Assembly (NCBI RefSeq): GCF_036322585.1 | Contig: NZ_AP024600.1 | Coordinates: forward strand, 4,340,001 to 4,404,000 | Source: Luteolibacter sp. LG18 | GTDB lineage: Bacteria > Verrucomicrobiota > Verrucomicrobiia > Verrucomicrobiales > Akkermansiaceae | Length of the DNA: 64,000 bases | Direction: 5' to 3' | Part shown: positions 1 to 64,000 of the stretch, piece by piece | How positions within the stretch are numbered: the first letter of the stretch is position 1 | How the letters are laid out: each line of letters begins with the position of its first letter | Translations under genes and position numbers: made by a program | The notes under the pieces: model-generated | Databases searched by the model: none | Seen by the model: only the letters and a program-made list of their open reading frames with translations | What the model was told of the DNA's origin: nothing

Positions 1-1
1 G

Positions 2-352
2 CCGGGAACCGCTCCGGGACTGGTGCAGACCACACCGGTGCCGGTGTCCCCCGAGGCCGGCGCGATGATCAACAGCCGCCTGCCGCTGATTACGGTGGAT
101 CTTTCCACCATCGCCGACCTCGATCCGGCCTCGCTGGTGATGAAGGTGGCGGGCTTCGGCGATGTGCCGGCCCAGTTCGATCCCAAGGCGAAGCGCCTGT
201 CCTGGCGCGTGAACCGCAAGCTGCGCCAGCCATCGTGCATGGTCACGGTGAACTGGAAGGACACCAAGGGCAAGGCACCCGACATGCCGCTGCGCTGGTC
301 GTTCCAGGTCGACCGCGACGCCGCCTACCTGCCCGAGGATTCCCAACAGTAA
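2..352 (+). CDS. C-terminal part of a hypothetical protein, probably Ig-like fold (5' end outside window)
   Basis: The reading frame is open from the first bases of the window, so the gene starts upstream and only about 116 residues are seen. The visible part alternates short hydrophobic strands and polar turns (for example ITVDLSTIADLDPASLVMKV and later MVTVNWKD), which suggests a beta-sandwich such as an Ig-like or cadherin-like domain; no catalytic motif is present. It ends 48 bases before ffh on the same strand, so the two may be co-transcribed. The GTG at 23 could act as a start but lies in the middle of the fold, so a partial gene is the better reading. Function unknown. Confidence 0.55.
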   Translation, partial: PGTAPGLVQTTPVPVSPEAGAMINSRLPLITVDLSTIADLDPASLVMKVAGFGDVPAQFDPKAKRLSWRVNRKLRQPSCMVTVNWKDTKGKAPDMPLRWSFQVDRDAAYLPEDSQQ

Positions 353-400
353 TCCGCTCCTCGCGGCCTCTAGATTTTCCACCGACCGATTTTCGATCCC

Positions 401-1789
401 ATGTTCTCTTCCCTCTCCGACAATCTCGACAAGACCTTCCGCAAGCTCCGCGGCGTCGGCCACATCTCCGAGAAAAACATCGCCGACGCGCTCAGCGAGA
501 TCCGCATCGCCCTGCTCGAGGCCGATGTGGAATTCAGCGTGGCGAAGAACTTCATCGCAAGCGTGAAGGACAAGGCGATGGGCGTGGAAGTGCTCAAGTC
601 GATCAAACCCGGCGAGCAGATCGTCAAGATCTTCCACGACGAACTGGAAGCGCTGCTCGGCGGCGACCAGATCCCGCTCGATCTCAACCCACCCGCCCGC
701 ATCCTGATCTGCGGCCTGAACGGTGCTGGCAAGACGACGACCTCCGCGAAGCTCGCGGCCCGTTTGAAAAAGGAAGGCCGCCGCCCGCTGCTGGTGGCGT
801 GCGACCTTTACCGCCCGGCGGCGATCGACCAGCTTGCGACGCTGGCGAAGCAGGTCGACGTGCCGGTTTACACGCCGGACGCCTCCGAAAAGGACGTGGT
901 GAAGGTGGCGAAGGACGCGCTGGCCTGGGCCGAGCGCGAGCATGGCACCGTGATCCTGTTCGACACCGCCGGCCGACAGGAAATCGACGAGCGCCTCGTC
1001 GAGGAGCTCAAGCGCCTGCACGCCTTCCTCCAGCCGAAGGAAACCCTGCTCGTGGCGGATGCCGCCACCGGCCAGCAGGCCGTGTCCGTGGCGAAGCATT
1101 TCGATGATGCGGTGGGCATCACCGGCATCATCTTGACGAAGCTCGATGGCGACGCCCGCGGTGGTGCCGCGCTTTCGATGCGCGCCGTGACCGGCAAGCC
1201 GATCAAGTTCGCCGGTGAGGGCGAGAAGCTCGACCAGCTCTTCGAATTCCACCCGAGCCGCATGGCGGACCGCATCCTCGGCATGGGCGACATCGTCGGC
1301 ATGGTGGAGCAGGTCGCGGGCAAGCTCAACGAGGAGGACGCGATGCGCTCGATGCAGCGCATGCAGGAGGGCAAGTTCGACTTCACCGACTTCCTCGACC
1401 AGATGAAGATGATCCAGAAGCTCGGACCACTGGAAGGCCTGCTCGGCCTGATGCCCGGCTTCAACAAGATCAAGAAGCAGCTTCCCTCCAACGCCTTCGA
1501 CACCCGCAAGCTGAAGCGCACCGAGGCGATCGTGCTGTCCATGACGCCGGACGAGCGCCGCCGCCCGGAGATCATCAAGGGCACCCGCCGTGCCCGCATC
1601 GCCGCCGGTTCCGGCACCACGCTGCCGGAGGTGAACACGCTGCTCAAGCAGTTCGGCGAAATGCGGAAGATGATGAAATCCCCGAACAAGATGAAGGGGA
1701 TGATGAAGCAGATGGGTGGCATGGGCGGAGGCGGCATGGGCGGCCTCGGCGACATGCTGAAGGGCCTCGGCGGGAAGTTCCCGTTCTGA
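401..1789 (+). CDS. ffh: Signal recognition particle protein Ffh (SRP54)
   Basis: This GTPase binds SRP RNA and signal sequences of nascent membrane and secreted proteins and delivers ribosomes to the FtsY receptor. The 462-residue protein has the normal order of domains: N-terminal helical bundle (about 1-85), G domain with P-loop GLNGAGKTT (105-113), DTAGRQ (188-193) and TKLDGDARGG (246-255), then the Met-rich M domain from about residue 300. The tail is rich in Met, Lys and Gly (repeated GGMGG), as in many Ffh proteins. ATG at 401 gives the usual N-terminus; there is no strong Shine-Dalgarno sequence. Identity is very secure. Confidence 0.98.
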   Translation: MFSSLSDNLDKTFRKLRGVGHISEKNIADALSEIRIALLEADVEFSVAKNFIASVKDKAMGVEVLKSIKPGEQIVKIFHDELEALLGGDQIPLDLNPPARILICGLNGAGKTTTSAKLAARLKKEGRRPLLVACDLYRPAAIDQLATLAKQVDVPVYTPDASEKDVVKVAKDALAWAEREHGTVILFDTAGRQEIDERLVEELKRLHAFLQPKETLLVADAATGQQAVSVAKHFDDAVGITGIILTKLDGDARGGAALSMRAVTGKPIKFAGEGEKLDQLFEFHPSRMADRILGMGDIVGMVEQVAGKLNEEDAMRSMQRMQEGKFDFTDFLDQMKMIQKLGPLEGLLGLMPGFNKIKKQLPSNAFDTRKLKRTEAIVLSMTPDERRRPEIIKGTRRARIAAGSGTTLPEVNTLLKQFGEMRKMMKSPNKMKGMMKQMGGMGGGGMGGLGDMLKGLGGKFPF

Positions 1790-1806
1790 TCCCACAGGGC
1801 ATATGA

Positions 1807-1835
1807 CCCGCTCGACTCGTCCCGAGTTGAGCGGG
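1807..1835 (+). terminator. Hairpin after ffh (possible terminator)
   Basis: A 13-bp stem (CCCGCTCGACTCG pairing with 1823-1835, one G-T wobble) and a 3-base loop lie 17 bases after the ffh stop codon. No T-run follows, so it may be a weak or Rho-assisted terminator, or an mRNA-stabilising stem. Confidence 0.5.
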
Positions 1836-1882
1836 ATGGAAAGGGCGTGACTCCCGAGTTGGGATGAGTGTATCGCTCTATC

Positions 1883-2467
1883 ATGAGCGATGACGCTTCC
1901 AATCCCTACGCCGCCCCCGCCAGCGTCGAGAGTCCCGCCGTGCCGGTGACGGATGCGGGCTTGGAGTATGTCAGCGCCTCGGCGGGTCTTCGTTTTGCGA
2001 ACCTGATCGTGGACCAGATCACGGCCATCGCCCTGATATTTGTCGCGGGGTTCGTGTATGCCATCGTGTCCGATGGTGTGGAAGAGAACGCGATCTTTTT
2101 CAGGCTCGTCGGCTATGGCGTGTTCTTTGGCTATTACGTTCTCATGGAGAGCGTGTTCGGGAGGACGGTGGGCAAGTTCGTCACCGGAACCAAGGTGGTG
2201 GATTGGAACGATGAGAAACCCTCGTTCGGACGGATTTGCATCCGTTCGCTGTGCCGCTTCATTCCGTTTGAAGCATTCTCATTCCTGGGGCAATCCGCCT
2301 CCGGATGGCACGACTCGATCTCGAAAACCCATGTCGTGAAAGTCACGCCGGTGCAGCGCGTGCAACCGGTCATCGCGCCGGTGGTGCCGGGCAAGCCGCC
2401 GGTCTATCGACAGCCGCTGCCGCCGGTGAAAACTCCGTCCCCGCCTTCGCCGCCGTCCTGGGAATGA
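1883..2467 (+). CDS. RDD family membrane protein
   Basis: This is an integral membrane protein of 194 residues with the RDD fold. A first helix starts in the GLRFANLIVDQI segment, a second helix spans about residues 70-90, and the conserved G-R-T-x-G-K motif follows (here GRTVGKFVTGTKVVD). The segment ASGWHDSISKT is the usual RDD ending. The N-terminus (SDDASNPYAAPAS) and the Pro-rich C-terminal tail are probably disordered and cytosolic. ATG at 1883 is preferred over the GTG at 1868 because the N-terminus then resembles relatives. RDD proteins are poorly understood; some act in ion transport. It converges tail-to-tail with the DJ-1 gene with no gap (stop codons end at 2467 and 2468). Confidence 0.85.
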   Translation: MSDDASNPYAAPASVESPAVPVTDAGLEYVSASAGLRFANLIVDQITAIALIFVAGFVYAIVSDGVEENAIFFRLVGYGVFFGYYVLMESVFGRTVGKFVTGTKVVDWNDEKPSFGRICIRSLCRFIPFEAFSFLGQSASGWHDSISKTHVVKVTPVQRVQPVIAPVVPGKPPVYRQPLPPVKTPSPPSPPSWE

Positions 2468-3007
2468 TCAGGCGTGGATCGAAGCCCCGATCTCGTCCGA
2501 CAGTTCCTGGCCGCAGAGCTCCGCGACCAAGACCAGGCCGAAGTCCAGCGCCGTGCCCGCGCCGCGCGAGGTGATGAGATTGCCCTCGATGACCACGCGT
2601 TCGCCGGGGATTGCGTCAGGCAGTTCGCGGAGCGCGCTGGCATGGGCGGTGAACCGCTTGCCGCTGAGAATCCCCGCGTCCTTCAACACCAGCGGTGCCG
2701 CGCAAATGGCGGCCACGCGTTTGCCGGACTCGGTGAAGATGCGGGCGATGGCGGCGGGGCGGCCGTCCTCACGCAGCTTCGCCACGCCGGGGCCACCAGG
2801 GAGGAACAGCAGGTCGTAGGCGTCCGGCAGCTCATCGGCGAGCCGCGTGTCCGCGAGGATCTGAATCCCATTGCGGCCGGTCACGGTCAGCTCACCCAAG
2901 GCGGCTGTCGTGACCTCCACGCCCGCGCGACGCAGCAGATCGATCGGCGTGACGGCCTCGATCTCCTCGAAACCATCCACCAGCAGGCAAAGGACACGCG
3001 CGCTCAT
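2468..3007 (-). CDS. DJ-1/PfpI family protein (YajL-like)
   Basis: This 179-residue flavodoxin-like protein belongs to the DJ-1/YajL/ThiJ group, whose members act as protein and nucleotide deglycases or oxidative-stress chaperones in the cytoplasm. Visible motifs are the acidic GFEEIEAVTP near residue 12, PGGPG near 70, and the nucleophile elbow AICAAP with Cys102; an ASRGAGTALDFG-like segment (SRGAGTALDFG, about 147-157) closes the family pattern. The ATG at 3007 gives the canonical start; an in-frame start 12 bases upstream exists. It lies 61 bases downstream of the DUF3472 gene and may be last in the mazG-rsmH-DUF3472 run. YajL-type function is inferred from the family. Confidence 0.9.
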   Translation of the reverse strand: MSARVLCLLVDGFEEIEAVTPIDLLRRAGVEVTTAALGELTVTGRNGIQILADTRLADELPDAYDLLFLPGGPGVAKLREDGRPAAIARIFTESGKRVAAICAAPLVLKDAGILSGKRFTAHASALRELPDAIPGERVVIEGNLITSRGAGTALDFGLVLVAELCGQELSDEIGASIHA

Positions 3008-3068
3008 GCGGTCTAACATGCCATGGCGCCGGACACGGGCAAGGGAGGATTGTCCTGTGCTGCCTCGC

Positions 3069-3989
3069 CTACGGCCGCAGCAGCCCGGCGATGCTTTCCG
3101 GGCTCTCCGGCTTTTCGTCCTTCAACTGGAAATTCATCCTCAGCCGCAGCCGGGTGGTCTTGTTCTCGGTGTCGCCACCGGTTTGCAGGAAGAAGCCGCC
3201 CGCCAGCGGGCCGGCGTCGATGTTGCCGGAAGGGGTGGTGTCGCCGGTGAATTTCGCCTCCAGGATCGGCACCCACTTGCCGGTCAGATCCATGACCCAG
3301 CCGTTCGTGTAGGACGCGCGGTGGATCACCCGGGCGGAGTCGTAGTTGCGGCGGAAGTCCTCGATGAACGAGTAGAGCCCCTCGAAACCCGGCGCGGTGG
3401 TCCGGGTGCGGAAGGTGGCGATCAGTTTCCACTTCAACAGGACGGGATCGAAGATCCGGGCGGTGAAGTCGGTGAAGCCGCCGATGGGCTTGGCTTCGAG
3501 GAAGAAGCGCACCGGTTTGCCGGTTTCCCACCGGAAGGGCAGGCGGGATTGGCCGGTGGCGTCCTCGCCGCCCCAGAAGCCGTCGAAGACATTCTCACCC
3601 TTTTCCACGAGCACCACCTGAGTGCCGGGTTCCTTCGGGCCTTGAAGGAGCGTTTCTCCCGTGTAGCCGGGTTCCCATACCGTGAAAATGGCCAGCCGCT
3701 TGCGGTCGCCCAGATCCTGGATGCCGAGGTAGCCGGTCTTGAATCCCAAGGCGCAGAAATAGGTGCCCGCGCAGGTCTTTTCCGGAGTGACCTCGATGTA
3801 GGCGGCCTTCGCCGTGGGAACGGTGTAAACCAGATGCACGCCACGGCATTGGCGTTTCGTCAGGTCCACGTCCTTCCGGGCTGCCTCCTCGGGTTTGTTC
3901 TTCCCCGCGGAGCCCTCGTCCGAGGGTTCCTCCGGAGTGGCGCAGGCCAGCGGCAGCGCCAGAAACAGCCCCAAGGAAATCGCCTTCAT
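3069..3989 (-). CDS. DUF3472 domain lipoprotein
   Basis: This is a predicted exported lipoprotein of 306 residues. A short hydrophobic N-terminus ends in the lipobox LPLAC with Cys16, followed by an acidic linker. The rest fits the DUF3472 pattern: GVHLVY near residue 50, TYFCALGF..GYLGIQ near 75-90, and IFTVWEPG near 100. The family is found in Bacteroidetes and Verrucomicrobia and is linked to carbohydrate binding, but no reaction is established. It starts 18 bases after rsmH on the same strand, so it is probably read from the same transcript, although the functions look unrelated. Confidence 0.75.
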   Translation of the reverse strand: MKAISLGLFLALPLACATPEEPSDEGSAGKNKPEEAARKDVDLTKRQCRGVHLVYTVPTAKAAYIEVTPEKTCAGTYFCALGFKTGYLGIQDLGDRKRLAIFTVWEPGYTGETLLQGPKEPGTQVVLVEKGENVFDGFWGGEDATGQSRLPFRWETGKPVRFFLEAKPIGGFTDFTARIFDPVLLKWKLIATFRTRTTAPGFEGLYSFIEDFRRNYDSARVIHRASYTNGWVMDLTGKWVPILEAKFTGDTTPSGNIDAGPLAGGFFLQTGGDTENKTTRLRLRMNFQLKDEKPESPESIAGLLRP

Positions 3990-4007
3990 GGCGACCCTCA
4001 GAGTCGC

Positions 4008-5048
4008 CTACTTTTGGGCCCAGCGCAACTTGGCCGGAATGCTCCGTGGATTGTCCCGTCGCTCCTGGGGCCCGGCGGTGACGATCTCTTCGCAGATCCC
4101 GGTGTAAAGGCCGTCCCGAAGGCCCGCTTGAAACGCCTTTTTGACCCTCCGGTCCTCGCCTGAATGGAACGTGAGGATCGCGGTGCGGCCACCCGGTTTC
4201 AAGCAGCCGGGCAGGGCGCGGAGGAAGGCATCGAGGGCGGTGAACTCCTCGTTCACGGCAATGCGGACGGCTTGGAACACGCGGCGGATGGTGAGATCCA
4301 CCACTTCCTCGTTGAGCCCCGGAAGGCGGGCGCGGATCGCCTCGGCGAAGGCCCTGGTGCCGCTGAAACGCTTGCCCGCGAGCGCCTCGGCCAGGCGTTC
4401 GGCGCGGGGTTCGTCGGAATGATCGGCCAGGGCGAAGGCCAGTTTGTCTGGTTTCACCCGCTCGAGCCATTCGGCGGCGGAAAGCCCGCGCTCCGGGTTC
4501 ATTCGCATGTCCAGCGGGCCATCGGTCTTGAAGGAGAAACCGCGGGTCGGATCGTCGAACTGCATCGAGGAGCAGCCGAGGTCGGCGTAGATGAAATCGA
4601 CCTGTTCGACGCCGCGGGTGGCCAGCACCTTGGCGATGCCGGCATAGTTCGAGCGGACGGCTTCGAAGGCCTCCGCATCGTAACCCGCCGCCCGGATCCG
4701 GGCCTCGGTTTTCGGCTGCTCGATGGGATCGACGTCGAAGCCGAGAAGCTTCCCGCCCGGCGTGATCTGTCCGAGGATGGCGAGCGAGTGCCCGCCGTGG
4801 CCGAGCGTGGCATCGATGCCGGCCATGCCCGGCGCGAGTTGGAGCGCCTCCAGTGATTCCGCGACCATGATTGGCACGTGCGAACCCGCCGGGGTCTTTC
4901 CAGAAGCGAGCACCTTGGCGACGGTGTCCGGATACTTCTCCGGATGGTGCTCCTTGTACTTGTCCTCGAAACGGCGCGGGTTCTTGCCCGAGTAGCGCTT
5001 GCGGCGGGGCGGGCGGGGTGTTTCGCCGGAAGGCGGCAGGTCGCTCAC
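4008..5048 (-). CDS. rsmH: 16S rRNA (cytosine-1402-N4)-methyltransferase RsmH
   Basis: RsmH methylates C1402 in the decoding centre of 16S rRNA using SAM. The core begins at HVPIMVAESLEAL (about residue 58), followed by the SAM-binding DATLGHGGHS, the YADLGCSSMQFDDPTRGFSF segment, AFALADHSDEPRA and FTALDAFLRALPGCLKPGGR near the C-terminus. At 346 residues it is longer than E. coli RsmH because of a basic, Pro-rich N-terminal extension of about 57 residues. Its ATG overlaps the stop of the mazG-like gene by 4 bases (ATGA), which suggests translational coupling. It is not next to ftsL/ftsI here, unlike the usual mra/dcw arrangement. Confidence 0.96.
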   Translation of the reverse strand: MSDLPPSGETPRPPRRKRYSGKNPRRFEDKYKEHHPEKYPDTVAKVLASGKTPAGSHVPIMVAESLEALQLAPGMAGIDATLGHGGHSLAILGQITPGGKLLGFDVDPIEQPKTEARIRAAGYDAEAFEAVRSNYAGIAKVLATRGVEQVDFIYADLGCSSMQFDDPTRGFSFKTDGPLDMRMNPERGLSAAEWLERVKPDKLAFALADHSDEPRAERLAEALAGKRFSGTRAFAEAIRARLPGLNEEVVDLTIRRVFQAVRIAVNEEFTALDAFLRALPGCLKPGGRTAILTFHSGEDRRVKKAFQAGLRDGLYTGICEEIVTAGPQERRDNPRSIPAKLRWAQK

Positions 5049-5395
5049 AGTTCGGAATACTTCAGGTTGTTGCCGCGCGCCTTTTCCACCGGATAGCGCG
5101 ACTCGTTGTAGGCGATCTTCCGCTCCATGACCTCGCCCAGCGACAGACCGAGGTTGTCGGCCAGCTCAAACAGCAGGATCGCCACGTCCGCGATCTCCGA
5201 GGCGATCTCCTCGCGCCGCGCCTCCACGCGGGCCTCGATCTGCTCGTCCTGCTGCCACACGAAGTGCTGGAGCAGTTCCCCGGCCTCCGCGGTGATCGCC
5301 ACCGTGAGGTCCTTGGGGTTGTGGTAGCGGCGCCATTCCCGCGCGTCCACGAAGGACTGGATGCGGGCGGTGAGGCCGGAGATGGAGTCAGACAT
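5045..5395 (-). CDS. MazG-like nucleotide pyrophosphohydrolase (dCTPase type)
   Basis: A single-domain all-alpha NTP pyrophosphatase of 116 residues, resembling the RS21-C6/DCTPP1 group that removes non-canonical dNTPs such as modified dCTP. Key features are the metal-binding EAGELLQHF helix (about 37-45), EEIASEIADVAI (about 62-73) and the KIAYNESRYP segment (about 92-101); in this family the E-x-x-E plus E-x-x-D residues bind magnesium. It is the first gene of a likely operon with rsmH (4-base overlap) and DUF3472. Confidence 0.88.
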   Translation of the reverse strand: MSDSISGLTARIQSFVDAREWRRYHNPKDLTVAITAEAGELLQHFVWQQDEQIEARVEARREEIASEIADVAILLFELADNLGLSLGEVMERKIAYNESRYPVEKARGNNLKYSEL

Positions 5396-5462
5396 GGCGG
5401 AGGGGTAGCAGATCAGGGCAGGGCGGGGGAGGGAAAATCCCGCGGGTTACGTGGTCGCCGGT

Positions 5463-6023
5463 TCAGGTGGTGGCGTCGGCCGTCACGCATCCTTCGATCT
5501 CCAGATCCGGGTGGGCCGTGCGCAGGAACTCCAGAAGCGCCGGACGGCTTTGGTAGGAAAGCACTGTTTCGAGCACGTAAAGCGGGATCCGCTCGCCCTG
5601 CTTGGTGATGATGCAGAAATTGAAACCATCGCTGTCATTCCAATGGAACCTCCGGACTTGTTCGATGGGCAGGGTGCGTTCCTTTCCGAACTGGCCCCAG
5701 GTGATCTCATGTTCGTCGATGGAAAAGACGAAGCGGTTCGGCTGGGTCGCCGTCATCCAGACCCCGCGGACGAAGATGATGAAAAGGGGAAGGCCCAGCA
5801 ACAACATGGGCGGGTGAACGAATCCCAGGAGCATGGCTCCGGACGACAACACGCCCAGGATGGCCAGGCCGAAGATCAACAGGATGCGTGATTCACTTCC
5901 AGATCGCTGGAAGCGGGTGGCGGGGAGGATGTCGGGCGGGGTGTCATGGCCTGTTCGAGAAATCAGGCTTCCTTGTTTGGGTAGCCCGGTTTGGACAGGA
6001 TTTACAGAATTCTCAGAATTCAC
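5463..6023 (-). CDS. Hypothetical membrane protein, PH-like C-terminal domain
   Basis: The 186-residue protein has two adjacent transmembrane helices (about residues 47-85) followed by a 100-residue beta-rich domain (NRFVFSIDEHEITWG, RTLPIEQVRRFHW), a pattern seen in bacterial PH-like (DUF304-type) membrane proteins. No catalytic motif is visible. The only convenient upstream start is GTG at 6023, which lies inside a 32-bp inverted repeat so that the first 11 or so codons are repeat sequence. A TTG near the first helix would be an alternative start. The gene may therefore be shorter than given. Function unknown. Confidence 0.6.
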   Translation of the reverse strand: MNSENSVNPVQTGLPKQGSLISRTGHDTPPDILPATRFQRSGSESRILLIFGLAILGVLSSGAMLLGFVHPPMLLLGLPLFIIFVRGVWMTATQPNRFVFSIDEHEITWGQFGKERTLPIEQVRRFHWNDSDGFNFCIITKQGERIPLYVLETVLSYQSRPALLEFLRTAHPDLEIEGCVTADATT

Positions 6024-6108
6024 AAAATGAAGAGGGGGGCTGAATTCCTCGTTTGAAGGTGCCGCTGCGGATCTCCTGTTAATTCTGAGAATTTTGTCAA
6101 TTCTGTCC
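5993..6108. repeat. Imperfect inverted repeat pair (32-bp arms)
   Basis: Two copies of a 32-bp AT-rich sequence, 5993-6024 and 6077-6108, face each other and match at 28 of 32 positions (shared core AATTCTCAGAATT). The 52-base spacer contains no gene. The left arm overlaps the start of the PH-like membrane protein gene. Short AT-rich repeats of this style, with GGACAG ends, occur between genes in many bacterial genomes; they have no known function. The base composition contrasts sharply with the GC-rich surroundings. Confidence 0.75.
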
Positions 6109-6122
6109 GAATCGGCCCGAGA

Positions 6123-6629
6123 TCACTCATTCTCCACAAACACATGCGGGAACACTGGCCGCTCGTCCCGGCAGGTAGCGACGTAGGCGTCCCAAGCCGC
6201 GAGTTTCGGTAGGTCGCGGGTTTCACCGCGGGCGACGATCCGCTCCCGGCGCAGCGCGGGCGGGCACCACACGAAATGGACGGTGGTTTCCGCACCGAGG
6301 CGTTCCCTCAACTGTTCCGGCCAACGGGGATTGCTCCCCTCGGAGGTGAAGGGGCCTGCGATCACCACCGGCACCCGTGGCAGGTTCGAGCTCGCGAGGT
6401 CGAAGAGCGTCTCATACACGGCGTCGCGGTAGGCCTGCTTGTAGGCCGGGGAATCGCGGTCGTTCGGATCGAGCCCGGCCAAGGCCATGCCCGCGCGGAC
6501 CAGGCGCTCCGCGACCTCGTCGCTATCGAGCAGGCAGGCTCCGAGTCGGTCCGCGAGCTGGCGCGCGTAGGTGGTTTTTCCAGCCGCGGGTGGTCCGCAG
6601 ACGAGGTGGGCGCGGGTGGTTTCCGGCAT
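6123..6629 (-). CDS. P-loop kinase-like protein (AAA_33/zeta-toxin-like fold)
   Basis: A 168-residue predicted cytosolic ATP-binding protein. The Walker A motif CGPPAAGKTTYARQLA lies near residues 9-24, an acidic DSDEV follows near 36, and the C-terminal part has the arginine-rich lid LRRERIVARGETRD. This matches small-molecule kinases of the AAA_33 class, which also resemble zeta toxins. No antitoxin is seen next to it, so a toxin role has no support. ATG at 6629 puts the P-loop at the usual distance; an in-frame start at 6761 would add an implausible Pro-rich leader. It is divergent from the metal transporter genes. Confidence 0.75.
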   Translation of the reverse strand: MPETTRAHLVCGPPAAGKTTYARQLADRLGACLLDSDEVAERLVRAGMALAGLDPNDRDSPAYKQAYRDAVYETLFDLASSNLPRVPVVIAGPFTSEGSNPRWPEQLRERLGAETTVHFVWCPPALRRERIVARGETRDLPKLAAWDAYVATCRDERPVFPHVFVENE

Positions 6630-6748
6630 CGCGGGCAAGGTGGGCGGTGAAGGCGGGGACGGGCAAGCCGAAGATCCGTGGCGACCCATGACGAAAGCGA
6701 TATCGCAGTTTGCTTGCATGAACAAGTTTCCTGCGCCATGCTCCGCGC

Positions 6749-7183
6749 GTGCGCGGCTCACCCCTCTTCCGGACCCTGATGCTGGCCGGTGGACTCCTGC
6801 TGGTCGGATGGGCGATGCTGCGTTTCGGCGGTGCCTCGGTGGAGCGGCCGCCGGAGGATCACGCGCATCCGGTCGCTCAAACGACCACCGCGGTCACCGG
6901 CTTCGCGATGAAGCTGTCCACGCCCGCGGAGTCCGTGGAGCTGAAGGATCGCGCGGGCCGGGTGCTGTTTCGCGCCGGGGCGGCCGACCCGCTGACCGGC
7001 ATGCTGTCGCTCGATGCCGCCGATCCGGTGGTGTTCGTGTCGCTGCGCTGGAAAGCCCCGATGGCGGAGGGCCTGAACCATTTCGCGAAACTGACGCTGG
7101 AACCGGCCGGGAAACCGACCCTCGTGCATTACTTCGAAGCCCCTGGCGATCTCGACGACGTCTGGGAACTCCCCACCGAATGA
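6749..7183 (+). CDS. Hypothetical membrane-anchored protein preceding the metal transporter
   Basis: This 144-residue protein has one N-terminal hydrophobic segment (LMLAGGLLLVGWAMLRF, about 10-26), so it is anchored or secreted. The rest is a small beta-rich domain with a negatively charged C-terminal end. Its stop overlaps the ATG of the ABC ATPase by 4 bases (ATGA), so it should be translated together with the transporter. It has no resemblance to ZnuA/MntC binding proteins and is too short for one. An accessory role in metal uptake is inferred only from position. Start is GTG at 6749; ATG at 6779 is possible but would cut into the hydrophobic segment. Confidence 0.6.
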   Translation: MRGSPLFRTLMLAGGLLLVGWAMLRFGGASVERPPEDHAHPVAQTTTAVTGFAMKLSTPAESVELKDRAGRVLFRAGAADPLTGMLSLDAADPVVFVSLRWKAPMAEGLNHFAKLTLEPAGKPTLVHYFEAPGDLDDVWELPTE

Positions 7184-7950
7184 GCGAATCCCACCACGAC
7201 CATCACGATTGCTGCGCCCACCACGCGCATCACCACGAGCTGGTGATCGCGGATCTCACCGTGCACTACCGTCGCGTGCTGGCCCTGGACCAGGTGTCGT
7301 TCGCGACCTCCTGCGGCAACCGCGTGGCCCTGATCGGGCCGAACGGCGCGGGCAAGAGCACGCTGCTCAAGGCGATTGCCGGGCTGGTGCCCCGCACCTC
7401 CGGCACCATCCGCTGGCGCGGCACCGAGGTCCGGAAGTGGTCGCGCGAGTTCGCCTATCTGCCGCAACGCGAGGAGGTGGACTGGTCGTTTCCCATCACC
7501 GTGCGAGGGCTGGTGGAAATGGGCCGCTACGCCCAGACCGGCTGGTGGCGGAAATTCAGCGCGGCGGACAACGCGGCAGTGGACGAGGCGCTCGAGTCCC
7601 TCGCGCTGGCCGATCTCCAGCACCGCCAGATCCGCGAGCTTTCCGGTGGCCAGCAGCAGCGGGCCTTCCTCGCCCGCGCCATCGCCCAGGAGGCGCATGT
7701 GCTGCTGCTCGATGAACCGTTCACCGGTCTCGACCGCAATGCCTCGCGGCTGCTCGCGGACCTGCTGGGCAAGTTGTCCCATGAGGGTCGTCTGGTGATC
7801 GCGTCCCACCATGACATCGACACCGCGGGCAAGCTCTTCGACGAGGTGCTGGTCCTGAACACCCGCGAACTCGCCTTCGGTCCGGCCGTGGAAACGCTGA
7901 CCGTGGATCTCATCACCCGCACCTTCGCGGCCCAGAAGGCCGCCGTCTGA
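7180..7950 (+). CDS. Metal (Zn/Mn-type) ABC transporter ATP-binding protein with His-rich N-terminus
   Basis: ATPase subunit of an ABC importer of the manganese/zinc/iron chelate class, 256 residues. Walker A is GPNGAGKS (53-60), the signature is LSGGQQQR, Walker B is LLLDEP, and the H-loop is SHHD. Before the ABC domain lies a striking metal-ligand stretch, with nine His and two Cys within residues 5-19. Such His-rich regions occur in zinc-handling proteins, which supports Zn or another divalent metal as substrate. Its stop is 7 bases before the permease. The substrate is inferred from family and His tract; Mn or Ni are alternatives. Confidence 0.9.
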   Translation: MSESHHDHHDCCAHHAHHHELVIADLTVHYRRVLALDQVSFATSCGNRVALIGPNGAGKSTLLKAIAGLVPRTSGTIRWRGTEVRKWSREFAYLPQREEVDWSFPITVRGLVEMGRYAQTGWWRKFSAADNAAVDEALESLALADLQHRQIRELSGGQQQRAFLARAIAQEAHVLLLDEPFTGLDRNASRLLADLLGKLSHEGRLVIASHHDIDTAGKLFDEVLVLNTRELAFGPAVETLTVDLITRTFAAQKAAV

Positions 7951-7957
7951 CCCCGCC

Positions 7958-8791
7958 GTGGAACTCCTCGCCAATCCCTTCTTCCAGCGCGCGCTCGCCG
8001 CGGCGGCCTTCATCGGCTTCGCCAACGGGTTCTTCAGCGGCTTCGTGATCCTGCGCCGCAGCGCCCTCTCCGTGAGCGCGCTGTCCCACACCATGCTGCC
8101 GGGCATCGCGCTGGCGATCCTGGCCACAGGCGCGCTGACGCAGTGGAACGCCTTCGCGGGCGCCATGTTCGCGGCGCTGCTGGTGGGGCTCGGCTCGGTG
8201 GCGGTCGCGCGCGGCAACCGCATCGAGCAAGGTACGGCGCTCGCCGTACTTTACACCGCGTCCTTCGCCGCCGGAGTGGCGGTGCTGCCGCTGCTGAACA
8301 CCCGCCGCCAACTGGAGGACTGGCTCTTCGGCAACATCCTCGCGGTGGGGAACCACGATCTCGTCGTGTCCTTCGCCACCGGCGCGGTGGTGCTGCTTTC
8401 GACCAGCCTGCTGATGCGGCCGATCCTGCTGACCTTGTTCGAACCGAACGTGGCCGCGGCCCAGGGCGTGCCGGTCCGCTTCGTCCATTACCTGCTTTCC
8501 GGCCTGCTCGTCCTGTCCCTCGTCTCCTCCCTCCAGGCGGTTGGCTGCGTGTTGTCGGTGGGCCTGCTGGTGGCTCCGGCCGCCACGGTGTCCCTGCTGA
8601 CCGACCGCACCTCGGCGTTGTTCTGGGGGGGAGGGTTGATCGGTGCGGTCGGCTCCGCGGGGGCCGTGGTGGTTTCCTCGGTGCTGGGGATCTCGCCGGG
8701 TCCGGCGATCGTGATGTTGCTGGGGCTGCTCTTCGTGGCGGCCTACCTGTTCAGCCCGCGTTACGGACTGCTGTGGCGCAAGCGCCATTGA
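7958..8791 (+). CDS. Metal ABC transporter permease (ABC-3 family)
   Basis: Membrane subunit paired with the preceding ATPase. The 277-residue protein is mostly hydrophobic with about eight or nine membrane helices. The conserved ABC-3 pattern is visible: FANGFFSGFVILRRSALSVSALSHTMLPGIA near the start (ZnuB/MntB family), and GCVLSVGLLVAPAATVSLL near residues 190-208. It starts with GTG at 7958. Its 3' end overlaps the tail of a gene on the opposite strand by 41 bases. No periplasmic binding-protein gene follows, so one must be elsewhere in the genome. Confidence 0.9.
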   Translation: MELLANPFFQRALAAAAFIGFANGFFSGFVILRRSALSVSALSHTMLPGIALAILATGALTQWNAFAGAMFAALLVGLGSVAVARGNRIEQGTALAVLYTASFAAGVAVLPLLNTRRQLEDWLFGNILAVGNHDLVVSFATGAVVLLSTSLLMRPILLTLFEPNVAAAQGVPVRFVHYLLSGLLVLSLVSSLQAVGCVLSVGLLVAPAATVSLLTDRTSALFWGGGLIGAVGSAGAVVVSSVLGISPGPAIVMLLGLLFVAAYLFSPRYGLLWRKRH

Positions 8792-9227
8792 GACCGCCGC
8801 CGAAGCCCGGGGGGACATGGCCGGCGCGGCCGTTCAGCCAGCGTTCCGCTTCCTCGCGGTTGTGGAAGATCCGGGTGCGGTCGGTGGCGCGCGTCCAGTG
8901 GCCGAGCATCCGCACCAGCCCGAAGGCCGCGGAATTCCCGACAATGAAGGCGAGCCAGCCATTCGAGCGGTAGCCGTCGCGGCGCAGCAGCAGGGCCAGC
9001 CGCAGGACATCGTTCGAGGACAGGTCCAGATAGGCTCCGCTGAAGTCGATCAGTCCGTGGAGTTCCGGTGACCAGGCCGGGTCGCAAACCGCGGCTTCGG
9101 CCGTGGCGCGCAAATCGTCCAACCCGACCGATCCCTGGTACTCCTCGATACGCAGCCGACGTGCCGGGTCTATCCGGTACCGGCACGTCGGCGCTGGGGG
9201 GGGAAAGTAAAAGTTAGAGAGATTCAT
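8751..9227 (-). CDS. SpoIIAA/STAS-like domain protein
   Basis: A 158-residue predicted cytosolic protein. The segment from about residues 15-130 alternates strands and helices in a way that resembles STAS/SpoIIAA-like proteins: YRIDPARRLRIEEYQG, a DDLRATAEAAVCDP helix, GLIDFSGAYLDLS, and RTRIFHNREEAERWL at the end, where STAS-like proteins often have an 'F.....A..WL' motif. Such proteins bind small hydrophobic ligands or act in partner switching. The C-terminal 25 residues are Gly-rich and antisense to the permease 3' end, so the true stop would have been moved there by overlap. Assignment is from pattern only. Confidence 0.55.
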   Translation of the reverse strand: MNLSNFYFPPPAPTCRYRIDPARRLRIEEYQGSVGLDDLRATAEAAVCDPAWSPELHGLIDFSGAYLDLSSNDVLRLALLLRRDGYRSNGWLAFIVGNSAAFGLVRMLGHWTRATDRTRIFHNREEAERWLNGRAGHVPPGFGGGLNGACATAVRNAG

Positions 9228-9444
9228 GATATTCTTAAATATCTGACCCGCGCATCAGTCGTTCGTTCAAAAAATCTTCAAATTCCGTCGCTCTAACCGC
9301 ACCTATTTTGGAGGTGTTATTGAAAAATGAATGATAAGGATTTCTTAATTAAATCGGCAGGCCGTTCTGCATGAATGGAAAGTGTTGGATTACCGGTCCA
9401 AAAAGAGGTGCGTCCGGCGGTGTCGCAAAGTAGGGTGCCGGGGG

Positions 9445-9765
9445 ATGTCGATGTTCGAAAAAATCGCCGAGGCGCGGATCGATGAGGCGATTGCTTCCGG
9501 AGAGCTGAAACCGCCGTCCGGACCGGCCGGTCCGTTGGACCTCGACGCGTACTTCGCCACTCCCGCGGAATGGCGGTCCACCCATGCGATGCTGAAGGGC
9601 CACGGCTTCGTGCCCCCGGAGGTGGATCTGATGAAGCGGGTGGACGAGCTGAAGGAGGCGCTGGAGGGCGAGAGTGATCCGCGCGAGCGGGCGCGGCTGT
9701 CCCTGGAGCTCCAGACCTGCCGGACCGCCTTCGCGATGGCGATGGAGCGGATGCGCGGGAAGTGA
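9445..9765 (+). CDS. DUF1992 (DnaJ-related) domain protein
   Basis: A 106-residue soluble helical protein. The N-terminal motif FEKIAEARIDEAIASGEL followed by a Pro-rich turn and LDLDAYFATP matches DUF1992, a domain found alone in bacteria and in DnaJ homologue subfamily C member 28 in animals. The rest is a helical hairpin with heptad-like charge spacing (MKRVDELKEALEGE). ATG at 9445 is chosen because the domain begins there; ATG at 9451 is equally good. Function is not established in bacteria. Confidence 0.8.
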   Translation: MSMFEKIAEARIDEAIASGELKPPSGPAGPLDLDAYFATPAEWRSTHAMLKGHGFVPPEVDLMKRVDELKEALEGESDPRERARLSLELQTCRTAFAMAMERMRGK

Positions 9766-9835
9766 GGCCAATCCAAGGATTCCGGAAACTTTCCGCTGGC
9801 ACCCGGCGTCCGCGCCCGTATCACTCCCTTGAGCA

Positions 9836-10213
9836 ATGATCACATTGACCGAACGCGCGGCCGCGGAGCTGCGGAGCATGCTGGAGAACAGGGGCGCGTC
9901 TCCGGAGACCGGGCTGCGTCTCGGGGTCAGCCGCGGCGGCTGCGCCGGCTGGCAGTATGAAATGGGCTTCGGCGTGGCCGAGGAAGGCGATGTGACCGTG
10001 GAGGCCCATGGAGCCCGGGTGATCGTGGCGGCGGACAGCCTCGACCGCCTGCGCGGCTGCGAGATCGACTACTCGGACGCCCTTTCCGACGCCGGATTCA
10101 AAATCCACAATCCGAATGCCGCCCGCTCCTGCGGCTGCGGCACTTCCTTTGAGACGGCGGACGAAGCGCCGGGAGCCAACGCCGTGGCGGACGGCGAAGC
10201 CTGCGGGTCCTGA
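9836..10213 (+). CDS. Iron-sulfur cluster assembly protein, IscA/HesB family
   Basis: A-type Fe-S carrier of 125 residues that transfers clusters from a scaffold to apo-proteins. All three family ligands are present: Cys36 in RGGCAGWQYEMGF, and Cys99 and Cys101 in SCGCGTSF. The HesB core is complete by about residue 105; a 20-residue Ala/Gly/Asp-rich tail with an extra Cys is added. ATG at 9836 sits at the start of the domain. No suf or isc genes are nearby, so it is a stand-alone copy. Whether it acts as IscA, SufA or ErpA cannot be told from sequence. Confidence 0.93.
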   Translation: MITLTERAAAELRSMLENRGASPETGLRLGVSRGGCAGWQYEMGFGVAEEGDVTVEAHGARVIVAADSLDRLRGCEIDYSDALSDAGFKIHNPNAARSCGCGTSFETADEAPGANAVADGEACGS

Positions 10214-10218
10214 TCGCC

Positions 10219-10986
10219 GTGCCACGCGTCGTCGAAGAACCGGCACCCCGCCGCCCGGCCTATTTCTGGTGGCTGCTCGCGAACATCCTCGCGGCCTGCT
10301 TCGCGCTCACGAGCTGGGTGGTGTGCCTGAACATCTTCCGTCATCCGGAAAACCCGCGGAACTATGAGATCCTGCGCAAGCTGAAGCGGCTGCCGGAGTT
10401 GAAACGCTACAAGGCGCTGGATGCGCCGACGGCGAACTCGCTCTCGCCGCGAGACCTCTACAAGAAGTTCAACGGCTTCGACGATGCCAAGCTGGCCCGG
10501 CTCAATCCCGCGCTGCTGCGGAACTACCTCACCAACTTCGAGCGCCCGCTGCTGCTCACCTACGTGGAGGGCAACTACAAGGTCCAGAGCGTCCGCCCGC
10601 TGCATGACGATACCTCGAAGGATGCGGACTTCTTCGCACCCGGATTCGTGGTGCGGGGCCGCGCGATGGTGAAGCCGGACGAGTTCACGCCGGTGCAGCC
10701 GTATCCGGTCATCATCGAGTATCTGTTCCCGACCGCCGATCGTGCCGCGTTCTCGTGGTTCAAGCCGGATGACATGCTCACCGTGACCAAGGCGCAGAAC
10801 TGCGCCGCGGTGCTTCACGTCTCGAAGGTCGAGGAAAAGGACGACCAGGGGAAACCCGAGCAGATCCTGTGCGTGACGGTGGTGCCGATCGTCTATGGCG
10901 ATTATCAGGTCGGCGACGACCGGGTGCTGAGCCTCGATCCGCCGGACCACTTCAAGCCCGGCGCGAAGTTCCCGCTCTTCAAGTGA
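10219..10986 (+). CDS. Hypothetical membrane-anchored protein
   Basis: A 255-residue protein with a single N-terminal transmembrane helix (about residues 14-38, FWWLLANILAACFALTSWVVCL), then a helical segment (LRKLKRLPELKRYKAL) and a mixed periplasmic domain. It begins with GTG at 10219, 5 bases after the IscA-like gene, so the two are likely co-transcribed. The predicted topology is short N-terminus inside, long domain outside. No family was recognised. Confidence 0.7.
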   Translation: MPRVVEEPAPRRPAYFWWLLANILAACFALTSWVVCLNIFRHPENPRNYEILRKLKRLPELKRYKALDAPTANSLSPRDLYKKFNGFDDAKLARLNPALLRNYLTNFERPLLLTYVEGNYKVQSVRPLHDDTSKDADFFAPGFVVRGRAMVKPDEFTPVQPYPVIIEYLFPTADRAAFSWFKPDDMLTVTKAQNCAAVLHVSKVEEKDDQGKPEQILCVTVVPIVYGDYQVGDDRVLSLDPPDHFKPGAKFPLFK

Positions 10987-11056
10987 GCCAGCGTGAAAAC
11001 GGTGTGAAGCCCCGGGGCGTTCTTGTCCGCGGGTGCATCCATGGCACGATGGGAGG

Positions 11057-11830
11057 ATGAAAGCCTTCCTGCTGTTCTGTGCGATGCTCGTCTCCGCCGC
11101 GGATCTCCATGCCGTGGAGGTCAAGGAAGAGGCCATCGTGCATGCAGGCACCCGCTTTCGTGTCGTCAAGCTGGAGCCCGCGGCCCTGCAGGTGGTGTGG
11201 AAGGATGAGAAGGGCGTTCCCTATCGGACCTTCGACAAGGTCCAAGCCCGCTTCGCCCGCGAGAAGAAGACGGTGAAGTTCATCGCGAACGCCGGGATTT
11301 TCGAGATGGGCGGCACGCCCTGCGGCCTGCATGTCGAGAATGGCAAGCTGCTCCATCCGCTGAACACCCGGGAAGCGGCTGGCAATTTCTATCTCAAGCC
11401 CACCGCGGTGTTCTCGGCTGGATCGGTGTTCACTCACGAAAAGCAATCCGCCTCGATCACCGAAACCGGCATCAAGGCGGCCCGCGAAAAGCGGATGGAA
11501 TTCCAAGGCGGTTGGATGCGCACGGCGAGGCTGGAAGTACAATCGGGCCCGGCATTGCTGTTAGAGGGCAGGCGCCATCCGGCATTCAAGGAGGGCTCGG
11601 AAAACAAGCTCGTCCGCAACGGCGTGGGCATCGATGACAAGGGCCGCGTGGTGTTCGCGATCACCGCTCCGGGGCAGGTGGTGAACTTCTGGGACTTCGC
11701 TGGGCTCTTCTTGAAACTCGGCTGCAAGGACGCGCTCTTTCTCGATGGCGACATCTCCCAGATGGCGGTGAATCCCACCGCCCCGATCGAGAGCAACTCG
11801 TTCGGGGCGATGTTCGTGGTGGCGGAGTGA
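11057..11830 (+). CDS. Phosphodiester glycosidase-like protein (DUF2233/NAGPA family), exported
   Basis: A 257-residue protein with a signal peptide (KAFLLFCAMLVSAADLHA). The mature part follows the phosphodiester glycosidase (NAGPA/YrrL-type) pattern: FIANAGIFEMGGTPCGLHVENGKLL (about 80-105), and the C-terminal LFLDGDISQMAVN (about 230-243), equivalent to the family LDGG-S motif. The family includes the human uncovering enzyme that removes N-acetylglucosamine from mannose-6-phosphate groups; bacterial members probably cut glycosyl phosphodiesters in the envelope. ATG at 11057 is preceded by GGGAGG, one of the clearer ribosome sites in the window. Confidence 0.8.
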   Translation: MKAFLLFCAMLVSAADLHAVEVKEEAIVHAGTRFRVVKLEPAALQVVWKDEKGVPYRTFDKVQARFAREKKTVKFIANAGIFEMGGTPCGLHVENGKLLHPLNTREAAGNFYLKPTAVFSAGSVFTHEKQSASITETGIKAAREKRMEFQGGWMRTARLEVQSGPALLLEGRRHPAFKEGSENKLVRNGVGIDDKGRVVFAITAPGQVVNFWDFAGLFLKLGCKDALFLDGDISQMAVNPTAPIESNSFGAMFVVAE

Positions 11831-11835
11831 GCGGA

Positions 11836-13197
11836 TCAGTTCGCGTCGTAGCGGAAGGGATCGGAGAACTTCGCATCACTCGTCACCGCGGTGTCGGTGA
11901 GCGTCTTGAGGAAGGCGACCAACGCGGCCTTCTGTCCGGCGTTCAGGTTCAACCGGCGGGGATTGCCCGCGCCGGGGTTGCCCGGTGGCACGCGGAGCTG
12001 GGGCGAAAGGTTGGGGTGGTTGACGACGCCGGAGTTGTAGAACTCGACCACCTCCTCGAGCGTGGCGAAGCGTCCGTCGTGCATGTAGGGCGCGGTGAGC
12101 TCGATGTTGCGGAGCGAACCGACCTTGAAGAAGCCCTCGTCCGCAGTGAGTCCGGTAATGCCGCCGAGGCCCTTGTCGACATACGGGTTTTCGAGCCCGT
12201 TGTTGAAGATGGCGTTGCCGGGTACGAAGTTGTCGCTGCCGTGGCAGGCGGCGCATCCGCCCTGGCCGGTGAAGATCGCGCGGCCCTGGTTCTCCTGGGC
12301 GGTGAAGTTGGCGAAGTTCTGTGGCACGCCGAGGTCATACTTGCTCGCACCGGACGCGATCGACCGGACGAACTGCGCCAGCGCCTTCGAAATGCGGTCG
12401 CTGGTCACCGTGGAGCTCCCGAAGGCCGAGGTGAAGAGGGTGGCGTAGTAGGGTTCGGCGGAAACCTTGCTCACCAGCTCGGTCAGCGTCAGACCCATCT
12501 CGGTGCTGTTCTGGATCGGCATCAGTACCTGGTCTTCCAGCGTGGCGGCGCGTTCGTCCCAGAAATAATGGCCGCGGAGATAGTAGCGGTTGCTGGTGAG
12601 GCCCATGGAATTCCGTGAGGTCTTGCCGCCGGCGAAGCCGGTGCTGAAGCGCTCGGGATCCGAGTAACCGTGGGCCGCCTGGTGGCAGGACGAGCACGAG
12701 ACCGTGTTGTTCGCCGAGAGCCGCTTGTCGTAGAACAGCACGCGGCCCAGCGTGGCCCCGGCATTGGTCACCGCGTTGTCGAAGGGCGTGTTGTCCTGGC
12801 CGCGGATCTGCGGGGTGAGCAGGTGCGCGGGCAGCGTTGGGTTCGCGTAGTTCGCGGCGGTGGCGGGGAGAAGCAGGGCATCGGCCACGTCATTGGCGGC
12901 GGTCTGCGCGTCCGAGTTGTAGCGGAGGCGGTAGAACAGTTGGGTGCCGTTGGTCTTCGGCAGTTGGATGCGGAGCAGGCTGTTGCGGACCTTCAGGGTG
13001 CCGGTGTCCGACCAGGTCGAAAGGTTCGAGGAAGCTTGCAGCGTCCAGACGCGGTTGCCGGTGTCGGTGAGATCGAGCCGGGCGAACGACGTGGTGCCGT
13101 TTCCAGGTTGGGTGGCGACCGATGATCCGGCCGGGAGCGGATCGGCGGTGGCGGCTACGGGTGAAAGAAGCAGGGCGGCGAATGTGAGGGTTTTCAC
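11836..13197 (-). CDS. Di-heme cytochrome c peroxidase (MauG/CcpA family) with N-terminal Ig-like domain
   Basis: Periplasmic di-heme enzyme of 453 residues. After a signal peptide (cleavage near residue 18) comes a ~75-residue beta domain containing WTLQASSNLSTW, of the type common in secreted Verrucomicrobial proteins. The peroxidase part has two heme c sites, CSSCH (168-172) and CAACH (315-319), the DKRLS loop, and the PYMHDGRFATLEEVVEFYNSG segment typical of the second heme domain. The family reduces hydrogen peroxide or acts as an oxidase on proteins. It follows the exported hydrolase gene by 41 bases on the same strand. Confidence 0.93.
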   Translation of the reverse strand: MKTLTFAALLLSPVAATADPLPAGSSVATQPGNGTTSFARLDLTDTGNRVWTLQASSNLSTWSDTGTLKVRNSLLRIQLPKTNGTQLFYRLRYNSDAQTAANDVADALLLPATAANYANPTLPAHLLTPQIRGQDNTPFDNAVTNAGATLGRVLFYDKRLSANNTVSCSSCHQAAHGYSDPERFSTGFAGGKTSRNSMGLTSNRYYLRGHYFWDERAATLEDQVLMPIQNSTEMGLTLTELVSKVSAEPYYATLFTSAFGSSTVTSDRISKALAQFVRSIASGASKYDLGVPQNFANFTAQENQGRAIFTGQGGCAACHGSDNFVPGNAIFNNGLENPYVDKGLGGITGLTADEGFFKVGSLRNIELTAPYMHDGRFATLEEVVEFYNSGVVNHPNLSPQLRVPPGNPGAGNPRRLNLNAGQKAALVAFLKTLTDTAVTSDAKFSDPFRYDAN

Positions 13198-13238
13198 ACC
13201 ATACTTCCGCCACGATCCGTGCTGCGAAACTAGGAAGT

Positions 13239-14276
13239 TTACCTCTGCTTAACCTGTGCCCGGCAGGTTTTACCATCCGCTAACACAGGAGCCTTGCAGG
13301 CATCGAGGTAGAAGCGGCAGAGGTCGGCGTAAAGCTCGTTCGACCCGGTGGCCAGTACGTTGCCATGACCGGCGGTGTGGACCACGCGGAAGGCTTTCCG
13401 AGGGCCGGGGAGGGCATCGTAGATCGCCTTTCCGGAGGACACGGGAATGAACTCGTCCTGATCGCCGTGGACGATGAGGGCGGGGATTTCGATGTGCTTC
13501 GCGGCATCGATCGGCCGGACGTCCGACGGGGTGAAACCCTCGCGGCAGAACACGCCGGTGGCACACGCGCCCGAGGCGAAGGGCGCGATGCAGGCAAGCT
13601 GGTGGATGGCGCCCGCCGCTCGACCGACCGGTTGATCGAGGGACGCGAACGACGCCACGCTCACGATGGAGGACCAGCGGTGATCGTCCCGTCCGGCGGC
13701 TTGCAGGGCGATCGCTCCGCCTTGGGAAATGCCGAACAAGGCGGCCGGGGCCGGGGCAAAGGAGAAGCGCTTCGCGGCATCGTCGAGCAGGTCCGCGGGC
13801 AGTGAATTCTCGCGATGGCCGAAGGTGGCGCTGGCGGCCGGATTCTCCCCGTGGCCCGGCAGGTCCGGAAGAATGCAGCGGAAACCCACGGCGCAGAGTC
13901 GCTCGGCGATCGGCAGGTTGTCCTCCTTGCGTCCGCAGAAGCCGTGGAGCAGCACGATGGTGCCGCGGATCTCCCCCCAGGGGCCGATCTTCACTCCACG
14001 CTTCGCGAGCGCATCGCGGACCATCCGGCCCTTGTTGGCGGGGCCGGGACGGGGCGAGGGGGTCACCAGCAGGCAGGGCGTGCCCTCCGCGCCGGTGTAG
14101 GATTGGATCCGCAGGCCGAAGTCGGAAGGAGCCCGCAAGATCTCGCGGTGGTAGTCCTGCAGCGAGCGGCGGTTGGGATGGAGCAATTGATCCGAGCCCC
14201 AGCACGCCAGACCGGCGAACGCGGTCAGCGTCAGCACCAGGGTGGCAAGGGTAAGGCGGCGGAGGAACTTCTTCAT
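13239..14276 (-). CDS. Alpha/beta hydrolase, membrane-anchored or exported
   Basis: Serine hydrolase of 345 residues with an N-terminal hydrophobic segment (about residues 7-27), so it is likely periplasmic. The fold markers are the oxyanion strand IVLLHGFCGRKED, the lid PDLPGHGENP, the nucleophile elbow GISQGG, the acid HGDQDEFIP and the late histidine in VHTAGHGN. The order is complete, so it should be active. The substrate is unknown. It is upstream of the peroxidase gene and divergent from ylbF-like (168-bp shared upstream region). Confidence 0.88.
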   Translation of the reverse strand: MKKFLRRLTLATLVLTLTAFAGLACWGSDQLLHPNRRSLQDYHREILRAPSDFGLRIQSYTGAEGTPCLLVTPSPRPGPANKGRMVRDALAKRGVKIGPWGEIRGTIVLLHGFCGRKEDNLPIAERLCAVGFRCILPDLPGHGENPAASATFGHRENSLPADLLDDAAKRFSFAPAPAALFGISQGGAIALQAAGRDDHRWSSIVSVASFASLDQPVGRAAGAIHQLACIAPFASGACATGVFCREGFTPSDVRPIDAAKHIEIPALIVHGDQDEFIPVSSGKAIYDALPGPRKAFRVVHTAGHGNVLATGSNELYADLCRFYLDACKAPVLADGKTCRAQVKQR

Positions 14277-14444
14277 TCCTAAGGACGGTGGCAGGATAGC
14301 GGTGAAATCCCCGTGGAGGGGAGAAGAATTCGAGATGAAAAGCGCCTTTGGGCGGGAAAACGGTGGGAAAATGTTCCGGGAAAATCACTCGCCCGGCTCC
14401 GGATGGGGGTTGCCAGCGGGGGCGAGCGGGGGTAGAGGGGGCGC

Positions 14445-14867
14445 ATGTCGATCTTAGCCGAAGAATCCACCGTGATCAGCAAGACCAAGGAACTGTGCGC
14501 CCAAATCGTGGCCGAGCCGCGCTTCAAGGAGCTCCAGGGCCAGGTCGAGCGCTTCCTCGATGACGATGCCGCCCGTCTCCAGTACCAGAGCGTGCACGAG
14601 CGCGGCGAAGAGCTTCATCAGAAGCGCCACGCCGGTGTGGAACTCGGTGCCGCGGAAATCCGCGAGTTCGAGGCCGCTCGCGATGCCCTGTTCGCCAACG
14701 AAATCGCCCGCGGCTTCCTCGAAGCCCAGCGCGAACTCGAGTCCATCCAGCAGACCATCGGCAAGTACGTGGGCATGACCCTCGAACTGGGCCGCGTGCC
14801 GGAAGCCGAGGACTTCGCCGAAGCCGAGGACGGCTGCTGCGGTGGCGGCGGCTGCGGCTGCCACTAA
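14445..14867 (+). CDS. YlbF/YmcA-family protein with Cys-rich C-terminal tail
   Basis: A 140-residue helical protein. The core (about 5-120: SKTKELCAQIVAEPRFKELQGQV, then a helix with FLEAQRELESIQQTIG) matches the YlbF/YmcA family, known in Bacillus subtilis as part of the Ric complex that influences RNA processing and biofilm and that binds Fe-S clusters. At its end is a tail DGCCGGGGCGCH with Cys131, 132, 137, 139 and His140, ideal as a metal or Fe-S ligand set. ATG at 14445. It is close to an IscA-like gene. Role in RNA processing is family-based inference. Confidence 0.8.
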   Translation: MSILAEESTVISKTKELCAQIVAEPRFKELQGQVERFLDDDAARLQYQSVHERGEELHQKRHAGVELGAAEIREFEAARDALFANEIARGFLEAQRELESIQQTIGKYVGMTLELGRVPEAEDFAEAEDGCCGGGGCGCH

Positions 14868-14879
14868 GCGATCCTGATT

Positions 14880-15395
14880 TTACCACTGCCGCCACAGCAG
14901 GGCTGTGGCGGCGGTCAGCGTCAACCCGACTAGGAAGGTCCGGTAGGCGTAGCGGAGGTAGCGGTATTTGTAGCGGTGGAGGACGCAGCCGAGCTGGTAG
15001 ATGTCCTCGGCCATGGCGTGGGTGATGCTGCTGTCCGAGGACAGGATGGCATCGAGCTCGCGGTGGAAGTCCTCGCGCGGATGTTGCGCGAAGGAGCCGA
15101 AGAACAGGGGATTCGGTGTGCGGTCCTTTTCCTTTTTCGCCCGCGGGAAGATCGCCAGCGCGGCGAAGAAACAGGCCGTGAAACAGGTGCCCGAAAGCAT
15201 GCCCAGGGTGGGCGTGAGACCGTGCTGGCTCACCTCATGGAAGAGGATGGAGAGCACCACGAAGGAGGCTCCGATCAGCACATTCGCCTTTTGATCCGCC
15301 ATCTGGCTGAGCGCCACGTGGTGGTTCTGGACGGTGCGGAGGAAGGTGGCGACGGCATTGTCGAAGCCGCGCGGGGTGGGTGTGCCGGAATCCAT
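14880..15395 (-). CDS. DUF5706 (Pycsar TM-effector-like) membrane protein
   Basis: A 171-residue protein. The segment LSQMADQKANVLIGASFVVLSILF (residues about 30-53) followed by a second helix and NPLFFGSFAQHPREDF is characteristic of DUF5706, the transmembrane domain of Pycsar antiphage effectors that open the inner membrane on a cyclic-nucleotide signal. A third helix lies near the C-terminus (FLVGLTLTAATALL). The start at 15395 (MDSGTPTP) fits better than the upstream ATG at 15476, which sits in a hairpin region. No cyclase or sensor gene is adjacent, so an immune role is unproven. Confidence 0.72.
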   Translation of the reverse strand: MDSGTPTPRGFDNAVATFLRTVQNHHVALSQMADQKANVLIGASFVVLSILFHEVSQHGLTPTLGMLSGTCFTACFFAALAIFPRAKKEKDRTPNPLFFGSFAQHPREDFHRELDAILSSDSSITHAMAEDIYQLGCVLHRYKYRYLRYAYRTFLVGLTLTAATALLWRQW

Positions 15396-15433
15396 CGTGG
15401 GACTCCAATTTGGCACGGCCCGGGAGGGGAAGG

Positions 15434-15488
15434 GAAGCCCGAAGGGGCTTCTGCCGGACGTCCACCGCAAGGGCACGGTGGACGTCCG
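15434..15488 (-). terminator. Two adjacent hairpins between the DUF5706 gene and the gene upstream
   Basis: A 13-bp perfect stem (CGGACGTCCACCG at 15455-15467 with 15476-15488, 8-base loop) is followed on the minus strand by a 7-bp stem (15434-15440 with 15445-15451) with a C(TTCG)G-type loop. They sit after the hypothetical gene ending at 15498. No T-run follows, so termination would be Rho-dependent or the stems protect mRNA ends. Confidence 0.5.
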
Positions 15489-15497
15489 AAAGAACGA

Positions 15498-16028
15498 TCA
15501 AGGCTTGATGCGGGCGAGCTCGAGGAACTTGTCGAGGCTCATCGCCACTTGGATCTGCGGCGTGGTCTGGATGACATGGAGGCCTTCGGCACGGGCCGGA
15601 AGGGCGCTGAACTGGAGGTTCAGTTCGGAAATTTCGCGGGGCACCTCCTCGCGGATTTCACCGGTGAGGAGGTCCTTGGTGATCTTGACGTCGAAGCCCT
15701 TGCCGTGGAGGACACGGTAGAAGGTCTCCTGGCTCGGCGTGGCGGAGGGAGCGCTGGTGCTGGATTCGGATTTCGCGGCGGGGCGCTTGATGCCGCTGCC
15801 CGCGTCCTTCTCACCCGTGGCGGGGCAAATGCCGGCCTGGGTCAGGTACTTCCCGGAGATGTAGATCGGGGCATCACCAGCGCGGCGGTAGCGCGGCGTG
15901 TCCTCCAGCGTCCACTTGCACTTGGCGGCTTCCAGCGACGCTTCCAGGGCTTCCGGGGTTGCATCGAGGCCGTTCTTCGCACGCAACTCGAGGATCTTCT
16001 CGAGGGTGTTGTTAGGGATGTTCAGCAT
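15498..16028 (-). CDS. Hypothetical protein
   Basis: A 176-residue soluble protein. It begins with a short helical region (NNTLEKILELRAKNG), has a Ser/Ala-rich linker (about 85-105) and ends in a compact domain with QETFYRVLHGKGFDVKITKDLLTGEIREE. ATG at 16028 is preferred because upstream sequence is a hairpin region. It lies downstream of the RGG-rich protein gene on the same strand. No family recognised; the C-terminal part reads like a small alpha/beta domain. Confidence 0.6.
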   Translation of the reverse strand: MLNIPNNTLEKILELRAKNGLDATPEALEASLEAAKCKWTLEDTPRYRRAGDAPIYISGKYLTQAGICPATGEKDAGSGIKRPAAKSESSTSAPSATPSQETFYRVLHGKGFDVKITKDLLTGEIREEVPREISELNLQFSALPARAEGLHVIQTTPQIQVAMSLDKFLELARIKP

Positions 16029-16099
16029 GGGGCGGCAGGGTTCTCCGGGACCTGCTGGCTGGCAAGGAGTTTCACACTCCCAAAGTGTATTTCGGTCTA

Positions 16100-16125
16100 T
16101 TTTCAGGCACGGAAATGCCTGAAAA
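16100..16125. repeat. Perfect 10-bp inverted repeat upstream of the hypothetical gene at 16028
   Basis: TTTTCAGGCA (16100-16109) and TGCCTGAAAA (16116-16125) with a 6-base spacer. It lies 72 bases upstream of the start at 16028 on the minus strand and could be an operator or a 5' leader hairpin. Confidence 0.5.
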
Positions 16126-16137
16126 CAGGGGAAAAGC

Positions 16138-16167
16138 GATCCTCCCGCCCTCAAACACGGGAGGATC
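16138..16167 (-). terminator. Terminator-like hairpin after the RGG-rich protein gene
   Basis: GATCCTCCCG (16138-16147) pairs perfectly with CGGGAGGATC (16158-16167), 10-base loop, 18 bases after the stop of the gene ending at 16185. On the minus strand it is followed by GCTTTTCCCC, a short T-rich stretch. Confidence 0.65.
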
Positions 16168-16184
16168 GTGCCAAAAAGGCGGCT

Positions 16185-17753
16185 TTACTGCTCGTCGCGG
16201 GCGGCGAGGACCTGGGTCCGGCGCAGCGTGCGGTTGCGGAGCTGGTGGCGGAACGGATGGTCCGGCAGAGTCTTCGCGATGCGGAGAACCAGCGGGTTCA
16301 GCTTCAGCTTGCGGCGCTCGACGCCGGTACGCTTCTTCGGCTTCCGCTTCTTCGGCTTGCGCTTGCGCTTCTTCTTCGCGGGCGCTTCGCCGGTGGCGGA
16401 AGCGGCGGCTGGAGCTGGTGCCGGGGACGGCTGGCGGCGCTCCGGCATGACCATGCGGTCGTTCGCGTAGAGCAGCACGTGGCCCTGGGTGAGCAGCCAG
16501 AAGAGATCGGAGAGCCACTCCTGGGGAGCTTCCTCGGTGCCTTCCGGCAGCACGCTCTTCCAGAGATCGGCGAGCTTGGGATCCTTCTTGCCCTGGAGCC
16601 AGTTGACGATTGCGGACGGGCGCTCGGCGAGCACCGCATCGGTCGCCAGCGGATGCGGACGGGCCGGGCCGGTGAAGAGCTTGCCCTCGCGCTTGAAGAC
16701 CGGCAGGTGCTCGGCTTCCAGCATGCGGCACACGGCCGGGATCAGCACCGCGGGGTGCTTGCGGGCGTGGGAGCCGGCGACCTTCAGCGAGGCCAGAAGG
16801 GACGGCGAGAGGTGCTTGGCGGGAATGCCGGCGGAGATGTCGGCCTTGCGGGTTTCACTGAAGGCTTCCTCGAAATACTTGGTCGCGAAGAGACGCTCGG
16901 CCTCGGCGGAGTCCTCGATCCAGGCCGCTTCCTCGTCGCCCTTCGGACGCCAGCGGACGCGCTTCTTCGTGGTCTCCAGCCATGCGTTCACGGCTTCCTC
17001 GCCGCGCTCGGTGCGGACCTTGGAGGAATAGACCTCGAAGGGAAGGTGGGAGAAACGTTCGCGATGGAGGCGGCGCAGGTTCGTCTGGTAGGAGTGGAAA
17101 TTGGGCGGGCCGAGCCATTCGCCGCTCATGCCACAGCGGGCGACGCTCTGGAAATTGCCGCTCGGAGGATCGACCTCCACGGTTTCTTCCTCGAACACGG
17201 AGCCCTTCGCGTCGGATTGCCAGAAGTGGCGGATCGCCTCCTCCTTGGTCTGCCACAGAGAGCCGTCGTGCTTGCCGAGGAACAGGGCGTTCTTGCCTTC
17301 GGAAACCTCGAAGATCGCGCGGCAGCGGTCGCGCTGGGCCAGCAGGATCTGGGCGATGTCGTAGAGCGAATAGACGCGGGCGACGTGGTGGACTTCCTTT
17401 GCAACCAGATGCACCGCCTGGGTGTCCGGGTGGAGCTGCACGCGCACGCCGGCGGCGGGCACGGCTTCCTCGAAACGCGGCGGCCCGCTACGACGATCCT
17501 CGTAGTTCCCGCGCTGGCCACCGCCTCCGCGGCGGTCGTCACGGCGGCCATCGAAGCGGCGTCCGCCACCGCCTCCGCGGCGGTCGTCATCCCTGCCTTC
17601 GCGCGGTTCGCGGTCGCGGTTTTCACGCCGGGGCGCGTCGGAACCCGCGCGCTCGCGCGGCTGTTTAGAAGGCGCGTCGCCGCGTGCCCAGGCCGGCCCC
17701 AGATCGATGCCGGACAGGAGATTGCGGAGAGGATTGGATTCAGAGTCGCTCAC
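16185..17753 (-). CDS. Hypothetical protein with RGG/RG-rich N-terminal and Lys-rich C-terminal regions, putative RNA binding
   Basis: A 522-residue protein in three parts. Residues about 30-95 are a disordered segment full of Arg, Gly and Asp (DDRRGGGG repeats) like RGG boxes of RNA-binding proteins. Residues about 100-420 form a globular region with no recognised motif (VQLHPDTQAVHLVAKEVHHVARVYSL is its start). Around 455-475 comes a run of KKKRKRKPKKRKPKKR followed by a basic end. Start is GTG at 17753; no better start exists. The DNA for the RGG region contains 24-bp direct repeats. RNA or ribosome binding is inference from composition only. Confidence 0.7.
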   Translation of the reverse strand: MSDSESNPLRNLLSGIDLGPAWARGDAPSKQPRERAGSDAPRRENRDREPREGRDDDRRGGGGGRRFDGRRDDRRGGGGQRGNYEDRRSGPPRFEEAVPAAGVRVQLHPDTQAVHLVAKEVHHVARVYSLYDIAQILLAQRDRCRAIFEVSEGKNALFLGKHDGSLWQTKEEAIRHFWQSDAKGSVFEEETVEVDPPSGNFQSVARCGMSGEWLGPPNFHSYQTNLRRLHRERFSHLPFEVYSSKVRTERGEEAVNAWLETTKKRVRWRPKGDEEAAWIEDSAEAERLFATKYFEEAFSETRKADISAGIPAKHLSPSLLASLKVAGSHARKHPAVLIPAVCRMLEAEHLPVFKREGKLFTGPARPHPLATDAVLAERPSAIVNWLQGKKDPKLADLWKSVLPEGTEEAPQEWLSDLFWLLTQGHVLLYANDRMVMPERRQPSPAPAPAAASATGEAPAKKKRKRKPKKRKPKKRTGVERRKLKLNPLVLRIAKTLPDHPFRHQLRNRTLRRTQVLAARDEQ

Positions 17754-17843
17754 AGGCGGTTGACGTTATCGGTTTCTTTGGAAATGACAAACCCGGCGTA
17801 CAGCCAAAGCACGGGGTCTTTCGAGGATAAAATCCACGCGGAA

Positions 17844-19121
17844 TCAGGCTTTGAGAAGGTCGACGGTGCGGGCGGTGGCTCCTTCGTGGCGGATCAGCAC
17901 GCCGGTGGCGGCGGCGATGCCCTCGCGGAGAGTGGAATCAGGGCGCAAACACGCACGGATGGACGTCACCAGAGCGCCGGTGTCCACCACCCGGATGCAC
18001 CCGCCGGATTCAACCAAAGCCGACGCAAGCGGCTCGAAATTCTCCATATGGGGGCCGAACACCACGGGTTTACCGGCGAGAACGGCCTCGCAGGGATTCT
18101 GGCCGCCTGTGCCGAGGAAACTCTTTCCGATCACCACCACATCCGCGTGGGCGGTCCAATCGCGCAGCTCGCCCGTGGAATCAATCACCAGACAGGCCCG
18201 GGCGGGATCGACCGGGGCGCTGTAGACGGACCGCAGGACGACTTCGAATCCCTCCGCCAGCAACGCAGTCTTCACTTCCGCGCGTCGTTCGGCATGGCGT
18301 GGCACGATGACCGGCAAGGCTTCCGGATCGGCCTCGCGGATCGCTGTGGCAATGAGACTTTCTTCCCCGGTGTGGGTGCTGGCGGCCATTGCGATCCGGC
18401 GTCCCGGGCCGAAGGCTTCGAGCATGGTGGTAAATTCCGCGCGCGGCTCGGGACGGGCCCCGGTGCCGGGATCGAATTTCAAACTGCCGGTGACAGCGAT
18501 CTTGTCTGCAGGAAGTCCGAGATCCTGCCAGATCGCGGCATCCGCGGGTTCCTGCACGCCCACGCGGTCGAACCGCGAGAAGACCGGGCGGATCCACGGC
18601 GCGAACTTGCGGTAGCGGCGTTGCGAGCGTGGGGACATGCGCGCGTTCACCAATCGCACCGGAATGCTCCGGCGCTGCGCCAGCACCATCAGGTTCGGCC
18701 AGGCCTCGCCTTCCACCAGCACGATCTGGGATGGTTCGAAGCGGCTGAGATAACGGCGCACCATCCAGCGGAAATCGAGCGGGGCGTAGACCACCCGCAC
18801 GCCTTCTGGAGCATGCTCGCGAGCCACGGCCTGGCCGGTGGCGGTGCCCACCGCGAGAACGAACTTTTGATCGGGCACGGATTTCCGCCACTCGCGGAGG
18901 AGTTTCAGGGCGAGCAGGGATTCACCAACGCTGACCGCATGCAGGTGGACTGCGCCGCAGGGCTCCTGTTCGAGCGGGCAGCGGTAGATGGAGAGGCGTT
19001 CGCGCAGGCCGCTGCCGAAGCCGCCGCGGCGCACCATTTTCACCACCCAGGCCGGGAACGCGGCGACAAACAGGACCGGCAACAACAGCCGGTAGAGCGC
19101 CATTCCAAGAAATCCATGCAT
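17844..19121 (-). CDS. waaA: 3-deoxy-D-manno-octulosonic acid transferase WaaA (KdtA)
   Basis: Kdo transferase that links Kdo to lipid A at the cytoplasmic face of the inner membrane, an essential step of LPS synthesis. The 425-residue protein has an N-terminal hydrophobic helix (FLGMALYRLLLPVLFVAAF), the GT30 domain start LHAVSVGESLLALKLL, the acceptor-side motif VEGEAWPNLM, NARMSPRSQRRY, and the C-terminal nucleotide-sugar part with GTGGQNPCEAVLAGKPVVFGPHMENF. ATG at 19121 gives the usual short N-terminus. It follows rsmD by 11 bases on the same strand. Its presence shows an LPS-bearing outer membrane. Confidence 0.95.
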   Translation of the reverse strand: MHGFLGMALYRLLLPVLFVAAFPAWVVKMVRRGGFGSGLRERLSIYRCPLEQEPCGAVHLHAVSVGESLLALKLLREWRKSVPDQKFVLAVGTATGQAVAREHAPEGVRVVYAPLDFRWMVRRYLSRFEPSQIVLVEGEAWPNLMVLAQRRSIPVRLVNARMSPRSQRRYRKFAPWIRPVFSRFDRVGVQEPADAAIWQDLGLPADKIAVTGSLKFDPGTGARPEPRAEFTTMLEAFGPGRRIAMAASTHTGEESLIATAIREADPEALPVIVPRHAERRAEVKTALLAEGFEVVLRSVYSAPVDPARACLVIDSTGELRDWTAHADVVVIGKSFLGTGGQNPCEAVLAGKPVVFGPHMENFEPLASALVESGGCIRVVDTGALVTSIRACLRPDSTLREGIAAATGVLIRHEGATARTVDLLKA

Positions 19122-19132
19122 CGGGCGGGACG

Positions 19133-19729
19133 CTAGGCGGCGGCCACGGGGGCGTAAAGCAGGATGGCACAGCCGCCATACTCGCGGCGGTCCAGTAGTG
19201 ACCAGCCTTCGGCCAACGGTGATTTCTGGGAGGACGAGATTTCCGCAATGAACCACCCACCCGGCGCGAGACGCAGCGACAGGTGGGGATTGGCCAACAG
19301 CTCCTTCACGTGGTCGCGGTCACCGTAGTTTTTGAAATAAGGCGGATCGGCGAAGATCAGGTCGTAGCTGCCGGGGTCTGTCCGCAGGTATGATGAAACC
19401 TCCGAGCGCACCACGCGTCCGCCTTCCAGCCGGGACTTGGCGAGATTCTCGCCAATCACGGACACCGCCTGGCGGTGCTCATCCACGAACACGCACGAGG
19501 CGGCCCCGCGGCTGAGGGCTTCCAAGCCGATGGCGCCGGATCCGGCGAAGAGATCGAGCGTGCGGGCATCGTCCACCTTTTCCCCGAGGATCGAGAACAG
19601 GGCCTGCCTGACGAAATCCGTGGTGGGCCGGGCGACGGCTCCCGGCACCTTGATGGCCAAACGGCCTGCTTTACCCGCGATGATGCGCACGCGGGATTCG
19701 TGGCATCCCGGAGCGTCCCTGACAATCAC
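19133..19729 (-). CDS. rsmD: 16S rRNA (guanine-966-N2)-methyltransferase RsmD
   Basis: Methylates G966 of 16S rRNA in 30S subunits. The core starts with VRIIAGKAGR (about residue 14), then RPTTDFVRQALFSIL, the SAM motif LDLFAGSGAIGLEAL (58-72) and the catalytic DPPY (128-131). The GTG at 19729 overlaps the stop of the AsmA-like gene (GTGA), but a GTG at 19690 would start exactly at the conserved VRIIAGK and may be the true start. Length 198 with the first start, 185 with the second; both are normal. Confidence 0.95.
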   Translation of the reverse strand: MIVRDAPGCHESRVRIIAGKAGRLAIKVPGAVARPTTDFVRQALFSILGEKVDDARTLDLFAGSGAIGLEALSRGAASCVFVDEHRQAVSVIGENLAKSRLEGGRVVRSEVSSYLRTDPGSYDLIFADPPYFKNYGDRDHVKELLANPHLSLRLAPGGWFIAEISSSQKSPLAEGWSLLDRREYGGCAILLYAPVAAA

Positions 19730-21210
19730 GGGGATGATGGGGAGTGGTCTTTGAGCAAACGGAACACTTCTCCCGGAGGAACCGTGTCACCCTGGGCTCC
19801 CAGTTGGATGGCGGAGCCGCTGGTATTGGCGATCCACTGCACGTCCGCTGCCAGGCGGTCGGGGGTGCCAAGTTGGGCGAAGGCCATTCGCCTGCCGCCG
19901 TGTTGGAACCGTGCCGTGATGCCCGACGCGATCGAAGGCTCCGCCACGATCCGCAGCACCCCGGCGAAGCGTCCATCGGGAATCGCGGTGGCATTGCCGA
20001 GAAACGAAAGGGTGTCCCCCACCAGGCGGGCGTCCGGGCAGGTGACCACACCGCCACGTTGGAAGGCGGTGAGAGCGGCGCGGTCGAATCCGATGACCGG
20101 CTGGGCGGGAGTGGATAGCCGGATGTCCGCGGCTTCCGCCTGGAGGTCGCCCTGCCAACTCGAAGCCGTGGCGAGATAGCCGGTGAACCGCCCGGCGGCC
20201 CGCAGGTGGTGGACTTCCATTTGTCCAAGCCCGGGGGCGTTCCATTTGAGATCGGATTGAGCGGGGATCTCACCCTCCGCCAGGATCGGGAGTCCCGGAA
20301 CCAGTCCGATTTTCCCTCCGAAGCGGGCCGAAATCCCGGCGATCGAATGGCCGGGTGTGGGCCCCCAATAAAGAACCGGAGCCTGCCAGCGGAGGGGAAT
20401 CTGGATCGGGGCATTGCAGATGGTGCCCAGCGAGCCCAGGGTACTGACCTGCAAGCTGGAGTCCGCTGGCCCGCCCGCGGCTGGAACGGACGTTTGAATC
20501 CCCGCTGCCTCCAGCAAAGGGATGGGATTGCCTGCCGAGACGATCGCCACGGAGCCGCCGCGGATGCTGATCCAGCAGGTGGGAACGAAGCAGGATGGGG
20601 CTACTGGATCGGGAGGTGGTGCCAAGGTGACCTTGAGCACGGGCGGCGTCGTGGACGGTGCTGCCAGCGGCGACGGGACCGGAATGGTGAAGAGCGGAAT
20701 GACCGGAGTCTGTCCGAGCGGCAGGGAAACCACGGGGCTGGTGGGTTCCATGGGCTTGTTCACCGCGACCACCGGAGGCGGAGGGGGAGCGAGCCTTGAG
20801 AAGTGGAGGGCCAATTGCAGGGGAATCACCGCGCGCGGGGATTCCAGTTCGACGGAGGACACTTCCCATCGGCGGTGAAGCCATGCCTTCCAGACCGGCC
20901 AAGCCCGTGCGGACGCGATCGAAAGAAGGGGCTCGGCCACTTCGGCCTTCAGGGGGGGCGGTTGCTCCAAGGTCAGCCCTTTGACATGCAGGCCACCCCA
21001 GGGAGTGAGGCTCACGCCTCCGAGGCGCGTTTCCAAGCCAAGGCGGCTGGAGATTTTTCCAGCGACCCAGGAGCGGCCCCAGGGGGTGGCGAGCCAAAGG
21101 CTGGTCGCCAACCAAACCCCCAAGGGCGCGGCAAGCGGGAGCGCCGCCGCGAGAAACCGTCGACGGCGGAACCACGGGCGCTTTCTTCCCGGACGATCCG
21201 CCGTGTCCAT
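19726..21210 (-). CDS. AsmA-like envelope protein, inner-membrane anchored
   Basis: A 494-residue protein with a basic N-terminus (RKRPWFRRRRF), one membrane helix (about 19-45) and a long periplasmic region. The section RSWVAGKISSRLGLETRLGGVSLTPWGGLHVKGLTL (about 46-81) matches the N-terminal AsmA/DUF748 signature of envelope lipid-transport bridge proteins. The middle is unusually Pro-rich (about 140-205), then a beta-rich part continues to the end. It is in a row with an exported protein, rsmD and waaA, consistent with an outer-membrane role. Family assignment rests mostly on the N-terminal 80 residues. Confidence 0.7.
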   Translation of the reverse strand: MDTADRPGRKRPWFRRRRFLAAALPLAAPLGVWLATSLWLATPWGRSWVAGKISSRLGLETRLGGVSLTPWGGLHVKGLTLEQPPPLKAEVAEPLLSIASARAWPVWKAWLHRRWEVSSVELESPRAVIPLQLALHFSRLAPPPPPVVAVNKPMEPTSPVVSLPLGQTPVIPLFTIPVPSPLAAPSTTPPVLKVTLAPPPDPVAPSCFVPTCWISIRGGSVAIVSAGNPIPLLEAAGIQTSVPAAGGPADSSLQVSTLGSLGTICNAPIQIPLRWQAPVLYWGPTPGHSIAGISARFGGKIGLVPGLPILAEGEIPAQSDLKWNAPGLGQMEVHHLRAAGRFTGYLATASSWQGDLQAEAADIRLSTPAQPVIGFDRAALTAFQRGGVVTCPDARLVGDTLSFLGNATAIPDGRFAGVLRIVAEPSIASGITARFQHGGRRMAFAQLGTPDRLAADVQWIANTSGSAIQLGAQGDTVPPGEVFRLLKDHSPSSP

Positions 21211-21214
21211 GGGG

Positions 21215-22012
21215 TTACTTCTTCTTCGGAGCCGGAGTCGGAGTGGCCGGCGCCGGTTTTCCGGGAGCAGGAGCCGCGCCAGGGCGCTGGGCGTTCTCCG
21301 AAATCTGGCCGGCCTTGCCCAGCGGGAAGCGGATCACCATGCTCTTGTCCTGCAGGCGGGAACCTTCGGTCGAGATCTCCTGCACTCGGTAAACGACGAT
21401 GCCGTATTTCTTGTCGGCGAACTGGCCGAACGCGAAGTTCTCCTTGGTGCGGGCGAGGGTGGTGGTTTCCTCGAACTTCCACTCGTGGCCGCTCCAGGCA
21501 CCGAGAATGCTTTCGGCGTCCGCGTTGATGTCCTCAAGGCGCTTCATCTCGCCGTTCGGGGAGGTGAAGATGTCATCCTTCGGGGAATAGCGGAGGGTTG
21601 AGATGACCTGTGCGCCGCCTTCGCCACCGCCCATGCCGATGATCGTCCACTTGTCCGTGCCGGACTGGCGGAGGGTCAGGATGACATCGGCCATCGGTTT
21701 GAATTCACGCTTCGCCCACAGCTCCAGATACTTGTCGTATTGCTCCTTGGTCAGGCCGAGTTTTTCGTCGTAGGGCAGGGGAGCGCCGGACTTCGCGGTG
21801 GCGCTGTGCTTGCGGAACCAGTCGGGATCCTTCTTCGCGGCCTGCTCGACCATGGCCACGTACTTGTTGATCTCCTCGGGCGGCTGGACGACGCCGATCT
21901 GGCCGCGCACCGGGACATCTTTTTCAAAGAGTCCGGCGAACACCTTCGGCACATCGGCGGCGGAGACGTGTGCGAACAGGGCGGCTGCCAAAGGTAGGAG
22001 GAGACGTTTCAT
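21215..22012 (-). CDS. Hypothetical exported protein
   Basis: A 265-residue protein with a signal peptide (KRLLLPLAAALFAHVSAAD, cut near residue 18). The mature part has a helical segment with many Lys and Asp (KKDPDWFRKHSATAK), a beta-rich second half, and ends in a long Pro/Ala/Lys tail. ATG at 22012 is preferred because it sits directly before the signal peptide; the extra in-frame start at 22060 is not needed. It ends 4 bases before the AsmA-like gene, so it leads this run of genes. No family recognised. Confidence 0.65.
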   Translation of the reverse strand: MKRLLLPLAAALFAHVSAADVPKVFAGLFEKDVPVRGQIGVVQPPEEINKYVAMVEQAAKKDPDWFRKHSATAKSGAPLPYDEKLGLTKEQYDKYLELWAKREFKPMADVILTLRQSGTDKWTIIGMGGGEGGAQVISTLRYSPKDDIFTSPNGEMKRLEDINADAESILGAWSGHEWKFEETTTLARTKENFAFGQFADKKYGIVVYRVQEISTEGSRLQDKSMVIRFPLGKAGQISENAQRPGAAPAPGKPAPATPTPAPKKK

Positions 22013-22087
22013 GGATGGGGAAAACGGCGGGAGGCTGCCCCCGGCGGAGGTGAAAGACAAGCGGCAATCGATCCAGTCCGGGGTGGA

Positions 22088-24319
22088 TCAACCGGGCTCG
22101 CCGTCCGGGAAGATTTCATGGATGGTCGATTGCTGGTGGTCGTCGATCCAGCGTTCGAGCGCGGCCTTCATCGGCACCAGGATCTCCGGGTGCTTGTCCG
22201 CGCGATCGATGCCGCCGGATTCATCGGTGGCGAGCCGGTAGAGCGCGAAGTGGCGGGTGCCCTGTTTGGTGGGGGTGCAAACGAGCTTCCAGTTTTTTGT
22301 GATCAGGCAGCGCTGCTTCGCCGCCACCAGGCGCTCGCGATACTCTTCCTTCAGGACGAACTGGTAATTGTAGTCCTCGTCGATGGTGGTGAGCTCGTCC
22401 ATGGTCGGCAGCTTGGGTCGCTCGATGCCCGGCACGGTGAACTGGATGAACGGGAAGCCGGTTTCGCCGAAGAAGGGGATCGTCTCCGGGGTTTCGGTGC
22501 CCTTGATCCAATTCGCCACACTGCGGCCCTCCCAGCGGTCCGGTTTTTCCGCCCCGACGAGGTCCGCCAGCGTGGGCATCACATCGACGGTGCGGATGGT
22601 TTCCGGGATGACCTTGCCCTCGAGTCCCGGGACATGGACGATCATCGGGATGTGATTGGCTTGGCCGCCGCCATTGAACGTGAGGCCGTGACCGAGGGTC
22701 ACGCCGGGTTCGTAAAGATCGTCGCCGTGGTCCGCGGTGATGACGACGATGGTGTGGTCGTCCAGGCCGTTGCGTTTCAAGGCGTCGAGGATACGGTCAA
22801 CGCAGTGGTCGAATTGGCGGGTGCAGCCGTCGTAAAGCGAGCGGATCTGGTTGACCTCGGTGGCGGGCAGGGCCTTCCACTTGGATTCGAGGTCGGTGCC
22901 GCCGATGAACTTGTTGATGTCGAAGGCCACGCCATGGGAGTTTTCACCGCGGTAGTCCGGATTGGTGAACATCCGGTTGTAGGGCTCGGAGGAGCGGTAG
23001 GGCAGGTGATTGCAGGAATAGAAGACGTGCCAGAAGAACGGGCGTCCGCTCGCCGCCTGTTGCTCGATCCTGTTTTCGACGCGGTCGGTCACGACGTCCG
23101 GTGTCACGAACTGGGCGAAGGACGCGATCTGGGGGAAGAGCCGGTAGCCGAGCGCGTTGTCGAAGTAGAGCGGGATGACGAAGTGGGCCATCACCACGGC
23201 CTGGCTCATGTAGATCTTGAAGCTGTCGAAGTTCGAAACCGAGATGTCCTGGAATCCCAGCGGCACCACCTGGTAGTAGCCCGCGCACCAGTCGCCGATC
23301 GCGGCGGTATCGTAGCCCTTCGCCTTCATCACGGAGGCCATCGGCAGCACGGTTTCCTCCATCCGCTTCACGGTGTCCTGGTCCGGATACATCTGCCGGA
23401 TCCCGTGGGTGTGCGGGAACTGGGAGGACATGAAGGTGACAGAGGACTCCATCGTGGAGGCGATGGGGGTGTAGCAGCGGCTGAAGCGGATCGAGCGGGC
23501 GGCGAGTGCGTCGATGGCGGGCGAAACCCCGGCCGCGGCCGGGCCATCGCTGCGGGCGGGACGGTAGCCATCGCAGCCGAGGCGATCGCCGCGCAGCGAA
23601 TCGGATGCAATGATGAGGACGTTCCAAGGCCGTTTGTCATCCTTGGCGACCGGTGCCGCTGTCTTCGCGGGCAGGGCGGAAATGGCGAGCGGCACAAGGG
23701 TGACCACCAGCACCCCAATGCCGATCAGGCGGGAGATCCGGTTGCTGCGGCGGATGTACCACCATGCCACCCAAGCGACGAAAAGGAGCGGCAGGATGAC
23801 GAAGAGGATCAGACGCAGGGCCGGCTGGACCGAGGCCGGCCAGTCGAGCACGCGGTAGTACCAGGCTCCGAATTCGGCGTCGTTGAGGAAATAGGGCCGG
23901 GTCTTGGTCAGCCGCAGCATGAAATAGCCGTGGATGAAGCCGACCAGGAAGAACGCAATCGCGATGGCCTTGGTGCGGCTGGGTTTCCTGAGCCGCTTGC
24001 ACCAGGTGGAGACGAGCGGGAGCACCAGGGTGACGGCGGCGATGCCGAGCAGGACGTAGGCGATGAGGACCTCGAGGTTCTGGCCGATCAGGAACTTCAG
24101 GTAATGGGTGCGGGCCAGCGCGCTGAACTTGTTGTCCATCTCCTTCGAGCTGTGGGCGAGCCGCCAGATCGCGCTGGCATACTGCACGAAGAGGAACAGG
24201 GCCGTGCCGGCGACGGTCGGCCACAGGAGTTTCCGGGGAGCGGCGGAAGGCCGTGCAAGCGCTGGATCGGAGGTCCGGGACATCGGGGGCGGAACGCTTG
24301 CAGCATCCTGCCCCGGCAT
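22088..24319 (-). CDS. Membrane-bound sulfatase-superfamily enzyme (LtaS/phosphoglycerol-transferase-like)
   Basis: A 743-residue protein with five predicted membrane helices (about 31-49, 83-103, 117-137, 168-187, 198-217) followed by a large extracytoplasmic sulfatase-fold domain. This layout is that of LtaS and phosphoethanolamine/phosphoglycerol transferases. The catalytic region is IIASDSLRGDRLG, with Asp240 and Ser241 where sulfatases have Asp and Cys/Ser and LtaS has Thr, and a second metal site VVITADHGDDLYEPG. The C-x-P-x-R sulfatase signature is missing, so a phosphotransferase role is more likely than ester sulfate cleavage. The start at 24319 overlaps the upstream stop (TGATG), suggesting coupling; ATG at 24283 is a downstream alternative. 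Confidence 0.82.
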   Translation of the reverse strand: MPGQDAASVPPPMSRTSDPALARPSAAPRKLLWPTVAGTALFLFVQYASAIWRLAHSSKEMDNKFSALARTHYLKFLIGQNLEVLIAYVLLGIAAVTLVLPLVSTWCKRLRKPSRTKAIAIAFFLVGFIHGYFMLRLTKTRPYFLNDAEFGAWYYRVLDWPASVQPALRLILFVILPLLFVAWVAWWYIRRSNRISRLIGIGVLVVTLVPLAISALPAKTAAPVAKDDKRPWNVLIIASDSLRGDRLGCDGYRPARSDGPAAAGVSPAIDALAARSIRFSRCYTPIASTMESSVTFMSSQFPHTHGIRQMYPDQDTVKRMEETVLPMASVMKAKGYDTAAIGDWCAGYYQVVPLGFQDISVSNFDSFKIYMSQAVVMAHFVIPLYFDNALGYRLFPQIASFAQFVTPDVVTDRVENRIEQQAASGRPFFWHVFYSCNHLPYRSSEPYNRMFTNPDYRGENSHGVAFDINKFIGGTDLESKWKALPATEVNQIRSLYDGCTRQFDHCVDRILDALKRNGLDDHTIVVITADHGDDLYEPGVTLGHGLTFNGGGQANHIPMIVHVPGLEGKVIPETIRTVDVMPTLADLVGAEKPDRWEGRSVANWIKGTETPETIPFFGETGFPFIQFTVPGIERPKLPTMDELTTIDEDYNYQFVLKEEYRERLVAAKQRCLITKNWKLVCTPTKQGTRHFALYRLATDESGGIDRADKHPEILVPMKAALERWIDDHQQSTIHEIFPDGEPG

Positions 24320-25434
24320 CAAGTGCCGGGTGGCTCCAGATAGAGCCAATGCGGGGACAAGACCTTTTCAATCACCACTCCACGGGGGGATTTGAGGTCC
24401 GGAGGAGTGGAGAGTTTCAGGACCAGCGCTACCGGGGCGTTGGCGTTTTTCTCAATGAGTAGCTGGATCTCCCGGGCGGTTTCCGACTGCCGGTCGACAT
24501 AGCCGTAGAGGGTTTCCTCGGCGCGCACGGTGGTCAGGCGGAAGCTGAGCCAGTGGTTGGAATCGGAAAATTCATGGCTGTAGAGGAAGCCGGGTTCCAC
24601 CCGTGCCCGGAATTCGAACGATCCCTGGGGTCTTTCCTTCGCGTAGGTGTCCCAGTCCATCGGCTGGTAGGCGACGTCCGTTTCCCAGTCGATGGCGACC
24701 TTTCCATCCGGCATTTCCTCGACCAGGAACTGGCGGGTGGTGCCGGTGTCCACTTTGCAGGCGATCCTCCAGAACGAGGCTCTGGCGGCCAGGGTGAGGG
24801 GCTGGAACGTCTCCAATTGGACAAAACGACCGGGGACAAGCGGATGCCGGGAATACCAGGACTCCATCAAGGGGCGTACGCGTTCGGGCTGCCGGATCAA
24901 GGGGACGAGCTTGTCCACGTTGTCCGCTGCCAAATAGGCTTTCACCGCGGAAATGATCCGGTTCACCCGGACCTCGGCGGCGGCGTTCTCCTCCTGGTCC
25001 TTTTCCAAGATTGCGAGGGACTCGTCGCGGACGAGGGTGGCCTTTTCTTCGTTGCTCTTGGTGTTGTAGATCGACCAGCCGACGGCTCCGGCGCAAAGAA
25101 GCCCGACCAGCACGAACCAGCCCCAAGGGAGCGGGTGGCGGGCGCGGGTCTCGTCGCTCCACGTTTCTTCAAGGGGTTTGGCGAGCGGATCGATCTCCTC
25201 GATCAGCGCCTCGATGCCGGGTTCGTGGGAACGCCGCTCGGTCATCTTTCGATCGATTTCCAAGCGTTCGGCTGGTGCCACAGGAGACGGGGGATTTTTC
25301 GTGGTCCGTTGAACCTGTGGCGGTTCGAGAACAGGGGTGGAGTCTCCAGACGGCTTCAGGCGCACGACTTCGTCGGACGGGGCGGCGACATCGTCCACCA
25401 CCTTCAACCGAACCTGTTCCGGGTCACGCGCCAT
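24319..25434 (-). CDS. Hypothetical single-pass membrane protein
   Basis: A 371-residue protein. The first 100 residues are charged and Pro-rich and likely cytosolic; one membrane helix (PLPWGWFVLVGLLCAGAVGWSIY, about 103-125) is followed by a helical stretch with many Glu/Lys and a mixed C-terminal domain containing several Trp. ATG at 25434 is chosen because starts further upstream would run into the opposite glycosyltransferase gene. Its stop overlaps the start of the LtaS-like enzyme by one base, so the two probably work together. No family recognised. Confidence 0.65.
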   Translation of the reverse strand: MARDPEQVRLKVVDDVAAPSDEVVRLKPSGDSTPVLEPPQVQRTTKNPPSPVAPAERLEIDRKMTERRSHEPGIEALIEEIDPLAKPLEETWSDETRARHPLPWGWFVLVGLLCAGAVGWSIYNTKSNEEKATLVRDESLAILEKDQEENAAAEVRVNRIISAVKAYLAADNVDKLVPLIRQPERVRPLMESWYSRHPLVPGRFVQLETFQPLTLAARASFWRIACKVDTGTTRQFLVEEMPDGKVAIDWETDVAYQPMDWDTYAKERPQGSFEFRARVEPGFLYSHEFSDSNHWLSFRLTTVRAEETLYGYVDRQSETAREIQLLIEKNANAPVALVLKLSTPPDLKSPRGVVIEKVLSPHWLYLEPPGT

Positions 25435-25513
25435 TTGCAAAAAGACAAAAGCCTGAAATGCCCATCGACGCAACGTCCGGATGCTTCTAAAAACCCGGGC
25501 CAAGAGCCTCCGA

Positions 25514-26638
25514 ATGCCGCCCAGACTGCTCATCATCACCGCCGCCTTCGGGGAAGGCCACAACAGCGCCGCCCGCAATCTCGGTCTCGCGCTGGATGCC
25601 CAGGGCGCGATCACGAAGGTCGCCGATCCCTGCAAGCTGGGGGCACCGTTTTCGACAGATCTCCTGAGCCGGGGCTACCGCTTGGTGACGACCTACAGCC
25701 CGCGGCTGTGGGCGCGGATCTACCGCTCGACCGATCGCCAGGATTTCCGCCGCCAGCGGATGCCGCTGATGCGGAAGCCGGAGAACTGCCTCGGCCGGAT
25801 GGTGGAGGAATTCCAGGCGGACGCGGTGATCTGCACCTATCCGCTGTATCCCTATTTCCTGGAGCGCATTTTCGAGAAGAGCGGGAAGAAAGTCCCGGTG
25901 TTCACGGTGGTGACGGACTCCATCGAGATCAATGCCGCCTGGTTGAACGCGCCGACGGACTATTGGCTGGTGACCGATCCGGCGACGCGGGAGTCGATGA
26001 TCCGGAGCGGCCTGCCCGCGCATCGCGTGATCGACACCGGCTTCCCGGTGAACCCGGCGTTTTCGACGCTGGAGCCGGTGGAATGCTCCGATGCGTGCGA
26101 CGCGTTCCGCATTCTTTATTTCCCGACGGCGAAGCTGCCTCACGTGCGCCGGATCAGCCGGGCGCTGCTGGAGGCCTCCCCGAAGGTCCATGTGACCATC
26201 GTGCTCGGTCGCAACGTGCGGCTGCTGTGGAGCCGGGCGAAGGAAATCCGGGACACGTTCAAGGGCCGGGTGAAGGTGATCGGCTGGACCCGCCGTGTGC
26301 CGCAGTTGCTGAACCGCCACCACCTGATCGTGGGCAAAGCGGGCGGAGCGACCGTGCATGAGGCGATCGCGGCCCGCTGCCCGATGCTGATCCACCACCT
26401 GGTGCCCGGCCAGGAGGAGGGAAACCTGCGGCTGCTGGAATCCATCGGCGGCGGCAATCTGGCCTCCACGCCCGCGGAACTCGGCGCGGCCACCGCGGAC
26501 CTGCTCACGGACGGCGGCTCGCGCTGGCGGAAGATGAAACAGGCGCTGGCCCGGCACGGTCGGAACGCGGGGGCGCTGCACGCCGCGCGCTTCATTCTCG
26601 ATACCCTCGCGGGGCGGAAAGAGACGCCCGGGTCATGA
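25514..26638 (+). CDS. GT28 family glycosyltransferase (MGDG synthase/UgtP type)
   Basis: A 374-residue enzyme that probably transfers a sugar to diacylglycerol or another lipid on the inner face of the membrane. The N-terminus ITAAFGEGHNSAARNL is the hallmark of the MGDG synthase/processive diacylglycerol glucosyltransferase group. The C-terminal nucleotide-sugar site includes VGKAGGATVHEAIAARCP and HHLVPGQEEGN. ATG at 25514 places the first strand correctly. The divergent genes next to it (LtaS-like enzyme) would suit synthesis of glycolipid head groups. The HAD gene overlaps its stop by 4 bases. Confidence 0.87.
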   Translation: MPPRLLIITAAFGEGHNSAARNLGLALDAQGAITKVADPCKLGAPFSTDLLSRGYRLVTTYSPRLWARIYRSTDRQDFRRQRMPLMRKPENCLGRMVEEFQADAVICTYPLYPYFLERIFEKSGKKVPVFTVVTDSIEINAAWLNAPTDYWLVTDPATRESMIRSGLPAHRVIDTGFPVNPAFSTLEPVECSDACDAFRILYFPTAKLPHVRRISRALLEASPKVHVTIVLGRNVRLLWSRAKEIRDTFKGRVKVIGWTRRVPQLLNRHHLIVGKAGGATVHEAIAARCPMLIHHLVPGQEEGNLRLLESIGGGNLASTPAELGAATADLLTDGGSRWRKMKQALARHGRNAGALHAARFILDTLAGRKETPGS

Positions 26639-27219
26639 ATTTCCTCTACGACATCGGGCGGGTGCTGCTCGACTTCGATTTCGAGAGCTCGCTGGCGCGG
26701 TTGCTGCCGGAAGGCATCGATGATCCGCACGGCCGGCTCGAGCGGCTGCTGGAACGGAAGGACGATTTCGAAGCGGGGCGGATTCCCGAGGACGAGTTCA
26801 TCGCGTGGGCGATCGAGCGGCTGGAGACGAGGGCCACGCCGGACGATTTCCGCCATGCGTGGCGGAACATCTTCACGCCGAACGAACCGATGTGGTCGGT
26901 GGTGGACCGCCTGGCCGACGCCGGCCACCGGCTGATTTTGTTTTCGAACATCAACTCGATCCACTGCCCGTGGATCTTCGAGACGTATCCGCGGTTCAGC
27001 CGTTTCCACGGCGCGGTGCTGTCGTTCGAAGTGGGGGCGATCAAACCCGAACCTGCCATCTACGAGCATGCCATCCAGACCTATGGCCTCGTTCCGGAGG
27101 AGGTCATTTATATCGACGACATGGAGGCGAACGTGACCGCAGGTCGGGCGCTGGGCATGCGGACCTGGCAGTATGATCTCAGGAACCACGAGGCCTTCGA
27201 GAGCTGGTTAAACCTGTGA
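26635..27219 (+). CDS. HAD-superfamily phosphatase (YihX/HAD-IA type)
   Basis: A 194-residue cytosolic phosphatase. The first motif is FLYDIGRVLLDFDF with the nucleophile Asp in YDIG, motif II is FSNINS, motif III is around IKPEPAIY, and motif IV is YIDDMEANVTAGRALGM. The cap is the helical hairpin between residues 15 and 90. E. coli YihX, with a similar layout, removes phosphate from glucose-1-phosphate. ATG overlaps the glycosyltransferase stop (ATGA), so the two are co-translated. Substrate unknown. Confidence 0.85.
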   Translation: MNFLYDIGRVLLDFDFESSLARLLPEGIDDPHGRLERLLERKDDFEAGRIPEDEFIAWAIERLETRATPDDFRHAWRNIFTPNEPMWSVVDRLADAGHRLILFSNINSIHCPWIFETYPRFSRFHGAVLSFEVGAIKPEPAIYEHAIQTYGLVPEEVIYIDDMEANVTAGRALGMRTWQYDLRNHEAFESWLNL

Positions 27220-27261
27220 CGACGGTGGGGCATCCAGCTTCCAGCCGCGGTGACCTCTGAC

Positions 27262-27322
27262 GGCCAACGACCGATTCGTTGGCCCTCTGCCTGGCCGTCC
27301 GTGGGGGGAGCAGACGGCCAGG
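27262..27322. repeat. Two consecutive perfect hairpins after the HAD phosphatase gene
   Basis: First hairpin: GGCCAACGA (27262-27270) pairs with TCGTTGGCC (27276-27284), 5-base loop. Second: CCTGGCCGTC (27290-27299) pairs with GACGGCCAGG (27313-27322), 13-base loop. Neither has a T-run. They fill the 221-base gap between HAD and BON genes and probably form the transcript end for one or both convergent genes. Confidence 0.6.
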
Positions 27323-27440
27323 TGGGCGATGTCGCTTTCGGTTGGTATGGAAACCTCGGCGACGAAGGTTGAAGATTGCGATGCCTCCAGTAGGGAGGGG
27401 TTGGTCTCTTTGGAGGAACAGACCTCATGGGATGACCGGA

Positions 27441-27722
27441 CTATGGTCTCGATCTCCAAGGGTTCATTGTGGGGGGATCGTCCGGATAGGTGGTGATGAG
27501 GTTCGTGACGCCCTTGACGCCAGGGAGATCGTGTACCGCGTAGGCGGCCGCATTTTTCTGAAACCACCACTCGTGCTCTCCCTCCAGTGTGATCCATCCA
27601 TCCTGAACCGAGACTCTCACCGTGCCTTTGGGAAAGATCGGAGAGGCGTCGAGGATGATAGCAGCGGCGGAGGCGATTTCATCGTCCGCACGCGTCGGGA
27701 AAATGGTCGGGCATGTTTGCAT
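27441..27722 (-). CDS. Single BON-domain protein
   Basis: A 93-residue protein with one BON domain: DDEIASAAAIILDASP..GTVRVSVQDGWITLEGEHEWWFQKNAAAYAVHDLPGVKGVTNLITTYP. BON domains bind phospholipid membranes and occur in OsmY and related stress proteins, usually in two or three copies. Here only one copy remains, without a signal peptide, so this may be the remnant of a longer OsmY/BON repeat protein. It converges with the HAD gene. Location cannot be predicted. Confidence 0.75.
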   Translation of the reverse strand: MQTCPTIFPTRADDEIASAAAIILDASPIFPKGTVRVSVQDGWITLEGEHEWWFQKNAAAYAVHDLPGVKGVTNLITTYPDDPPTMNPWRSRP

Positions 27723-27969
27723 GAGGTGCCCATTTCGGGCATGTCATTCTCACCCCTGCGCCCTGGAAGTGCCATGGGGCATTTACCTACTTCGGTAATC
27801 CGAGGGAAACGGAGGCTGCGGGATGAACTTCGCGTATGGCGGCGACGGATTTGCGAAGGGCTGATGGTAGGGTTAAACCCCATGGCATTGGGTGGAGCCA
27901 TGCCCTATCGTTGAGTTGCCCCAACTGCCGTTCACCCGCGTCAACCAACGGAATCAGAAGGATGATTAT

Positions 27970-28662
27970 ATGCTACGCAACCTTGAGGAACTGGATGGCA
28001 ACAAGCTTATTGCCACGGACGGCCCCATCGGGCATGTGAGAGACTTTTACTTCGACGATGAAACATGGATCATCCGCTACCTCGTCGCGGATGCCGGAGA
28101 TTGGCTCCCCGGCCGCGAGGTGTTGCTGAGTCCCCATGCGTTGGGCGATCACGACCGGGACGGGAGAGTCCTCCATGTGAATCTGAGCCGACGTCAGATC
28201 GAGGAAAGTCCTCCGATCGAACTGCATCAGCCGGTGACACGAGAATTCGAGAAGGACTACTACGACTATTACGGGTGGCCTCCTTATTGGAAGGGCGGAG
28301 CGATGTGGGGTGAGATCGGCTTTCCCCTCCCGTATTTGCCGCGATCCGTCGCGGTTTCGCTTCGTCATTCCCGGCGGGAGGACCCTGTTCACCTGCGCGG
28401 CACCGAAGCCATCACAGGTTACAACATTCATGCGACTAACGGACCGATTGGCGCGGTTTCCAGTTTCGTGGTGGACGACCAAAGCTGGGCGATCGGAGCG
28501 CTTGTTCTCGAGGCTGGATACTGGTTTTCGAGCAAGGAAATCCTGATTCCCATCTGCAACCTGGATCGGATCAACGACGACGAGTCCACCGTCTACCTGA
28601 ACCTGCCCAAAGAGAAAATCCAGGTCACCAGCCGGAACGGGGGAGTCAGAACCGCCACCTGA
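27970..28662 (+). CDS. Protein with two PRC-barrel domains
   Basis: A 230-residue protein with two copies of a PRC-barrel. The first begins LRNLEELDGNKLIATDGPIGHVRDFYFDDETWIIRYLVAD (about 2-75), the second GTEAITGYNIHATNGPIGAVSSFVVDDQSWAIGALVLEAG (about 137-205). Between them is a Tyr-rich linker (YYDYYGWPPYW). PRC-barrels of this kind are seen in stress and photosynthesis-related proteins and bind other proteins; no catalytic role. ATG at 27970 has an AAGGA sequence just upstream. It is followed by a DUF2934 gene. Confidence 0.85.
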   Translation: MLRNLEELDGNKLIATDGPIGHVRDFYFDDETWIIRYLVADAGDWLPGREVLLSPHALGDHDRDGRVLHVNLSRRQIEESPPIELHQPVTREFEKDYYDYYGWPPYWKGGAMWGEIGFPLPYLPRSVAVSLRHSRREDPVHLRGTEAITGYNIHATNGPIGAVSSFVVDDQSWAIGALVLEAGYWFSSKEILIPICNLDRINDDESTVYLNLPKEKIQVTSRNGGVRTAT

Positions 28663-28676
28663 TCCTCCTTTGTAGA

Positions 28677-28913
28677 ATGAATGCCATGTTCCCAAGAACA
28701 TCCATGAGCAGCTTCTCTCCAAACAAAGTGCCCGAAGCCGGTCCTGTCACACGGGAGATGGTTTATTCCAGGACCAGGGAGTTGGCAGCTTTGGCGGGGC
28801 GCCCGCCCCTTCGCGTCACCCAGGCGGATTATGAGAGGGCCAAAAGCGAGTTGACCGGCGAATCGGATCCGGAACGTCAGGACGCGGTCCTGGATGTGGT
28901 GATCCGTCGGTAA
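28677..28913 (+). CDS. DUF2934 domain protein
   Basis: A 78-residue helical protein. The pattern REMVYSRTRELAALAGRP..QADYERAKSELTG is the DUF2934 signature, found in Proteobacteria and Verrucomicrobia, often near stress or BON/PRC genes. The ATG at 28677 and the one at 28686 are both possible. It is 14 bases after the PRC-barrel gene, on the same strand, so probably co-transcribed. No function known. Confidence 0.75.
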   Translation: MNAMFPRTSMSSFSPNKVPEAGPVTREMVYSRTRELAALAGRPPLRVTQADYERAKSELTGESDPERQDAVLDVVIRR

Positions 28914-28920
28914 GCATGCG

Positions 28921-28949
28921 CCGGTCGCGGGAGCCGCGTCGCCGTTTTT
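28921..28949 (+). terminator. GC hairpin plus T-run after the DUF2934 gene
   Basis: An imperfect GC stem around a GAG loop (core CGCGG-GAG-CCGCG at 28926-28938) is followed by TTTTT at 28945-28949, eight bases past the stop. This is a plausible Rho-independent terminator. Confidence 0.65.
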
Positions 28950-29032
28950 GAAAAAGTGATCGCTTGTGAGGTGCCCCTGAGGGATGGTGAAGAGTGATTC
29001 GCTGCACGGGCAGAGGTGATCGGAATGTCTTT

Positions 29033-30208
29033 ATGAAAATCCCTCCTTCATCATTGTCTCCAGCCTACCTCAGGGAACTCCGCCGATCCTTGAAACGAGG
29101 GGCGGCTGCGGAGTGGGAGGGAGCACGAAGGTTGGGACTGCGGGCTGTAAAAATGGGGCTCGGGGCGACGGAGATGGTGAAGGTTCACGAGGATGCCTTG
29201 ACTGCCCTGAAACTACAGCGCCATCGGGAGCCGGACAGCGATGGAGCCCTTCGTCAAGCCGGAGAGTTTTTCGCACGGGCCCTCGCTCCATTCGAAGAGG
29301 CGCACCGGGGAGCACGCGAGACCAATGCCCGTTTGGAGTCGGTGGTCGGCAAGCTCAGCCAACGCACCGTGGAACTCGCGGCATCGAACGCGGAGCTGAA
29401 CCGGGAGATCGTCCGGAGAAAGCGGGTCGAGAAGTCTCTCCGGACCAGTGAGACGACCTCCAGCCAGTTGCTCGCCAAGTCGCGTCGAATGCAGGAGGAA
29501 CTGAGGCTTTTATCGAGGCGCTTGCTCTCGGCACAGGAAGAGGAGCGGAAGAGGATCAGCCGGGAACTCCACGATGTGATCGCACAGGCCCTGACGGGGA
29601 TCAATGTCCGGTTGGCCACCTTGACCCTGCAGAACACGGCGAACGCCCAGGAGCTGCACGAGAAAATTTCGGTCGCCCAGAGGTTGGTGGAGAAGTCGGT
29701 GGAAATTGTCCACGCGTTCGCCCGGGATCTCCGGCCGACGGTGCTGGACGACCTGGGATTGGTTCCCGCGCTCAAATCCCACTTGAAGTCGTTCACGGAG
29801 CAGACCGGGCTGCCGGTGAGGCTCACCACGTTCACGGGGGTCGAAGACCTGCCCGGCTCCTCCCGCACGGTGCTTTATCGCGTCGCCCAGGAAGCCCTGA
29901 CCAACATCTCCCGCCACGCGAAAGCCAGCCGGGCGAAAGTACGGATCCTAAGGATGGACCAGGGCGTCCGCATGGAAATCTCCGACGATGGAAGGGGCTT
30001 TCCGGCGAATGGGATCGCATCCTCTAGACGAAAGAAAGGTCTCGGCATCCTTGGCATGCGGGAACGAGCTGAAATGGTCGGCGGGGTTTTTACCCTGGAA
30101 TCCACACCCGGCAAGGGAACCACCGTCCGGCTGGATCTTCCCGATGGATATCCTGCCGAGGGAAAGAAGCCTGCTCCTTGGAGGGGCAAAGTCTCCTTGC
30201 TCGCATGA
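29033..30208 (+). CDS. Histidine kinase, NarL/DegS type (HisKA_3), with RsbU-like N-terminus
   Basis: A soluble sensor kinase of 391 residues. The first 65 residues (LRRSLKRGAAAEWEGARRLGLRAVKMGLGATEMVKVHEDAL) resemble the N-terminal domain of RsbU, a partner-binding helical domain. A long coiled coil follows (about 90-165, KLSQRTVELAASNAELNREIVRRKRVEKSL). The H box ERKRISRELHDVIAQAL has His180; the ATP site includes VAQEALTNISRHAK and the G1 box DDGRGF. No transmembrane helix, so the signal is cytosolic. ATG at 29033; its stop overlaps the response-regulator start (ATGA). Confidence 0.92.
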   Translation: MKIPPSSLSPAYLRELRRSLKRGAAAEWEGARRLGLRAVKMGLGATEMVKVHEDALTALKLQRHREPDSDGALRQAGEFFARALAPFEEAHRGARETNARLESVVGKLSQRTVELAASNAELNREIVRRKRVEKSLRTSETTSSQLLAKSRRMQEELRLLSRRLLSAQEEERKRISRELHDVIAQALTGINVRLATLTLQNTANAQELHEKISVAQRLVEKSVEIVHAFARDLRPTVLDDLGLVPALKSHLKSFTEQTGLPVRLTTFTGVEDLPGSSRTVLYRVAQEALTNISRHAKASRAKVRILRMDQGVRMEISDDGRGFPANGIASSRRKKGLGILGMRERAEMVGGVFTLESTPGKGTTVRLDLPDGYPAEGKKPAPWRGKVSLLA

Positions 30209-30879
30209 ACCCGATCACGGTACTGCTGGTTGAGGATCACCTGATTGTCCGGGAAGGCCTGCGGGCGTTGCTCAAGATGGAAGCCGACATACTTGTGATC
30301 GGCGAGGCGGAAAACGGTAGGGAAGCCGTGGACATGGTGCGGAAACAGACACCCGACGTCGTGGTGATGGACATGGCCATGCCGCTGCTCAATGGCATGG
30401 AAGCTACCCGCCAGATACTCCGCTTCATCCCATCCACCAAGGTGCTGATCCTCTCCGCCCACAGCGATGATGCCTACGTGGAAAAGGCGGCGGAGCTCGG
30501 CGCACACGGTTATCTCACCAAGCAGACGGCGGCGCACGTGCTGCCGGAGGCGATCCGGAATCTCCACAGGGGCAAAACCTTCTTCAGCCCCGCGATCTCG
30601 AAACGCTTCAGCCAGCCTTTGAAACGGCTGCGCGATCAGGGGGAATCGCCCGCGAAACCGGAGATAGTCCGCTTGAGTCCACGGGAGATGGAGGTTCTGC
30701 AACTCATCGCCGAAGGGAAGGCGAACAAGGAGACCGCTGGTGAACTCCACATCAGTGTCAAGACCGTGGAAAAGCACCGGCAGAGTCTCATGGATAAGTT
30801 GGGTATACACGACACGGCGGGGTTGACGCGCTATGCCATTGCAACCGGAATCATTGAGAACGGTATCCGGCCATTCTAA
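30205..30879 (+). CDS. NarL/LuxR-family response regulator
   Basis: Partner of the histidine kinase, 224 residues. The receiver domain has the acid pair in LLVEDHL (9-15) and phospho-acceptor Asp56 in VVVMDMAMP; Lys is in the KQT region of the last loop (YLTKQTA). The DNA-binding half has the LuxR-type helix-turn-helix LSPREMEVLQLIAEGKANKETAGELHISVKTVEKHRQSL (about 155-195). It starts with ATG at 30205, overlapping the kinase stop by 4 bases. Likely targets include the nearby BON/PRC/DUF2934 genes, by position only. Confidence 0.94.
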   Translation: MNPITVLLVEDHLIVREGLRALLKMEADILVIGEAENGREAVDMVRKQTPDVVVMDMAMPLLNGMEATRQILRFIPSTKVLILSAHSDDAYVEKAAELGAHGYLTKQTAAHVLPEAIRNLHRGKTFFSPAISKRFSQPLKRLRDQGESPAKPEIVRLSPREMEVLQLIAEGKANKETAGELHISVKTVEKHRQSLMDKLGIHDTAGLTRYAIATGIIENGIRPF

Positions 30880-30988
30880 ATGAGATTCCGAATGTTGGGG
30901 GCTTTCAGATCGCAGCCTCCATGCAGGGGTGGCCGGTGTAGGGAAATCCACCGATTGAAAACCGGACCTTTTTGGGAGGACTGAACAC

Positions 30989-33322
30989 CTAGGTGTCTTC
31001 CGGGAGCTGGCCGATCTCGCGGGAGAGTTCGGCGGCGTGTTCGGCCAGCAGGCGGCGCTCGCGTTTCGAAAAACGGCGCGGCTTGGTGTCCATCAGGCAC
31101 AGCGAACCGATCGGCTGGCCATCGCTGGCGTGGATCGGGGCCCCGGCGTAGAAGCGCAGGCCGTGTTGTTTCAGGAACAGGTTGTTCGCGAAACGGCGGT
31201 CGCGCAGCAAATCCTCCACCACCATCAGTTCGTCGTGGAAGACGACATGGCCGCACACGGAAAGGTCGCGGGGCGTTTCGCGGAGGCTCGCGGGCAGGCC
31301 GCTGGAGGACTTGAAGAATTGCCGGTGGCGGTCGACAAGGGTGACGGAGGCGACGGGGATTTCGAAGACGCGGGCGAGTTTCGCGGTGAGCCGGTCGAGG
31401 GCGGGGGAGGGTTCGGACGATAGCAGGTGGAGCTCCTCCAAGCTGTGCTGGCGCTCGTCCTCGTTGTCCGGTCGCGGGGCCTCCATCACGTCATCGGCCC
31501 ATTGCAGCGCGAAGCCCTCGCAGAAGGCCACCGCCTCCGCGATGGTGGCGAAGACCTCGTCGGCCCCGGACATTTTCAGATCCTCCGAAACCTCATCGAG
31601 GTCACCCTCGCGCCCCCACAGGCCGACCACGATTTTCTGGTCCGGCACGCTGGCTCGGATGCGTTCGCACAGCGACCGGGCATGGTTGGCCGTGGACGGT
31701 TCCACCGCGGAGATGAACACGATGTCGGTGGGATCCTCGCTGAACTGGGAGACCATTTCCTTCGCCATCCGGCGGCCCACGGAATGGCGGGCGTCGAAGC
31801 CCTCGTGATGGAGCGCGTTGGCGAGCATCGCGCCCACCAGTTCATCGCGCTCGGCGCGGGCGGGGATGCAGTAAACGCGGCACACCGGTTGCGAGGAGGA
31901 TTCTCCGGAGGATGCGGGCTCGTTGTGGTCGAGGTCCTCCACGATCGAGCGCAGCGCGCGGATCACCCATTCGCGTTGTTCTTCATCGACCATGCCACGG
32001 GCGTAGTCTTCCTCCGCGGCGATCATCACCGGGATGAGCACGGTGTCGTAGAGGTCGTTGAGCGGGCTTTCCTTCAGGTAGGCTTCGATTTGGTCGCTCT
32101 CGTCGTGTTCGCCACGCCGCAGCAGCCGGTGGTAAAGATCCTCCGCAGGCGTGAGCGCGTCCTCCTCGCTGAGCAGCACGCTGAGGAAGGAAAGCTGCGG
32201 AATGTGGCGGCCCATCACCACCAGACAGACGGTGAGCGGGGTGGAGAGCACCAGCCCCACGGGGCCCCACAGCCAGGTCCAGAACACGGCGGCAACGATC
32301 AGGGCGATGGAGGAAACGCCGGTGCTGGAACCGTAGAGCCACGGTTCCAGGACGTTGTTCGTGACCAGTTCGATGGCGATGAACAGGGCCAGAGTAAACG
32401 CCGGGGTCCACCACGAGGGAGAGACCACCAGTGACAAAAGCATCGGAAACGACGCCGCGATCCAAGGACCGATGTAAGGGATGAAACGGAGGCCGGCGGC
32501 CAGGGCTCCCCACAGTAAGGCGTTCGGGACCCCAATGAAATACAGGCCGACGAAGAGCGCGAAGCCGTAACTGAGATTCACTACCAACTGCATCAGCAGA
32601 TAGCGGCGGATGCGCATGCCCGCGTCATCCAGGGCGCGGGTGGTGGAGCTGATGCGCCCCTGGCCCATCAGGCGGATGAAGCGGGAGCGCAGGTCCTCGT
32701 GCTTCAGCAGCATGAAGGTCACGAGCAGCAGGACCAGCGAGGCGGTGCCCAAGGGGCCGAGCACGGGGGAGGCGAGCGATTGCACCAACTGCAGTGGATG
32801 CGCGCTCTGGTCCTCGATCACTTTCACCCGTAGCGGTTGGGATGCGCCGTCGGCGGGCTTGGCCTTTTCCTCCGGCTTCGCGCCCAATCCCGCGGGCAGG
32901 TCCTTCTTCAGATCCTCGAACGTTTCCGACAGGCGTTTGAACCCCGCGCCGCTGGGAAGCTGGATCGACTGGAGCTTCGCGCGGAGGTTCTCCTTGTATT
33001 CGGGGAGGCGGCTCGCCAGATCGACGGCCTGGTGGGTCAGCGACCAACCCGCTCCGATGGTGCCGCCGAGAATCATCAGCATGGTGAGGATCACGGCGGC
33101 CACCCGGCCGATCCAGCGTTCCAGCCAGTCGACGAGCGGGATGAGCAGGAAGGTCAGCAGGGCGGCGAGCGCCAGCGGCACGATGATTTCCCGTCCGAAC
33201 CACGCGATGCCGATCACGAACGCGCTCAGCGCCAGCGCCCAGATTCCGGACAGGGCATCGGCCGCGGATTTCCGTTTCTGGGGCGGGCGCGATCTAACAG
33301 CGCGGAGGGTGGGCTCGTTCAT
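30989..33322 (-). CDS. AI-2E-family transporter fused to a B12-binding-like domain and a GAF domain
   Basis: A 777-residue protein in three parts. Residues 1-370 are an AI-2E/PerM-type transporter with about seven or eight membrane helices (for example EIIVPLALAALLTFLLIPLVDWLERW and ALLWGALAAGLRFIPYIGPWIAA). Residues about 485-605 are a Rossmann-like domain similar to cobalamin-binding domains (CRVYCIPARAERDELVGAMLANALHHEGFD, then a GADEVFATIAEA end). Residues about 625-777 are a GAF-like domain (LTAKLARVFEIPVASVTLVDRHRQFFKSSSGLP, then SVCGHVVFHDELMVVEDLLRDRRFANN). The His and metal residues needed for cobalamin cannot be judged. The AI-2E name is historical; many members move other compounds. 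Confidence 0.85.
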   Translation of the reverse strand: MNEPTLRAVRSRPPQKRKSAADALSGIWALALSAFVIGIAWFGREIIVPLALAALLTFLLIPLVDWLERWIGRVAAVILTMLMILGGTIGAGWSLTHQAVDLASRLPEYKENLRAKLQSIQLPSGAGFKRLSETFEDLKKDLPAGLGAKPEEKAKPADGASQPLRVKVIEDQSAHPLQLVQSLASPVLGPLGTASLVLLLVTFMLLKHEDLRSRFIRLMGQGRISSTTRALDDAGMRIRRYLLMQLVVNLSYGFALFVGLYFIGVPNALLWGALAAGLRFIPYIGPWIAASFPMLLSLVVSPSWWTPAFTLALFIAIELVTNNVLEPWLYGSSTGVSSIALIVAAVFWTWLWGPVGLVLSTPLTVCLVVMGRHIPQLSFLSVLLSEEDALTPAEDLYHRLLRRGEHDESDQIEAYLKESPLNDLYDTVLIPVMIAAEEDYARGMVDEEQREWVIRALRSIVEDLDHNEPASSGESSSQPVCRVYCIPARAERDELVGAMLANALHHEGFDARHSVGRRMAKEMVSQFSEDPTDIVFISAVEPSTANHARSLCERIRASVPDQKIVVGLWGREGDLDEVSEDLKMSGADEVFATIAEAVAFCEGFALQWADDVMEAPRPDNEDERQHSLEELHLLSSEPSPALDRLTAKLARVFEIPVASVTLVDRHRQFFKSSSGLPASLRETPRDLSVCGHVVFHDELMVVEDLLRDRRFANNLFLKQHGLRFYAGAPIHASDGQPIGSLCLMDTKPRRFSKRERRLLAEHAAELSREIGQLPEDT

Positions 33323-33404
33323 CCGGGATGTCCGTTATCCTGTCACATTCCGCAGCGGATGCGCGAAAAATTTGCGGCGGTCTGGAGCGGTGTTAGTGCC
33401 GACG

Positions 33405-33426
33405 CAAAATGCACTCCGGCATTTTG
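33405..33426. promoter_or_regulatory. Perfect 8-bp inverted repeat in a divergent promoter region
   Basis: CAAAATGC (33405-33412) and GCATTTTG (33419-33426) with a 6-base spacer lie between the fused transporter and the alpha/beta hydrolase, which diverge. It is AT-rich within a 247-base upstream region and may be an operator or hairpin. A TATAAT box occurs at 33481-33486 but no clear -35 box was found. Confidence 0.4.
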
Positions 33427-33569
33427 GAATGCACCGGGGAAAGGGCATGGATGCAATGGGGAAGGAGTGGTGAGAAACAATATAATGAATTTGATTTAAA
33501 GTGGTTGTGACTTGAATGGGTGAGGCTGGCATGAGCGGAGCTAGAAAGAAATTGAACCACCTTTCCGCG

Positions 33570-34358
33570 ATGAAAACTCCCATCATCTTCATCCACGGCA
33601 TGTTCCTCAACGGGAAGAGCTGGGCCAACTGGATCCGCTTCTTCGAACAACGTGGCTACCCTTGCAGTGCGCCTTCCTGGCCTTTCCATGAAGGCGAACC
33701 GAGCGAACTCCGCGACGGTCCTCCGGCCTCCCTGGGCGGGCTTTCGATGGAAGAGGTGATCCGCCATTACTCGGCGATCATCGCGCGGATGCCGGACAAG
33801 CCGATCCTGATCGGTCACTCGCTGGGCGGTCTGATCGCGCAAGAGCTGATGGGTCGACATCGGGCTGCGGCGGCGGTGGCGATCTGCTCGGTGGCCCCGA
33901 ACGCGATGGCGAGTTGCGACTGGGGTTTCCTCCGGAATGTGGCGTCGATCGCCAATCCATTCGCGGGAGATTCCCTCAGCCGGATGACGGCGGAGAAATT
34001 CCATGCCGCCTTTGCGAACACGCTGGAGCGGGAAGAGAGCGATCGTTTGTTCGAACAGTTCGCGGTGCACGAAAGCCGCAATGTCCTGCGGGACGCCTTC
34101 GGGGACGACGGCCAGCTCGATGTGGAATTGCCGCACGCCCCGCTGCTGATCGTCGCCGCTCAGGAAGACGAGATCGTTCCGGACTCGCTGGGACGCCGCA
34201 ACGCCGAGGCTTACGAAGACGGCCAGAGCGTGACCGCCTTCCTGGAGTTTCCGAAACGCGGCCATTTGATCTGCGGCCAACCCGGCTGGGAAGAGGTCGC
34301 CTCGGCCATCGCCGATTGGCTGCATGCCTACGTCCCGGAAAAAACGGCTGCCGCCTGA
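33570..34358 (+). CDS. Alpha/beta hydrolase (cytosolic)
   Basis: A 262-residue hydrolase without signal peptide. It has the oxyanion strand PIIFIHGMFLNGKSW, nucleophile elbow GHSLGG, acid in AAQEDEIVPD and catalytic His in KRGHLIC. The arrangement is complete, so the enzyme should be active, but the acyl or ester substrate cannot be told. ATG at 33570 gives the usual start; upstream starts at 33516 and 33531 would add a non-conserved leader. It is followed at once by a gene for a small membrane peptide. Confidence 0.88.
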   Translation: MKTPIIFIHGMFLNGKSWANWIRFFEQRGYPCSAPSWPFHEGEPSELRDGPPASLGGLSMEEVIRHYSAIIARMPDKPILIGHSLGGLIAQELMGRHRAAAAVAICSVAPNAMASCDWGFLRNVASIANPFAGDSLSRMTAEKFHAAFANTLEREESDRLFEQFAVHESRNVLRDAFGDDGQLDVELPHAPLLIVAAQEDEIVPDSLGRRNAEAYEDGQSVTAFLEFPKRGHLICGQPGWEEVASAIADWLHAYVPEKTAAA

Positions 34359-34381
34359 ACCACTGTCCCATACCACCAGCC

Positions 34382-34519
34382 ATGAAAACACGTTCCTACA
34401 CTCATGATGATCCGGTGTTCGAAACCTCTCCGCGTGGTCATAGCGGCTACGGCATGGTCCACGTCGCCGGCCTCGCCACCGTGGCCGCGGTCTTGGCCTC
34501 GGCGATGATGATGAGCTGA
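34382..34519 (+). CDS. Small membrane peptide, 45 residues
   Basis: A short gene 23 bases after the hydrolase. Residues 1-22 are polar and end with GYGMVHV, followed by one hydrophobic helix (AGLATVAAVLASAMMM). This looks like a genuine small transmembrane peptide; the codon use matches the neighbours. No name or function can be given. It could also be chance, since only its position and composition support it. Confidence 0.45.
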   Translation: MKTRSYTHDDPVFETSPRGHSGYGMVHVAGLATVAAVLASAMMMS

Positions 34520-34579
34520 GAACGGGCCGGGATTCGGATCGTGCATTCGGCGGGAGGATCGTCTAACATCCCACGATCC

Positions 34580-36082
34580 ATGTCCCACGTGATGTCACTC
34601 GATGCCGGCACGACCAGCGTGCGGGCGATTGTGTTCAACGAACACGGCAGTCCGGTCGCGGTGGCCCAGAAGGAAATCCGGCAGATCTATCCCCGGCCCG
34701 GCTGGGTGGAGCACGATCCGCAGGAGATCTGGTTCTCGCAGATGGCCGTCGCCGTGGAGGCGCTGGGGCGGGCGAGGCTGCGTCCCAGCGATTTGAAGGC
34801 GATCGGCATCACCAACCAGCGGGAGACCACCGTGGTGTGGGATCGGAAGACCGGCGAGGCGATCCACAACGCTATCGTCTGGCAAGACCGCCGCACCGCG
34901 GGTCGCTGTGACGAATTGCGGGCCGCGGGGCATGGACGGATGATCCAGCAACGTACCGGTCTGGTGCTGGATGCCTATTTCTCCGCGACGAAGATCGAAT
35001 GGATTCTCGATCACGTTCCGGGCGCCCGGGCGCGTGCCGAGCGCGGCGAGCTGGCCTTTGGCACGATCGATTCGTGGCTGGTGTGGAAGCTCACCAGCGG
35101 CGCGAACCTGCACATCACCGATCCGGGCAATGCCTCGCGCACGCTGCTCTACAACCTCCGCACCGGGGCGTGGGACCGGAAGTTGCTCGACCTTTTCCGC
35201 GTGCCCGCGGCGATGCTGCCGGAGGTCCGTGCTTCCAGCGAGGTGTATGGAGAGGTGAGCACGTCGCTAGGCCTCCAGGGCGTGCCGGTGGCGGGAATCG
35301 CGGGCGATCAGCAGGCGGCACTCTTCGGGCAGATGGGCGTGAAACCCGGTCGCACGAAATGCACCTACGGCACCGGTTGTTTCATGCTCCAGAATGTCGG
35401 CACGGAACCGGTGGCCTCGAAGAACCGGCTGCTCTCGACGGTCGGCTGGCGTGTCGGGAAGAAGACCGAATACGCGCTGGAAGGCAGCGTGTTCATGGGC
35501 GGCGCGGTGGTGCAGTGGCTGAGGGATGGTCTTCAGCTCGTGCGGTCCGCCGCGGAGGTGGACTTGCTCGCGGCCTCGGTGCCGGATGCAGGCGGGGTGT
35601 TTCTGGTGCCAGCCTTCGCGGGCCTCGGCGCGCCGCATTGGGACCCCTATGCGCGCGGCACGCTGGTCGGGATGACCCGCGATACCACCGCGGCCCACAT
35701 CGCCCGCGCCGCGCTGGAGGGGATTGCATTTCAAGTGGCGGACCTGCTCGATGCGATGCACGCCGACACCGGCCGGAAGATCCGTGAGCTGCGGGTGGAT
35801 GGCGGCGCGGCGCGCAGCGAGCCGCTGATGCAATTCCAAGCGGACGTCCTGGGGGTGCCGGTGGTGCGTCCCGCGTGCGTGGAAACCACCGCGCTCGGAG
35901 CGGCGTATCTCGCCGGGCTCGCGACCGGCTATTGGAAGAACGTCTCCGCCATCGCCAGCCAATGGCAGGCGGAGAAGGTCTTCGAACCCCGGATGCCGCG
36001 AGCCCGGGTGGCGGAGCTTCGCGAACGCTGGGCCGAGGCGTTGGGGCGGTCCAAGGGCTGGGTGAAATCGGACAAACCATGA
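34580..36082 (+). CDS. glpK: Glycerol kinase GlpK
   Basis: Phosphorylates glycerol with ATP in the cytosol, the first step of glycerol use. The 500-residue FGGY-family protein has the N-terminal phosphate loop [14 protein letters not shown], the catalytic [12 protein letters not shown]-like segment ([12 protein letters not shown]), [13 protein letters not shown], the second phosphate site [12 protein letters not shown], and [19 protein letters not shown], all typical of GlpK. ATG at 34580 gives a 4-residue start before the first strand. GlpD follows with a 4-base overlap (ATGA). No glycerol facilitator gene is nearby. Confidence 0.95.
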
Positions 36083-37671
36083 ACCGCGAACGCATGCTGG
36101 AGCAGGCCCGTGTGCGGGCGGAATGGGACCTGCTGGTGATCGGCGGCGGCGCGACCGGCATGGGCATCGCCGTGGACGCGGCCACCCGTGGCTACGAGGT
36201 GTTGTTGCTGGAGCAGCACGATTTCGGAAAGGGCACCTCGAGCCGCAGCACCAAGCTTGTTCACGGTGGCGTGCGCTACCTGGAGCAAGGGAACGTCGCA
36301 CTCGTCATGGAGGCACTCAAGGAGCGAGGCCTGCTGCGGAAGAACGCGCCGCATCTGGTGCACGAGCTGCCGTTCGTGGTGCCGAGTTACACGTGGTGGG
36401 AAGGGCCGTTTTACGGGATCGGGCTGAAGGTATACCAAATGCTCTCCGGCAAGCTGGGCTTTGGGACCTCGCGGTTCATCTCGAAGGAGGAGACGCTGGA
36501 ACGGTTGCCGAACGTGAACCCCGATGGCCTCCGCGGCGGGGTGATCTATTACGATGGCCAGTTCGACGACACGCGGTTGCTGATCCATCTGGCGATGACG
36601 GCGGCGGAGCAGGGGGCCGTGCTTTTGAACTACGCCAAGGTGACGGCCTTGGAGAAAGGCGACGACGACCTGGTGCATGGCGTGCGTTGGCTGGATCAGG
36701 AGACGGGGGAATCGCACGTGGCCCGTGCCAAGGTGGTGGTGAACGCCACCGGCCCTTTCACCGATGGCGTTCGCGGGCTCGCGGGAGAAACCGCGGAGCC
36801 GATGATTTCACCCAGCCAGGGTGCCCATCTGGTGCTGGATCGTTCGTTCCTGCCGGGGGCCACCGCGATCATGGTGCCGCACACCAGCGATGGGCGGGTG
36901 ATGTTCGCGATTCCGTGGCATGGCCGCACCTTGCTGGGGACCACCGATGTGGCAGTGGAGGAAGCCGCGTTGGAGCCGGTGGCGATGGAGGAGGAGATCG
37001 GGTTCATGCTCACCACCGCGGCGCTTTACCTGCACAAGAAGCCCACGCGGGACGATGTGCTCAGCGTCTTCGCGGGCATCCGGCCACTGGTGAAGGGCGG
37101 GGTGGGGAAGAACACGGCGGCGCTTTCGCGCGATCACACGCTCCACCTTGATGCGAATGGATTGCTCTCGGTGACGGGAGGCAAGTGGACCACTTACCGC
37201 CACATGGCGGAGGATGCGGTCAACCACGCGGCGACCCTCGGTGACCTTCCCGAGCGGCCGTGTGTGACGAAGACCACGAACCTTCACGGCTACCATCCGC
37301 ACGCGCACGATCTCGGCGATCTGGCGGTGTATGGCACCGATGCGGCGGCGATCCAGCGGTTGATTGACGAGGAGCCGGAGCTCGGCCGGAGACTCGATGA
37401 CGCGTTGCCGTATCTGGCGGCGGAGGTGGTGTGGGCGGCTCGCTCGGAAATGGCGCGCACGGTGGAGGATGTGCTGGCGCGGCGGACGCGGGCGCTGTTC
37501 CTCGATGCCCGGGCGGCCTTGAGGATGGCGCGGCCGGTGGCGGCCTTGCTGGCCCGCGAGCTGGGGCGGGATGCAGCTTGGCAGGTGGCGCAGGTGGACG
37601 CGTTTGGAGAGGTCGCGGCCGGGTATTTGCCAGCGGGCGCGTGTCGCAATCCGGGAGGGGTCGAAAAGTAG
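36079..37671 (+). CDS. glpD: Glycerol-3-phosphate dehydrogenase GlpD (FAD-linked), altered C-terminus
   Basis: Oxidises sn-glycerol-3-phosphate to dihydroxyacetone phosphate at the inner membrane, passing electrons to quinones. The 530-residue protein has the FAD motif [18 protein letters not shown] (about 18-35), [18 protein letters not shown], and the C-terminal cap with [12 protein letters not shown]. It overlaps glpK and forms an operon with it. The last five codons (PGGVEK region and TAG) lie in a repeat element; if that element is removed the frame would read on as PAVRDH and stop at 37864. The enzyme core is intact. Confidence 0.93.
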
Positions 37672-37834
37672 CACAAGTTTTCAACTTGTGAGTGGGTCGG
37701 TTTCCGCCGTTCCCTCACGGCTCCAGTCCGCCTATAAAAAAACCCCGATGATGGGTTCTTCAATGCCGGACTGGCGTTGCAACGGCCTTCGGGGATTCTC
37801 CCACCCACAAGTTGAAAACTTGCGCTACTTCTCA
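37653..37834. mobile_element. REPIN/MITE-like element, ~182 bp, with 31-bp inverted arms and 11-bp flanking direct repeats
   Basis: Arms 37666-37696 and 37800-37830 are inverted copies matching at 29 of 31 positions. Each arm has GTAG followed by a CAAGTT-TTC-AACTTG hairpin, the layout of REP sequences paired as a REPIN. The 11-bp sequence TGTCGCAATCC occurs on both sides (37642-37652 and 37835-37845) like a target duplication. Inside there is a smaller hairpin (CCAGTCCG and its complement near 37723 and 37767). No protein is encoded. It starts within the final codons of glpD. Confidence 0.8.
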
Positions 37835-37904
37835 TGTCGCAATCCAGCGGTCCGGGATCATTGATCCGGCGGCCGGGCGGGTGCATGATGGCACTTCGAA
37901 AACC

Positions 37905-39152
37905 ATGCGCGATTCCCTCTATCCCATCGCCCGCGAGCTGTATGCCGAACACGGCGTCGATACCGAAGCGGTCCTTTCCCAACTCGCCTCCGTGGCCGTG
38001 TCCCTCCATTGTTGGCAGGGCGACGATGTCGGCGGCTTCGAAGGCGACGGCCTCACCGGCGGCGGCATCCAGGCGACCGGAAACTATCCCGGCAAAGCCC
38101 GCACCCCCGGCGAACTCCGCCAGGACTTGGAGAAAGCCCTGTCCCTGATTCCCGGCAAGCACCGCCTCAACCTGCATGCCTGCTACGCGGATTTCTCCGG
38201 CGGCAAGGTTGACCGCGATGCCCTCGAGGTGAAGCATTTCCAGAGCTGGATCGACTGGTGCAAGACCCAGGGCCTGGGCATGGATTTCAATCCGACCTAT
38301 TTCTCCCACCCGCTGGCGAACGATGGAGCCACGCTGACCCACGCCGACGAAGGCGTGCGCGCGTTCTGGATCCGCCACGGCATCGCCTGCCGCGAGATCG
38401 GCGCGGAAATGGGCCGCCAGCTCGGTTCCGCGACCGTCACCAACGTTTGGATTCCGGACGGCTCGAAGGATCTGCCGGTCGACCGCAAGGGGCCGCGCCA
38501 GCGCCTGGAGGCTTCGCTCGATGAAATCTTCCGCAAGGAGCTGCCGACCGAGCATCACCTCGACGCCGTCGAGTCAAAGTTGTTCGGCATCGGTTCCGAG
38601 TCCTACGTCGTCGGCTCGAATGAATTCTACCTCGGCTACGCGGTCTCGCGTTCGAAGCTGGTCTGCCTCGATGCCGGTCACTTCCACCCGACCGAGAGCG
38701 TGGCGGACAAGATCTCGTCCGTGCTCCAGTTCGTGCCGGAAATCCTGCTGCACGTGAGCCGCGGCGTCCGCTGGGACAGCGACCACGTCGTCATCCTCGA
38801 TGATCCCACCAAGGCGATCATGGAGGAACTGGTGCGCGGCGGCTTCCTCGGCCGCACCCACATCGGTCTCGATTTCTTCGACGCCAGCATCAACCGCGTG
38901 GCCGCCTGGGTCATCGGCACCCGCTCGACGCTCAAGGCGCTGCTGCTCGCGCTGCTCGAACCCGCCGCCAAGCTGCGCGGGCTGGAAGCCGAGGGCGACT
39001 TCACCTCCCGCCTCGCGATCCTCGAGGAGATCAAGTCGCTGCCGTTCGGCGCGGTGTGGGACGAGTACTGCCGCCGCCAGGACACGCCGGTGGGCGAGGA
39101 CTGGCTGCGCGAGGTGAAGCGCTACGAGAGCGACGTGCTTTCGAAGCGCTGA
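37905..39152 (+). CDS. rhaA: L-rhamnose isomerase RhaA
   Basis: Converts L-rhamnose to L-rhamnulose in the cytosol. The 415-residue protein follows E. coli RhaA along its full length: [14 protein letters not shown] near the start, [64 protein letters not shown] and [13 protein letters not shown] (metal and substrate sites), then [20 protein letters not shown]. Start at 37905 matches the usual N-terminus ([12 protein letters not shown]). It stands alone: neither rhaB nor rhaD follows directly. A strong terminator is 19 bases past its stop. Confidence 0.97.
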
Positions 39153-39170
39153 TCGGAGTTTTCCAACGCA

Positions 39171-39202
39171 AAAGGCCCTCTCGCTTGAGAGGGCCTTTTT
39201 TG
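39171..39202 (+). terminator. Rho-independent terminator of rhaA
   Basis: A 9-bp GC-rich stem (GGCCCTCTC at 39175-39183 with 39188-39196), a GCTT loop and TTTTTT at 39197-39202, preceded by four A residues. It is the strongest terminator in the window. Confidence 0.93.
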
Positions 39203-39230
39203 TGGAACTAAGGTGGATCGACATTCATCA

Positions 39231-39426
39231 GCCCCAACGGGGCGTGATGTGACAGCCCAGGGCATCGCCCTGGGATTGGACGTGGACCTCAGCGAGCCCT
39301 GAAAGGGCGGAATGATTGGGCAAACGGCTCCATTGCCGACATCCCGCCCTTTCAGGGCTCGGCTCTCTTGCGATTCGTCCCCCGGGGCGATGCCCCGGGC
39401 TATCTCATAGCGCCCCTTTGGGGCTC
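39231..39426. repeat. Large imperfect palindromic repeat, ~196 bp
   Basis: Two arms of about 82 bases (39231-39311 and 39344-39426) are inverted copies with scattered differences. Each contains AGCCC(C)AA-GGGGCG, a palindrome around GGGCATCGCCC and GAGCCCTGAAAGGGCGG. The whole region 39203-39509 between rhaA and the Tat beta-propeller gene is free of genes. Such GGGCATCGCCC-type repeats are spread between genes in Verrucomicrobia and Planctomycetes; no mobility gene is nearby. Confidence 0.8.
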
Positions 39427-39509
39427 CGTATCCCCGTCATGAATACTCGCAAGAAACAGCGGCCAAGGGATGGTCGATGAATGTCGATTTAGCTTTGATG
39501 GAAGGTGGT

Positions 39510-40568
39510 TCAGGCCTTCACCCGTTCCAGCTTGATCGGGTAGGTGCGGCCGGAGTTCCACTGGGCGATGTAGATGCTCTGCTCGTCATCGATGAGGATG
39601 CCGTGCGGGTAGGTGAAGACCTTGGTGTCGCTGCCGAGGCGGGCGAGCTTGCCATCGTCGGCGTAGGCCGGGGCGGGAGCCGCGAGGTTGGAGATGAGCT
39701 TCCGCTGCGGATCGAGGATGCTGAGGAATCCGTTGATCGGAAGCGCCTTGTCCGGCTGGTTCTGGTTGCCGCGGAGATGCGGGATCACGGTGTGGTCGCC
39801 GAAGGGCACGATGAAGTTCGGGGCGCCGCCGGGCAAGTCGAGCACGTCCACCAGCGCGCCATCCAGGGTGTAGCGCTTCAGCTTGCCCTCGGAGCGGGAG
39901 GTGATCCAGAGGAGGTTCTTTGAATCGCGGGTGTCCACCCACGCGCCGTGCGCGCAGACGAGCTTGGCGTCGCCGGGCTCGTTGCCGCCGAAGCACTTCA
40001 CCCACTCGCCCTTGGCATCGTAGCGGTGGCACCAGCTCTTGCCGTAGCCGTCCACCACGAAGAATCCGCCATCGGGGGCGAGGGCCACGTGGGTCGGCTT
40101 GAACTCGCCCGCCGACTTGTATTTGCCGCTCTGCTCCGGGTAGTCCCAGGTGCGCAGGACCTTGCCGTCGAGCGTGGTCTTGTAGAATTGGTGGCGGTCG
40201 TGGTCGGTGACGTAGAAATACTCCTCGCCGTTCTCGACGAGCAGGGTGAAGCCGTGCGCGCCGGGCCATTCGGTGCCCCACTTGCCGAGCAGCTTGCCGG
40301 CCTTGTCATAGATGATGACGTTGTTCTTCGTCTCGTTCGTGAGGAGGAAGATGCGACCGTCCTTGGTCTGGATCATGCCGTGGCAATCCTTCACCGGGGT
40401 GCTGCCATCGAGCACGCCCCAGCCCGGCACCACGCGCCATTGGTATTTCCCCTGGCCGAGCACGGCGGCTCCGGTGGAGGGATCCTGGGATTGGCCGAAA
40501 CCGGTGGTGGTCAGGGCGGCCATGGCGGCGGACATCGATAGCAAGAACTCGCGGCGATCAAAATTCAT
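39510..40568 (-). CDS. Tat-exported beta-propeller (NHL/six-blade type) protein
   Basis: A 352-residue protein with a twin-arginine signal (DRREFLLSMSAAMAALTTTGFG), so it is folded in the cytosol and exported. The mature part is a repeated beta-propeller of NHL style: GMIQTKDGRIFLLTNET, HGFTLLVENGEEYFYVTDHDRHQFYKT, PTHVALAPDGGFFVVDGYG, FTYPHGILIDDEQSIYIAQWN. Such propellers often bind sugars or act as peptidylglycine-type lyases, but no catalytic residues can be assigned. ATG at 40568; it diverges from the nuclease-like gene (206-base shared region). Confidence 0.83.
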   Translation of the reverse strand: MNFDRREFLLSMSAAMAALTTTGFGQSQDPSTGAAVLGQGKYQWRVVPGWGVLDGSTPVKDCHGMIQTKDGRIFLLTNETKNNVIIYDKAGKLLGKWGTEWPGAHGFTLLVENGEEYFYVTDHDRHQFYKTTLDGKVLRTWDYPEQSGKYKSAGEFKPTHVALAPDGGFFVVDGYGKSWCHRYDAKGEWVKCFGGNEPGDAKLVCAHGAWVDTRDSKNLLWITSRSEGKLKRYTLDGALVDVLDLPGGAPNFIVPFGDHTVIPHLRGNQNQPDKALPINGFLSILDPQRKLISNLAAPAPAYADDGKLARLGSDTKVFTYPHGILIDDEQSIYIAQWNSGRTYPIKLERVKA

Positions 40569-40774
40569 CTTGGCAAGCACAGCGGAACCATTTTTCCGCT
40601 CAAGGAAATATCCTCCAAGAAATGCGACAGGCGGAGGAGGGGATTTCGAAGCGCCAAACCACGATTCCACCCGGATGGCATTCAAGGACGGGATGGGAGG
40701 ATGTCAATCCTGTGTGGAGTTCGTCGCACTCCTCCTCTTGTCCGGGAGATGGGGAATCCCTTTGGTCGCGAGTC

Positions 40775-41707
40775 ATGGCATTCACACTCATCAAGGGAAC
40801 GTTCCAGGTCCTCAACTACTCGCCGGACGGCGATTCGATCCGCTTCGAGCCGGAGGACCGCTCGTTGGTCGAAGGTCTCCAGAACGGCGGCCGGGCCAAG
40901 TTCAACGCCCGCGGCCACGTCCAGCTCCGCATCGAGGCGATCGACACGCTCGAAACCCACTTCACCCCGCCCAGCGGCGGCGCGATCCTGCACCAGCCGC
41001 GGGAACTGGCGAAGGCCGCGGCCGAGGGCCTGCTCGAGTTCACCGGCATCTCGGACGTGGTGTGGGATGATCGCCGCAACACGGTGATCAGCGCCAGCGA
41101 TGGCACGCCCGGTTACATCCTGGCCCGCGCCGTGGAGAAGAACGGCCGCCCGATCGCCTTCGTGTTCACCGGAGAGCCGGAGCAGGCCGATGGCACCGAT
41201 GTCTTCCTCGACGTCGAGCTGCTGAAGACCAGCTACAACTGGCAGGCGATCTCCAACGGCATGGCCTATCCAACCTTCTACAAGGGCCTCTTCAGCCAGC
41301 TCCGCAACGCGCTCTCTGTCGAGGCCGCCGCCGCCCGTGCCGCGGGACTCGGCGTTTACGCGAACGACGGCACGCTCGATGGCTTCGATGCCTCCACCTT
41401 GAAGGCGATCACCGACGAGGTGCCGATCCTCCCGAAACTGTTCCGCCGCCTTTCGGACTATATCGTCAACCATTCGAGCGCCTTGGGCTTCAAGGAAGCG
41501 CTCGAGGAATCCCGCGAGCCGGTGCTGGATCTCCGCGAGACCAACTTCACCCACTTCGGCAACCTGGTCGAACAGGAGCCCGGCTCGACCTTCATCCGCC
41601 TGAACCGCCTGCCGGAGGAAATGGTCTTCGACGAAACCATCCCGCAGCCCGGTCCGAAGTTCGCCCGGATGGTCGCGGGAGAACTGGAAGAGCTGGCGCT
41701 CGCCTGA
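40775..41707 (+). CDS. SNase-like (OB-fold nuclease-like) domain protein
   Basis: A 310-residue cytosolic protein. The N-terminal 140 residues (FQVLNYSPDGDSIRFEP, VQLRIEAIDTLETHF, ARAVEKNGRPIAFVFTGE) resemble thermonuclease-type OB folds; SNase proteins have an R-x-x-G-I-D-x-x-E loop, and here LRIEAIDTLETH fits that shape. The C-terminal half is helical and unassigned. No signal peptide is present. Nuclease activity is unproven because the complete catalytic set cannot be confirmed. It converges with the fused aldolase gene. Confidence 0.6.
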   Translation: MAFTLIKGTFQVLNYSPDGDSIRFEPEDRSLVEGLQNGGRAKFNARGHVQLRIEAIDTLETHFTPPSGGAILHQPRELAKAAAEGLLEFTGISDVVWDDRRNTVISASDGTPGYILARAVEKNGRPIAFVFTGEPEQADGTDVFLDVELLKTSYNWQAISNGMAYPTFYKGLFSQLRNALSVEAAAARAAGLGVYANDGTLDGFDASTLKAITDEVPILPKLFRRLSDYIVNHSSALGFKEALEESREPVLDLRETNFTHFGNLVEQEPGSTFIRLNRLPEEMVFDETIPQPGPKFARMVAGELEELALA

Positions 41708-41718
41708 GCCGCTGCCTG

Positions 41719-41758
41719 AAAAAACGCGTGCCGCAGCCCCTCGCGGGATTGCGGCACG
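41719..41758 (-). terminator. Terminator of the fused aldolase/dehydrogenase gene (bidirectional stem)
   Basis: CGTGCCGCA (41727-41735) pairs with TGCGGCACG (41750-41758). Read on the minus strand, the stem is followed by CG and six T (complement of 41719-41724), so it ends the aldolase gene; it may also slow transcription from the nuclease-like gene. Confidence 0.85.
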
Positions 41759-41788
41759 GTCTTCATGGAGGCAGGAAAGGGGAGTCGA

Positions 41789-43990
41789 TCAGCGGAGGAA
41801 GGCCTCGTGCAGGCCGCCATCCACGGTGATGATCTGTCCGGTGGTCTTGCTCAGGCGGTTCGTCACGAGCAGGAAGTAAGCCTCGGCCTGGTCGGCCGGG
41901 GTGATCGGCGCCTTGGTCAGGGTGCGGTCGGCATAGAACTGCGCGAGCTTCGAGACCAGCGATTCGGTCGCCTCATCCTCGGTGTAGGGGATGTTGTACT
42001 TCGCGAGGCTGCCGATCACGCGGTCGCGCGGGAACATGGCGGAACCCTGCACCACGGTGGCCGGGGCCACGCCGTTCACGCGCACCAGCGGGGCGAGTTC
42101 CATGGCGAGCTCACGGACGAGGTGGTTGGCGGCGGCCTTGCTGGTATCGTAGGCGAGGCTGCCCTTCTTCGCCACGGCGGCATTGGCGCTGGTGGTGAGG
42201 ACGAGTGCGCCGCGCAGGCCCTGTTCCTTCCAGGTCTTGTAGGCCTCGTCGGCCACGTAGTAACTGCCGGTGACGTTGATGTTGAAGGTGAGCGCCCACT
42301 TGTCGTCCGGGATGTGGCCGGTGGTGTCGCTCGGCACGAAGATGCCGGCGGTGACCTCGATGGCATCGAAGCCGCCGTAGGCGAGCGCCACCTGGTCGAG
42401 CATCTCGCGGATGCTGGCGCGGTCGGTGATGTTCGCGCGCAGGCCGATGGCCGGACCACAGCCGGAAATGCCGCTGCCCGCCACGCCGATGCCGACGCCA
42501 TACTTGTCGGTGATTTCCTTCGCGGTGGCTTCCGCGGCCTCGTGGTTGAGGTCGACGCAGACGATGTGCGCGCCTTCCTTCACCAGGCGGTGGGCGGTTT
42601 CCTTGCCGATGCCGCTGCCGGCGCCGATGACGATGTGGATCTGGCGGGCCAGTTCCTTCTCGGCGGGCATGCGCTGGAGCTTCGCTTCCTCGAGCAACCA
42701 GTATTCGATGTCGAAGGCTTCCTGCTGCGGCAGGGCGATGTATTCGTCGATCGCCTCGGCGCCGCGCATCACTTCCACGGCGCAGTTGTAGAACTCGGCG
42801 GTCACGCGGGACTCGGACTTGTCCTTGCCCCAGGCTATCATGCCGATGCCCGGGATCAGGATCACGGTCGGGTTCGGGTCGCGCATCGCCGGGGAGTTGG
42901 CGTGCTTGCAGGCCGCGTAATAGGCGGCGTAGTCCTTGCGATACTGCTCCAGGCCGGTTTCAAGCAGCGCCTTGAGCTGCGCGACGTCCTGGGTCTGCGG
43001 GTTCCACGCGACGTAGAGCGGCTTGATCTTGGTGCGGAGGAAATGGTCCGGGCAGGAGGTGCCGAGCTCGGCGAGGCGCGGGGCATCGGCGGAGTTCACG
43101 AAGCGCAGGATCTTCTCGTCGTGCTGGACGGTGCCGACGAAACGCTTCTGCGCGGACACCTTGCCGCGCAGCCACGGCAGGATGGCGGCGAGGGTGGCAT
43201 CGCGCTCGATCGCCGGGAGCGGCTGGCAGGTCGCGCCGCCAAAGGCCGTGGCGTCGCCGCCGTTGGCCTGGTATTTCGTTTCGATGTAATCGGCGGCCTT
43301 CTCGATGAAATCGAGCGTGCGGATGTAGCACGCCTTGTCGTCGTCATCCCACGAGATGAAGCCGTGCTGGCCCATCATGATCGCCCGGGTGCCGGGGTTC
43401 TGCTTCTCGATCTCCTGCATTGCGAGGCCGAGCTCGAAGCCGGGGCGCATCCACGGCACATACTCCATTTCACCACCGAAGATCTCGCCGGTGAGCTCCT
43501 GGCAACGGCGGCTGGCGGCGATCGCGATGATCGCGTTCGGGTGCATGTGGTCGACATGCTTGCCGGTGAGGAAGCTGTGCAGCGGGGTGTCGATCGAGGA
43601 CGCGCGCGGGTTCAGGTTGAAGGTCGTGTGCGTGAACATGCCGACCATCGAGTCCTCCGCCGGGGTCTTCAGGCCGTTGTCCGGCAGCGCGGCGTAGATG
43701 CGCTGGAGGCCGATCAGCTTGTCCTGATAGAGGGACGAGAAATTCTCACGCGTGCTGGTGCGCAGGTCGCCGCCGGAGCCCTTCACCCACAGGACTTCCA
43801 CGTCCTTGCCGGTGAGCGGATCCTTCTCGATCACCTTCGAGGAGGTGTTGCCACCGCCGGTGTTGGTGATGCGCTGGTCGCTGCCGAGGAGATTCGAGCG
43901 ATACACCAGGCGGCCGACCGGATCGAGGTTGGCCGCGGTGGAATCGTCCCATTTGTAGCTCACGTGTTGATAGGCTTCTGGTTTGACCAT
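41789..43990 (-). CDS. Bifunctional rhamnulose-1-phosphate aldolase / (S)-lactaldehyde dehydrogenase-type SDR
   Basis: A 733-residue fusion. Residues 1-440 form a class II aldolase domain with the metal site HMHPNAII (148-153 core) and GGGNTSSKV, splitting rhamnulose-1-phosphate to dihydroxyacetone phosphate and lactaldehyde. Residues about 465-733 are a short-chain dehydrogenase with VIGAGSGIGKETAHRL and the Tyr-x-x-x-Lys pair in YDTSKAAANHL. This RhaE/RhaEW-type arrangement is known from many bacteria. It diverges from deoR across a 94-base region with ordered repeats, so DeoR probably controls it. The kinase RhaB is not in this window. Confidence 0.9.
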   Translation of the reverse strand: MVKPEAYQHVSYKWDDSTAANLDPVGRLVYRSNLLGSDQRITNTGGGNTSSKVIEKDPLTGKDVEVLWVKGSGGDLRTSTRENFSSLYQDKLIGLQRIYAALPDNGLKTPAEDSMVGMFTHTTFNLNPRASSIDTPLHSFLTGKHVDHMHPNAIIAIAASRRCQELTGEIFGGEMEYVPWMRPGFELGLAMQEIEKQNPGTRAIMMGQHGFISWDDDDKACYIRTLDFIEKAADYIETKYQANGGDATAFGGATCQPLPAIERDATLAAILPWLRGKVSAQKRFVGTVQHDEKILRFVNSADAPRLAELGTSCPDHFLRTKIKPLYVAWNPQTQDVAQLKALLETGLEQYRKDYAAYYAACKHANSPAMRDPNPTVILIPGIGMIAWGKDKSESRVTAEFYNCAVEVMRGAEAIDEYIALPQQEAFDIEYWLLEEAKLQRMPAEKELARQIHIVIGAGSGIGKETAHRLVKEGAHIVCVDLNHEAAEATAKEITDKYGVGIGVAGSGISGCGPAIGLRANITDRASIREMLDQVALAYGGFDAIEVTAGIFVPSDTTGHIPDDKWALTFNINVTGSYYVADEAYKTWKEQGLRGALVLTTSANAAVAKKGSLAYDTSKAAANHLVRELAMELAPLVRVNGVAPATVVQGSAMFPRDRVIGSLAKYNIPYTEDEATESLVSKLAQFYADRTLTKAPITPADQAEAYFLLVTNRLSKTTGQIITVDGGLHEAFLR

Positions 43991-44051
43991 GGTATGCAGG
44001 TTTGAGAAGGATGGCTGGAGGTGAATTGACCGATTAAATCCAATTAATCAA

Positions 44052-44084
44052 CACAAATTCCCACCATTTCCCACAAATTCCCAC
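44052..44084. promoter_or_regulatory. Three TTCCCAC repeats at exact 10-bp spacing before deoR (candidate operator)
   Basis: TTCCCAC occurs at 44058-44064, 44068-44074 and 44078-44084, with the wider CACAAATTCCCAC unit at 44052 and 44072. The last copy touches the ATG of deoR, so bound protein would cover the start region, and no ribosome-binding site is visible. Spacing of one DNA turn places all three on the same face. It also lies upstream of the fused aldolase gene on the other strand. Confidence 0.6.
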
Positions 44085-44849
44085 ATGTTGCCCGTCGAAC
44101 GCCAAAATCGCATTCTGAAACTTGCCCGCCGTGACGGCACCGTCCGGACCATCGACCTCGCCAAGGACTTCGATGTGGCGGAGGAAACGATCCGCCGGGA
44201 TCTCGACTTCCTGAGCCGCCGCGGCCACCTGAAGCGGACGCACGGCGGAGCGATGGACAACTCCGGGCCCCTCGCCGAGCTGCCGTATTCCGAGCGTGAG
44301 GCGCGTCAGCTCAACGAGAAGGTCTCGATGGCCAAGGAAGCCGCCCGGGTGCTGTGCGCCGGGGAAACGATCCTGCTCGATGCCAGTTCCACCTCGCTCC
44401 AGCTCGCCTCCCACCTGCCCGCGGGGCTGCCCCTGCGCGTGGTGAGCCACTCGCTGGCGGTGATGGAACGCCTCGCCAGCAATGACAGCGTGGAGCTGAT
44501 CCAGCTCGGCGGGACCTATGAGCCGCGTGGCCGGCGCTACAACGGGCTCATCACCGAGCTCGCGGTGCGGGCGCTGCGGATCGACCGCTTCTTTTTCTCC
44601 GGCGGCGGCCTCGATCCGGTCCGCGGCCTGAGCGAACCGAATTCCGAGCAGGCCCGCCTGAAGCGGGTGATGCTCGATCATTCGGCGTGGAAATGCGCGC
44701 TGATCGACCACACCAAGATGGGCGTTCAGACGGACTTCTTCTTCGCCCAACCCCAGGAAGTGGACCTGGTGATCACGGACAACGAGTCTCGTGAATACGC
44801 CAAGGAACACCTGAAAAACCCGCCGTTCACGCTGAAATACGGTCGTTGA
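44085..44849 (+). CDS. DeoR-family transcriptional regulator
   Basis: A 254-residue regulator. The N-terminus RQNRILKLARRDGTVRTIDLAKDFDVAEETIRRDLDFLSRRGHLKRTHGGA is a typical DeoR helix-turn-helix with the R-R-D-L recognition segment, followed by a sugar-phosphate-binding (ribose-5-phosphate-isomerase-like) domain with ILLDASSTSLQLASHLP. DeoR proteins usually repress sugar genes and are released by a phosphorylated sugar. It lies between the rhamnulose aldolase gene and four sugar genes, so it is the likely regulator of both sides. Its ligand is unknown. Confidence 0.93.
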   Translation: MLPVERQNRILKLARRDGTVRTIDLAKDFDVAEETIRRDLDFLSRRGHLKRTHGGAMDNSGPLAELPYSEREARQLNEKVSMAKEAARVLCAGETILLDASSTSLQLASHLPAGLPLRVVSHSLAVMERLASNDSVELIQLGGTYEPRGRRYNGLITELAVRALRIDRFFFSGGGLDPVRGLSEPNSEQARLKRVMLDHSAWKCALIDHTKMGVQTDFFFAQPQEVDLVITDNESREYAKEHLKNPPFTLKYGR

Positions 44850-44880
44850 AGCCGGTCTGATCACTGCATTCAACTATTGG

Positions 44881-44916
44881 GAAAAAGTGCGATTTTGCCC
44901 GAAAATGTGAATTTTC
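44881..44916 (+). promoter_or_regulatory. Two 20-bp-spaced palindromic boxes upstream of the sugar operon (candidate operator)
   Basis: GAAAATGTGAATTTTC at 44901-44916 is a palindrome (GAAAAT and ATTTTC around GTGA). A related sequence, GAAAAAGTGCGATTTTG, starts exactly 20 bases earlier at 44881. The region is AT-rich and lies 38 bases before the mutarotase-like gene. Two turns between boxes suggest cooperative binding, by DeoR or another regulator. Confidence 0.5.
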
Positions 44917-44954
44917 TTCCGTTTTTGAGCGTTTGGTTATGAATCGCCCTCAAC

Positions 44955-46064
44955 ATGACTGAAATGCAATCGATCCACGGTGAACCCTCTTGGATTCTCT
45001 CCAATGATTCGGTGGAACTCGCCGTGAGCCGACGGGCGGGCCATATGGCTCCGGTGGTTTTCCGGACGGGAGGTCGTGAATTCTCGCCGTATTCGCTCTC
45101 GCCGTGGACGCGGGAGGAATCGAATCCGGAGCTGCCGGAATTGCTGCGCGTCCTGCGGGGAGACTTCTTTTGCATGCCATTCGGGGTCTCCAAGGAGTTC
45201 CCGCCACATGGCCATCCGGCGAACAGCGATTGGGACCTGATCTCGCAATCCGCCGATGAGTTGCGCCTTTCGATTTCCGGCGGAGTGGATGGAGCCACGA
45301 TCGAGAAGGTCGTTTCCGTTCGCCGAGGCGAGACGGCGGTGTATCAGGATCATATCATCCGCGGCTGGGAAGGGCGCTACAACTACGGCAACCATCCCAT
45401 CTTGGACTTTTCTGGGATTCCCGAAGGGCAGGGGCGTTTGAGCGTTTCGCCCTTCCGCTGGGGCTCGGTCTACCGCGGCGTCTTCGCGGACCCGTCCATC
45501 GGCGAACACGGCGTGATGGAATCCGGCGCGCTGTTCACCGATCTCAAAGCCGTGCCGCTGGCGGCCGGCGGCACCACCGATGTGACCCGCTACCCGGTGC
45601 GCTCCGGTTGCGAGGACCTGGTGATGATGGTCAGCGAGCCCGCCACCGAGGCCCAGCCTTTCGCATGGTCCGCCGCGGTGATGGATGGCTACGTGTGGTT
45701 CTCGCTGAAGAACCCCGCCGACTTCCCGACCACGCTGTTCTGGCTCTCGAACGGTGGTCGCCAGGCCGAGCCGTGGAGCAGCCGTCACTTCGGCCGCGTC
45801 GGCATCGAGGAGGTCTACTCCCATTTCTTCGACGGCCTGGAAATTTCCCGCGAGGACCGTCTCGCGCCCGAAGGCATTCCCACCACCCGTGAGTTCCACA
45901 AGGACGAGGCGGTGTCGGTGCGGATCGTCCAGGGCATCGTGCCCGTTCCCGCGGGCTTCCAAACGGTGGCTTCGATCGTTCCGGACGGCCCTGGCCGTGT
46001 CACCCTCCAGGATGAGAACGGGCAGACCGTCACCGCCAAGGTCGACTGGTCCTACGTCCTCTGA
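44955..46064 (+). CDS. Aldose-1-epimerase-like (galactose mutarotase superfamily) protein
   Basis: A 369-residue cytosolic protein with a galactose-mutarotase-like all-beta pattern: VELAVSRRAGHMAPVVFRTGG near the start, FCMPFG, HPANSDWDLIS, and many short strands to the end. It is longer than standard GalM and matches it only in general form, so it may act on another sugar or glycan. It starts 105 bases after deoR, just after the palindromic boxes, and leads the run of four sugar genes. Confidence 0.65.
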   Translation: MTEMQSIHGEPSWILSNDSVELAVSRRAGHMAPVVFRTGGREFSPYSLSPWTREESNPELPELLRVLRGDFFCMPFGVSKEFPPHGHPANSDWDLISQSADELRLSISGGVDGATIEKVVSVRRGETAVYQDHIIRGWEGRYNYGNHPILDFSGIPEGQGRLSVSPFRWGSVYRGVFADPSIGEHGVMESGALFTDLKAVPLAAGGTTDVTRYPVRSGCEDLVMMVSEPATEAQPFAWSAAVMDGYVWFSLKNPADFPTTLFWLSNGGRQAEPWSSRHFGRVGIEEVYSHFFDGLEISREDRLAPEGIPTTREFHKDEAVSVRIVQGIVPVPAGFQTVASIVPDGPGRVTLQDENGQTVTAKVDWSYVL

Positions 46065-46104
46065 ATTTCCCATTTGTTTTGATCCTTATCGCACTTCCAT
46101 ACCC

Positions 46105-47364
46105 ATGACCCAACCCCGCACCACGAAAGACCTGACCACCCGGACAGGCAATGTCCGCGCCGCTGTTGAAGCCCACCTCGAGGAAACCGGCGGCCTGCTG
46201 CGCCTGGCCCCTTGCTGGGTGCCGCGCTCGTTCCTCCAGCCCGGCAAGCGCTTGAAGCTGCATCCGGACGACCTCTACGCCTTCGGCCTGAACCGCGGCG
46301 GCATCGACGAGCGCTGGTTCGCCTCCACCACCGAGGCCGCGAACGACAACCGCACCGAGGACGAGGGCCTGTCCTACGTCGTCGTCGGCAACGAGCGCTT
46401 CACGCTGAAGGATGCCGTGGCCGAGTGCGGCGCGGAGCTGATCGGCGAGGCGATCTGGAACAAGTATGGCAAGTGGCCGGTGTATTCGAAGTTCTTCGAC
46501 AACATGGGGCCGATCCCGCACCACATGCACCAGGACGCCGCGCAGGCCGCGCTGGTGGGCCAGGAAGGCAAGCCGGAATCCTACTACTTCCCGCCGCAGC
46601 ACAACAACGTCGGCAACAATTTCCCCTACACCTTCATGGGCTTCGAGCCCGGCACCACCAAGGAGCAGGTGCGCGAGTGCCTCGCGAACTGGAACAAGGG
46701 TGACAACGGTATCCTCGACCTCTCCAAGGCCTACCGCCTGAAGCCGGGCACCGGCTGGCTGATCGACCCGTGCATCCTCCACGCGCCGGGCTCGCTCTGC
46801 ACCTATGAGCCGCAGTGGGGCTCCGATGTCTTCGGGATGTACCAGTCGCTCGTGGAAGGCCGCGAGGTGCCGTGGGACCTCCTCGTGAAGGACATGCCGG
46901 CGGACAAGCACCAGGACCTCGACTTCATCGTCGACCAGCTCCACTGGGAGAAGAACGTCGACCCTAACTTCAAGGACAACCACTACCTCGAACCGGTGGT
47001 GGCCGAGGAGAGCGAAGGCCACGTCGACAAGTGGATCGTCTACGGCAAGGTCGACAACTTCCAGTACTTCACCGCCAAGGAGCTCACCGTGAAGCCCGGC
47101 GCGAAGGTCACCGTGAAGGACAACGGTGCCTACGGCCTGATCGTGGTGGCTGGTGAAGGCCACGCCAACAAGCTGCGCCTGAACTGCCCGAAGCTGATCC
47201 GTTTCCACGACCTCACGCAGGACGAGTTCTTCGCCACCGAAGCGGCCGCCAAGGCGGGCGTGGTGTTTGAGAACACCTCGGAAACCGAGGACCTCGTCTG
47301 CCTGCGCTACTTCGGCCCGGAGGTGAATCCGGACGCCCCGGCACTCGGCGCTTACAAGAAGTAA
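46105..47364 (+). CDS. Cupin-fold sugar isomerase-like protein (mannose-6-phosphate isomerase-like)
   Basis: A 419-residue protein. The central HHMHQDAAQAA segment (about residues 138-146) gives a set of His residues fit for a metal in a cupin barrel, and a second barrel lies near the C-terminus (TVKPGAKVTVKDNGAYGLIVVAGEG). The layout resembles type I phosphomannose isomerases but key motifs of ManA are not clear, so the substrate is unknown. It is 40 bases after the mutarotase-like gene. No signal peptide. Confidence 0.6.
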   Translation: MTQPRTTKDLTTRTGNVRAAVEAHLEETGGLLRLAPCWVPRSFLQPGKRLKLHPDDLYAFGLNRGGIDERWFASTTEAANDNRTEDEGLSYVVVGNERFTLKDAVAECGAELIGEAIWNKYGKWPVYSKFFDNMGPIPHHMHQDAAQAALVGQEGKPESYYFPPQHNNVGNNFPYTFMGFEPGTTKEQVRECLANWNKGDNGILDLSKAYRLKPGTGWLIDPCILHAPGSLCTYEPQWGSDVFGMYQSLVEGREVPWDLLVKDMPADKHQDLDFIVDQLHWEKNVDPNFKDNHYLEPVVAEESEGHVDKWIVYGKVDNFQYFTAKELTVKPGAKVTVKDNGAYGLIVVAGEGHANKLRLNCPKLIRFHDLTQDEFFATEAAAKAGVVFENTSETEDLVCLRYFGPEVNPDAPALGAYKK

Positions 47365-47562
47365 CCCACCATCGCGAACGGACACGAATTCCAGCTAGGA
47401 AGAGTGGAGTCGCAATTTCACGGGATGGCGAAAATTGACTTTTGAATTTCCGGAATATGACTCTTTATCTGCGAAATCAGCGACATTCGCGGTCACTTCT
47501 TCTCTTCCTTCCTGTGAGTTTGTGTCCATTCTTGGCCCATCCCCTTTGATTTATCGCACCCC

Positions 47563-48564
47563 ATGAAACTCCATAACGCCATGTGGCCTGGTCTGGTCGG
47601 CAAAGAGCCCGGCACCGACCATCCGCCCATCTCCCTCGATCACATGCTCGATCTCACGGCCGCCGCCACGGTGGGCGGTCGCAAGTTCGATGGCATCGAC
47701 CTGTTCCTCTTCCACCCGCACATCGATCCGGACGCGTCCGAGTTCGAGCTCCGCGCCATGGCGGATCGCATCGCCTCGCGCGGGCTGTCCGTCGGTTCGC
47801 TGGTGGCTCCGGTCTGGCCGGGCACCGTCGGTGGCTGCGCCTTCGGCAGCGATGACGACCGGAAGAACTTCGTCCTCGCGGTTGAGAAGGCCTGCCGGAT
47901 CGCGAAGATCCTCAACGAACACGGTGTCCGGAAGTCCGGCATCATCCGCATCGATTCCGCGGGCGGTCCCGAGTCCTTCCTCCAGGATCCGGCGGGCAAT
48001 ACCAAGAAGCTCGCCGAAACTTTCCGCGAAGCCGGCAAGGTGGCCGAGCAGCACGGTGAGCGCCTCGCTGCCGAAGGCGAAATCTGCTGGGGCGGCATGC
48101 ACTCGTGGAAGGCGATGGTGGATACCCTCGAAGCCACCAACCTGCCCGGCATCGTCGGCTTCCAGGCGGACCTCGCCCACACCTACCTCTACCTGCTCGG
48201 TTACAACGCACCCGAGGCGGCGCTGCTGGCCGCCGATTACACCGAGGAGGAATTCTGGGCCGCCTACGCCAAGATGACCGACGTGCTGCGCCCGTGGACG
48301 ATCGATTTCCACGTCGCCCAGAACGACGGCTCGGTGCACGGCACCGGTTCCCACGACAAGACCGGCCGCCATTGCCCGGCGGACGATCCGAACGGCAAAC
48401 TCGATATCCCCCGCGCCTCCGCCTATTGGCTCAAGGGGGCCGCCGACCGCGGCATCGACCACATCTGTTGGGACGGGTGCATGTTCCCGAACGAGACGCT
48501 CGAAACGCCCGCCACCTGGGAAACCATCCTCGCCACCATGATCCAGGTGGACCAAGCCCTCTAA
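47563..48564 (+). CDS. TIM-barrel sugar phosphate isomerase/epimerase (AP-endonuclease-2 family)
   Basis: A 333-residue member of the xylose-isomerase-like TIM barrel group. Its first strand has [15 protein letters not shown] and an alternation of strands and helices follows; [28 protein letters not shown] and [15 protein letters not shown] place likely metal ligands. These proteins isomerise or epimerise sugars or inositols, or act as dehydratases. It follows the cupin gene by 198 bases and precedes a Gfo/Idh dehydrogenase by 13, a pairing common in inositol and keto-sugar pathways. Confidence 0.8.
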
Positions 48565-48577
48565 CACCCCTTCATTC

Positions 48578-49729
48578 ATGTCCAAAAAGGAAATCCGCAT
48601 CGGCCTCATCGGTTACGGCTTCATGGGCCGTACCCACTCCAACGCCTACTCCCAGCTCACCCATTTCTTCGACACCGAGCACGTGCCCGTCCGCCAGGCC
48701 GTCTGTGGCCGCGACGAGGAGAAGGTGAAGGCCTTCGCTGAAAAGTGGGGTTACGCCTCCTACGAAACCGACTGGCGCGAGCTGGTGAAGCGCGAGGACA
48801 TCGACGCCGTCGACATCTGCACGCCGAACGATTCCCACGCCGAGATCGCGCTGGAGTGCATCAAGCACGGCAAGATGATCCTCTGCGAAAAGCCGCTCGC
48901 GCTGAACGGCCCGCAGGGCGAGAAGATGGTCGAGGCGGTGGAAGCCTCCGGCCTGCCGAACCTCGTCTGGTACAACTACCGCTTCCTGCCCGCCGTCACG
49001 CTGGCGAAGAACATCGTCGCCGCCGGTGAACTCGGCCGTGTCTTCCACTACCGCGCGAACTTCCTGCAGGACTGGACGATTTCCCAGGATCTCCCGCAGG
49101 GCGGCGCCGGCCTGTGGCGTCTCGATGCCGCGGCGGCGGGTTCCGGCGTGACCGGCGACCTCCTGGCCCACTGCATCGACACCGCGCGCTGGATCAACGG
49201 CGAGATCGTGCAGGTTTCCGCGATGACCGAGACCTTCATCAAGGAGCGCGTCCACACCGCCACCGGTGAGAAGCAGGCCGTGACCATCGACGACGCGTGC
49301 GCCTTCCTGGCCCGCTTCGAGAACGGCTCGCTGGCGATCTTCGAATCCACCCGCTACGCCCGCGGCCACAAGGCGCTCTACACCTTCGAGATCAACGGCG
49401 AGAAGAAGTCGCTGGCGTGGGATCTCCACGACCTCAACCGCCTGTCGTACTTCGACCACGGCGTTCCCGGCGACCGCCGGAGCTGGGGCAGCATCCATTG
49501 CTCGGATGGCGATCACCCATACGCGGGCAACTGGTGGGTGCCGGGCCTGTGCCTCGGCTACGAGCACTCGTTCACCCACGCGCTCTATGAGTTCTTCAAG
49601 TCGCTGGACAACCCGTCCGCCGAGAAGGCCTATCCGGACTTCCGCCACGCGCTCGGCACGCAGTATGTCTGCGATGCCGTGCTGGAATCGGCGAAGACCG
49701 GCCAGTGGGTCGAGGTGAAGCGGGCGTGA
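48578..49729 (+). CDS. Gfo/Idh/MocA family oxidoreductase
   Basis: NAD(P)-dependent sugar or inositol dehydrogenase of 383 residues. The Rossmann start is [19 protein letters not shown], the conserved EKPLA motif (CEKPLALN) holds the catalytic Lys, and the C-terminal domain has [14 protein letters not shown] with the usual His. It oxidises a ring hydroxyl, often together with an AP2-type isomerase, which fits its neighbour. ATG at 48578. A terminator hairpin follows the stop. Confidence 0.92.
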
Positions 49730-49769
49730 GTTAGATCACATCGCCCGGACACCTCACCGGGGCGTCCTT

Positions 49770-50252
49770 TCAGAACCGGCGCGGGCCATGCGGCCTGGCG
49801 CCGGTTTTTGTTTGGGCGGCGGGCTGTTTCACCGCGTAGGGCTCGTCGGCGGTGCCTGCGGCGAACATCACCAGCACCACGGGGCGCTTGCTGTTGTTGC
49901 GGCCGTTGTGCATCACGTTGACGGTTTCCGCGAAGGCCTGCCCGCCTTTGAGATGCTTCGTCTCGCCGGTTTCCAGTTTCACATCGAGTTCGCCCTCCAG
50001 GATGTAGGCGAAGCACGGCACGGGATGACGGTGCCAGCCGGTCTCGGCTCCGGGCGGGATCACCACCCGCACCGCCGAGACTTCCGCCGGATAGGCCGGC
50101 CAAGTGATCGGCTGGCCGGCGGCATCGACGCGGGTCTTCATCAGCGGCGTGACCGCGATGGTCTTCGAGTAGGCCTTCTCGGCATCAGGACCGGCGGCGA
50201 AGAGCGGGCTGGCGAGAGTGAACGCGGCGAGGGAAACAAGGGCGGTTTTCAT
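49770..50252 (-). CDS. Exported cupin-domain protein
   Basis: A 160-residue protein with a signal peptide (KTALVSLAAFTLASPLFAAG). The mature part is one cupin barrel: VIPPGAETGWHRHPVPCFAYILEGELDV (first motif with two His) and GGQAFAETVNVMHNGRNNS (second motif). It may bind a metal and act as a small dioxygenase or a binding protein. Its last 12 codons lie within the terminator hairpin of the dehydrogenase gene on the other strand. A hairpin lies just upstream of its start. Confidence 0.82.
   Translation of the reverse strand: MKTALVSLAAFTLASPLFAAGPDAEKAYSKTIAVTPLMKTRVDAAGQPITWPAYPAEVSAVRVVIPPGAETGWHRHPVPCFAYILEGELDVKLETGETKHLKGGQAFAETVNVMHNGRNNSKRPVVLVMFAAGTADEPYAVKQPAAQTKTGARPHGPRRF
49774..49809 (+). 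terminator. Terminator of the sugar operon
   Basis: AACCGGCGC (49774-49782) pairs with GCGCCGGTT (49798-49806), 15-base loop, followed by TTT. It ends the Gfo/Idh transcript and lies within the 3' end of the cupin coding sequence. Confidence 0.7.
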
Positions 50253-50260
50253 GGGTGAGG

Positions 50261-50285
50261 GTGCCGGTAGTTAGAACACCGGCAC
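50261..50285 (-). promoter_or_regulatory. Leader hairpin before the cupin gene
   Basis: GTGCCGGT (50261-50268) pairs with ACCGGCAC (50278-50285), 9-base loop, starting 9 bases upstream of the cupin start at 50252. It could be an operator, a 5' leader hairpin, or the end of the upstream gene's transcript. Confidence 0.45.
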
Positions 50286-50337
50286 CGACCGGGACAAGGC
50301 AGGAGAATGTCCGGGTTCCGGAAGGAGATCGGACAGC

Positions 50338-51096
50338 TCACTTGATCGAAAACAGGTGGCCGTAGCGATCCAGCTTGGGATCGCCGGGACTCAGGTCGGT
50401 CCATTCCCTCACGCTGATTTCATCCAGAGGAAGGTCCAGTTTGCCTTTGGATGCCGCCTCCGCGTCATAGAGCTTGTCCGACTCGATGACCATGACGCTG
50501 GGAAGAGGGGATTTGCTGTCCGCGGCTACGGAGAAGGTCACGTAACGGTAGGTGGAATCGTAGTTGAAGAACTCTTCCATCTCCTTCCTGAGGTTGGAAG
50601 ACAGGCCGGTCTTCTCCACGAAATCCCGGTCTTCCGGGGACAGGGATTGGAGGTATTGATCGAACATCGTGTCGAGTTCCTCCGCGTCCGGCTTCTTCAG
50701 CAGCGAGCAGCAGGTGGAGTTCCCTGCGTCATCCACATATTGGGAAAAGGGTTTGGCTCTCTTGCCCTCGAGATCCTTCAGGTGCTGGCGGGATTGATCG
50801 TGGATGGCGAATGCCCGGGGCGCGTCGCTGCCCGAGAGATTGAGCACGGGCGGCTCCTTGGCGTTCCGGGGATCGGAGATCCGTCGCGAACTGTCCTCCG
50901 TGGCGATCTCTGTCTGCCCGGCGTGGTCTTTCGAACGATCGGGATGGCCCTCATGGCCCGCCTGCGGCTTCCGGCTGCCCGTTCGTGAAATGAAGAGCGC
51001 GGCGAGGAGGAGCGCTGCCGCGATTCCCACCATGCCGTTTCGAATGCCGTTCCGAGAGAGTTTCAACGCGGGTGTCGACTCCTGTTGGGGAGACAT
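50338..51096 (-). CDS. Hypothetical single-pass membrane protein
   Basis: A 252-residue protein with a short N-terminus, one membrane helix (GMVGIAAALLLAALFIS, about 21-37), a His/Lys-rich linker and a helical extracytoplasmic domain containing a CC pair (STCCSLL). ATG at 51096 places the helix near the N-terminus; an upstream start at 51135 adds a poor leader. It is downstream of the YciI gene on the same strand, but a large hairpin lies between. No family recognised. Confidence 0.6.
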   Translation of the reverse strand: MSPQQESTPALKLSRNGIRNGMVGIAAALLLAALFISRTGSRKPQAGHEGHPDRSKDHAGQTEIATEDSSRRISDPRNAKEPPVLNLSGSDAPRAFAIHDQSRQHLKDLEGKRAKPFSQYVDDAGNSTCCSLLKKPDAEELDTMFDQYLQSLSPEDRDFVEKTGLSSNLRKEMEEFFNYDSTYRYVTFSVAADSKSPLPSVMVIESDKLYDAEAASKGKLDLPLDEISVREWTDLSPGDPKLDRYGHLFSIK

Positions 51097-51145
51097 GGGA
51101 GGGATAGCGTTTCCGGCCGCAAATGGATATTCCAAAATCCGACGT

Positions 51146-51195
51146 GGAATCCACGCGCGGAGGGTGCGCGTGGCACCCTCCTTTGGGTGGATTCC
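51146..51195 (-). terminator. Two-tier hairpin after the YciI-like gene
   Basis: An inner stem GGAGGGTGC/GCACCCTCC (51159-51167 with 51173-51181) sits inside an outer stem GGAATCCAC/GTGGATTCC (51146-51154 with 51187-51195). It starts 3 bases after the stop at 51199 on the minus strand. No T-run follows on that strand, so termination efficiency is unclear. Confidence 0.55.
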
Positions 51196-51198
51196 GGC

Positions 51199-51588
51199 TC
51201 AGTGACCCGCGCGCCGTTGCTCACTCTCAAGGATCATTTCCGAGAGATCGGCGGCGGGACGGATTTCGAACGGACCGGCCTTCACGCCCGGATGCTTCGA
51301 CATGATCTGGATGGCGTGGTTCAGGTCGCGGGCTTCCAGGATGAGGATGCCGCCGATCTGCTCCTTGGTCTCGGCGTAGGGGCCGTCGGTGATGGCCACC
51401 TTGCCGTTTTCCCAGCGCAGGGTGGCGGCGGTTTGCGGTGGTTGCAGTGCCTCGCCACCCGCGAAGTGGCCGTTCTTCCGCAGCTCGTCGTCGTAGGAGA
51501 AGCACTCGTCGACCATGGCGTTGCGTTCGCTTTCGGTCAGGTTCTCGAATTTGTTCGGCTCGATGTAACCAAGGCAGATGTATTTCAT
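51199..51588 (-). CDS. YciI/DGPF-domain protein
   Basis: A 129-residue protein of the YCII-related group with the family motif [13 protein letters not shown] (about 68-80). The N-terminal [14 protein letters not shown] and the central helix are typical. Proteins of this kind are found beside ECF42-type sigma factors in many bacteria, and here the sigma gene is upstream on the same strand, 88 bases away. Role unknown; a peroxide-related or small-molecule function is often guessed. Confidence 0.9.
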
Positions 51589-51676
51589 GGGATGGATCGG
51601 GTTGGTGGTAGTGGCGGTTCAGGATGACCGCCTCATCAGGTGGTCGATTGGCCGGAGCGCGATTCGACAGCGGGCG

Positions 51677-52933
51677 TCACTTTTTTTCGTCGAGTTCCCG
51701 CAGGCGATTTTCGAGGAACCGCCGCTCGGGCTCCAGTCGGGTGAGGGACAGGGCGCGCTCGTAGGAACTCCGGGCTTCAGTCGTCCGGTCCAGCCGCCGG
51801 CAGAGATCGGCCCGGACGGAGTGGGCGAGATGGTAGTCGGTCAGCTCGCCGCGCGCGAGGATGGCATCGATCAACGCGAGGCCGGCCGCGGGACCATCCC
51901 GCATCGCCACCGCCACGGCGCGGTTCAGCTCGATGACGGGGGAGGGCTCGGTCCGGGCCAGCAGGGTGTAGAGGGCGACGATCTGCGGCCAATCGGTCTC
52001 CGCGGCCGCGGGGGCTTCCGCATGCACCGCGGCGATGGCCGCTTGGAGCGTGTAGGGGCCGAACCGTTTCGACCGCAGCGCGCGCTCCACCAGTGCCACC
52101 CCCTCGGCGATCAGGTTCCGGTCCCACTGCGAACGATCCTGATCCTGCAACAGGATCAGTTCACCGCTTGCTGAGGTTCTCGCCGTGCGTCGCGACTCCT
52201 GCAGCAGCATCAGCGCGAGCAGCCCCATGGCCTCCGGTTCTGGCAGAAGCTCGATGACGAGCCGTGCCAGCCGGATCGCCTCGGACGTGAGATCCGCCCG
52301 GGTGAGCGAGGTGCCGGAGGACGCGGCATAGCCTTCGTTGAACACGAGGTGGATCACCTGGAGCACCGTCGCGAGGCGGTCGGGCAGCTCCTCCGCGGAC
52401 GGCACCTCATAGGGAAGCTGGAGGTCACGGATCTTCGCTTTCGCCCGCACGATCCGCTGGGCCAGGGTGGGCGCGGAGGTGAGAAACGCCCGCGCGATTT
52501 CCTCGGTGGTGAGGCCGCAGACCTCGCGCAGGGTCAGCGCCACACGGGCCTCGGGATTCAGCGAGGGATGACAACAGGTGAAGACCAATCGCAGACGGTC
52601 GTCTTCGAGGGTATCGTCGGTTTCGTGCGCGGTGGAGGCGGGTGGCGTGAGTTCGTCGGCGATCTTGTCCTGCGAGGCATCGAAGCGGGCCCGGCGGCGC
52701 AGGGCATCGATGGCCTTGAAGCGACCGGTGGAAACCAGCCACGCCCGGGGATTGTCCGGGATGCCGGATTCCGGCCAATGCCTCAGCGCGGCGGCGAAGG
52801 CATCGTGCATCGCGTCCTCCGCCAGATCGAAGTCCCGCAGCAACCGGATCAACGTCGCCAGAATGCGCCCGGACTCCGCGCGATAGAGGGCATCGAGATG
52901 AGCCCGGATGGAGTCGTTGGCGGGGTCCGGCAT
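51677..52933 (-). CDS. ECF sigma factor (ECF42 type, DUF6596 C-terminal domain)
   Basis: A 418-residue sigma factor. Region 2 is near residues 15-75 (RLLRDFDLAEDAMHDAFAAALRHWPESGIPDNPRAWLVSTGRFKAIDALRRR), region 4 near 115-165 (TLREVCGLTTEEIARAFLTSAPTLAQRIVRAKAKIRD). A further 240 residues follow, a TPR-like helical domain with LVFNEGYAASSG, AIRLARLVIELLPEPEAMGLLALMLL, the ECF42 hallmark. The DGPF gene is downstream; this pair is known from many phyla. No anti-sigma gene is seen, as is usual for ECF42. ATG at 52933. Confidence 0.92.
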   Translation of the reverse strand: MPDPANDSIRAHLDALYRAESGRILATLIRLLRDFDLAEDAMHDAFAAALRHWPESGIPDNPRAWLVSTGRFKAIDALRRRARFDASQDKIADELTPPASTAHETDDTLEDDRLRLVFTCCHPSLNPEARVALTLREVCGLTTEEIARAFLTSAPTLAQRIVRAKAKIRDLQLPYEVPSAEELPDRLATVLQVIHLVFNEGYAASSGTSLTRADLTSEAIRLARLVIELLPEPEAMGLLALMLLQESRRTARTSASGELILLQDQDRSQWDRNLIAEGVALVERALRSKRFGPYTLQAAIAAVHAEAPAAAETDWPQIVALYTLLARTEPSPVIELNRAVAVAMRDGPAAGLALIDAILARGELTDYHLAHSVRADLCRRLDRTTEARSSYERALSLTRLEPERRFLENRLRELDEKK

Positions 52934-53183
52934 TGGGAAGAAGCTAGCCGGAGGAGTGGGCGGGGAGCAAGGAGGCGGTATGGGGTTGCCATCCGCTCCG
53001 GGTGGGATTGCCTCCGGCTTTGCTAGCCAGTTGGCTTCGCCAAGGATTGGCTCGTCGCTTAACGCTCCTGCCGCAGTCGAACCCAAGAGGCCTTGCTGCG
53101 CGGCGGCTGGGTTCTCATCCCACCCGTCGGCTTGGTGGGTGGATCAACCCTAATGGGGTGAGTGAACCTGTTATTGATAAGCG

Positions 53184-53272
<89 letters not shown>

Positions 53273-53418
53273 CGGTTGCGCGTAGCGGTGTTCGTATGCG
53301 GCTCCGGGCGCTGGCTTTCAAGGGAAAACCACCGTTGGTCCGGCCCGGACAAATGGCTCCATCGGCTTTTTGTCCGGGCGGGCCCTTTCCTTCACCCGGA
53401 TGCCGGTTAGGTTCCGGC

Positions 53419-54291
53419 ATGTTTCAACGGCTCCTGCGATCCTTGCGGTGGATCATTCTCGTCGCGTGCCTGCCCCTGGCGTCGTGCGTGACGCATGAGG
53501 GTCGGGTGGGAGCTCCGGTGCCGGCGGTGAAGACGGCTTACACGGTGCGGCGGGACATCACCTACACGCCGAAAGGATGGACGGAGGCGTTGCAGGGGGA
53601 TTTGTATCGTCCGGTGTTGGGGGAACCGGCTCCGGCGGTGCTGCTGCTCCATTACGGTGGTTGGACGGGGCCGGACCACCGGCAGCGGATGGCACCGATC
53701 GCGCGGCGGCTCGCGGAGCGGGGGTATGTGGTGTTCAACGTGACCTACCGGAAGGCCCCGAAGTGGATCCATCCGGCGCAGGTGGAGGATCTCCACCAGG
53801 CGCTGGGTTGGATGCGGCGGCATGCGAAGGAGAACGGCATCGATGCCACGCGTCTCGCCACCTATGGCTATTCGGCGGGCGGACATCTGGCGGCGCTGAT
53901 GGGCCTGATGAAGCATCCCCACGACGAGCACCTGCAGGCGATCGTTTCCGGGGGCAATCCGGCCGATCTGACGATGTCCGAGGGCGGGGGATTGGTGGCG
54001 GATTTCCTGGGCGGGAGGAAATCGCAGATGCCGAAACGCTATGTCGAGGCCTCGCCGGTGTATCACGTGACGCCGGACAGCCCGCCGGTGTTCATCTATC
54101 ACGGCGCGGCGGATTGGTTCGTGCCCACCGAGCATGCCAGGCGGTTCGCCGCGGCGCTGGAGAAGAACCATGTGCCGCACGAGCTCTATTGGCTGGAGGG
54201 CCGAGATCACTTCACGGCCTTCCTGATCCCGGGCCGGGTGCACGAGGAGGCGATCGATTTCCTCGACCGGGTGCTGAGGAAGAAGCGGTGA
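53419..54291 (+). CDS. Lipoprotein alpha/beta-hydrolase esterase (BD-FAE-like)
   Basis: A 290-residue exported lipoprotein: signal RWIILVACLPLASC with the lipobox ending in Cys23. The enzyme core has YGGWTGPDHRQ (oxyanion region), the nucleophile elbow GYSAGGH, the acid FIYHGAADWFVP and a late His in EGRDHFTAF. This is the pattern of acetyl-xylan or feruloyl esterases used in plant polysaccharide breakdown. ATG at 53419. It converges with the DUF2252 gene (8-base gap). Confidence 0.87.
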   Translation: MFQRLLRSLRWIILVACLPLASCVTHEGRVGAPVPAVKTAYTVRRDITYTPKGWTEALQGDLYRPVLGEPAPAVLLLHYGGWTGPDHRQRMAPIARRLAERGYVVFNVTYRKAPKWIHPAQVEDLHQALGWMRRHAKENGIDATRLATYGYSAGGHLAALMGLMKHPHDEHLQAIVSGGNPADLTMSEGGGLVADFLGGRKSQMPKRYVEASPVYHVTPDSPPVFIYHGAADWFVPTEHARRFAAALEKNHVPHELYWLEGRDHFTAFLIPGRVHEEAIDFLDRVLRKKR

Positions 54292-54299
54292 CCAATGTC

Positions 54300-55619
54300 T
54301 CAGCCCAACGCCGCCTCGATCTTCCCGTCGGCGATCGCCTTGGTGAACGTGGTGTGGTCCTTTTCGACCTGGTCCGCGTAGGCGAGCGCGAAGGCGGTGA
54401 GGGCCCGGGCGAATTTCCCGGACTTGCCGAGGTAGCCTGCGAGCAGGGCCGGTTCGCCGGTGCGGGCGTGGGCTTTCGCGAGGACCTCGCCGCAGACGAG
54501 CGCGTATTGCAGCAGGGCCTTGCCCTTGAGGTCTTCCGGCTCGATGGCGGCCTTCCGATCCGCGATCTGGCGGACGAGGAAATGCCGGTCCTCGATGGTG
54601 GTCCAGCCGAGGAAGGGATCGCTCACCGTCTGCATCCGCTGCTGGCCCTGGGCGACGCGCTGGCCGTGGTGGGCGGGAATCTTCACGTCCGGCAGGTAGG
54701 GGGCATGGCAGGAAGGAAAGGCTTCCTTCACCTGGAGGAACAGGGGATCGCCGGTGCCGTTTCCGAACAGCAGCACCACGTAGTCGCGCGACCCGACGCT
54801 GCCGGTGCCGGCGATCTTGAAGGCGACATCGGACGGGTGATAGGCGTCGAAAATCGATTGGCGGTTCGCCGAGAGGGTTTCGCGGTAGTGCTTCAGGGAG
54901 GAAATCACGCGGCTGGCCACGGCTTCCGGAACGGGCGTTTGCAGCGGCAGTTCACGGAAACGGGGCAGGCCGTGTTCGTCCGGCGCGGTGCGTTTTTCCA
55001 TTTCCTGGGCGGGTGTCTTGCGCTCGGCCTTGCGCAGGATCCGCTGCACCGGGCCATGGCCCACCGAGCGGGCGATGGCGTGGCGTGTGAGATCGAGCAC
55101 AGGCATGCGGGCAAAGGCGCGCACGGATTTCCGGTAATGGTCGGCCATCTCGTGGACGGCATCGGCGCAGGCGTCGTCGTTCTGCCCGGCTTCCCGGCCC
55201 ACCACGATGATCGAAGCGGCGAGGCGTTTCAGGTCCAGTTCCCACGGGCCGGGCGTGGTCTCGTCGAAATCATTTACATCGAAGAGGAACACGTCGTCCT
55301 GCGTGGCATAGGCTCCGAGGTTCCGCACGTGGGCATCGCCGCAGATCTGGGTGTGGAGGCCGGTCGTGCCATAGGGCGCGAGATCGTCCGCCATGAGGAA
55401 GGCGGTGCCGCGGTAGAAGGAAAACGGCGAGGCCGCCATCCGCGCCATTTTCAGCGGGATGAGCTTGTGGACGCGGTGGTCGTTGGAACGCCGGATCAGC
55501 TCGACCACATCCCGATCTCCCGGTGCCCACAGGCCAAGCTCGCGCCGCGGGAGCTTCAGGCGCAGCGTGCGGCCGGCGGCGAGCCGTTCGCGGTGGTCGG
55601 CGAGGTGGGGCGGTTTCAT
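54300..55619 (-). CDS. DUF2252 family protein
   Basis: A 439-residue soluble protein. The pattern HKLIPLKMARMAASPFSFYRGTAFLMADDL, ICGDAHVRNLGAYATQDDVFLFDVNDFDET and GPWELDLKRLAASI is characteristic of DUF2252, which is distantly like kinase folds (the GDAHVRNLG loop resembles the catalytic loop). No substrate is known. ATG at 55619. Likely a single-gene unit. Confidence 0.9.
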   Translation of the reverse strand: MKPPHLADHRERLAAGRTLRLKLPRRELGLWAPGDRDVVELIRRSNDHRVHKLIPLKMARMAASPFSFYRGTAFLMADDLAPYGTTGLHTQICGDAHVRNLGAYATQDDVFLFDVNDFDETTPGPWELDLKRLAASIIVVGREAGQNDDACADAVHEMADHYRKSVRAFARMPVLDLTRHAIARSVGHGPVQRILRKAERKTPAQEMEKRTAPDEHGLPRFRELPLQTPVPEAVASRVISSLKHYRETLSANRQSIFDAYHPSDVAFKIAGTGSVGSRDYVVLLFGNGTGDPLFLQVKEAFPSCHAPYLPDVKIPAHHGQRVAQGQQRMQTVSDPFLGWTTIEDRHFLVRQIADRKAAIEPEDLKGKALLQYALVCGEVLAKAHARTGEPALLAGYLGKSGKFARALTAFALAYADQVEKDHTTFTKAIADGKIEAALG

Positions 55620-55703
55620 GGGATCAACCGCGACCCTAACAGCGGATGCGAGCGGACGCGAATCCGAAAGGGGTTTCCCGCGGAAATGTCACCTTGCGCC
55701 GGG

Positions 55704-56567
55704 CTATTTCGCCCGCATCGCCTGGTCGAGGCCCTTGGCCAGGGCCGCGCCGAGGCGCAACTGGCCCTGGGCGACGTAATGGACCGTGTCGGTGCCCATG
55801 GGGAAACCATCGGTGGAGACCATCCGGCAGCGGGGAATGGCGAGCGGGCTGCCGGAATCCATGTCGCAGGCGACCATCTGGCGGCGGATCAGATCGCGGG
55901 CCACGAAAACGGGTTTGGCGGGCGAATGGGGCAGCACTTGGCCGAAGGCCATCGGCAGATCGGCCACACGCAGGTCCTCGGAGAGCCGGTGACGGAGCAG
56001 TCTGAGATTGGCGGGATAATGTTCCGCGGCGGTGGTGTTCTTCGCGTCCTGCTCGCCCTGCATCCAGAGGAAACCACGGACCACCGGGGTATGGCCGTGC
56101 TTGTAGAGAAAGCCGAGCGCATCGCCGTAGGTGGTGAGCATCTCGGTGTAGAGCTTGCCGCGGTTCGGGTCGGTCCGGGTGTCACCGGGGAAGAAGTTCA
56201 CGCGTCCGGGTTTCCTCCCGCCGAGCCAGGTGTCCTCATTCCATCCCGGATCGAGCGGCATGCCGCTGGCGGAGTATTTGACCAGGAAGACCGGGCGACC
56301 CGCCGTCGGGATGGAGCGGGCAAAGGAGAGTTCCGGTCCGAAATCGCCCTTGTGGCGGGAGGATCGGGTCTTGCCAGGGACCAGCGGCTCGAACTCCGTG
56401 CCGTTCCAGAACAGCACGCCCGGGGCCGGAGTGAGCTCGCGCGGCGGAAGGTCGGCCAGCTTCGCGATCCCCTGCATGTTCGATTGGCCGCCGAACAAAT
56501 AGACGTCCACTTCCCGGGCGAAACCGGGGAGGATCAGGCAGAGCAGGACCAGCAGCGGACGGATCAT
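55704..56567 (-). CDS. SGNH hydrolase, sialate O-acetylesterase-like (SASA), exported
   Basis: A 287-residue enzyme with a signal peptide (IRPLLVLLCLILPGFA). The family motif FGGQSNMQG near residue 26-34 contains the catalytic Ser; the block WMQGEQDA and a late His (VHYVAQGQLR) follow. SASA enzymes remove O-acetyl groups from sialic acids or plant glycans. The ATG at 56567 overlaps the methyltransferase stop by 4 bases (ATGA). A role in acetylated polysaccharide breakdown is the best guess. Confidence 0.88.
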   Translation of the reverse strand: MIRPLLVLLCLILPGFAREVDVYLFGGQSNMQGIAKLADLPPRELTPAPGVLFWNGTEFEPLVPGKTRSSRHKGDFGPELSFARSIPTAGRPVFLVKYSASGMPLDPGWNEDTWLGGRKPGRVNFFPGDTRTDPNRGKLYTEMLTTYGDALGFLYKHGHTPVVRGFLWMQGEQDAKNTTAAEHYPANLRLLRHRLSEDLRVADLPMAFGQVLPHSPAKPVFVARDLIRRQMVACDMDSGSPLAIPRCRMVSTDGFPMGTDTVHYVAQGQLRLGAALAKGLDQAMRAK

Positions 56568-57325
56568 GGATTCCGGAAGACGAGGAGATGTTGCCACGGC
56601 AGGGTGGTGGAGTTCGAGACGAAGCGGAAGCCCGCCGCTTCGAATTCCAGCCGGGCCTGCGCTTCGGTCATCTTGTGGAGCACCTTGATCGGAACCTCCG
56701 GATCCTCGCCGCGGAACTCCAGGAGATAGATGGTGCCGCCGGGTTTCAGGGCGTGGCGGAGCGAGGCCAGCATTTCCGCGGGGTGGGAGAACTCATGGTA
56801 GGCGTCCACCATCAGGGCCGCATCGAGGGAGGCGGCGGGCAGGTTGACGCCATCGACCGCGCCGAGGTGCGGTTCGACGTTGGCGATGCCGAGCTCACGC
56901 GATTTGGCCCGAAGGAAGTCGAGCATCTCCGGTTGGATGTCCACCGCCACCACCTTGCCGCGGGGAACGTGCGGTGAAATACGAAAACTATAGTAGCCAG
57001 ACCCGGCACCGATGTCCGCGATCACCGCGTCCGGAGCGAGATTGAGCGCGGCGATGGCCTTCGATGGGGCTTCCTCCTTTTCGCGGTCGTCGCGCTCCAG
57101 CCAGCCGATCGCCGGATGGCCCATCACCTTCGCGATCTCGCGGCCGTGGTGAAACTTGCCGATGCCGTCGGGAGAGGCGTTGGAATAGGTGTAAGGTTCT
57201 GGAACGGAAGGGGATGCCGGAAGCGGTGTGGCGACGACCGGCTCCTCCTTCCGGCAGGCCGGAGACAGAGCGGCCACGATCGCCAGGAGGCCTATTGCAT
57301 GCATTCGGAATGGACAAAGCCTCAT
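56564..57325 (-). CDS. SAM-dependent methyltransferase with lipoprotein-type signal
   Basis: A 253-residue protein. The N-terminal LLAIVAALSPAC resembles a lipoprotein signal ending at Cys24, then a short linker. The methyltransferase core has VIADIGAGSGYYSFRI (SAM motif I), VVAVDIQPEMLDFLRAK and ALMVDAYHEFSHPAEML. Periplasmic SAM enzymes are unusual because SAM is cytosolic; the signal may instead be a membrane anchor facing the cytosol. Start at 57325 is chosen from the signal. It overlaps the SASA gene. Confidence 0.75.
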   Translation of the reverse strand: MRLCPFRMHAIGLLAIVAALSPACRKEEPVVATPLPASPSVPEPYTYSNASPDGIGKFHHGREIAKVMGHPAIGWLERDDREKEEAPSKAIAALNLAPDAVIADIGAGSGYYSFRISPHVPRGKVVAVDIQPEMLDFLRAKSRELGIANVEPHLGAVDGVNLPAASLDAALMVDAYHEFSHPAEMLASLRHALKPGGTIYLLEFRGEDPEVPIKVLHKMTEAQARLEFEAAGFRFVSNSTTLPWQHLLVFRNP

Positions 57326-57344
57326 GGGATGAATGGATGGTAGC

Positions 57345-58295
57345 ATGCTACGCGGTCTCATTGCCTGCCTTTTCGCCGGAACCGTCACCGGATTCGGCGC
57401 TCCGCAGCCCCTCGTCGTGAACCCTGCGGACGGCAAGGCGTTTCCGACCATCAAGCAGGCGATCGATGCCGCGGTGGCGCGGGCCGCGAAGCACAAGGGC
57501 GAAACCCGGATCGTGATCAAGCCGGGCACCTACCGCGAGAAACTCATCGTCCCGAAGGAAGCGGGCGAGATCAGCCTGGAGGGCGAGGATGAAACCAAGA
57601 CCGTGATCGTCTTCGGCGACGGGGCCGACACCCCGCGTCCGGACGGCGGCACGGTGGGCACCTTCGACAGCGCCACGGTGACCTTCCGCTGCCCGGTGAT
57701 CCGCGCCAGCCGCCTGACCTTCGAAAACTCCCGCGGCAAGGGCAGCCAGGCGGTGGCCGTGTCGCTGGTCTCGGAGCGCGGCGAGTTCCGGAACTGCCGC
57801 CTGCTCGGTTGCCAGGACACGCTGCTCATCCAATCCGGCGCGCATTGGTTCGACCGTTGCCGGATCGAGGGCGATGTCGACTTCATCTTCGGCGCGGGCA
57901 TCGGTTGGTTCCGCGGCTGCGAAATCCATGCGAAGGACAGCGGCTACCTCACCGCCGCGTCCACACCCGAGAATCAGCCCTATGGCTTCGTGTTCGACCA
58001 TTGCCAAGTGACGGTCGCGCCGACGGCGAAGCGGATGTTCCTCGGCCGTCCGTGGCGCCCGCACGCCGCGGTGGCCTACCTGCAATGTGCGCTGGGGAAG
58101 GGGATCGATCCGGCGGGTTGGGACAACTGGCGGAACCCGGAAAACGAAAAAACCGCCCGCTACCTGGAATTCCAGAACACCGGCGAAGGAGCCGCCGAGC
58201 CCGGGAAACGGGTGGCCTGGGCCCGCCAGATCGATACCAAGGAGGCCGCAGCAATCACTCCGAAGGCCGTCCTCGGCTGGGAGCCGAAGCCGTGA
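57345..58295 (+). CDS. Pectinesterase, exported
   Basis: A 316-residue CE8-type pectin methylesterase. It has a signal peptide (RGLIACLFAGTVTGFGA), then the beta-helix with GCQDTLL (catalytic Gln and first Asp), EGDVDFIFGAG (second catalytic Asp) and LGRPW (catalytic Arg). It removes methyl esters from pectin before depolymerisation. The start at 57345 is 19 bases from the divergent methyltransferase start, leaving very little space for separate promoters. Fits the plant-polysaccharide theme with rhaA and the esterases. Confidence 0.93.
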   Translation: MLRGLIACLFAGTVTGFGAPQPLVVNPADGKAFPTIKQAIDAAVARAAKHKGETRIVIKPGTYREKLIVPKEAGEISLEGEDETKTVIVFGDGADTPRPDGGTVGTFDSATVTFRCPVIRASRLTFENSRGKGSQAVAVSLVSERGEFRNCRLLGCQDTLLIQSGAHWFDRCRIEGDVDFIFGAGIGWFRGCEIHAKDSGYLTAASTPENQPYGFVFDHCQVTVAPTAKRMFLGRPWRPHAAVAYLQCALGKGIDPAGWDNWRNPENEKTARYLEFQNTGEGAAEPGKRVAWARQIDTKEAAAITPKAVLGWEPKP

Positions 58296-58424
58296 GAGCG
58301 GGCCTTGCCAAATCCGTAATCCGCCACTCGCTGAACCTGAACGGGCGGCGCGGGCCGGGACGGGGCAGCGTCGATTTTTGATTTTCAAACCCCGGGATCC
58401 GCCTAGGTTCCGCCTCCCGTCGCC

Positions 58425-59540
58425 ATGGCCAAGATCCGCTTCACTTCCGCCTCCGCCACCCGTCTCGTCCTCGCCAAAGTGGGCCACCCCCAGCGCGACG
58501 AGCCGCTCCAAACTTCCAAGCAGGTGTTTCAAGTGGACGAGGCCGACCAGGAAACGCTGACGGCGATTTTCCTGAAGCCGTTCAAGAACCTCTCCGGCCA
58601 CCGCTTCAGCCACCACTCGTCGCTCGACCAGCACGAGATGAACGCGCTCTCCGCGGCGATCTTCAATTCCGAGGACGGCCTGCTCGAGCGCGGTTGCGAC
58701 ATCGCCAAGCGCCTCTACTCGAAGACGAACCACCCGAACATCAAGTCCGGCGATCTCTGCATCTCGTTCATCAAGGACATCGAGATGAACGGCGAGCTCA
58801 CCCAGGGCATCTGCATCCTGAAGTCCGAGAGCGTGGTGCCCTTCCTCAGCATCTCGACGAAGGACGGCGATCTCCAGCTCCACACCGAGCAGGGCATCAA
58901 CCCGGAGAAAATCGACAAGGGTTGCCTGATCCTCAACCACCACGCGCAGAAGGGCTACTACGTGCTGACCTTCGACCGCTCCGGCGCGGATTCCCGTTTC
59001 TGGGTCCGCGACTTCCTCGGGGTGGTGCCGATGTCCGACCCGTCCTTCCTCACCAACAAGTACGCCGACATGGCGGTGGCCTTCGTGAAGAAGGAGGAGA
59101 AGGCGAAGAAGGAAGCCCGCAAGGAGCAGGTTTCCGAGTCCTCCGATGTCGCCGTGGCCGAGGATGACACCCCGCCGTGGGGTACCCACAGCGCCGCCCG
59201 CGACGCGATTTCCTACTTCGAGGAGAAGGAGAATTTCAGCATCCAGGAGTTCGAGGAGGAAGTGCTCAAGACCCCGGAAGCGGTCGAGAAATTCAAGCGT
59301 CACCGTGCGGAGATCGAGCGCGAGCAGGGTCACCGTTTCGACGACTCCTTCCAGATTTCCAAGAAGGACGTGAACAAGGCGAAGAAGAAGATCGCCGCGG
59401 TGGTGAAGCTGGATACCGGCGTGGAGATCCACCTCAAGCCGAGCCTTCAGGCCGAGACCGAATCCGTGCTGGAGCGCGGCTTCGACGAGGAGAAGAAGAT
59501 GAAGTTCATCAAGGTGTACTTCAACGAGGACGTGTCCTGA
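58425..59540 (+). CDS. Nucleoid-associated protein, NdpA/YejK family
   Basis: A 371-residue protein of the 37-kDa nucleoid-associated family. Typical features are the N-terminal SATRLVLAKVGHPQRDE, HHSSLDQHEMNALSAAIF, NGELTQGICILKSES and GYYVLTFDRSGADSRFWVRDFLGV. E. coli YejK binds the nucleoid and topoisomerases. The C-terminal half is acidic and helical. ATG at 58425. It appears to be transcribed alone; there is no terminator-like element with a T-run downstream. Confidence 0.92.
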   Translation: MAKIRFTSASATRLVLAKVGHPQRDEPLQTSKQVFQVDEADQETLTAIFLKPFKNLSGHRFSHHSSLDQHEMNALSAAIFNSEDGLLERGCDIAKRLYSKTNHPNIKSGDLCISFIKDIEMNGELTQGICILKSESVVPFLSISTKDGDLQLHTEQGINPEKIDKGCLILNHHAQKGYYVLTFDRSGADSRFWVRDFLGVVPMSDPSFLTNKYADMAVAFVKKEEKAKKEARKEQVSESSDVAVAEDDTPPWGTHSAARDAISYFEEKENFSIQEFEEEVLKTPEAVEKFKRHRAEIEREQGHRFDDSFQISKKDVNKAKKKIAAVVKLDTGVEIHLKPSLQAETESVLERGFDEEKKMKFIKVYFNEDVS

Positions 59541-59663
59541 GCCAGGAGTTGAGCCTTTAGGCGAGGAAGGTCTTCAGAGGGAGGCGGAGTCTGGTGGGCC
59601 GTTTTCGTGACGGCACCCGACGCCGATAGGTTCACGGCGACCCCGGCGTAGGACGGAGGTTCC

Positions 59664-60545
59664 ATGGGCTTTCCTCGCGCGCTTTCCTGTCTTCTGGTTT
59701 TCGGTCCGCTTCTTCCGTTCGCGGTGGACGCGGAGCCGGCTCCCGTCGCACGGCAACAGGCGGGGGAGGATTTCAACTTCGAGGTGCGGCAGGCGGAGAC
59801 GGCGATCCGGGTATTCGGCTACCGCCCGTCCGGCTGGAAGGACGGCCCGCTGCTGGTGCTGTTCCATGGCGCGAACCGGGATGCGGCGGGCTATCGGGAT
59901 TTCTCCAGAAAGCTCGCGGACATGCTGGGCGTGTTGCTGGTGGTGCCGGAGTTCGACCGGGCGAGGTTCGATCCGCAAGCGTATCAGGAAGGCGGGGTGT
60001 TTTTGAAGGAGGTGGAGCGACCGGAGGCCGAGCGCACGTTCGCGTTCCTGCCGCCTTTGCTCGCGGAGATGAACCGCCGGGAAGGACGGACGCTGCCGTA
60101 TTATCTGGTGGGGCATTCCGCGGGGGCGCAGTTCCTTTGTCGACTGGCCGCGCTTTACCCCAACGAGGCCAAACGGATGGTGGTGGTGAATCCAGGCTCG
60201 CTGCTCTTTCCGGATCGAAGCCAGGACTATCCTCACGGTTTCGGAAATCTGTCGGACCGGGAGGCATCGGACGAGTCTCTCAAGCGTTATCTCGCCGCGC
60301 CGCTGACGCTTTACCTCGGCACCGGCGATGTCGGTTCGAAGTATCTCGATATCGGAGCCGCAGCGATGAAACAGGGGGCCACCCGCATTGAACGCGGTCG
60401 ACATGCGTATGCGGCGGCGAAGAAGCTGGCGGTCGAAAAAGGCTGGCCGTTCGAATGGAAGCTGGTCGAAGCCGAAGGGCTCGGACACGGCTGCGGGCCG
60501 ATATGGGAGCACGCGCGGTGCCGTGAGGCGATCCTGGGCCGGTGA
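59664..60545 (+). CDS. Exported alpha/beta hydrolase (poly(3-hydroxybutyrate)-depolymerase-like)
   Basis: A 293-residue hydrolase with a signal peptide (FPRALSCLLVFGPLLPFAVDA). It has the oxyanion strand PLLVLFHGANRDA, the nucleophile elbow VGHSAGAQF, and a late His in GLGHGCGPIW; the acid is likely in YLGTGDVGS. The pattern is like exported PHB-depolymerase or feruloyl-esterase groups. ATG at 59664. It converges with the large heme protein; the stops are adjacent (60545/60546). Confidence 0.83.
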   Translation: MGFPRALSCLLVFGPLLPFAVDAEPAPVARQQAGEDFNFEVRQAETAIRVFGYRPSGWKDGPLLVLFHGANRDAAGYRDFSRKLADMLGVLLVVPEFDRARFDPQAYQEGGVFLKEVERPEAERTFAFLPPLLAEMNRREGRTLPYYLVGHSAGAQFLCRLAALYPNEAKRMVVVNPGSLLFPDRSQDYPHGFGNLSDREASDESLKRYLAAPLTLYLGTGDVGSKYLDIGAAAMKQGATRIERGRHAYAAAKKLAVEKGWPFEWKLVEAEGLGHGCGPIWEHARCREAILGR

Positions 60546-63239
60546 TCAAGGCTGGCTCACGCGGAGGCGAATGAAGGTCTTGTCCGTCGCATCCACCGGA
60601 GCGGCGACCTTGGCGACCACCGTTTCGGTGAGGCCGTTGCCATCGTTCACTGGACTGCCCACCACCGTGTAACCGCCGCCTTCGTTCCAGTGGACGAGAT
60701 CGGTGGTGGTCTCGACGTGGCAGGTGGAGTCCACCATGCCGAGGTGGCGGTGGAAGGTGAGGTTGAGATACTTTTTGCCGTCATTCGGATCCACCGTGTT
60801 GGCCCCGGTGATGCCGGGACGTGAGGCCGAATCGGAAGGGTTCGAGCCGAGTGCGTATTCGGCGAGGTTCGGAATGCCATCGCCATCCGGGTCGGCGTTC
60901 GGGCCGGAAAGGGTGTCGTCGCTGGCCGCGGCGGGGGCGAAGTTCTGCGAGCGCCAGGTCAGGAACGGATGGTTGTTCCGCCAATACTGGAGCAGCGTGC
61001 GGAGGGCCTCGGGCTTGTTCTGGGGGGCGGTGTTGCCGGCCTGGTCCTTGTCATTGAGGCCGTGGCAACTGGTGCAGGTGCGAACCTCGCCGGGCTGGAA
61101 CGTGACCCAGTAGCGTTCCTTCACCACGCTGGTCTTCGCGGCGTCGTTGTCGAGCAGATGCCAGGTCAGCGCGCGGCGGGCGGGCACCACGGCGGCCATC
61201 GAGCCGTCATTGCCCACCTTCACGCTGCCCGCGGGCTGGCCGGCTTCCGACGGTGGGTTTTCGGAAACGGTGTCGTGGAGCTGGGTGGCGAGCACGCGGC
61301 GACCGGGGAATGGCTGCGCGCCGCCATTGGTGAAGCTGCGGCGCAGGTCGGCCTGGAGGATCTGGAGCCAGCCGATGGTGTAGATCTTGCCCGGGTTGGC
61401 ACTGGGAATGATCGTCTGGGTGTTCGACCACGCGACCTTCAGGTTGAACGGCTGCTGTTTGTCCGCGTCATCGCGGGTGGTCATGTTCCGGCTCACGATC
61501 AGCGCCTCGTTCTTCTGGGTGAGATCGCGTTGGAAGAGCGAGAGGTTTACGCCCTCCTCGGTGAAGACCTGCGATTCGATCGCAGCCACCGAATTGGTGT
61601 GGGATGCCGGCAGGGTGCGCGATACCAGTTCGACGGGATACAGCTCCCACAGCGGGCCGTTGTAGTGAACCGAAATGCCATTGGCATACTGGGTGACGTT
61701 CGCGGTGAAGCCGTTCGTCAACAGCGTGCCCGGAGCCATCGACGGTGCGCTGCCGGTGACGGTGGTGAGGCGGTAGGCGTAGAGCGCGGTGGGGGCTGCG
61801 GCGGAACCGGTGTTGGCATCCTGCGCCACCAGACCGCTGTTGATGGTGGCCGTGGTGTGGGCGGCCACGAGGTTGCCGTCGGTGAGGGCGATCGGATTCC
61901 GGTAAAGGTGGGCGGTGCCACCGGAGGGCAGCGGCGTGAGGTAGCTCACGTGCATGCTCTCCGGGTTGACGGGAGCGCCCTGTGCGGTCAGTCCGCCGTT
62001 GAAGCTGATGATGTTTCCCGATCCGTGGTAGCCGACATCGGGGCCGTTGACGGCGACATAGGTGCCGCCTGAAAGAGGGTTTTCGCTGAGCCAGAACATG
62101 TTGTCTGCAAAAGTGCGGACATTCGGTGCCACGTTCGGGTTGTTCGTCACCAGATTCGGATCATCGTTGAAGCTCGGTCCGATCGTACCGCCGAGTTCGT
62201 GGCGGCCGGCATGATTGATGAACTCCTCGTCGGTGCCGTTCTCATTGATGACCCAGGGCGAGAACTGGTTGAACGATTGCCCATTCAGGTTGGTGCCGGC
62301 GCGGCCGGAAATGTCGAAGTTGCGGGGCTCCGGGAAGAAGTCGTCGAGCACTCCGGCCTGGAAGGTGATCGAGGCCTCGGTGGGATAGGTGCCGCAGCCG
62401 TTGGTCGTCTGAACGTAGGTGTCACCGGTGCCGGGAGGGCGATCGGTCACGGCCTGGGGATCGCGGGAGAGGTGGTCCCAGCGATCGAAGACCACCCGGC
62501 CGAAGCTATCGATGAACGGGCCGAATGAGCCGGACGGGGAATGTTCGAGAAGGAACAGGTCGGAGCTCGCCGGATCGAGGCTCCACAGGCCGGTGACGGT
62601 CGGGCGGAGCAGATACTCCTCGCGCTGCGGGTAGAGGTTCGCCTGGCCGTTGTGTGGTCGATCGCTGGCGAAGATGATCCGGCCATTGGTGCCGTAGCAC
62701 GGGCAGATATTGTTGTAGGCGAGCGGCTGGTTCGCGACCTTGGTGATCACCGGTGTCTGGCCGGTGGCGAGGTTCGTGACCTCGTAAAGCTGCCAGACGA
62801 ACACGGTGGTGTCGCTGGCGCTGGAGGGCACGCCGATGACCATGCTGAACAGGACGATGCCGCCGTTCCAATGCACGCTGGGATCGCGGACCGCCACGGT
62901 GGCGAGGTTCGGTTTCCCGCCGGGGATGTTCCAGGTGGCGGTGTTCAGGAGATCGACGAACTGGTTCGCGCCGCTGGCGCTGCGGCGCAACCAGAGCGAG
63001 CCACCGCGAGGAGCGGAGTAGGTGTCGCCGAGATGGTTGCCGAATACCGAAACCGAGGTGGTCACGGAACTGACGGCGGTGCGCGAGTTTACCTCGACCG
63101 GGCAGGGGACCTGGGTGACGAAGACCAGATCATGTGCGGGCGTGGCCGGTGGGGTGGCGAGGGCCAGCGAGCCCGGCAGCAAGATTCCCGCGGCAATGCC
63201 AAGGCCACCGTGCAAACGTCCTTTTCGGAATCCGAGCAT
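60546..63239 (-). CDS. Large secreted c-type cytochrome-like protein (hydrazine-synthase-alpha-like propeller) with Ca-repeat
   Basis: An 897-residue exported protein. After a signal peptide come beta-propeller-like repeats (VFVTQVPCPV, IIFASDRPHNG, GRVVFDRWDHLSRDP). A c-type heme site CTSCHG is at 722-727. Next is a Ca-binding DPDGDGIPNLAEYALGSNP (about 783-801), and the end has CHVETTTDLVHWNEGG, the Verrucomicrobial T-D-L-x-x-W module. The middle resembles the domain named after hydrazine synthase alpha in other genomes, but hydrazine chemistry is not implied. Probably an electron-transfer or oxidising enzyme outside the cell. ATG at 63239. Confidence 0.75.
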   Translation of the reverse strand: MLGFRKGRLHGGLGIAAGILLPGSLALATPPATPAHDLVFVTQVPCPVEVNSRTAVSSVTTSVSVFGNHLGDTYSAPRGGSLWLRRSASGANQFVDLLNTATWNIPGGKPNLATVAVRDPSVHWNGGIVLFSMVIGVPSSASDTTVFVWQLYEVTNLATGQTPVITKVANQPLAYNNICPCYGTNGRIIFASDRPHNGQANLYPQREEYLLRPTVTGLWSLDPASSDLFLLEHSPSGSFGPFIDSFGRVVFDRWDHLSRDPQAVTDRPPGTGDTYVQTTNGCGTYPTEASITFQAGVLDDFFPEPRNFDISGRAGTNLNGQSFNQFSPWVINENGTDEEFINHAGRHELGGTIGPSFNDDPNLVTNNPNVAPNVRTFADNMFWLSENPLSGGTYVAVNGPDVGYHGSGNIISFNGGLTAQGAPVNPESMHVSYLTPLPSGGTAHLYRNPIALTDGNLVAAHTTATINSGLVAQDANTGSAAAPTALYAYRLTTVTGSAPSMAPGTLLTNGFTANVTQYANGISVHYNGPLWELYPVELVSRTLPASHTNSVAAIESQVFTEEGVNLSLFQRDLTQKNEALIVSRNMTTRDDADKQQPFNLKVAWSNTQTIIPSANPGKIYTIGWLQILQADLRRSFTNGGAQPFPGRRVLATQLHDTVSENPPSEAGQPAGSVKVGNDGSMAAVVPARRALTWHLLDNDAAKTSVVKERYWVTFQPGEVRTCTSCHGLNDKDQAGNTAPQNKPEALRTLLQYWRNNHPFLTWRSQNFAPAAASDDTLSGPNADPDGDGIPNLAEYALGSNPSDSASRPGITGANTVDPNDGKKYLNLTFHRHLGMVDSTCHVETTTDLVHWNEGGGYTVVGSPVNDGNGLTETVVAKVAAPVDATDKTFIRLRVSQP

Positions 63240-63318
63240 GGAGGACTATATTTCGCATTTCGCAACGAATCGCACGGAGAATCCCATTGCATTTTTGTCA
63301 TCCGGATTATCAGGAAGC

Positions 63319-63352
63319 AAAAAAGGACGCACCCACGCCGGGCGCGTCCTTT
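63319..63352 (-). terminator. Rho-independent terminator of the partial gene at the window end
   Basis: AAAGGACGC (63322-63330) pairs with GCGTCCTTT (63344-63352), 13-base loop. On the minus strand the stem is followed by six T (complement of 63319-63324), just after the stop of the gene ending at 63374. Confidence 0.88.
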
Positions 63353-63373
63353 CGGTAACGATGGAGCCGAAAC

Positions 63374-64000
63374 TCAGGGCGTGGTCACCTTCATGCGCAT
63401 CATGCGCTTCGGGTGGTCGCCATCCGCCGGGACGCTGTCACCGACGATGAAGGTGATGGAACCGGAGCCATTGGCCGCGCTGATCCGGGACTCGCCGCCG
63501 CCGAGCCAGTTCCAAGAACCGGTGCCGGTCTTGGTGGCGATGTTCGTCCAGGTCACGAGGTCCTCGGTGCCCTGCACGAGGTAGGTGACGTCGGCCGGAT
63601 TGGGCGAGGGCAGCGTGAACTGGAGGGCGAGGCGGTCCTCGAACGAAGGATCGTTGTAGCCTTTCAGCAGTGTCGGCAGGGCGGCGAGGCCATTCGCGCC
63701 GGTGGCGGAAGCCGGGTCGATGCCAAGGCCGTATTCCACCAGGTTCTGCACGCCGTCGTGGTCGTAGTCGGCGTTGTTGGCGAGCAGGCCGTCCTCGCTG
63801 GTGACATTGAAGTGCGTCTCGCGCCAGGTGGTGACAGGGGCGTTCGGCTGAGTGATGCGGACACGGTAGGCGAGCACCAGGGTGTCGTTTTCCAAACCGC
63901 CGTTGTAGCTCTGGATCGCGCCGTTGGCGTCCATGTATTTGCCGCCGGAGGTGAGGAAGTCGTTGTCGTTGCCGACGAACAGGAAGAAGTCGTTCGGATA
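63374..64000 (-). CDS. C-terminal part of a large secreted protein, possibly phytase-like (5' end outside window)
   Basis: The frame is open to the window edge, so only the last ~208 residues are seen. The first visible part PNDFFLFVGNDNDFLTSGG resembles the end of phytase-like (esterase-like activity of phytase) propeller proteins. A Ca-binding DYDHDGVQNLVEYGLGIDP follows, then a beta module with TYLVQGTEDLVTWTN (T-D-L-x-x-W type). Together these suggest an exported enzyme with a C-terminal sorting or binding module. The catalytic part cannot be seen. Confidence 0.7.
   Translation of the reverse strand, partial: YPNDFFLFVGNDNDFLTSGGKYMDANGAIQSYNGGLENDTLVLAYRVRITQPNAPVTTWRETHFNVTSEDGLLANNADYDHDGVQNLVEYGLGIDPASATGANGLAALPTLLKGYNDPSFEDRLALQFTLPSPNPADVTYLVQGTEDLVTWTNIATKTGTGSWNWLGGGESRISAANGSGSITFIVGDSVPADGDHPKRMMRMKVTTP

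Follow-up and report, generated by a model that had tools for sequence, protein, structure and literature searches.

A conserved four-gene cassette for putative sugar interconversion beside the rhamnose genes of Luteolibacter sp. LG18

Gene content and layout of the locus

Within a 64,000-nucleotide window of the Luteolibacter sp. LG18 genome (the whole stretch of DNA analysed; contig NZ_AP024600.1, positions 4,340,001 to 4,404,000), four sugar-enzyme open reading frames (ORFs), all on the + strand, span positions 44955–49729 ahead of a hairpin with a T-run. The single run of mutarotase-like, cupin, AP2 and Gfo/Idh genes described in an earlier note on this DNA is thus confirmed. The first gene (44955..46064) encodes a mutarotase-like protein of 369 aa, as given in the ORF list; it is followed by a gene for a putative metallocupin of predicted class I phosphomannose isomerase (PMI) fold (46105..47364; 419 aa from a chosen ATG, the mechanical ORF beginning further upstream), in which the HHMHQD motif previously reported occupies residues 139–144. 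The third gene (47563..48564; 333 aa) encodes a divergent family of AP_endonuc_2/xylose isomerase-like TIM barrel, recognised by Pfam, and the fourth (48578..49729; 383 aa) a Gfo/Idh/MocA oxidoreductase with Pfam, NCBIfam and PDB sequence matches. Upstream lies a DeoR-family regulator (44085..44849, + strand; Pfam), and two rhamnose genes neighbour the cassette from outside: a bifunctional rhamnulose-1-phosphate aldolase/short-chain dehydrogenase (41789..43990, − strand; NF006189, 1102 bits against a cut-off of 634) and the L-rhamnose isomerase RhaA (37812..39152, + strand; NF002203, 686.5 bits against a cut-off of 572), whose true start probably lies downstream of 37812.

Intergenic gaps measure 105 bp between DeoR and mutarotase, 40 bp between mutarotase and cupin, 198 bp between cupin and AP2, and 13 bp between AP2 and Gfo. 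RNA folding places a terminator-like element at the cassette end (49772..49812, + strand), in which positions 49772–49808 form the hairpin preceding the T-run, with a z of −3.27 over the 98 nt from 49728 to 49825, bearing out the earlier description of a run that ends in a terminator. This hairpin was not picked up by a simple terminator scan admitting loops of 3–8 only, the sole hit of which across 43900–50300 falls inside the mutarotase gene (one hit, against 4.9 expected from shuffles). Given these gaps and the terminal hairpin, expression of the four genes from a single transcript is plausible. A scan of the region found no sigma-70-like promoter, an absence that says little; neither a transporter nor a sugar kinase was seen inside the cassette among the ORFs and Pfam matches of the window.

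Fold and family assignment of the encoded proteins

The mutarotase-like protein matches no Pfam or NCBIfam family at 0.001 and none credibly at E 10, and PDB sequence searches returned nothing usable. Its AlphaFold model (pLDDT 91.8) fits the aldose 1-epimerases best (3ty1; Z 25.9, rmsd 3.4, 290 aligned), with the supersandwich fold of that superfamily in the predicted structure. The fold is therefore held in common with the galactose mutarotase/aldose 1-epimerase superfamily (Z 26, predicted model), although the cassette protein has no Pfam match of its own and shares ∼12% identity with the best-matching solved members. Residues H85, H147 and E285, candidates for the catalytic His, His and Glu of the superfamily, are invariant in the 17 aligned rows (17 of 28 matches). 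Mutarotase-type neighbours of the cupin come from different families, being either the cassette mutarotase or, in some genomes, an adjoining DUF4432 protein (loci L167 and L047).

For the cupin, no Pfam or NCBIfam family was matched even at E 10, the PMI_typeI Pfam models included. Its predicted model is that of a class I PMI bicupin (5zvu; Z 27.2, rmsd 2.6, 293 aligned), against Z 14.8 for the next-best bicupins. In an hhalign comparison with a PMI from the same genome (probability 87%), residues H140 (Gln in PMI), H142, E158 and H226 fall on the PMI metal positions; an H-x-H, invariant in 32 aligned rows (cupins from 32 of 41 genomes), replaces the Q-x-H that serves as metal motif in PMI. 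In a gapless extension three residues beyond the alignment end, M245 stands opposite the Arg of the PMI SD..YR motif, and both this apparent substitution and the His for Gln fit a non-phosphorylated substrate. Along most of its chain the cupin is predicted to share the bicupin fold of class I PMI (ManA; Z 27), and its His/Glu metal positions align with those of that enzyme; it differs from ManA in the missing Pfam PMI match, the exchange of the ligand Gln for His and the probable replacement of the SD..YR Arg. Two copies of a ManA-like class I PMI gene are present elsewhere in the genome, separate from the cassette, which rules out the cupin as the housekeeping mannose-6-phosphate isomerase; a separate C-terminal PMI model found no match in the genome.

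The AP2 protein passes Pfam AP_endonuc_2 (PF01261; 2.6e-10, 40.9 bits against a cut-off of 31.1), on which its fold assignment rests, structure models having been used for the cupin and the mutarotase. It has no NCBIfam match even at E 10, no match in a PDB sequence search with a profile, and no relation to RhaA on comparison. A weak hhalign (probability 13%) to psicose-epimerase-like/IolE-like sequences spans E171/E173, D203 and H250 as candidate members of a metal quartet, the fourth position being unaligned; the AP2 alignment drew on 24 of 27 AP2 genomes. The Gfo protein matches Pfam GFO_IDH_MocA at 6e-25 and, in PDB sequence searches, 4h3v at 2.5e-95 and 6a3f at 4.7e-70, the latter deposited as a putative dehydrogenase and which we take to be levoglucosan dehydrogenase. 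Its best NCBIfam is levoglucosan dehydrogenase (NF052479), at half of the cut-off. The Gfo alignment covers 17 of 19 Gfo genomes, one further copy (L110) having an in-frame stop and another (G012) being split.

Conservation of the cassette and its relation to the rhamnose genes

Among 288 genomes searched, a Gfo orthologue was found in 19 and AP2 in 27, with at most six (Gfo) or seven (AP2) first-look candidates scored per genome, so that orthologues may be missed. AP2 clusters with Gfo in 18 of the 19 genomes (17 on the same contig, and G012 split at a contig end); a cupin does so in 17, with one intervening gene in G209 and G259 and a cupin split over frames in G053; and the mutarotase in nine. 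The gene set was found again in named Verrucomicrobiota and Planctomycetota records. The conserved-neighbourhood search proposed in the earlier note therefore returned a co-conserved module, and the four genes are a real conserved unit. The same note had regarded orthologues scattered without each other as refuting a shared role: the 18 of 19 AP2–Gfo pairings speak against scattering, although the genes also occur apart, Gfo being missing in 9 of 27 AP2 genomes and 23 of 41 cupin genomes having neither cassette nor cassette remnant. Over 35 loci, cupin, AP2 and Gfo show correlated evolutionary distances (Spearman 0.42–0.64, reached by none of 500 permutations), a correlation for which shared species history alone could account.

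Named loci add detail to this picture, many of them being contig-limited; a control for flank length dropped 35 of 80. Among the 45 with enough flank, 13 have AP2 without nearby cupin or Gfo, and a further class of nine has Gfo and AP2 but no cupin, so either the pathway is modular in make-up or AP2 also serves some other purpose. At L104, L184 and L194, AP2 keeps company with an IolE-like barrel, an aldolase-dehydrogenase fusion, DhaK, DhaL and an LsrF-type aldolase (families tested for L194), hinting at an aldolase route. Kinase neighbours occur in a few loci (PfkB in L053, partial in L111), and glycoside hydrolases GH130 and GH2 adjoin the cupin in L050. Some labels of metagenome-assembled genomes among the loci (Limnohabitans, Polynucleobacter, Kuenenia) look unlikely.

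A divergent cupin (28–29% identity) stands inside the cassette in three genomes (G178, G215, G251) and four named loci (L122, L123, L127, L140), and in G277 the first cupin survives as a scar at its original place, with the divergent cupin on another contig; together these suggest that a homologue can take over the cupin step. The Lys-Pro-Glu stretch bearing the third metal ligand is absent from the divergent cupin, and this makes a common step for both cupins less likely.

The earlier note had tied the module to the rhamnose genes under DeoR control, as a route for a second deoxy or acidic sugar from pectin or algal glycan. Adjacency in the window, where DeoR precedes the cassette by 105 bp and shares its strand, is what favours such a functional tie, which gene order elsewhere renders very improbable. 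Of the 11 family genomes that possess DeoR, 9 have it next to the orthologue of the rhamnulose-phosphate aldolase fusion, its divergently oriented partner, and no cassette gene lies near DeoR in the ten besides that of the window (the 11 fetched loci being 6.5–20 kb, a cassette farther away would be missed); judged from this synteny, DeoR goes with the divergent aldolase gene and not with the cassette. Rhamnose genes were found in only the window and L066 among 40 cupin loci, L066 having no AP2 or Gfo hit; across 80 AP2 loci neither rhaA nor DeoR gave a hit of 80 bits, and the aldolase fusion turned up once, as a fragment at 50% identity (L186). At the thresholds used, rhamnose genes are thus absent near almost all other cassettes: the cassette stands beside them only locally and is independent of them. 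A rhamnose or pectin link is rejected on synteny, and a deoxy or acidic sugar from pectin or algal glycan as the substrate gained no direct support.

Proposed function and competing explanations

The four genes may form an independent cassette interconverting an unphosphorylated sugar by mutarotation, isomerisation, epimerisation and NAD(P)-linked redox, a reading with about an even chance of being correct. In this scheme, probably located in the cytosol, the mutarotase-fold protein would equilibrate anomers; the PMI-fold metallocupin would interconvert aldose and ketose with no need for phosphate; the AP2 TIM barrel would use a metal site to epimerise or isomerise the keto sugar; and the Gfo/Idh enzyme would perform an oxidation or a reduction with NAD(P). 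The product of the cassette would be a mainstream sugar that general kinases could phosphorylate. We infer both the order of these steps and the lack of phosphate. A more specific proposal is advanced more tentatively, and is somewhat likelier to fail than to hold: that Planctomycetota and Verrucomicrobiota widely share a sugar pathway not described so far. In it, a PMI-fold enzyme for which no family model exists would isomerise a free sugar and pass it to a Gfo dehydrogenase and to AP2 proteins of a new epimerase family, giving access to an unusual sugar or cyclitol that these bacteria encounter on plant and algal polymers. No published description of the four-gene set was found by title or abstract in the open-licence literature, and the apiose literature gave nothing useful for the cassette; as the earlier note had supposed, no complete known pathway fits, at least among the curated models tried.

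IolG, IolE and IolB belong to the same three superfamilies as Gfo, AP2 and the cupin, and a variant inositol route, with Gfo as inositol dehydrogenase, an IolE/IolI-like AP2 and the cupin in the place of IolB, could draw on this likeness and on the match of TIGR04380 to Gfo at 118.8 bits. That score is far under the IolG cut-off of 355, however, the AP2 and cupin proteins have no NCBIfam match at E 10, no IolD in the genome exceeds its cut-off (201.6 against 715), and the cupin has a predicted PMI fold; with none of the IolG, IolE, IolB and IolD models matched above its cut-off, inositol catabolism is unsupported and its variant improbable. The main rival, unlikely but less so, is a levoglucosan-like route in which Gfo would oxidise an anhydro sugar or a glycoside at C3, AP2 would beta-eliminate or hydrate, and cupin and mutarotase would process the released keto sugar. 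The best NCBIfam match of Gfo (306 bits) and that to 6a3f (4.7e-70) point this way, as does a 3-keto-disaccharide hydrolase gene after cassette L100, but Gfo remains under the levoglucosan dehydrogenase cut-off (306.3 against 650) and AP2 has no PDB sequence match even by profile. A precedent for the pairing comes from published routes, where a Gfo enzyme acts alongside PF01261 barrels some 275 and 325 residues long (PMC10066097, PMC7676230). In one of these, the Bacillus smithii levoglucosan cluster lgdA-lgdB1-lgdB2-lgdC, described with ABC transporter genes, a Gfo/Idh dehydrogenase broadly of the group seen in the cassette is encoded together with a PF01261 barrel resembling sugar-phosphate isomerases (PMC7676230). 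As outlined in that source, however, the cluster has two of each and neither cupin nor mutarotase; the cassette contains a single Gfo, with no counterpart of the second (LgdC), and a single AP2, adds the cupin and the mutarotase, and lacks a transporter.

The lgu genes for L-glucose and L-galactose of Luteolibacter LG18 (PMC12632266) likewise begin with free sugars, and Luteolibacter, like the nearest named cassette loci, belongs to Verrucomicrobiota. Judged from the annotation and the N-terminal sequences of purified enzymes in that paper, their products are not those of the cassette, and neither Gfo nor rhamnose occurs as a word in its main text; the lgu pathway is therefore rejected as the identity of the cassette. 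The same study used conjugation to disrupt genes of strain LG18.

A small, repeatedly conserved enzyme set, two members of which lack a usable match in Pfam or NCBIfam, is well suited to enzyme discovery, and setting the cassette apart from the rhamnose genes prevents wrong annotation by neighbourhood. The divergent cupin within cassettes and the first-cupin scar in one genome may provide a natural hint that the two cupins perform the same step. By home-made gene calls in the neighbour loci, a 338-aa protein (cluster 7) occurs at nine cassette loci, preceding the mutarotase in eight, while the remaining locus (L148) has no mutarotase hit; this protein is also encoded in the LG18 genome, away from the cassette.

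Composition and conservation of the four-gene cassette

On the forward strand of the window, ORFs for a mutarotase-like protein (44955-46064), a cupin (46105-47364, with the ATG at 46105 chosen as start), an AP2 TIM barrel (47563-48564) and a Gfo/Idh dehydrogenase (48578-49729) follow one another consecutively over 44955-49729, separated by gaps of 40, 198 and 13 bp and lying 105 bp downstream of the gene for a DeoR regulator (44085-44849, +). Folding of the stretch downstream of Gfo, the last cassette gene, gives a strong hairpin with a T-run, bearing out the earlier description of a four-enzyme run behind DeoR with a terminator-like end; the gap sizes would allow a single transcript. Only AP2 and Gfo have a Pfam match, and a lenient Pfam and NCBIfam search also gave no usable family for the mutarotase-like protein and the cupin.

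A phylum sample of 288 genomes has homologues of the cupin in 41 (E limit 1e-10), of the mutarotase in 27 (1e-15), of Gfo in 19 (1e-110) and of AP2 in 27 (1e-60). Of the 19 Gfo genomes, 18 have AP2 with the Gfo orthologue (split at a contig end in genome G012) and one, G122, lacks AP2. A cupin accompanies them in 17, of the window's kind in 14 and of a divergent kind (28-29% identity) in 3; one gene intervenes in G209 and G259, the cupin of G053 is split over frames, and the mutarotase lies inside the cassette in 9 of 19. Genome G277 carries a cupin scar in the mutarotase-AP2 interval (L100:9632-9787), joining residues 8-18 directly to 378-418, and a divergent cupin on a different contig. The grouping proposed in the earlier note thus holds around Gfo, but not as a rigid unit, against which count the 9 of 27 AP2 genomes without a Gfo orthologue and the 23 of 41 cupin genomes with neither cassette nor remnant.

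Searching the species-genome collection with an AP2 profile yielded at least 80 loci; the best 80, which were kept, include Akkermansiaceae, Verrucomicrobiaceae, Opitutae and Planctomycetaceae records, with Haloferula sp. BvORR071 and Rhodopirellula baltica BR-MGV present. At 80 bits or more, Gfo was matched in 51 of them, compared with 36 for the cupin, 4 for the divergent cupin and 17 for the mutarotase. Flanks of 3.5 kb or more on either side are available for 45 of these loci; by same-strand matches within 4.5 kb, 10 have all three partners (cupin, Gfo, mutarotase), 10 have the cupin with Gfo, 9 just Gfo, 2 just the cupin, 1 the cupin with the mutarotase, and 13 none. Distances of cupin, AP2 and Gfo correlate (Spearman 0.42-0.64; 35 loci), an agreement only compatible with joint inheritance because common species history can yield the same.

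Relationship to DeoR and the rhamnose genes

Curated family models identify RhaA (37812-39152, +) and the rhamnulose-1-phosphate aldolase/short-chain dehydrogenase fusion (41789-43990, -) as genuine; the 5.80 Mb, single-contig genome has a rhamnulokinase-like gene at another place (417.9 bits, below the cut-off of 528). An ORF amid the rhamnose genes (40772-41707, +) matches neither Pfam nor NCBIfam models at 0.001.

In a family sample of 60 genomes, DeoR orthologues (limit 1e-60) occur in 11 and fusion orthologues (1e-150) in 18, and DeoR directly adjoins the fusion, divergently, in 9 of the 11, the window counted; in G243 and G307 the matches lie on separate contigs, although G307 has a 139-aa fusion piece at a distance of about 4 kb from its DeoR gene. 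None of the four cassette genes was matched at 60 bits within the 6.5-20 kb fetched round DeoR in the 10 other genomes (in G243, also round the fusion). Where located, the cassette is separated from DeoR and the fusion by about 95 kb (G254) or 1.26 Mb (G251), or lies on other contigs (G178, G243), and in G215, G268 and G277 it is present with the fusion absent at 1e-150. Rhamnose genes appear in 2 of the 40 cupin loci examined (from 41 genomes), the window and L066, a locus that lacks AP2 and Gfo and carries a cupin of a 43% type. Within the best 80 AP2 loci, RhaA and DeoR gave no match at 80 bits; the fusion query found another fusion in L184 and L194 (23-24%) and, at the margin of L186, a 50% fragment. 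The window's juxtaposition, from which a tie to the rhamnose genes had been proposed, is therefore local, since DeoR mostly pairs with the fusion, the cassette lies elsewhere where it was located, and rhamnose genes are rare at cassettes at the thresholds used; a functional tie is very improbable.

The cupin fold and the candidate substrate

The predicted cupin structure (pLDDT 84.8) matches class I phosphomannose isomerases (PMI) with Z 24.6-27.2, the next bicupins reaching 14.8, and its sequence profile (32 homologues) also matches them weakly (E 5e-4); alignment probability is 87% with the genome's own PMI and 51% with E. coli ManA. In the former alignment, H140, H142, E158 and H226 fall at PMI metal positions, at one of which His replaces Gln, and M245 stands opposite the Arg of SD..YR, at a position beyond the alignment end reached by ungapped extension. 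In PMI the residues concerned are metal and substrate residues; the cupin has probably lost the Arg. The genome carries two near-identical class I PMI genes (C1:4197510, locus L200; C1:4798992, L201), the first adjoined by a sugar-kinase-like gene (ROK by eye).

The predicted mutarotase structure (pLDDT 91.8) matches aldose 1-epimerases with Z up to 25.9; lower scores go to the uncharacterised TPR-domain protein 5cd6 (21.8), to NDH subunits of chloroplasts (19-20.4) and, at 15.6 or below, to lyases and glycoside hydrolases. Beside the cupin, a mutarotase-type partner recurs, either the window's unclassified protein or DUF4432 (L167, L047).

The cupin fold, the metal-ligand change, the probable Arg loss, the separate PMI copies and this recurring partner favour a free sugar as substrate; AP2 would add an epimerisation step and Gfo a redox step, a reading to which we give an even chance. 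A levoglucosan-like oxidise-eliminate route is less likely. The portions consulted of papers on levoglucosan (PMC7676230, PMC10066097) and beta-eliminating barrels (PMC10628242) present related enzyme classes, not the four-gene set. Gfo scores 306 bits against the levoglucosan dehydrogenase model (cut-off 650). Its nearest PDB sequences are 4h3v and then 6a3f; the AP2 profile matched no PDB sequence. An inositol variant is less probable still. The L-glucose/L-galactose genes of Luteolibacter LG18 (PMC12632266) are other genes than the cassette, and literature searches listed no paper that, judged by title or abstract, deals with the four-gene set.

Genes accompanying the cassette

Functional clues among the neighbours (kinase, glycoside hydrolase, aldolase set, hydrolase, GreA-like) are none of them general across loci. 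L053 has a PfkB-type kinase in its cupin-Gfo interval, and in L111 a partial one lies downstream of Gfo; the cupin of L050 is flanked by GH130 and GH2 genes; a GHL6/GH42-like protein, its family tested on one representative, shares the locus with the cupin in 13 cases; and a 3-keto-disaccharide hydrolase gene follows one cassette only (L100). Downstream of Gfo no gene is constant, the commonest encoding a GreA-like protein (named by eye; 6 loci). At L194:9989-17967, and similarly in L104 and L184, the genes grouped with AP2 encode an IolE-like barrel, an aldolase-dehydrogenase fusion, DhaK, DhaL and an LsrF-type aldolase, with sulfatase-like genes (by eye) nearby; this may be another sugar route that draws on the AP2 family of the cassette.

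Beside more distant cupins (L043-L067, e.g. L045:6822-8894), a GHL6/GH42-like protein recurs with an AraC-like regulator (by eye). A 338-aa family, TIM-barrel-like by eye and with no credible Pfam or NCBIfam match, was called in 9 loci (e.g. L036:6286-7299) and in 8 of them precedes the mutarotase; the window's genome has a member at C1:5144999, apart from the cassette.
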